From Oscillospiraceae bacterium (GTDB lineage Bacteria > Bacillota > Clostridia > Oscillospirales > Oscillospiraceae), in contig JAFTGG010000004.1 of assembly GCA_017458025.1 (NCBI GenBank), positions 1 to 24,435 on the forward strand: a stretch of DNA of 24,435 nucleotides, written 5' to 3'. The notes beneath the pieces were generated by a model. That model searched no databases, had not been told where the DNA came from, and was given only the letters and a program-made list of their open reading frames with translations. Position 1 is the first letter of the stretch; each line of letters opens with the position of its first letter. Of the stretch, positions 1 to 24,435 are shown one piece after another. Position numbers and translations under genes: made by a program.

Positions 1-621
1 AAAGTCGTGCAGCAGGTAAAACTTGAGCCCCTCCGCGGCGCCCGAGAGCGTCATCGAGTGGATCGCCAGCACGACGATGAGCGCCAGCAGGCAGGTCATC
101 ATGACGGTCGTGATCTTCTCGACGCCCTTCTCGATGCCCAGCGAGCAAACGAGGATACCGAGCACGACTGTAACCGCCATATACGCCGCCATCTCGCCGG
201 TATTGCCGAGCATGCCCGTGAACACGCCCGCGACCGCGTCCTCCGCCACGGCCTCGAACGTGCCCGCCGCGAACTTAACGAAGTAGTTGAGCATCCAGCC
301 CGAGACGGTGGTGTAGTACATCATCAGCATATAGCAGCCGAAGATGCACACCCAGCCGTGGAGGTGCCACTTGCTCCCCTCCGGCTCCAGCGCGGCGTAG
401 CCCTTGACGGCGCTCTGGCGGCTGGCGCGGCCGACGGCCAGCTCCATCGTCAGCACGGGCGCGCCCATGACGACGAGGAACAGCAGATAAAACAGCACAA
501 ACACCCCGCCGCCGTTCGCGCCGGTGACGTAGGGGAACTTCCAAACGTTGCCGATGCCGATGGCGCAGCCCGCGCTCACCAGCAGAAAGCCGATCCGGCT
601 CCCGAAACTCTCTCTTTTCAT
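1..621 (-). CDS. NSS-family sodium-dependent transporter, copy 1 (3' end outside window)
   Basis: Membrane symporter of the neurotransmitter:sodium symporter family, which uses the sodium gradient to import amino acids or related amines; the substrate cannot be read from sequence. The ATG at 621 follows a purine-rich GAGGGAGA ribosome binding site. About 207 codons are present and the frame is still open at base 1, so only the N-terminal half is seen. TM1 carries the family hallmark GIGNVWKFPY (residues about 21-30), followed by NGGG and MELAVGR. The gene starts only 12 nt after the stop of the upstream copy. By eye roughly 30 of about 205 aligned residues differ from that copy, so this is a recent tandem duplication read from the same transcript. 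Family assignment is firm; the substrate is unknown. Confidence 0.93.
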   Translation of the reverse strand, partial: MKRESFGSRIGFLLVSAGCAIGIGNVWKFPYVTGANGGGVFVLFYLLFLVVMGAPVLTMELAVGRASRQSAVKGYAALEPEGSKWHLHGWVCIFGCYMLMMYYTTVSGWMLNYFVKFAAGTFEAVAEDAVAGVFTGMLGNTGEMAAYMAVTVVLGILVCSLGIEKGVEKITTVMMTCLLALIVVLAIHSMTLSGAAEGLKFYLLHDF

Positions 622-633
622 TCTCTCTCCCTC

Positions 634-1986
634 TCAGAGCAAGCCTTGGATCAAAATCACGAGAATCAAAAACGGCAACACATAACGGAAATACGGTTTG
701 AACGCCGGCGAAAGCTTCATACCCGCGCCGGTGTTGACTTCCGCGAGGTAGCGGTCGAAATTCCAGCCCCACTTCGTCACGCAGAACAGCAGGAAAATGA
801 GCGAGCCGCCCGGGAGCAGCAGATTGCTGACGATGAAGTCCTCGCTGTCGAGCACGCCGCGCGCGCCGATGATCCGGATACCGGCCCAAATGTTGGAGTC
901 AAACACGCAGGGCAGGCTCCCGACGAGCAGGACCGCCAGAGTGATAAGCGCCGACTTTTTGCGGCTCCAGCCGAGGTTGTCAATGCCCGCGGCGATCAGG
1001 TTCTCGAACACGCCGATGACGGTCGAGAAGCTGGCAAACGTCATGAACAGGAAAAACAGCGTGCCCCAGACGCGGCCGCCCGCCATGTGCAGGAACACCT
1101 GCGGCAGCGCGATGAAGATGAGCGGCGGACCGGCGCCGGCCTCCACGCCGTAGGAAAAGCAGGCCGGAAAGATGATGAGTCCCGCGACAATGGCGACAAA
1201 GGTGTCCAGCGCGCAGATGCGGATCGCCTCGCCGCCGAGGGTATAATCCTTCGGCATGTAGCTGCCGAAAATCTCCATAGACGACATACCGATGGAGAGC
1301 GTGAAAAAGCTCTGGTTCATCGCCGCGGCGATGACGTTCCCAATGCCCGCCTCCCGCGCGCGGGCGAAGTCGGGCAGCAGATAAAACCGCAACCCCTCCG
1401 CCGCGCCGGAGAGCGTCATCGAGTGGATCGCCAACACGACGATGAGCAGCAGCAGGCAGGTCATCATGACCGTCGTGATCTTCTCGATGCCCTTCTGGAT
1501 ACCCAGCGAGCAGACGAGAATGCCGAGCACCACCGTGACCGCCATGTAGACGCCCAGCTCGGCCGCGCTGCCCATCATGTCGGTGAACACGCCCTCGACC
1601 GCGTCCGCCGCGACGCCGTCGAAGCGGCCCGTCAGAAACTTCACGAAGTAGTCGAGCATCCAGCCCGAGACGACCGTGTAAAACATCATCAGCACGTAGT
1701 TGCCGAAGATGCAGACCCAGCCGTGCAGATGCCACTTGCCGCCGTCCGGCTCCAACGCCTTGTAGCCCTTGACGATGCTCTGCCGGCTCGCGCGGCCGAC
1801 GGCCAGCTCCATCGTCAGCACGGGCGCGCCCATGATGACGAGGAACAGCAGATAAAACAGCACGAACACCCCGCCGCCGTTCGCGCCGGTGACGTAGGGA
1901 AATTTCCAAACGTTGCCGATGCCGATGGCGCAGCCCGCGCTCACCAGCAGAAAGCCGATCCGGCTCGCGAAGCTTTCTCTTTTCAT
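634..1986 (-). CDS. NSS-family sodium-dependent transporter, copy 2 (complete)
   Basis: Complete 450-residue member of the neurotransmitter:sodium symporter family, a polytopic inner-membrane protein importing a small amine or amino acid with Na+. The ATG at 1986 follows AAGGAG. The TM1 motif GNVWKFPYVTGANGGG lies at about residues 24-39 (unwound helix, substrate and sodium site in family structures). MELAVGRASRQS follows at about 60-71. Hydrophobic segments continue to the C-terminus (VLPFLILVILIQGLL). The length is usual for bacterial members. It has its own promoter (2197-2225) and a long structured leader, and it precedes copy 1 in a two-gene unit. Two similar transporters side by side may give different affinity or substrate range, or form a pair; that is inference. 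Confidence 0.95.
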   Translation of the reverse strand: MKRESFASRIGFLLVSAGCAIGIGNVWKFPYVTGANGGGVFVLFYLLFLVIMGAPVLTMELAVGRASRQSIVKGYKALEPDGGKWHLHGWVCIFGNYVLMMFYTVVSGWMLDYFVKFLTGRFDGVAADAVEGVFTDMMGSAAELGVYMAVTVVLGILVCSLGIQKGIEKITTVMMTCLLLLIVVLAIHSMTLSGAAEGLRFYLLPDFARAREAGIGNVIAAAMNQSFFTLSIGMSSMEIFGSYMPKDYTLGGEAIRICALDTFVAIVAGLIIFPACFSYGVEAGAGPPLIFIALPQVFLHMAGGRVWGTLFFLFMTFASFSTVIGVFENLIAAGIDNLGWSRKKSALITLAVLLVGSLPCVFDSNIWAGIRIIGARGVLDSEDFIVSNLLLPGGSLIFLLFCVTKWGWNFDRYLAEVNTGAGMKLSPAFKPYFRYVLPFLILVILIQGLL

Positions 1987-2010
1987 GGTTTTCTCTCCTT
2001 GAAAGGCCTA

Positions 2011-2173
2011 CGGCAATACCGTGCAATTCATGACACGCATCTTGCCTGCATAAATACTCGTCATATATCCCAAAATTCCTTGACCATGCGGCAGCATGAG
2101 CTGCGGAATTTTGTGCCATCTGCCAAAATTTCCGGCTGCGCAATCTGCGCGCCAGAATGATGCGGTATTGCCC
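2011..2173 (-). repeat. Structured leader element bounded by a 10-bp inverted repeat
   Basis: The ends GGCAATACCG (2012-2021) and CGGTATTGCC (2163-2172) are perfect inverted repeats, each flanked by CTA. On the minus strand the interior gives a hairpin at 2156-2131 (10 bp, arms TCTGGC+GCGC) and a second at 2113-2071 closed by CAAAATTCC/GGAATTTTG, with GCAGC/GCTGC inside. A rival GGAAATTTTG at 2133-2124 can pair with the same CAAAATTCC. The element sits between the NSS promoter and its ribosome binding site, so it is transcribed as 5' leader. It could be a MITE-like insertion or a cis-regulatory RNA; the sequence alone does not decide. No known riboswitch class was recognised. Confidence 0.55.
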
Positions 2174-2196
2174 TAAAGAACAATGCGCGAGTTAAA

Positions 2197-2225
2197 ATTA
2201 TATAATGCCCCGCGCTTTTTTGCAA
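2197..2225 (-). promoter_or_regulatory. Sigma-A promoter for the NSS transporter pair
   Basis: On the minus strand TTGCAA (2225-2220), 17 nt, then TATAAT (2202-2197). This predicts a start near 2190 and a leader of about 200 nt containing the structured element. It lies just past the ABC exporter stop at 2244, where no clear terminator was seen. Confidence 0.75.
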
Positions 2226-2243
2226 CTATGCGTTGGGTTCAAC

Positions 2244-4079
2244 TCAATTGACGCTCTCCGCCTCCAGCGCGCGCTTGAACTGGGTCTCGTACAGCTCCGT
2301 GTATACGCCGCCGGCCTTGACCAGCTCGGCATGCTGCCCGCGCTCAACGATGCGCCCGTCCTTGACGACGAGGATCTCGTCCGCCGCCAAAATGGTCGAG
2401 AGCCGGTGCGCGATCAAAATGCTCGTACGCGAGGCAATGATCGGGTCGATCGCCTCCTGTATCTTGCTCTCGGAAATGGAGTCGAGCGACGCGGTCGCCT
2501 CGTCGAAAATCAGCAGCGCAGGGTCCTTGAGCAGTACGCGCGCGATGGAGAGCCGCTGCTTCTCGCCGCCGGAGAGCTTGAGCCCGCGGTTGCCGACCAT
2601 CGCGTCGAAGCCCAGCTCCTGTTTCTCGATGAAATCGAGAATATTCGCCTTGTCGCAGGCGGCGACCAGCTCCGCCTCCGTCGCGTCCGGCTTGGCGTAG
2701 AGCAGGTTTTCGCGGATCGTGCCGTTGAACAGGTACGTCTCCTGCGACACGATGCCGATCCGCGCGCGCAGCGCCGCAAGCTCCTGCTTGCGCACGTCGA
2801 CGCCGCAGAACTGCACCATGCCGCCCGTCACGTCGTAGAGCCGCGGAATGAGGTTGATCATCGTGCTCTTGCCGCTGCCCGACGGCCCCACGATGGCGAC
2901 GCTGCGCCCCGCCTCAAGGCGGAAGCTCACATCGCGCAAAATCTGCCGCTCGGGGTCGTAGGCGAAGTCGACGTGGTGGAACGCCACGCTGCCGTCGATG
3001 TGCGCGGGGCGGAGCGGTCGGTCCGGATTCTTGATCTCCACCGGCATATCGAAATAGTCGAAGATGCGCGTGAACAGCGCCATCGAGCGGATCCACTCCA
3101 CCTGAATGTTGAGCAGCGTATTCACCGGCCCGTACAGCCGCCCCAGCAGTGCGACCATCACCGTCACGTCGCCGACGGACAAATCGGCGTCGTAACGCAT
3201 CATCAAAATGCCGCCGACGAGGTAGAGCAGCATCGGCCCCACGCTCGAGAACGTCGAGATCACGACGAAAAACCAGCGGCCCGCCATGCTCTCGCGGATG
3301 TTGAGGCGGATCATGCGGCGGTTCGCGTCCTCGTACTTTTTGTATTCGTGCTCCTCCTTGCCGAATATCTTCACAAGCAGTTGTCCGCTGACGGAGAGCG
3401 TCTCGTTCAGGATGCCGTTGATCTCGTCGTTGCACTCCTGCGCCTCGCGCGTCAGCTCCCAGCGGGTCTTGCCGGCAAAGCGCGTCGGGATGACAAACAG
3501 CGGCACCACCAGCACGCCGACCGTCGCCAGCACCCAGTTCTCGCGGTACATCAGCGCCAGCGCCGCGAGCAGCGTAATGGCGTTGGAGAGGATGGTCGTG
3601 AACGTGCTGGAGATCACGCGCTGAACGCCGTCGATGTCGCTGGTCATGCGCGTGATGATATCGCCCTGGTTGTTGGTCGTGAAGAACCGCTGCGACATGC
3701 TTTGCAGATGGCGGTACATGCTGTTGCGCATGTCGAAGGTGATGTGCTGCGCGATCCAATTGTTGAGGTAGCTCTCCGCCACGCCGATCAGGTTCGCGCC
3801 CAGCGTCACGCCGAGCGAGAGCAGAATCAGCACGATCAGCATGTGCAGATCGCGCCCGATCAGGCCGTCATCGAGGATGCGGCCCGTCAGCACGCTCGGC
3901 AGCAGGCTCAACACCGACGACACCGCGATACAGGCAAGCGTCAGCAGCAACTGCGCCCAGTACGGCGTCAGGTAAGAAAACACGCGCTTTAAAAGCGCGC
4001 CGGTCACCTTCGGCCGGTTCGCTTTCTCCTCCTCGGTCAGGAATTGCCCACGCATCGGGCCTCCCCCTCTCGGCGGCAT
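2244..4079 (-). CDS. ABC transporter, fused permease/ATPase (exporter half-transporter)
   Basis: A 611-residue type IV ABC half-transporter: an N-terminal six-helix membrane domain followed by a nucleotide-binding domain, expected to work as a dimer that exports a lipid, drug or peptide. Walker A GPSGSGKST is near residue 398, signature LSGGEKQ near 502, Walker B LLIFDEATASLD near 519, and the H-loop is in IAHRLST. The start is the ATG at 4079, 8 nt after AAGGAGGGG; an in-frame TTG at 4100 lies before that ribosome binding site and is unlikely. The N-terminus has a short Pro/Gly-rich segment (MPPRGGGPMRG). An intrinsic terminator ends about 20 nt upstream, so expression probably needs read-through. 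No partner half-transporter is nearby, which suggests a homodimer. The substrate is unknown. Confidence 0.95.
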   Translation of the reverse strand: MPPRGGGPMRGQFLTEEEKANRPKVTGALLKRVFSYLTPYWAQLLLTLACIAVSSVLSLLPSVLTGRILDDGLIGRDLHMLIVLILLSLGVTLGANLIGVAESYLNNWIAQHITFDMRNSMYRHLQSMSQRFFTTNNQGDIITRMTSDIDGVQRVISSTFTTILSNAITLLAALALMYRENWVLATVGVLVVPLFVIPTRFAGKTRWELTREAQECNDEINGILNETLSVSGQLLVKIFGKEEHEYKKYEDANRRMIRLNIRESMAGRWFFVVISTFSSVGPMLLYLVGGILMMRYDADLSVGDVTVMVALLGRLYGPVNTLLNIQVEWIRSMALFTRIFDYFDMPVEIKNPDRPLRPAHIDGSVAFHHVDFAYDPERQILRDVSFRLEAGRSVAIVGPSGSGKSTMINLIPRLYDVTGGMVQFCGVDVRKQELAALRARIGIVSQETYLFNGTIRENLLYAKPDATEAELVAACDKANILDFIEKQELGFDAMVGNRGLKLSGGEKQRLSIARVLLKDPALLIFDEATASLDSISESKIQEAIDPIIASRTSILIAHRLSTILAADEILVVKDGRIVERGQHAELVKAGGVYTELYETQFKRALEAESVN

Positions 4080-4098
4080 AGGCTGCCCCTCCTTTTGC

Positions 4099-4130
4099 AA
4101 AAAAGACCGCCGAATCGCCTCGGCGGTCTT
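4099..4130 (-). terminator. Intrinsic terminator after the diguanylate cyclase gene
   Basis: A perfect 11-bp stem (4103-4113 with 4120-4130, six-base loop) is followed on the minus strand by six U residues (4104-4099). It begins 6 nt after the cyclase stop and ends just before the ABC exporter ribosome binding site. Confidence 0.88.
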
Positions 4131-4136
4131 AAAATA

Positions 4137-5120
4137 TCATCTGTCTTCGTCGGTGAAAAACGCGCAGCCGTTGCGTCCGGCCTCCTTGACGCGGTAGAGC
4201 GCCTTGTCCGCCATCTTGAACAGGTCGTCGCCCTCGCGCTGCTGCGCGCTGAACGCCACGCCGATGCTCAGCGTCGTCTCCGGCAGGCCGTCCGACGTGT
4301 CGAGCAGGCCGTCCTGCACCGCCCGGATACGGTTCAGGATCGCGCTTTGCTGTCCTGGCGTGATGTCGGTCATAATAACCGCAAACTCATCGCCGCCGGT
4401 GCGGCAGGCGTAGTCGGTGGCACGGAAGCCATGCGCCAGCAGACGCGCGACTTTTTGCAGGATCTTGTCGCCCACATCGTGCCCGTACACGTCATTGACG
4501 CCCTTGAATTTGTCCACGTCGATCCACAGCAGCGCGACGCCGCCCTGCTCCAGATGCGCATGCAGCAGCTTCTCGTATGCGCCGCGGTTGTAAAGCCCCG
4601 TCAGCGCGTCGTGCTCGACCTTGAAGCGCAGCTCCTCGTTGCGGCGGAGGTTCTCCTCGAACATGACGTTGTACGCCTTGGCAAGATAACGCAGCTCGAA
4701 CGACCCGCGCATCGGCAGCATCTTATGCTCGCGAATGCGGGCTATGTACTCCTCCATCGGCCAGAGGATCAGCGCCACGACCGAAACGATCTCGATCACG
4801 ACGACGAGCAGCAGCACGCCAGTCAGCCACTGCTGGCGCTGCATCATTGCGCGCAGCAGCTCCATGTTCTCGCTGTCCGAAGCCAGGAGCTGCTCAATCA
4901 GCGCCTGCTTCTTCTGGATCGTGGCGAGCAGAACGAGCGCGGATACGCTCGCGACCGCGATGACCAGCGCGTTGATGGTCTGGAGCCGAATGGAGCCTTT
5001 TTCATGCAGCCCCGGCTTGTCCGGCAAGTCTGTCGCACGGCGGTGCGGCCCCTGATATTCCGAGCCGTACTCCGCTTTTTCGTCCTGCTCTTTGTATTCG
5101 ATTGGGTCATGCTCAGACAT
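4137..5120 (-). CDS. Membrane-anchored diguanylate cyclase (GGDEF)
   Basis: A 327-residue protein predicted to make cyclic di-GMP from two GTP. A charged N-terminal tail (about 1-46) is followed by TM1 (about 47-67), a short extracytoplasmic segment (about 68-98), TM2 (about 99-121), a linker, and a GGDEF domain from about 165. The active-site motif GGDEF is intact at 242-246. An inhibitory-site motif RATD lies exactly five residues upstream (233-236), so product feedback inhibition is likely. DALTGLYNRG and YGHDVGDKIL are typical of active cyclases. The ATG at 5120 follows GGAGG. The gene lies 41 nt after the rlmD-like gene with no terminator between, so they are probably co-transcribed. The short outer segment gives no recognised ligand domain. 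Confidence 0.93.
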   Translation of the reverse strand: MSEHDPIEYKEQDEKAEYGSEYQGPHRRATDLPDKPGLHEKGSIRLQTINALVIAVASVSALVLLATIQKKQALIEQLLASDSENMELLRAMMQRQQWLTGVLLLVVVIEIVSVVALILWPMEEYIARIREHKMLPMRGSFELRYLAKAYNVMFEENLRRNEELRFKVEHDALTGLYNRGAYEKLLHAHLEQGGVALLWIDVDKFKGVNDVYGHDVGDKILQKVARLLAHGFRATDYACRTGGDEFAVIMTDITPGQQSAILNRIRAVQDGLLDTSDGLPETTLSIGVAFSAQQREGDDLFKMADKALYRVKEAGRNGCAFFTDEDR

Positions 5121-5161
5121 GCCGCGCCCTCCGAATCAAATTTGTTAACCAACTATTTATA

Positions 5162-6532
5162 TCATGGTTTTTTTGTTTGCGCAAGACATAATTGCACAAC
5201 GCTCTCGACGTGGTCGGCGCGCGGGAACATATCCACCGCGCAGGCGCGCGCCGCCTCATAGCCGCGCTCCGCGAAGCGCTTTACGTCGCGCGCGAGCGTC
5301 GCCGGATCGCAGGAAACGTACACGACGCGCGACGGCGCCATGTCCGCGACGGCGGCGATCACGCCCTCCGCGAGGCCCTTGCGCGGCGGGTCCACCGTCA
5401 CGACGTCGGGACGCAGCCCCTCCGCCGCCAGCTTCGCCGCCACCGCCGACGCGTCGCCGCAGAAAAACTCCGCGTTCGCGACGCCGTTGCGTTTCGCGTT
5501 TTCCCGCGCGTCGGCAATCGCCTCCGGCACGATCTCCGCGCCGATGACGCGCTTTGCGTGTCCCGCCATCGTCAGCGTGATCGTACCCGTGCCGCAATAG
5601 AGGTCAAGCAGCGTTTCCCCGCCCGTCAGCTCCGCGAACTCCAAAGCCTTGGCGTAGAGCTTTTCGCATTGCGCGTGGTTCACCTGATAGAACGACGGCG
5701 CCGACAGCCGGAACTCAAGGCCGCAGAGCGTGTCCTCGATCCGGTCGCTGCCCCAGAGCGTACGGTAGGTATCGCCGAGAACGACGTTCGTCTTTTTTGT
5801 ATTCGTGTTCAGCACGACGCCCACCGCGTCCGGGCACGCGCCGCGCAGGGCGCTGACCAGCTCCGTTTCATGCGGCAGCGCGTCCGCGTTCGCGACGACG
5901 CAGAGCAGCGTCTCGCCCTTGGCGCTGCAGCGCGCAAAGAGGTGGCGCACAACGCCCTTCCCTGTCGTCTCGTCATAGCCGCGCACATCAAAGCGGCCCA
6001 TCCATTCGCGCAGCGCGTCCGCCGCTGCCTCCGCGGCGGGGTGGACCAGCAGGCAATGCTCGGCATTGATGACCTCATGCGTCCGCGCGCGGTAGAACCC
6101 CACCGCGCCGTTTGGCGACACGGGCCAGATCGACTTGTTGCGGTAGCGCAGCACCGTGTCCGCGCCGACGATCTCCTCGACCTGCGCCGCGCTGCCGCCG
6201 ATACGCGTCAGCGCGTCCTGCACGCGCTGCTTTTTCAACTGTTTTTCCTCGGCGTACTCCATGTGCCGCCAGACGCAGCCGCCGCAGCGCGGGTAATACG
6301 GGCAGTCCGGCGTCATGCGGTGCGCCGAGGGGGACAGCAGCTTATTGATCTTCGCGTAAGCGACGTTCTTGTTGACCTTCAGAAGCAGTATCTCGCAGGT
6401 CTCGCCGCGCAGCGCGCCCTGCACGAAAACAACGCGGCCGCCGATCCTAGCGACGCCCGCGCCGCCGTCCGCATAGCCCTCGATGCGGACGGTATGTATT
6501 TGATTTTTTTTAAGTTCTTTTGTTGTCTCCAA
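5162..6532 (-). CDS. rlmD: 23S rRNA (uracil-5-)-methyltransferase, RlmD/RumA type
   Basis: SAM-dependent m5U methyltransferase of the TrmA/RumA family acting on 23S rRNA, 456 residues. An N-terminal TRAM domain (about 9-65, IEGYADGGAGVARIGGR) is followed by the iron-sulfur Cys cluster CPYYPRCGGC (C-x5-C-x2-C) with a fourth Cys in NAEHC. The SAM motif is DLYCGTGTITL, then DPPRKGL, and the catalytic Cys is in YVSCDP. The frame opens with TTG at 6532; no ATG or GTG lies between the upstream in-frame stop and the TRAM domain, so TTG is the best start although its ribosome binding site is weak. Firmicute enzymes of this type can modify one or both of U747 and U1939 (RlmCD), so the exact target is open. 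It lies 62 nt after the metallo-hydrolase gene and is probably in the same transcript. Confidence 0.92.
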   Translation of the reverse strand: METTKELKKNQIHTVRIEGYADGGAGVARIGGRVVFVQGALRGETCEILLLKVNKNVAYAKINKLLSPSAHRMTPDCPYYPRCGGCVWRHMEYAEEKQLKKQRVQDALTRIGGSAAQVEEIVGADTVLRYRNKSIWPVSPNGAVGFYRARTHEVINAEHCLLVHPAAEAAADALREWMGRFDVRGYDETTGKGVVRHLFARCSAKGETLLCVVANADALPHETELVSALRGACPDAVGVVLNTNTKKTNVVLGDTYRTLWGSDRIEDTLCGLEFRLSAPSFYQVNHAQCEKLYAKALEFAELTGGETLLDLYCGTGTITLTMAGHAKRVIGAEIVPEAIADARENAKRNGVANAEFFCGDASAVAAKLAAEGLRPDVVTVDPPRKGLAEGVIAAVADMAPSRVVYVSCDPATLARDVKRFAERGYEAARACAVDMFPRADHVESVVQLCLAQTKKP

Positions 6533-6594
6533 TTCGCGGAAAGCCTTTCGTTATCAGGTTCGTCAAAGTCCTTTTGTCTGCTTTTTAAGCAGAG

Positions 6595-8187
6595 TTATTT
6601 CCATTTCTCAAGCAGCGCGTGGATCTGGGACGTGAGGGACGCCATGTCCTTGTTGGGCATGCCGCGGCTGCTCTTGATAAACATGAGCAAGTCCTCCGCG
6701 GAAGCGAGCAGCTTGCCGTAGATGACGTCGGCGCGGCGGCGCGCCTCGCTCTTGCGGCGCTCCGGCATATAGCCGTTCTCCAGCGCGACGCCGTTCGCGA
6801 GATCGAACACGGCGGTAAACATCGGCGCTTCAGCGTTGAAGCCGAGCGTCCTCAGTTCGTCCGCGAACGTGGGCGCGATGTCCGCGTCGCCGTGGACGAC
6901 GAACACCTTCTGCGGCTTCGGGTCGAACGACTGCACCCACCGCACCAGATGGTCGTGGTCGGCGTGCGCGGACAGACCCTTGAAGTTGACGATCTTCGCC
7001 CGCACCGCAACCTCCTCGCCGAAAAGCTTGACGCTCTCCGCGCCGTCGATGATGCGGCGGCCCAGCGTGCCGGGCACCTGATAGCCGACGAACACGATGG
7101 TCGAGTTGTAGCGCCAGAGGTTGTGCTTCAGGTGGTGCCTGATGCGGCCCGCGTCGCACATGCCGGAGGCCGAGATGATGACCTTCGGCGTCGGGTCGGC
7201 GTTGAGCTGCTTCGACTCCTCGCCCGACTCCACCATGTGCAGGTTGGGGAACGAGAACATGTGCTTGTCGTCGGTGGCAAGCGCCAGCGACTCCTCGTCG
7301 ACGTAGCCGTGCACGTTGCCGCAGAACACCGAAGTGGCGGCCTTGGCGAGCGGAGAGTCGATGTACACCGGAAAGTCCGGCACGGACTTGACCAGCCCCT
7401 GATCCTTGATCTTGCGGATAAAGTACAGCAGCTCCTGCGCCCTGCCGACGGCAAACGACGGAATGATGACGTTGCCGCCGTTTTTCAGCGTCTCGTCGAT
7501 GATTTCCGCCAGCCTGCCCTCGTAGCTCCACTCGCCCTCGTGGTTGCGGTTGCCGTAGGTAGACTCCATCAGCACATAGTCCGCGTGCTTTAAAAGCTCC
7601 GGCGCGCGCAGGATCGGCTGCGTCTCGTTGCCGATGTCGCCGGAGAACACGACGGTCTTGATGACGTCGCCCTCGGTCATGGTCATCGTAATGCTCGCCG
7701 AGCCGAGCAGGTGCCCCGCGTCGGTGAACGTGACCTCCACGCCCTCGCAGAGCTCGACGGTCTCGTGATAGTCGCAGGTGCGCAGGTATTTCAGCGTCTC
7801 CTCCGCGTCCGCGACGGTGTAGAGCGGCTCGACGCGCTCCTTGCCGGCGCGCTCGCCCTTGCGGTTCATGTACTCGGCGTCGCCCTCCTGAATGTTCGCG
7901 GAGTCGAGCAGCATGATTTCGAGCAGCCTTGCGGTCAGGCGCGTCGTCAGGATCTCGCCCGTAAAGCCCTGCTTGACGAGCAGCGGCAGGCGTCCGGAGT
8001 GGTCGATGTGCGCGTGGGTGATGAGCACATAGTCGATCTCCTTCGCGTCAAACGGCAGCAGCGTGTTGTCCAGCTCGTCGCGCCCCTGCTGCAGGCCGCA
8101 GTCGATCAGAATGTGCTTCCCGTTGATCGAAACGCAGTGACACGAGCCCGTCACCGCGCGGTCGGCACCGTAGAAATACAGCTTCAT
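6595..8187 (-). CDS. MBL-fold beta-CASP metallo-hydrolase (RNA-processing type)
   Basis: A 530-residue zinc hydrolase of the metallo-beta-lactamase/beta-CASP class, related to CPSF73/Ysh1-like nucleases; RNA cleavage is the likely role. The zinc motif HAHIDH lies at about residues 58-63, then DAGHLLGSA, FSGDIGN and MESTYGNR. The beta-CASP region includes SGMCDAGRIRHHL, and the RMMBL tail has SAHADHDHL and VVHGD. It is not RNase J: order and length fit the shorter CPSF-like group. About 60 residues follow the last conserved motif, charged and helical. The ATG at 8187 has a GGGGAGGAAAG ribosome binding site. It has its own promoter divergent from secA and is followed by the rlmD-like gene. The physiological RNA substrate is unknown. 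Confidence 0.92.
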   Translation of the reverse strand: MKLYFYGADRAVTGSCHCVSINGKHILIDCGLQQGRDELDNTLLPFDAKEIDYVLITHAHIDHSGRLPLLVKQGFTGEILTTRLTARLLEIMLLDSANIQEGDAEYMNRKGERAGKERVEPLYTVADAEETLKYLRTCDYHETVELCEGVEVTFTDAGHLLGSASITMTMTEGDVIKTVVFSGDIGNETQPILRAPELLKHADYVLMESTYGNRNHEGEWSYEGRLAEIIDETLKNGGNVIIPSFAVGRAQELLYFIRKIKDQGLVKSVPDFPVYIDSPLAKAATSVFCGNVHGYVDEESLALATDDKHMFSFPNLHMVESGEESKQLNADPTPKVIISASGMCDAGRIRHHLKHNLWRYNSTIVFVGYQVPGTLGRRIIDGAESVKLFGEEVAVRAKIVNFKGLSAHADHDHLVRWVQSFDPKPQKVFVVHGDADIAPTFADELRTLGFNAEAPMFTAVFDLANGVALENGYMPERRKSEARRRADVIYGKLLASAEDLLMFIKSSRGMPNKDMASLTSQIHALLEKWK

Positions 8188-8235
8188 CGGCTTTCCTCCC
8201 CGTTTTGCACAAAGGTTATCAGCTTTCTTGAAATT

Positions 8236-8264
8236 ATTTTAGCACAAATGCACAGGATATGCAA
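8236..8264 (-). promoter_or_regulatory. Sigma-A promoter for the metallo-hydrolase transcript
   Basis: On the minus strand TTGCAT (8264-8259), 17 nt, TAAAAT (8241-8236). It lies about 50 nt upstream of the ATG at 8187 and is divergent from the secA promoter. Confidence 0.75.
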
Positions 8265-8318
8265 GACATTATGTCAAATATGCAAGATATTTTTTACAGT
8301 CCGTTCATACAATTGCGT

Positions 8319-8347
8319 TTGCATATTGAAATATGCCGTGTTATACT
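8319..8347 (+). promoter_or_regulatory. Sigma-A promoter for secA
   Basis: TTGCAT (8319-8324), 17 nt, TATACT (8342-8347). The start would fall near 8354, giving a leader of about 45 nt with an AAAGGAAG ribosome binding site before the ATG at 8399. Confidence 0.75.
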
Positions 8348-8398
8348 ATAAAGGTATTTTTGTGCGCGTTCATTCCCCGAAAGGAAGTATATAACATC

Positions 8399-11125
8399 AT
8401 GGGTCTCTTTACCAAGATATTCGGCACCTACAGCGAGCGCGAACTCAAGAGCATCTACCCCATCGTCGACAAGATCGAGGCGATGGCGGACGAGTATGCC
8501 GCGATGAGCGACGCGCAGCTACAGGCCAAAACGCCGGAATTTAAGGAGCGCCTCGCGAACGGCGAAACGCTCGACGACATTCTGCCCGAGGCGTTCGCCA
8601 CCGTCCGCGAGGCGGCGAAGCGCGTCATCGGGCTGTATCCCTACCGCGTGCAGCTCATCGGCGGCATCGTGCTCCATCAGGGCCGCATCGCCGAGATGAA
8701 GACCGGCGAAGGCAAAACGCTCGTCGCGGTGCTGCCGTCGTACCTCAACGCGCTCACGGGCGACGGCGTGCACATCGTCACGGTCAACGACTACCTTGCC
8801 AAACGCGACAGCGAGTGGATGGGCAAGATCCACCGCTTCCTCGGCCTGAGCGTAGGCCTGATCGTCCACGACCTCGACAGCGAGCAGCGCCGCGCCGCCT
8901 ATGCCGCCGATATCACCTACGGCACGAACAACGAGATGGGCTTCGACTATCTGCGCGACAACATGGCGATCTTCGCCAGCGAGCTCGTCCAGCGCGGCCA
9001 CGCCTTCGTCATCGTGGACGAGGTGGACTCGATCCTCATCGACGAGGCGCGCACGCCGCTGATCATCTCCGGCATGGGCGAAAAGTCCACGGAGATGTAT
9101 TCCCGCACCGAGAATCTCGTCGCCCGCTTCCGCAAGAAGGTCATCGCGGAAACCGACGAGAAGGAGGAAGAGGACGTCAATGAGCAGGCGGACTACATCG
9201 TCGACGAGAAAGCCAAGACCGCGACGCTGACCGCACGCGGCGTCAAAAAGGTCGAGGAGTATTTCCAGCTCGAAAACCTCTCCGATCCCGAAAACTCCAC
9301 CATCGCGCACCACGTCAATCAGGCGATCAAGGCGCACGGCGTCATGAAGCGCGACATCGACTACGTCGTCAAGGACGGCGAGATCATCATCGTCGACGAG
9401 TTCACGGGCCGTCTGATGTTCGGCCGCCGTTACAGCGAGGGCCTGCATCAGGCGATCGAGGCGAAAGAAGGCGTCACCGTCGCGCGCGAGAGCAAGACGC
9501 TCGCGACCATCACGTTCCAGAACTATTTCCGCCTGTACAGGAAGCTCTCCGGCATGACCGGTACGGCGCTCACCGAGGAAGAGGAATTTGGCGCCATCTA
9601 CAAGCTCGACATCATCGAGATCCCGACCAACCGCCCGCTGGCGCGTATCGACGACCCCGACGTGGTCTACAAGACCGAGGCGGCGAAGTACCGCGCGGTC
9701 ATCGCGCAGGTCAAGGAGTGCCACGCCAAGGGCCAGCCGGTGCTGGTCGGCACGGTGTCCATTGAGAAGAACGAAAAGCTTTCGTACCTCCTTCAGCGCG
9801 AGGGCATCAAGCACAACCTCTTAAACGCGAAGAACCACGAAAAGGAAGCGGAGATCGTCGCGCAGGCGGGCAAGCTGGGCGCGGTGACGGTCGCGACGAA
9901 CATGGCGGGCCGCGGCACCGATATCATGCTCGGCGGCAACGCCGAATATATGGCGCGCAACGACCTGCGCAAGGCGGGGCTCAGCGACGAGCTCATCGCC
10001 GAGGCGACCGGCTACGCGGATACGGATAACCAAGAGGTGCTGGACGCGCGGAAGATGTTTGCCGACGCGCTCGCCAAGCACCGCGATGAGATCGCGGGCG
10101 AGGCGGACAAGGTGCGCGAGGCGGGCGGCTTGTTCATCATCGGCACCGAGCGCCACGACTCCCGCCGCATCGACAATCAGTTGCGCGGCCGCGCGGGCCG
10201 TCAGGGCGACCCCGGCGAGACGCGCTTCTACCTCTCGCTTGACGACGACCTGATGCGCCTGTTCGGCGGCGAGCGCGTCACGGCGCTGATGGACCGCCTC
10301 GATATGGACGAGGACACGCCCATTGACGCAAGAATGCTCTCGAAGTCCATCGAGAACGCGCAGACGAGCGTCGAGTCCCGCAACTTCCAATCGCGTAAAT
10401 CCGTCCTTGAGTATGACGACGTGATGAACAAGCAGCGCGAGATCATCTACGGTCAGCGCAAGCAGGTGCTCGACGGCCTCGACATCAAGGAGACCGTCTT
10501 CGGCTTCATCCGCGGCGGCGTCGAGAACAATGTGACCATCGCGCTCGGCGAGCACGGCAAGGTGACGGCGGAAACCGCCGCCGAAGCGCTCAAGTCCTGC
10601 GAGGGCATGTACTTCCCGCGCGGCGCGGTGGACGTCAACACGCTCGCGAACCTCTCCGCCGAGGAGCTGACCGACCGGCTGGTCGAGGCGTCCGAGCGCT
10701 TCTACAACGCCAAGGAGGAGGCCTTGACCTCCCCCGTCATGCGCGAGCTGGAGCGCGTCGTCATGCTGCGCGTGGTCGACGAGTATTGGATGGACCACAT
10801 CGACGCGATGCAGGAGCTGCGCCAGGGCGTGCGGCTTCAGGCATACGGCAACAAGAACCCCGTGGACGAATACAAGCGCATCTCGCTCGACATGTTCGAG
10901 GAGATGGTCGCCGCGATCCAGAACGACACGGTGCGCCGCATTTTCTCCGCGCGCGTCAAGACGGAGGCCGAGGTCAAGCGCGAGCGCGTGGCCGAGGGCA
11001 TCAACGCCACGACGGCGGGCGACGGCACGGTCAAGAAGCAGCCGCGCAAGGTCAAGAAGATCGGGCGCAACGACCCGTGCCCCTGCGGGAGCGGCAAGAA
11101 GTATAAGCAGTGCTGCGGGAGATGA
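8399..11125 (+). CDS. secA: Protein translocase ATPase SecA
   Basis: A 908-residue ATPase that drives preproteins through SecYEG at the membrane. The start is the ATG at 8399 after AAAGGAAG; the product begins [16 protein letters not shown] as in the family. Visible landmarks: Walker A region [15 protein letters not shown]-like [17 protein letters not shown], preprotein-crosslinking region, second helicase half with NMAGRGTDI and [11 protein letters not shown], helical scaffold and wing, and a C-terminal zinc finger [13 protein letters not shown]. The full domain set and length are typical of the main SecA. It has its own promoter. No U-rich intrinsic terminator follows it; instead the left inverted repeat with a 20-bp hairpin begins about 5 nt after the stop and may shape the 3' end. 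Confidence 0.98.
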
Positions 11126-11129
11126 TGGG

Positions 11130-11338
11130 GAACGAACCTGAAACCGTTTCTTTCCTTCTTGCGTGAAGGAAGGAAATGGTTTCAGACTTCCGTAGAAAGG
11201 AAGCCTTGCCGCATGTCGGCGCGGTGTGCCGGAATTTCCGACGCTCCCTCGTCGATACGCTCTGCCTCGATTTCCGCTCAGCCGCTCCTTTGGGCACCCG
11301 GCGCGACGCTACGCCTCGTTCGCGGCAGCGCCTGCGGC
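11130..11338 (+). repeat. Left copy of a ~210-bp inverted repeat with a 20-bp hairpin
   Basis: It matches, in reverse complement and with substitutions and small indels, the block at 11763-11975. It opens with a hairpin, arms 11139-11158 and 11165-11184, with two G-U wobbles if read on the plus strand and a six-base loop. Conserved blocks follow: ACTTCCGTAG, GTCGATACG, CTCGATTTCCGCT, GCCGCTCC, GCCTCGTTCG. The last 30 bases encode the C-terminal tail of the 80-residue protein on the opposite strand. Frames in the two copies are not maintained, so it is not a coding repeat. Confidence 0.85.
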
Positions 11339-11551
11339 TTCTTCTGGTTCTTCGGAGGCTTCCATTGTTGCGCTCATGCGTTCTTCAATTCGGCTCATAT
11401 GCTGCCATACGAGGTGCAGCGCCACCGAATACCGCTTCAAATTCAAATTCTCGGATTTCGACGCCAGATATAGGATATAAAGCAGATCCAGTGCGTCGTT
11501 GTAGTCCTTGTGCTCCCGCTTCAGCTCGTACATGTCTACGCTCGTGTTCAT
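11309..11551 (-). CDS. Hypothetical 80-residue helical protein downstream of a structured RNA
   Basis: I do not recognise this protein. It begins MNTSVDMYELKREHKDYN at the ATG at 11551, 8 nt after GGAGG, the best ribosome binding site in this island; a longer in-frame extension upstream runs through a terminator hairpin and is unlikely. Residues about 10-62 look like two or three amphipathic helices (DLLYILYLASKSENLNLKRY, ALHLVWQHMSRIEERM). The last 15 residues are a low-complexity Glu/Ala tail encoded partly inside the left inverted repeat. There is no signal peptide, membrane segment or Cys motif. It is convergent with secA. Upstream on the same strand are a promoter, a rod-like RNA and a terminator. 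Function unknown; an RNA-paired role is only suggested by context. Confidence 0.72.
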   Translation of the reverse strand: MNTSVDMYELKREHKDYNDALDLLYILYLASKSENLNLKRYSVALHLVWQHMSRIEERMSATMEASEEPEEAAGAAANEA

Positions 11552-11569
11552 GTTCCCTACCTCCACAAT

Positions 11570-11597
11570 AAAAAATGGCGCGCCCGAGGGCGCGCCA
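11570..11597 (-). terminator. Strong intrinsic terminator before the 80-residue gene
   Basis: Stem TGGCGCGCCC/GGGCGCGCCA (11597-11588 and 11585-11576) is followed on the minus strand by six U (11575-11570). It ends about 6 nt before the ribosome binding site of the small gene, so most transcripts from the promoter at 11724-11752 should stop here and only read-through would express the protein. Confidence 0.85.
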
Positions 11598-11717
11598 CGA
11601 AAAACGCGCCCCAAGCCGCCAAGCTAGTTAAATATCTCAAGCAAGAGGATTTAACAGGGGCGCATTTTTACCAAAGCAAAAATCCCCTGCTTGAAATATT
11701 ATTTAACTAACTTGGCA
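11570..11717 (-). ncRNA. Candidate rod-shaped small RNA, about 148 nt, unclassified
   Basis: A sigma-A promoter predicts a start at about 11717, one base before a 99-base imperfect palindrome (11716-11618). Folded on the minus strand it gives a 17-bp closing stem with one G-U pair (11716-11700 with 11634-11618), a 3-base bulge, a 9-bp stem, a 1-base bulge and an 8-bp stem under a large apical loop. A competing apical fold pairs GGGGATTTTT with AAAAAT plus CCCC. A short linker leads to the terminator. It lacks the wide central bubble of 6S RNA and is not like SRP RNA or tmRNA. A MITE-like palindrome is the main alternative, but the coincidence of start site, rod and terminator favours an RNA gene. 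Confidence 0.6.
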
Positions 11718-11723
11718 TATAAA

Positions 11724-11752
11724 ATCATATCACTTGCAAAGCGTGCTGTCAA
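11724..11752 (-). promoter_or_regulatory. Strong sigma-A promoter for the rod RNA and small protein
   Basis: On the minus strand TTGACA (11752-11747), 17 nt, TATGAT (11729-11724). The -35 is a perfect consensus and the spacing ideal. It points away from the right inverted repeat and into the rod RNA. Confidence 0.8.
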
Positions 11753-11762
11753 GCAAGGATTT

Positions 11763-11975
11763 CTCGCAGGCCTGCCTCGAACGAGGCGACGCGCGCCGCT
11801 GAGCGCCCAACGGAGCGGCAAGCGGAAATCGAGACGCGGCGTATCGACAAGGAGCGCCGGAAACATCGGCACCATCTACCAAACCCGCAAACGCGTCTTT
11901 TTCTCTACGGAAGTTTGAAACCATTTCTCTCTTTCCACAAGCGGAAAGAGAGAAACGGTTTCAAGTTCGTCTCCC
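11763..11975 (-). repeat. Right copy of the ~210-bp inverted repeat
   Basis: Inverted, diverged copy of 11130-11338. Its hairpin has arms at 11916-11936 and 11943-11963. Relative to the left copy the inner stem bases differ on both arms and still pair, and the one imperfect pair is a G-U wobble when read on the minus strand, matching the wobble position of the left copy read on the plus strand. The outer end lies about 5 nt from the AAGGAGG ribosome binding site of pgeF, so it also forms the pgeF leader on the other strand. Confidence 0.85.
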
Positions 11976-11988
11976 ACAAGGAGGTTTT

Positions 11989-12807
11989 ATGTCCTTTACT
12001 GAGCACAACGTCAATGGCCTGATCTATGACACCGCCGATGGATTAAGTTCCGCCGGCGGCATTCGCCATGCCTTCACCACGCGGCTCGGCGGCGTCAGCC
12101 CCGCGCCGTTCGATTCGCTAAACTTCTTCGAGCGCAACGGCGATACGAAAGAAAACGTAATTGAGAATTACAAGCTGCTCGGGCAGGCGACCGGCCTTAA
12201 CATGGCCCGTGCCGTCGGCTGCCGGCAGATACACAGCGACCTCGTGCGCTCCATTTACGCCGAGGACGCGGGAAAAATCCTTTACGACGAGCGCCCCTAC
12301 GACGCCGACGCGATGCTCACCGACGTGCCGGACGTTCCGCTCGTCGCGTACAGCGCCGACTGCTGCACCATTCTGCTTTACGACCCCACCTGCCGCTGCG
12401 TGGGCGCGATACACGCCGGCTGGAAAGGCACGGCGCTTGGCGTCGCGCTCAAGGCGCTCATCGCGATGATGAGCGCCTACGGCGCGGACCCCATGACGAT
12501 CCACGCCGCCATCGGTCCGTCCATCGGCGCGTGCTGCTTTGAGACCGACAGCGACGTGCCGGACGCCATTCGCGAGGAGCTCAGCGAAAGCGCCGACCGC
12601 TTCATCGAACGGCGCGGCGGCAAATACCACGTCGACCTCAAGCAGATCAACCGCCTGTGGCTGCTGCGCGGCGGGCTCGACCCGCGCAACGTCGAAGTGC
12701 ACGGCGACTGCACCGCCTGCCGTCTCGACCGCTATTGGTCGCACCGCAGGCTCGGCGCGCGCCGCGGCGGTCAGATCGCCGTCATCGCGCTGGAGGGCGG
12801 AGCATGA
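11989..12807 (+). CDS. pgeF: PgeF/YfiH-family multicopper-oxidase-fold protein (purine nucleoside phosphorylase/laccase-like)
   Basis: A 272-residue protein of the YfiH/LACC1 (DUF152) family. Members are reported to have purine nucleoside phosphorylase or adenosine deaminase activity, and the E. coli protein clears misincorporated L-Ser from peptidoglycan precursors. Visible family motifs: HAFTTRLGGVS near the N-terminus, HSDLV, SADCCTILLYDP, AIHAGWKGT, IGPSIGACCFE, and the C-terminal GDCTACR. The metal-binding Cys and His residues of the family are present. The ATG at 11989 has an AAGGAGG ribosome binding site. Its stop overlaps the next gene by four bases (ATGA), so the two are translationally coupled. 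I found no convincing promoter in the right repeat just upstream. Confidence 0.92.
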   Translation: MSFTEHNVNGLIYDTADGLSSAGGIRHAFTTRLGGVSPAPFDSLNFFERNGDTKENVIENYKLLGQATGLNMARAVGCRQIHSDLVRSIYAEDAGKILYDERPYDADAMLTDVPDVPLVAYSADCCTILLYDPTCRCVGAIHAGWKGTALGVALKALIAMMSAYGADPMTIHAAIGPSIGACCFETDSDVPDAIREELSESADRFIERRGGKYHVDLKQINRLWLLRGGLDPRNVEVHGDCTACRLDRYWSHRRLGARRGGQIAVIALEGGA

Positions 12808-14357
12808 AAAAGCTGCTTTTGCTCGCGCTCGCGCTGACGCTCTGCCTCGCGCTCACGGCCTGCTGGGAGGTGGAGCCCGCCGACGACGCGGAGGATTTCT
12901 GGACCTATGAAACCGAGCCGGAGACGCCGGAGCCGGAGCCCGCGGCGAAGCCCGCGGTCCTGACGCTGCCCTACCTCAGCAGCCAGACGCTCGATCCCGT
13001 CGCATGCTCCGACGGCGCGCAGCAGGTCGTCGGCTCGCTGATCTACGAGGGCCTGTTCGCGCTCGACGAACGCTTCGAGCCGCAGGCGGTGCTCTGCTCG
13101 TCCTACACCCGCAGCGCGAACGGCCTGACCTACACGTTCACGCTGCGCGACGGCGTCACATTCTCTGACGGCGCCGCGTTCACCGCTTCGGACGTGCTGG
13201 CGACCTACCGCCGCGCGCAGGCGTCGGAGCGCTACGCCGCGCGGTTCGCAAATGTCGCGGCCATGCGCGTCAGCCGCGGCGCGTTCATCGTCACGCTCAA
13301 GCAGGCGGACAGCGCGCTGCCCGCCCTGTTCGATATTCCCGTCGTCAAATCCGGCACCGAAAAGAACGCCGTGCCGCTCGGCACGGGGCCGTATCTGTTT
13401 TTGGCCGACGCCGACGGGCCGTGTCTCGTGCGCAACGACAATTGGTGGCACGGCGGCGAAACCGGCCCCGAGCGCATTTCCCTCGCGTCCGCGAAGGACG
13501 CGGACACCGCCGTGTATCTTTTCTCCGCCGAGAACGCGCATCTGCTCACCGCGGATTTTCTGAGCGAGACCGCCGCCGCTTCGCTGGGCGGCGTCGATAC
13601 CGCCGACGCGCTCACGACAACGATGCTTTTCCTCGGCTGCAACGTAAAGACGCCCGCCTTGAAGGACAGCGCGTTCCGTGCCGCGCTCGGCGCGGCGCTC
13701 GACCGCGACGCCGTCGCCACGACGCTGCTCGCCGGACACGCCGTCGCCGCGCAGTTCCCACTTCCGCCTGTATCGCCGCTCTATCCCGGGAACGCGGAGA
13801 CCGCTTACGAAAGCAGCGCGTATGAAACCGCTTTAAACGCGCTGCTGCCGCCCGCCGCGGAGGGTGCGGAGCCCGCTTTGCCCGCGCCCGTGGCGCTGAC
13901 GCTTCTCGCCAACGCGGAAAACGACTTTAAAGTCGCCATCGCCGAGCACCTTGCCCAACAGTTGACCGCGTCCTATGTTACGGTCACGCCGCTCGTTCTG
14001 CCGTGGGCGGATTACCTCGCGGCGTTGGAGCACGGCGAATTTGACCTCTGGCTCGGCGAAGTTCGTCTCACCGCCGATTGGGACGTCACGTCCCTCGTCG
14101 GCTCCGGCGGCGCGCTCAACTACGGCGGTTACGCCGACGCCGCGACCGACGCGGCGCTCAAAGCCTTCCTCGCCGATGAGAAAGAAGCGACCGCCGCCGC
14201 GCTCTGCGCACAGCTCGCGGAGGAAACGCCCATTCTGCCCCTTGTGTTCAAATCCGTCTCCGTGCTGACGCCAGAGGGTATGATCGGCGGCGTGTCCCCG
14301 ACGATGACGCAGCCGCTGCGCGGCCTCGCGCAATGGACGATCCGTTTCCCCGAATAA
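12804..14357 (+). CDS. ABC transporter substrate-binding lipoprotein, family 5 (peptide/nickel type)
   Basis: A 517-residue extracellular solute-binding protein of the OppA/DppA class (SBP_bac_5). A lipoprotein signal MKKLLLLALALTL ends in lipobox LTAC with Cys20 as the lipid anchor. A short acidic Pro/Glu linker precedes the mature domain. Family features include QTLDPVACSDGAQQVVGSLIYEGLF, split here by its own motif pair LDP and IYEGLF, then YTFTLRDGVTFSDGAAFTAS, PLGTGPYLF, and a late AQLAEETPILPLVFKS. The start ATG overlaps the pgeF stop, which replaces an independent ribosome binding site with coupling. No permease or ATPase genes follow, so it is an orphan that may serve a transporter encoded elsewhere or a sensory role. 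The ligand is unknown. It is convergent with lexA. Confidence 0.88.
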   Translation: MKKLLLLALALTLCLALTACWEVEPADDAEDFWTYETEPETPEPEPAAKPAVLTLPYLSSQTLDPVACSDGAQQVVGSLIYEGLFALDERFEPQAVLCSSYTRSANGLTYTFTLRDGVTFSDGAAFTASDVLATYRRAQASERYAARFANVAAMRVSRGAFIVTLKQADSALPALFDIPVVKSGTEKNAVPLGTGPYLFLADADGPCLVRNDNWWHGGETGPERISLASAKDADTAVYLFSAENAHLLTADFLSETAAASLGGVDTADALTTTMLFLGCNVKTPALKDSAFRAALGAALDRDAVATTLLAGHAVAAQFPLPPVSPLYPGNAETAYESSAYETALNALLPPAAEGAEPALPAPVALTLLANAENDFKVAIAEHLAQQLTASYVTVTPLVLPWADYLAALEHGEFDLWLGEVRLTADWDVTSLVGSGGALNYGGYADAATDAALKAFLADEKEATAAALCAQLAEETPILPLVFKSVSVLTPEGMIGGVSPTMTQPLRGLAQWTIRFPE

Positions 14358-14366
14358 AGCCAGGGG

Positions 14367-14501
14367 CTATAGCAAAACTCGCATATTGCACAAGAAATAA
14401 CAAGCCTGCGGTTCAAGACTTTCCGGATAATACCGGATTTTCTGAACCGCAGGCTCATTTTGGCTAGCTGTCATTTGTGCAAAACGCGCATTTTGCTACA
14501 G
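14367..14501. repeat. 135-bp nested palindromic element between convergent genes
   Basis: The outer 27-base ends (14367-14393 and 14475-14501) are imperfect inverted repeats sharing TAGCAAAA and TTGCACAA. Inside is a perfect 13-bp stem (14403-14415 with 14443-14455), then a TCCGG/CCGGA tip. The element fills the space between the binding-protein stop (14357) and the lexA stop (14525). It could act as a bidirectional terminator, but there is no clean U-tract. The nested inverted ends also fit a MITE-like repeat. Confidence 0.75.
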
Positions 14502-14524
14502 TCCCTTTTTCTCTGTTTCTAGGC

Positions 14525-15172
14525 CTAGTATTGCCGCACCACGGCGACGACCTTGCCCATAATGGAGCACTCCGTGCCGTCGATGGGCCGATAGTCCGGA
14601 TTCGCCGGCAGCAGCCAGATCTTGCCGTCCTTGCGGCTGAAGGTCTTGACCGTCGCCTCGTCCTCCAACAGCGCGACGACGATCTCGCCGTTGCGCGCGG
14701 TCGGCTGCTGATGCACGACCACGAGATCGCCCGGCAGGATACCGACGCCGAGCATCGACTCGCCGCGCACGCGCAGCGCGAAGTATTCCCCGTCGCGCCC
14801 GCCGGTATCGAAGGTCAGGTAGTCCTCGATGCACTCCTGCGCCAAAATCGGGCTGCCGGCGGCGACGCTGCCGACGATCGGCACCTGCTTCGGCTGCGTT
14901 TCGGGGACGGGGAAATCGGCGACGGCCGACGCGGGCTTCGGCGCCGCCTTCACCGCGGAGCGGTCCACCGGCACGATGGCGCGGCCTTTAAACGCGCCCT
15001 TTTCGATGTAGCCCAGCTCCGCCAGATTTTTGAGATGAAAATGCACCGTCGAGGGAGATTTGAGCCCCACGGCGTCACAGATATCGCGCACCGACGGCGC
15101 GTATCCGTGCTCGCCAATGTATTCGAGCAGGAATTGATAGATGCGCTGCTGCATCTCCGCGCGTTTGCTCAT
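14525..15172 (-). CDS. lexA: SOS repressor LexA
   Basis: A 215-residue LexA. An N-terminal winged-helix DNA-binding domain (about 1-68, APSVRDICDAVGLKSPSTVHFHL) precedes a linker rich in Ala/Pro and an S24 autoprotease domain. The self-cleavage bond is Ala105-Gly106 in VAAGSP; the catalytic dyad is Ser139 (RGESM) and Lys176 (EATVKTF). RecA-stimulated cleavage would derepress SOS genes. The ATG at 15172 follows CAGGAGG. It is monocistronic, with its own promoter divergent from rny. An obvious GAAC-N4-GTTC operator is absent; a degenerate one overlaps the -35. The stop lies inside the palindrome CTAGGCCTAG. Confidence 0.97.
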   Translation of the reverse strand: MSKRAEMQQRIYQFLLEYIGEHGYAPSVRDICDAVGLKSPSTVHFHLKNLAELGYIEKGAFKGRAIVPVDRSAVKAAPKPASAVADFPVPETQPKQVPIVGSVAAGSPILAQECIEDYLTFDTGGRDGEYFALRVRGESMLGVGILPGDLVVVHQQPTARNGEIVVALLEDEATVKTFSRKDGKIWLLPANPDYRPIDGTECSIMGKVVAVVRQY

Positions 15173-15205
15173 CGGATCAGCCTCCTGTTATTCTAAATTA
15201 ACGTC

Positions 15206-15234
15206 AGTATAACACAGCTTTTCCCAAAATGCAA
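15206..15234 (-). promoter_or_regulatory. Sigma-A promoter for lexA
   Basis: On the minus strand TTGCAT (15234-15229), 17 nt, TATACT (15211-15206), about 35-40 nt upstream of the lexA ATG. Confidence 0.75.
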
Positions 15235-15243
15235 CATTCGTTT
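15232..15243 (-). promoter_or_regulatory. Possible degenerate LexA operator
   Basis: The minus strand reads AAACGAATGTTG, which keeps AAC-N4-GTT of the Gram-positive SOS box but lacks the outer G and C. It overlaps the lexA -35, the place expected for autorepression. Confidence 0.3.
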
Positions 15244-15265
15244 CAAATATTTTTTCGATTTTTCC

Positions 15266-15294
15266 TTGACACTCAAGCCTTGATTGATTAGAAT
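15266..15294 (+). promoter_or_regulatory. Sigma-A promoter for rny
   Basis: TTGACA (15266-15271), 17 nt, TAGAAT (15289-15294). The predicted leader of about 90 nt ends with the AAAGGAGG ribosome binding site before 15390. Confidence 0.8.
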
Positions 15295-15389
15295 ATATTT
15301 TGGATTTTTAGGGGGAGTATAAGGGGACTTCCTCTTCAAGAACCCAAACGCCCATTTTATAGATTTAAAATGAGAAAAAAGGAGGAACC

Positions 15390-16955
15390 ATGCCAGGCAG
15401 AATCATGTTCGGGCCCGTTCACTTTATCGTAGGGCTCGTGCTGCTGGCCTTGGGCGTCCTTCTCGGCATTTGGCTCAGGAAACGTGCGGAGCAAAAAGCT
15501 GAACTGACCATCGCAGACGCTGAACAGAAAGCCCTGCAAATCGAAAACGACGCGCACAAACGCGCCGAGAGCAAGAGCAAGGAAATGCTGCTCGAGGCGA
15601 AAGAGGAGATCATGCGCGTCCGCAACGAGGCTGAGAAGGAGAACAAGGAACGCCGCGCCGACCTGCAGAAGCAGGAGCGCAGGCTGCAGCAAAAGGAAGA
15701 AAACATCGACAGAAAGACCGAGGCCCTCGAAAAAAAAGAGGAGCTTCTCAGTCAGAAGCACGCCGCGCTTGACAAGGAAAACGAGGAGATCAAGATTATC
15801 AAGCGCAGCCAGACCGAAATGCTTGAGCGCATCTCCGGCTTCACCGCCGAGGAGGCAAAGAGATATCTCATCGAGCAGGTCGAGAGCGAAGTGACGCACG
15901 AGACCGCGATGAAGATCAAGGAACTCGAGCAGCGCGCCCGCGAGGAGGCCGACTCCCGCGCCCGCGAGATCGTCGCCACCGCGATTCAGCGCTGCGCCGC
16001 GGATCACGCGGCCGAGATCACCGTCAGTGTGGTTCCCCTGCCCAATGACGAGATGAAGGGCCGCATCATCGGCCGCGAGGGCCGCAATATCCGCACCATT
16101 GAAACGATGACGGGCGTCGATCTCATCATCGACGACACGCCCGAGGCCATCACGGTCTCCTGCTTTGAGCCCGTCCGTCGCGAGGTCGCGCGCATCGCGC
16201 TCGAAAAGCTCATCGCCGACGGCCGTATCCACCCGACGCACATCGAGGAAATGGTCGCCAAGGCCCGCCGCGAGGTGGACGCCGTGATCAAGTCCGAGGG
16301 CGAGCGCGCGGTGCTGGAGACCGGCGTGCGCGGGCTGAACCCCGAGCTCGTCAAGATGCTCGGCCGTCTGCACTACCGCACGAGCTACGGTCAGAACGTG
16401 CTGCAGCACTCCATCGAGGTCGCGCATCTCGCCGGCATGATAGCCGCCGAGCTCGGCGCGGACGTCACGAGCGCCAAGCGCGCGGGTCTGCTGCACGACA
16501 TCGGCAAGTCCGTCGACCACGAGCTGGAGGGCACGCACGTCTCCCTCGGCGTCGAGTTCATGCGCAAGTACCACGAGAAAGAGGACATCATCCACGCGGT
16601 CCATGCGCACCACAACGACATCGAGCCGACGACGGTGCTCGACTTCATCGTTCAGGCCGCGGACGCAATCTCCGCCGGACGCCCCGGCGCCCGCCGCGAG
16701 AATCTGGAGAACTACATCAAGCGTCTCGAACAGCTCGAGGAAATCACGGGCAGCTTCCCCGGCGTGGAGAAGAGCTACGCGATCCAGGCGGGCCGCGAGG
16801 TCCGCGTGATGATCAAGCCCGAGGTCGTCAGCGAGGACGAGATGGTCATACTCGCCCACGATATCGCCAAGCGCATCGAGGACGAGATGGAGTATCCGGG
16901 CCAGATCAAGGTCAACGTCATTCGAGAAGTGAAAGCTGTCGAATACGCCAAGTAA
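15390..16955 (+). CDS. rny: Ribonuclease Y
   Basis: A 521-residue membrane-anchored endoribonuclease that initiates mRNA decay in Firmicutes. One N-terminal membrane helix (about 8-28, [20 protein letters not shown]) is followed by a long charged coiled coil (about 30-190), a KH domain with [12 protein letters not shown] near 225-236, and an HD domain with catalytic HDIGK near 368-372. The length matches the family. The ATG at 15390 lies behind AAAGGAGG. It has its own promoter and an intrinsic terminator, so it is monocistronic, convergent with the amidase gene. Confidence 0.98.
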
Positions 16956-16960
16956 GTGCA

Positions 16961-16992
16961 AAAGAGGCTTCCGAGCGGAAGCCTCTTTTTTG
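16961..16992 (+). terminator. Intrinsic terminator of rny (may act on both strands)
   Basis: Stem GAGGCTTCCG/CGGAAGCCTC (16965-16974 and 16977-16986) is followed by TTTTTT; an A run precedes it, so it can also end minus-strand transcripts from the amidase gene. Confidence 0.9.
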
Positions 16993-17044
16993 CCGCCTCC
17001 GGCGACATCTATCGGATAGCGTTCGGCGGCTGCGAATACAGGTC

Positions 17045-17788
17045 CTAAACCTCGATATACGCCGCGGCCGCATAGCCGACAGACCCGTTGTAGTGCACGA
17101 CATACCACCCCTGCCACTCGCCGTAGACAGTGACGCTCGCGCCGTCCGGCAGCATGGCGACGACGTTCCCCTCCGTGCCCGGGTAGTCGCGCAGCCGGAG
17201 CGGCGTACCGCCGGTCGTGACGCGGCCCGTCTCCGGCGGCTGCGGGTAGATGAACGGCAGGCCGAAAAACTCGGTCAGGCCGCGCGCCAGCGCCTGCGCG
17301 ATTTGCTCGCGGCTCGACTCGATCCACAGCGCGTCGGCGTAGTTGTCGTGATACCCGATCTCGATGAGGTTCGCGGGAAAGCGCGGCTGACGCACCTCGC
17401 CCAGCGAGGTCGTCGACTGCGTGCGCACGAGGTTCGGCAGCGGATAAACCTCGCGCAGGTTGGCCGCAAAGATTTCCGCCGCCTCGCGGCCGAGCGTGCT
17501 GGTCGGATAGTAGAACGCGATGATGCCGCGGGTGTTGCCCTCGTTGCCCGCGCCGGACGCGTTCGAGTGCAGCGCGAGATAGAAGTCGAAGCCTCCGATG
17601 CTGTTTGCCTGCCGGATCGAGCTGGCGGCAGTCATGTCCGGCGTGTTGCGCACCCATGTGATCGCGTTTGAAAGCAGGTACGGCTCCAGCGCGTCAGCGA
17701 GCAGGTTCATATTGTACTCCTCGCTGCCGCTGCCGGTGATATAGGGGTTCCAATCCTGCGTGGACGGGCTCAGATAAATTTTCGGCAT
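17045..17788 (-). CDS. N-acetylmuramoyl-L-alanine amidase (Amidase_3) with SH3-like tail
   Basis: A 247-residue cell-wall hydrolase that would cut the bond between MurNAc and L-Ala. The Amidase_3 catalytic domain (about 1-180) has GSGSEEYNMNLLADAL with the zinc Glu, ALHSNAS with a zinc His, and LIEIGYHDN with the catalytic Glu. The usual first zinc His of DPGHGG is not seen; the equivalent strand reads IYLSPSTQDWNPY. A bacterial SH3-like domain (about 190-247, TPLRLRDYPGTEGNVVAMLPDGASV split as TPLRLRDYPG and VAMLPDGASVTVY) ends the protein. No signal peptide or membrane helix is present, which suits a prophage-type endolysin or a protein released in another way, but no phage genes are nearby. 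The ATG at 17788 follows AAAGGAGG and is enclosed in a hairpin. Confidence 0.88.
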   Translation of the reverse strand: MPKIYLSPSTQDWNPYITGSGSEEYNMNLLADALEPYLLSNAITWVRNTPDMTAASSIRQANSIGGFDFYLALHSNASGAGNEGNTRGIIAFYYPTSTLGREAAEIFAANLREVYPLPNLVRTQSTTSLGEVRQPRFPANLIEIGYHDNYADALWIESSREQIAQALARGLTEFFGLPFIYPQPPETGRVTTGGTPLRLRDYPGTEGNVVAMLPDGASVTVYGEWQGWYVVHYNGSVGYAAAAYIEV

Positions 17789-17818
17789 GGGATAGCCTCC
17801 TTTACGATACTATCCCAT
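17787..17818 (-). promoter_or_regulatory. Hairpin enclosing the amidase ribosome binding site and start
   Basis: On the minus strand ATGGGATAG (17818-17810) pairs with CTATCCCAT (17795-17787), a 9-bp stem. The 14-base loop carries AAAGGAGG, and the 3' arm ends in the AT of the start codon. It may restrain translation initiation. Confidence 0.6.
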
Positions 17819-17830
17819 CCTATGCGCGCG

Positions 17831-17867
17831 CAAAAAGACCGCTTCCGAATCGGAAGCGTTCTTTTTG
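17831..17867 (-). terminator. Intrinsic terminator after the TAXI-TRAP operon
   Basis: Core stem CGCTTCCG/CGGAAGCG (17840-17847 and 17851-17858) is extended by complementary A- and T-rich flanks; the minus strand ends in TCTTTTTG. It lies about 110 nt after the permease stop and 13 nt before the amidase hairpin. In the 17868-17978 gap there is only a weak stem (GGTCAC 17895-17900 with GTGACC 17930-17935) and no gene. Confidence 0.82.
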
Positions 17868-17978
17868 CGGATCAGTTGTTAGACTGACAGCGCGGGTCAC
17901 CGCGATGCCTCTGCGATAAAATAGGCAATGTGACCAACGGCGAGGGATTTTTTCGTCAGGCAAGGCCTAGGCCTAGTA

Positions 17979-20123
17979 TTATGCCGCTTTCGTCTTGCCA
18001 AGCTCCAGCTTCTCGACGACGAACACCAGCACAAGGATCGCAACGCCTATGAGGTCGGTCACCGTGCCCGGATAGATCATCAGCAGACCGCCCGCGATGC
18101 AGAGGAGGCGGAACGGCCAGCCCATGTCCTTGATGAAGTAGCCGATCATGCCGATGGAGATCGACAGCATGCCCAGCGTCGCCGTAATGACGACCAGGAT
18201 AACGTCGAACGGCGTCGTATCAATGAACAGCATCGCGGGGTTGAACGCGAAGATGTACGGAATGATAAACGCCGCGATGGCGAGGCGCGTGGCGTTCGCC
18301 GCGGTCCTCATCGGGGGCGCCTTCGCGATGGCGGAGCCGGCGTAGGCGGCGAGCGCCACCGGCGGGGTGATATCGGCGACGATGCCGAAGTAGAAGCAGA
18401 ACATGTGCGCCGCCATGAGCTTGAGACCCATGCCCGCGGGGCCGAGGATCGGCGCGCAGGTGGTCGCCATAATGATGTAGTTCGCGGTGGTCGGGACGCC
18501 CATGCCGAGCACGATGCAGCAGAGCATCGTCAGCACGAGGGCGATGAGAATACGGCCGCCCGCGACGTTGACGATCGCGCTGATGAGGACCTGCCCGAGG
18601 CCGGTCATCGTGACTACGCCGGCGATGATACCCGCCATACCGCAGGCAATGGCGACGGACAGCGTGTTCCTGCCGCCGTTTTCAAACGCGTCCACGATCA
18701 TCGGCAGATGCTCGAAATTCGGCCTGCTGATGATGTAATTGACGACCATCAGCGCCACGGCGACGCCGACGCAGAGCTTCGCGCCGTTCTCGCCCATGAA
18801 CGTGCCGACCTGCCAGGAGCGGGCAAACAGCGTCATGTAGAGCAGCGGCAGCAGCGGCAGCGCCATGATGAGCGCCTTCGCGCCCTTCTCGCGGCTGATC
18901 ATCGAAACGACCAAGCAGTACAAAATCGCGTAGACCGCGGCGGTCGCCATCGTAAAGCCGACCATAATCATGTACACGAGCACGACCAGCGGGAGGATCA
19001 GATAGATCTTCGGGAGCACGTCCTTCGCCTTGGGCAGTTGATCGCGCGGAATGCCGTGGAGCTTGAGCTTCTTCGCCATGAAGTGGACCATGAGGAAAAT
19101 GCCGAGGAAGTACAGGAACGCCGGCAGGATCGCGCGGACGATGATATCCTTGTACGGTACGCCGACCATCTCCGCCATCAGGAACGCGGCCGCGCCCATG
19201 ATCGGCGGCATGATCTGGCCGCCCGTGGAGGACGCCGCCTCGACCGCGCCCGCGAACTCGGGCGGATAGCCGGTCTTCTTCATCATCGGGATCGTGACGG
19301 AGCCGGTGGTGACGGTGTTGCCCACCGACGAGCCGGACACCATGCCGCACAGCGCCGACGAGATGACCGCGACCTTCGCGGGGCCGCCGCTTGCCCAGCC
19401 GGCGAGCGTGTTCGCGCAGTCGATGAAGAAATTCGCAACGCCGGTGGCCTCCAGGAACGCGCCGAAGATGACGAACAGCGCGATGTACGTCGAGCAGACG
19501 CCGATCGGCGTGCCGAGGATACCGGTGGTCGTATAAAACAGGTTGTAGACGACGGTCTTGAGGTCCTTGCCCGCGCCCGCGAACGCATAGATGACAAACA
19601 CGCTTGCCACGCAGATGATCGGGATACCGACCACGCGGCGGCAGCACTCGACGAGCACCAGCGTGCCCACGATGCCGAATACGATCAGGATCGGAATGTT
19701 CACGCCGCCCACGGTCCACGTCATGCGCTGGATGCGCGTGCCGAGGTCGACGATCTGCTTGAGGTGCAGCGGATAATACAGGAAACAGAACGCGCCGACG
19801 GCCATGAGCACAATATCATACCACGGCATATGGTTGACCTTCTGCGTCCCTTTCTTCACCGGATAGTAAATGAAGACGAGAATGATAACGAGGCCGAGGA
19901 ACAGCGGACGGCGCGCGCGCTCGTCCATCTTCAGGAACATGTTCATCACGATCATGAACACGCCGAACGCGAACGTCAGCCAACGCACGATCTGCTTGGG
20001 CACGCCCTCCCAGATGCGGGTATTCGACTCGCGGTCATACTTTTTCATGATCGCGTCGACGTCTTCCATCGTACCGACGTCGACGTCCGCGGCTACGTTT
20101 TTGACTTCATCTTTTTCAGACAT
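17979..20123 (-). CDS. TRAP transporter fused permease, 4TM-12TM (TAXI type)
   Basis: A 714-residue membrane protein joining the small DctQ-like and large DctM-like subunits of a tripartite ATP-independent periplasmic transporter. These use an ion gradient and an extracytoplasmic binding protein to import organic acids. The N-terminus is charged and cytoplasmic (about 1-45), followed by many hydrophobic segments. DctM family signatures are visible: SGSSVGNTVTTGSVTIPMM and STGGQIMPPIMGAAAFLMAE, and later GVPTTANYIIM. The length fits fused TAXI permeases. The ATG at 20123 follows AAGGGGG. It is the last gene of a three-gene operon after the binding protein and a DUF1850 protein, 39 nt after the latter. 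The substrate is not predictable. Confidence 0.95.
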   Translation of the reverse strand: MSEKDEVKNVAADVDVGTMEDVDAIMKKYDRESNTRIWEGVPKQIVRWLTFAFGVFMIVMNMFLKMDERARRPLFLGLVIILVFIYYPVKKGTQKVNHMPWYDIVLMAVGAFCFLYYPLHLKQIVDLGTRIQRMTWTVGGVNIPILIVFGIVGTLVLVECCRRVVGIPIICVASVFVIYAFAGAGKDLKTVVYNLFYTTTGILGTPIGVCSTYIALFVIFGAFLEATGVANFFIDCANTLAGWASGGPAKVAVISSALCGMVSGSSVGNTVTTGSVTIPMMKKTGYPPEFAGAVEAASSTGGQIMPPIMGAAAFLMAEMVGVPYKDIIVRAILPAFLYFLGIFLMVHFMAKKLKLHGIPRDQLPKAKDVLPKIYLILPLVVLVYMIMVGFTMATAAVYAILYCLVVSMISREKGAKALIMALPLLPLLYMTLFARSWQVGTFMGENGAKLCVGVAVALMVVNYIISRPNFEHLPMIVDAFENGGRNTLSVAIACGMAGIIAGVVTMTGLGQVLISAIVNVAGGRILIALVLTMLCCIVLGMGVPTTANYIIMATTCAPILGPAGMGLKLMAAHMFCFYFGIVADITPPVALAAYAGSAIAKAPPMRTAANATRLAIAAFIIPYIFAFNPAMLFIDTTPFDVILVVITATLGMLSISIGMIGYFIKDMGWPFRLLCIAGGLLMIYPGTVTDLIGVAILVLVFVVEKLELGKTKAA

Positions 20124-20162
20124 AGCGTTTCCCCCTTTTTCCCTTATTTGGAGCGGCGGCGG

Positions 20163-20675
20163 CTACCACGGGAAGAACTCGTAGTTGAAGCGCACCGCCG
20201 CGTTTCTTCCACACATATCGCGCAGGCTCACTTCCTGCCCGTTCACCGTCAGCACATGGTCGGAGACCGTGCCGACGATGTATCCCACGTTGTTGCGCTG
20301 CTGATGGATATTGCGAATCACCATCGCCCAGCCCTGATAGTCAGGCCTGTCGATGTAGACCCTGTCGAGCAGCTCGCCCGGGTTCAGCTCCGTCTGTACG
20401 CCGGCGCCGAACGAACAGTAGATCGTCTCCTCGACGTAGATGTTCTTGTCTTCGATTTCATAGACGTCCGTCAGCGGATAGTTGTTGACGGAGTGGATAA
20501 AGGTGACCGAAAAGCGGTCGCCGTCTCCCATGCGGTAACGCGCGTAAAGCTCGCCGGTGTCCCGATTCCGCACGCTCAGATACCAGCCCGCGCGCAAGCC
20601 TAGGGAAAGGGCCGCCGCAATAATCAATATTATTGCGGCGGCCGTCACGATAAAATGTTTCTTGTGATGTCGCAC
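20163..20675 (-). CDS. DUF1850 domain protein of the TAXI-TRAP operon
   Basis: A 170-residue protein with one N-terminal membrane helix (about 8-28, IVTAAAIILIIAAALSLGL) and an outside domain containing the DUF1850 pattern FSVTFIHSVNNYPLTDVYEI. DUF1850 genes commonly sit between TAXI binding-protein and TRAP permease genes; their role is unknown. It begins with GTG at 20675, 12 nt after the binding-protein stop. No ATG is available before residue 50, and the helix would be lost with a later start. The ribosome binding site is poor, which suggests coupling to the gene upstream. Confidence 0.85.
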   Translation of the reverse strand: MRHHKKHFIVTAAAIILIIAAALSLGLRAGWYLSVRNRDTGELYARYRMGDGDRFSVTFIHSVNNYPLTDVYEIEDKNIYVEETIYCSFGAGVQTELNPGELLDRVYIDRPDYQGWAMVIRNIHQQRNNVGYIVGTVSDHVLTVNGQEVSLRDMCGRNAAVRFNYEFFPW

Positions 20676-20687
20676 AGTGTCTGCGGC

Positions 20688-21719
20688 TTAGATCGCGCCG
20701 ATCTCCTTGTAGTACTTCTCAGCGCCGGGATGCAGAGGCACGCTGCCGATGCCGGCGGTCGCGGGATCGAGGAAGTCGAACTTCGCGTGGCCGGCGGTCA
20801 GCTCGGCCTTGTTGTCGAACAGGCCCTTGGTGATCTCATAGACGACGTCGTCGCTGAGGTTCTCGGAAGCAACGAGCGCGGCCTGGACGGCGACGCAGAC
20901 GACTTCCTTATCCTGGCCGGTGTAAGTGCCGGCGGGCAGGTTGTCCTGAACCAGGAACGGATACGCGGCGCGAATCGCGGCGAGCTCGCTGTCGGACAGG
21001 GAGACGAGGTTCAGCTCGTTGGTGGTGGCATAGTCGACGATGGCGGTCGTGGGAGCGCCGGCAACCGTAAAGGCCGCGTCGATCTTGCCGTCCTTGAGCT
21101 GGTCAACGCCGTCCTGGAAGGAGCCGTTGACGACCTTGATGTCGTTCGCGGTCAGGCCGGCAGCGCCGAGCACCTGCCACGCGTTGACCTCGGTGCCGGA
21201 GCCGACGTCGCCGACGCAGACGGTCTTGCCCTTGAGGTCGGAGACGTTGTTGATGCCGGGCTTGGCAAGGATCTGCACGGTCTCGTTGTAGATACCGGCA
21301 ACCCACAGGGCGCTGTCCTCAACGCCGGTCTCGGCGAAGGTGTTGATGCCGTTGTGCGCGTAGTTGACAACGTCGGACTGCAGGATCGCCATCTGGGCCT
21401 CGCCGTCGGTGATCATGTTGACGTTCGCCTTGGACGCGCCGGTGGACTCGACGCTCAGGGTGCTGAGCGTCAGCTTCGGGCCGAGCACGGTGCCGAGCAC
21501 GCCGCCGACCGCGTAATAGGTACCGGAGGTACCGCCGGTCGCGAGGGTGATCTTGACGGGGTTCGCCGCTGGGGCAGCCGAAGTGCCGTCCGTCGCCGCG
21601 GGCGTGGTGGTCTCCGCCGCCGGCGCCGGGGTCGTCGAGGAGCCGGAGCTGCTGTTGCCGCACGCTACCAGCGCGAATACCATGACGGCGGCAAGAATGA
21701 GCGCTACAATCTTTTTCAT
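20688..21719 (-). CDS. TAXI-family TRAP solute-binding lipoprotein
   Basis: A 343-residue binding protein of the TRAP-associated extracytoplasmic immunogenic (TAXI) family, which delivers a ligand to the fused permease. The signal MKKIVALILAAVMVFALVAC ends in lipobox LVAC (Cys20). A Ser/Thr/Pro/Ala-rich linker of about 35 residues leads to the mature domain, which opens with ITLATGGTSGTYYAVGG, the usual TAXI start. Later DLKGKTVCVGDVGSGTEV and IDAAFTVAGAPTTAI are also family-like. The ATG at 21719 follows AAAAAGGAG; an in-frame ATG 78 nt upstream lies inside the promoter -35 and is rejected. It is the first gene of the operon. Some TAXI proteins bind glutamate or other dicarboxylates; the ligand here is not known. 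Confidence 0.94.
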   Translation of the reverse strand: MKKIVALILAAVMVFALVACGNSSSGSSTTPAPAAETTTPAATDGTSAAPAANPVKITLATGGTSGTYYAVGGVLGTVLGPKLTLSTLSVESTGASKANVNMITDGEAQMAILQSDVVNYAHNGINTFAETGVEDSALWVAGIYNETVQILAKPGINNVSDLKGKTVCVGDVGSGTEVNAWQVLGAAGLTANDIKVVNGSFQDGVDQLKDGKIDAAFTVAGAPTTAIVDYATTNELNLVSLSDSELAAIRAAYPFLVQDNLPAGTYTGQDKEVVCVAVQAALVASENLSDDVVYEITKGLFDNKAELTAGHAKFDFLDPATAGIGSVPLHPGAEKYYKEIGAI

Positions 21720-21768
21720 GTCACAATCTCCTTTTTCATATAGATTATCCCTCTCACAGGATAGCTTT

Positions 21769-21797
21769 ATTTTAGACTTTTTATAAGGCGCATGCAA
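21769..21797 (-). promoter_or_regulatory. Sigma-A promoter of the TAXI-TRAP operon
   Basis: On the minus strand TTGCAT (21797-21792), 17 nt, TAAAAT (21774-21769). About 60 nt upstream is a small palindrome, TTGTTG-N8-CAACAA (21856-21875), which could be a regulator site. Confidence 0.75.
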
Positions 21798-21904
21798 TAG
21801 TTTTTGGGCATTTTCGCTGATTTCGCCAAATATTCATCGCTCATTTTGTGAAGATTTGTTGCATTTAATCAACAATTTTAATGAGCATTATCACTTTTTC
21901 CAAT

Positions 21905-21942
21905 AAAAAGGACATTCCGCTTATGCGCGGAATGTCCTTTTT
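21905..21942 (-). terminator. Intrinsic terminator of thrS
   Basis: A perfect 16-bp stem, 21905-21920 with 21927-21942 and a six-base loop. Both ends are A/T runs, so it works on either strand; it separates thrS from the TAXI-TRAP promoter. Confidence 0.92.
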
Positions 21943-21973
21943 ATGCAAGTTTTATACAGTTTTTATTCGTTTT

Positions 21974-23755
<1,782 letters not shown>

Positions 23756-23762
23756 GATGATA

Positions 23763-23796
23763 TCTCCGTTAAAATATAATAGGTGTCGAACGGAGA
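23763..23796 (-). promoter_or_regulatory. Inverted repeat between thrS promoter and start
   Basis: TCTCCGTT (23796-23789 on the minus strand) and AACGGAGA (23770-23763) are perfect 8-bp arms with an 18-base spacer. The 3' arm includes the thrS ribosome binding site. The predicted transcription start is about 23791, so only part of the 5' arm may be in the RNA; a DNA operator is equally possible. Confidence 0.45.
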
Positions 23797-23797
23797 A

Positions 23798-23826
23798 AGT
23801 GTAGCCCGATTTGCCGCTTTTGTCAA
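23798..23826 (-). promoter_or_regulatory. Sigma-A promoter for thrS
   Basis: On the minus strand TTGACA (23826-23821), 17 nt, TACACT (23803-23798). The -35 overlaps the stop codon of the upstream membrane-protein gene. The leader is only about 35 nt, too short for a T-box. Confidence 0.8.
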
Positions 23827-24215
23827 GTGGGCGTTTCTGCCTCGCCGGGCGCGAGCAGCATCATCGCGCAGCCGAGCGCCATGAACCAAAAGCCGAAGCG
23901 CAGCCCGACAAAACAAGCGCTCTTTACCGCGATGTATGTCAACAGAAGGAAATATATGGTAAATCCTCCGGAAATCGTTTTCGCGCCGGCGGTCCTTCCT
24001 TTTATAAAGAGAAGCGCCGCGGCTGCCAAATAAATGAAGTTCAATGATACCACGCAGACGGTTCCAAAGGCCGTCGCGTCCGACAAGGGCAAAAACGGGC
24101 GCGTAATGACGAACGGCGCGCCCTCCCAAACACGCTCGTCAAGAAACGGCAGAAAAATCCCGATCGCGGCGAGGATCGCCCCGATGGGGCCGATATAGAC
24201 GCGCCATTTTGCCAT
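23823..24215 (-). CDS. Small four-helix membrane protein, unknown function
   Basis: About 130 residues with four hydrophobic segments: VYIGPIGAILAAIGIFLPFL, TVCVVSLNFIYLAAAALLFI, FTIYFLLLTYIAVKSACFVG, and FGFWFMALGCAMMLLA. I do not recognise a family. The start chosen is the ATG at 24215, 7 nt after GGGGAG; an ATG two codons upstream is too close to that site, and longer in-frame starts run into upstream DNA without a ribosome binding site. It is divergent from an XRE-type regulator, with operator-like palindromes over its promoter, so it is probably that regulator's target. Its stop overlaps the thrS -35. Confidence 0.75.
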   Translation of the reverse strand: MAKWRVYIGPIGAILAAIGIFLPFLDERVWEGAPFVITRPFLPLSDATAFGTVCVVSLNFIYLAAAALLFIKGRTAGAKTISGGFTIYFLLLTYIAVKSACFVGLRFGFWFMALGCAMMLLAPGEAETPT

Positions 24216-24286
24216 TGTCATACTCCCCTTCCTTTTCCGCTTGAATAAACAATCCTCTGCATGTAGCGTAATCATTATTCCGATAT

Positions 24287-24324
24287 GGGGATTATATCCC
24301 CTTAATATTGGAGATTATAACCCC
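24287..24324. promoter_or_regulatory. Two copies of a palindromic operator
   Basis: GGGGATTATATCCCC (24287-24301) and GGAGATTATAACCCC (24310-24324) share 13 of 15 positions and are spaced 23 bp start to start. Both are near-palindromes. The second covers the -10 of the membrane-protein promoter. A possible extra half-site GGGGGTATTC lies at 24347-24356. Likely binding sites for the XRE regulator downstream. Confidence 0.65.
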
Positions 24325-24342
24325 CATAATGCCATTAGTCAA
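24314..24342 (-). promoter_or_regulatory. Sigma-A promoter for the small membrane protein
   Basis: On the minus strand TTGACT (24342-24337), 17 nt, TATAAT (24319-24314). The -10 is inside the second palindrome, so a bound regulator would block it. Confidence 0.75.
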
Positions 24343-24360
24343 GATCGGGGGTATTCAAGA

Positions 24361-24435
24361 ATGATAAAATTTGATATACTCTGGCAAACAATGAAAAATA
24401 GTGGCATTTCAACCTATCAGCTTCGTGTAAAAGTC
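24361..24435 (+). CDS. XRE/Cro-CI type transcriptional regulator, N-terminal fragment
   Basis: Only the first 25 codons are in the window: ATG at 24361 after GGGGGT, reading MIKFDILWQTMKNSGISTYQ then LRVKV. This opening (W-x-T-M-K-x-x-G-I-S-x-Y-x-L) is typical of small clostridial Cro/CI helix-turn-helix regulators of the HTH_26 kind. Codons are AT-rich, unlike the rest of the window. It is divergent from the membrane-protein gene and preceded by paired palindromes, so autoregulation and control of that gene are likely. The rest of the protein is outside the window. Confidence 0.72.
   Translation, partial: MIKFDILWQTMKNSGISTYQLRVKV

Follow-up and report, generated by a model that had tools for sequence, protein, structure and literature searches.

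What is encoded by a promoter, a rod-like RNA, a terminator, and a small gene that follow one another between secA and pgeF in an Oscillospiraceae genome? The initial annotation of the window (the whole 24,435-nt stretch of DNA analyzed here, contig JAFTGG010000004.1) noted that this order is found in type III toxin-antitoxin loci and proposed either a new RNA-protein pair or an RNA gene lying by chance in front of a small gene.

The secA-pgeF cassette

All five elements, i.e., the promoter, rod RNA, terminator, GGAGG, and 80-aa open reading frame (ORF), are present on the minus strand at the positions given by the annotation. They are listed below together with the elements discussed in the following sections.

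11724..11752, minus strand: promoter TTGACA-N17-TATGAT with an extended −10 element (11 of 12 consensus matches, TG before the −10)
11570..11717, minus strand: candidate attenuator RNA of 148 nt comprising a hinged rod, a tail, and a terminator (models R1 and R2; fold)
11703..11717, minus strand: 5′ strand of basal helix P1, its first base being the predicted transcription start (fold; family pair counts)
11700..11702, minus strand: 5′-side AUA bulge separating P1 from P2, the proposed hinge (fold; conservation in alignment A5)
11657..11669, minus strand: apical strand A of the rod, AAAAAUGCGCCCC (pairing test; alignment pair counts)
11617..11631, minus strand: 3′ strand of P1 (fold; alignment pair counts)
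11600..11612, minus strand: strand B, GGGGCGCGUUUUU, just 3′ of the rod, with A or the 5′ arm of the terminator as possible partner (own-versus-swapped test; pair counts)
11575..11598, minus strand: intrinsic terminator stem-loop of 10 pairs; its 5′ arm and loop are referred to as T
11575-11570, minus strand: T6 tract of the terminator
11560..11564, minus strand: Shine-Dalgarno sequence GGAGG of the small gene, at a position typical of the family
11309..11551, minus strand: small gene, 80 aa, ATG at 11551; putative cargo of the window copy
11126..11328, no strand: left arm of an imperfect inverted repeat, overlapping the 3′ end of the small gene
11772..11976, no strand: right arm of the imperfect inverted repeat

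The promoter (11752-11724) is the sole promoter-like site in the 11100-12000 region, where shuffled sequences contain 0.6 such sites on average. The 148-nt RNA (11717-11570) folds with an energy of −74.2 kcal/mol (z = −8.4), which none of 200 shuffles equaled; the z score of a 161-nt piece was −7.4. A search of positions 10900-12200 found no direct repeat of 14 nt or longer inside 11570-11717, in line with the earlier remark that the RNA has no tandem repeats. A structured RNA with its own promoter, followed by a terminator and a gene, is supported, and the gene is probably reached by read-through.

The cassette is flanked by the arms of the inverted repeat, whose four blocks are complementary at 79 to 85%. 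Together they form an 851-bp stretch (11126-11976) between secA and pgeF; the bounding repeats terminate in palindromes and have further copies elsewhere in the genome. This stretch is absent from the junction in three of seven congeneric loci, where 7 nt (L218), 4 nt (L221), and 1 nt (L222) lie between the stop codon of secA and the start of pgeF. About 200 nt separate the two genes in L217, a different 1.25-kb stretch with a related repeat is found between them in L219, and secA was not found in the stretch examined around pgeF in L220 and L223. This comparison of congeners suggests that the junction is variable and that the cassette may have been gained there. A dispersed repeat of ~150 to 200 bp with a palindromic end (GAAACCGTTTCTC...GAGAAACGGTTTC) flanks different single-gene stretches in the same genome and in a congener (window 11126-11328 and 11772-11976; L032 2-703; L219 1018-1083). 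In L032, the gene between the repeats reads as csaA-like. This repeat may be the trace of a process that moves cassettes, although no transposase is visible.

Distribution of the RNA, the small protein, and downstream genes

Other copies of the RNA in the same genome were first found by DNA search. A covariance model built from six copies (R1) detected eight sense-strand copies in this genome, the seven besides the window copy at E values of 4.4e-6 or better. The other copies inspected have a similar promoter, the same terminator, and a rod whose stem sequences differ yet still pair; C85, C83, and C281 precede a related 74- to 78-aa protein and C63 a different small protein. Among 300 genomes of the taxonomic family, R1 detected the RNA in 66 at an E value of 0.01 (in 8 of these, all matches were weaker than 1e-4) and in 58 at 1e-4. 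The 66 genomes contain at least 122 matches, some of them weak. A second model (R2), built from 61 sequences, retains 19 pairs and so searches mainly by sequence; at 1e-4, it found the RNA in 99 of 391 genomes of the class, representing 57 of 223 genera and 22 families. Since 10 candidates per genome were scored in the 300-genome set and 7 in the 391-genome set, copy numbers are lower bounds. At least 120 stretches matched in a motif scan of GTDB genomes, and the titles of the 80 loci listed from it were Clostridia, Oscillospiraceae, Ruminococcaceae, or similar, with a few assigned to Bacillota only. For the comparisons below, 124 hits (107 + 17) were collected, from which L107 (cut at the 5′ end), a cut second hit in L116, and an antisense hit in L057 were dropped, leaving a family set of 121 RNAs.

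At the gathering thresholds of Rfam 15, no match was found in the whole window, and 12 family loci gave three tRNAs only. Below threshold, the matches were mostly to microRNA and other hairpin models (best E value in the window copy, 0.00045), with mir-3938 scoring best at 28.8 bits against a cutoff of 94; homology to an Rfam family was rejected on these grounds. Exact pattern matches in viral contigs numbered zero, and a search of plasmids with one family member as a query gave no match. The same query revealed RNA-like sequences in two unannotated fecal phage contigs, MT837627.1 (2204-2384) and MT835845.1 (2170-2242). A phage or plasmid origin was rejected. The RNA represents a large, apparently uncatalogued family.

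The 80-aa protein has a much narrower distribution. Sequence-based searches assigned it to no Pfam, PADLOC, NCBIfam, or PHROGs family. A search of a large protein collection returned at least three relatives besides the protein itself and missed three paralogues encoded in the same genome. A profile of the protein matched in 2 of the 300 genomes, namely, its own and G080. The RNA is located upstream of all five genomic copies of this protein family (P0002-P0004 are outside this count). In the window's genome, a short ORF follows each of the eight RNA copies (one ORF is cut at a contig end); these ORFs are of two kinds with no detectable homology. The second kind, a small helical protein family (LYKKLYFGLFGKVEDA...), is found behind the RNA at L050, L051, L052, L053, and L069, four members being encoded in the window's genome. 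Its homology to the window protein family was rejected, with an hhalign probability of 0.1% (families A7 and A6, respectively). The proposal of a dedicated RNA-protein pair is not borne out, since the RNA is found in 66 of 300 genomes, the protein in 2, and the downstream genes are mostly unrelated. Occurrence of the RNA in many genomes without the protein is the very pattern that the initial annotation had named as speaking against such a pair.

To estimate how often the RNA directly precedes a gene, we considered the 113 copies followed by 200 nt or more of sequence. In 64 of these, a Shine-Dalgarno sequence is present and an ORF of 45 aa or more begins no farther than 60 nt from the terminator, at a median distance of 21 nt. 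Four controls gave 1 to 5%: 1 of 117 for divergent ORFs counted from the 5′ end, 3 of 116 for divergent ORFs beyond the promoter, 232 of 5951 random positions, and 5 of 108 other terminator-like sites. Looser rules gave 96 of 121 as an upper figure, which includes some contig-end stubs and doubtful frames; even by these rules, no Shine-Dalgarno sequence and ORF were recognized behind 25 of the 121 RNAs. The RNA therefore occupies a leader position, on the same strand as the gene and directly 5′ of it, as riboswitches and attenuators do. Since there is little room for another promoter, read-through into the genes is likely. The second suggestion of the annotation, chance adjacency of an RNA gene and a small gene, comes closer to these observations than its main idea, but the frequency of gene-preceding copies compared to the controls argues against happenstance.

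We then scanned 88 downstream ORFs, truncated at 380 aa, with Pfam; ORFs shorter than 45 aa and four more members of the window protein family were dropped from this set. The matches were to BspA-type leucine-rich repeats (10), SHOCT (4), zinc ribbon (3), AMP-binding (2), and SLH (2), along with single matches to VanZ, TM2, DUF4230, DUF4236, and others. By reading, many more of the downstream genes encode either lipoproteins whose signal is of the LSLxACG type or small proteins that are Cys-rich or helical. Defense genes were considered as the cargo and rejected, as four PADLOC models matched one member each. At least one match was obtained for 107 PHROGs families, mostly through shared repeats or as single matches, and for 123 NCBIfam families; neither collection named a function common to the 88 ORFs. 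The downstream genes share no pathway that would name a ligand. One small Cys-rich protein (CLGNG..CCCDECD..CFP) recurs behind the RNA at L063, L090, L098, and L158, although its frame in L158 looks broken.

Several loci contain tandem copies. L100 carries four, separated by 46 to 57 nt, and L067 two, with promoter-like sequence before each copy; in the tandem pairs at L090 and L098, the first copy lacks a recognizable promoter. The four RNAs of L100 (6628-7438, minus strand) alternate between two promoter types and are followed by a SLOG/DprA-like gene. Neighboring RNA pairs were also observed in the 391-genome set, e.g., in G556:C80 and G552:C35. Since a pure leader needs no tandem arrangement, such arrays, like the copies without a gene, are compatible with a role of the free RNA.

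Conserved anatomy of the rod and the two partners of strand B

The position of the promoter relative to the RNA is strongly constrained. An extended −10 element, TGnTAnnnT, precedes 95 of the 121 RNAs and ends exactly 5 nt before the first nucleotide of the RNA in 89 of them. A −35-like TTG (or TTTACA) at a spacing of 17 is present in 84 of 121. Random windows, used as a control for the promoter pattern, gave 34 of 3000.

In single-sequence folds, the RNA begins with basal helix P1, most often 12 to 17 bp long, beyond which lie an asymmetric 5′-side bulge with a conserved AUA, P2, and an apical hairpin. On the 3′ side below the apical hairpin, 13 to 18 nt are commonly unpaired, and the A-rich strand located there is strand A. 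Strand B, GGAG..UGCGUUUUU, directly follows P1 and is itself followed by the terminator. In the window copy, AAAAAUGCGCCCC (11669-11657) is complementary to GGGGCGCGUUUUU (11612-11600) over 13 bp, including one G-U pair. A longer subtype of 198 to 228 nt with an extra insertion in the rod accounts for 20 of the 121 RNAs (L086, L090, L091, L097, L098, L101, L105, L108, L109, L110, L115, L117, L122, L130, L135, L140, L150, L152, L158, and L160).

Base pairs were counted in alignment A5, which consists of 61 rows hand-picked from 84 diverse RNAs of at most 172 nt; the 20 RNAs of 198 to 228 nt are outside all pair counts, and the 23 rows outside A5 are mostly low-scoring or divergent, with a few high-scoring ones (e.g., L048 and L061). 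P1 is paired in 99.5% of cells, with double changes at 9 of the 10 counted pairs, and the terminator in 98.4%, with double changes at 7 of 9 pairs. Six pairs of the apical hairpin as drawn are paired in 74.4% of cells, and P2 and the hinge are taken from the single-sequence folds. RNAalifold applied to A5 kept P1 and the terminator only. Sequence outside the stems is also conserved, and the AUA bulge is at least 90% conserved. No K-turn was seen at this bulge by inspection. A T-box, suggested by a conserved UGGU, was rejected, since UGGU reads as one side of a hairpin whose opposite side co-changes in A5.

The ability of strand B to pair with either A or T was assessed by comparing own and swapped partners. 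Anchors of A and B were recognizable in 113 of the 121 RNAs, and 112 entered the test. For A:B, the mean energy was −12.28 kcal/mol with own partners and −9.90 kcal/mol with swapped ones; for B:T, the corresponding values were −13.76 and −11.39 kcal/mol. In neither case did any of 2000 permutations reach the own-partner value. Control pairings had no own-partner effect (880 of 2000 permutations for A with T and 888 of 2000 for an upstream strand with B). The effect is limited in size: for the median RNA, 18% of strands from other RNAs pair better than its own in A:B and B:T, compared to 1% in P1.

In A5, the two segments of A:B are paired in 99.1 and 90.5% of cells, with double changes at 5 of 13 pairs; conservation of the inner part (columns 66-74 with 145-153) is partly built in by the search pattern, which fixes GTAAAAAYGCA and TGYGTTTTTCG and recovered 32 of the 61 rows, and the AAAAA:UUUUU pairs are invariant and hence uninformative. 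The CUCC:GGAG pairs (columns 77-80 with 138-141), P1, and most of B:T are outside this search pattern. B:T is paired in 95.5% of cells, with double changes at 6 of 10 pairs. Whole-structure measures on A5 were reached by none of 500 shuffles, a type of test that is inflated by sequence relatedness, and were far above those of slid versions. A:B and B:T do covary, though modestly, and the swapped-partner and slid controls lead us to regard both pairings as real. Because they share strand B and both covary, A:B and B:T are predicted to form mutually exclusive structures, one of which would block the terminator.

Minimum-energy folds are divided between the predicted outcomes. In the window copy, the terminator is absent and strand B is paired with the terminator 5′ arm; B:T is also formed in C85, whose centroid structure contains the terminator, and the terminator is formed in C83 and G080. 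Such differences would be expected of a switch near balance, with the qualification that folds of this kind cannot contain a pseudoknot.

A candidate attenuator, its alternatives, and known systems

Overall, the best reading of these results is a new orphan class of attenuators. Comparative sequence data make it likely that the RNA is a cis-acting transcription-attenuation element with a riboswitch-like layout that controls variable accessory genes, here a gene for an 80-aa protein; jointly with this, the protein is likely a cargo of the switch and not the partner of the RNA. The promoter, P1, the terminator, the covarying A:B and B:T complementarities, and the gene order come from sequence comparison. 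From them, we infer that the two pairings would compete during transcription, the direction in which the switch would work, the bending of the rod, and the setting of the choice by a signal.

According to this model, transcription would start at the base of P1 and the rod would fold in the order P1, AUA bulge, P2, strand A, and apical hairpin, with strand B emerging next and facing two mutually exclusive partners. In the OFF state, A would capture B, the terminator would form, and transcription would stop before the gene. In the ON state, A would be unavailable, B would pair with T, the terminator would be blocked, and the polymerase would read into the gene, reaching its Shine-Dalgarno sequence just past the U-tract. 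The choice would be set by a signal, which could be a small molecule, an ion, or a protein. Strand A is ~30 bp away from B along the rod and the linker between P1 and B is short, so A:B pairing with a straight rod looks sterically hard, and a bend at AUA or partial opening of the rod seems to be needed. Both strands are on the 3′ side, opposite the bulge; a bend there would bring the apex back to the base and A to B, making the capture possible.

More tentatively, and as a conjecture that may well prove too broad, we propose an abundant class of signal-responsive RNAs in which the rod folds back at the AUA hinge and the apical strand clasps the terminator-blocking strand. Many families of Clostridia would use such an RNA as a portable head, combining promoter and switch, for accessory and surface genes that are rapidly exchanged, and tandem arrays would also supply free RNA. 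It would respond to a second messenger, ion, or protein that has so far been linked to no RNA of this shape.

The strongest competitor of the attenuator is a multicopy trans-acting small RNA, in which case the terminated ~150-nt RNA would be the main product and downstream genes would be expressed by constitutive leakage. Most copies do have their own promoter and terminator, several copies are present per genome, and in arrays such as that of L100, the last copy alone precedes a gene. A plain small RNA terminator, however, needs no antiterminator, while the B:T pairing is conserved and covaries, and a Shine-Dalgarno sequence and a start codon are found at a typical distance of 21 nt. We consider this explanation unlikely.

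LoaP, put, and EAR are systems of processive antitermination, in which a promoter-proximal structured RNA is associated with read-through of terminators. A put-like or EAR-like element acting on RNA polymerase, and allowing it to pass terminators starting with the local one, would resemble our RNA in these two features, and the RNA is indeed rod-like, begins at the predicted transcription start, and is located directly before a terminator. Yet a local switch between the exclusive A:B and B:T pairings can itself explain read-through without modification of the polymerase. Among the 391 genomes, 62 score above the LoaP cutoff and 99 carry the RNA, with an overlap of 0 (Fisher p 3.6e-9), which led us to reject LoaP as a partner; the exclusion is probably phylogenetic. 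An element of the put or EAR kind thus appears improbable.

A MITE-like repeat or DNA palindrome without RNA function, which the initial annotation had also raised, is very improbable: the window copy does lie in a stretch bounded by genome-recurrent inverted repeats, but the RNA has fixed promoter spacing and a mostly fixed orientation to its promoter and downstream gene, it is not placed regardless of genes (same-strand starts behind 64 of 113 copies against 1 of 117 divergent), the A:B and B:T pairings are not arms of the main palindrome, and conservation extends outside the stems.

Least credible of all is a type III toxin-antitoxin pair, despite the matching gene order, the possible pseudoknot, and the presence of the RNA upstream of all five genomic copies of the protein family; it was rejected on co-occurrence, repeats, and protein family. 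Characterized systems of this type (ToxIN, CptIN, and TenpIN) share with our locus, according to PMC5086642, a single promoter, a pseudoknotted RNA, a Rho-independent terminator, and a downstream gene, and one promoter and a predicted Rho-independent terminator between RNA and gene are found here as well. Their antitoxin RNA consists of several short tandem repeats (PMC5086642), whereas the RNA described here has no direct repeat of 14 nt or longer and is common to unrelated genes. The cognate pairing of one RNA with one protein is contradicted by the 66 versus 2 genomes, and Pfam, PADLOC, NCBIfam, and PHROGs searches with the sequence of the 80-aa protein revealed no endoribonuclease of the ToxN, CptN, or TenpN kind. 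If the attenuator reading is right, the order of promoter, structured RNA, terminator, and small ORF alone is not a toxin-antitoxin signature.

Literature searches, whose scope did not extend to the tables of PMC8040213, found no published description of the RNA. That study of human microbiomes reports 508 candidate RNAs located no more than 25 bp upstream of a gene (PMC8040213). Our RNA occupies the same kind of place and may be among them; the terms Faecalibacterium, Ruminococc, Oscillospir, tandem, and lipoprotein are absent from its main text.

If the attenuator model is true, about one in four sampled genomes of the class (99 of 391) carries a transcription switch that no Rfam 15 family matches, often in several copies, where it fronts adhesin-like surface proteins, lipoproteins, and small accessory proteins. 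It would offer a handle on the control of accessory and surface genes in mostly uncultured gut bacteria, and the question of which signal it answers to could be tested directly.

Known riboswitches such as M-box, preQ1, and SAM-II combine pseudoknots with terminator/antiterminator platforms. The attenuator proposed here resembles them in that one strand would be shared by an aptamer-side pairing and an antiterminator, followed by an intrinsic terminator and a gene. In contrast to these riboswitches, it scores below the Rfam 15 gathering thresholds, forms a long rod from the predicted transcription start, and is found, in several or tandem copies per genome, before genes of no common pathway.
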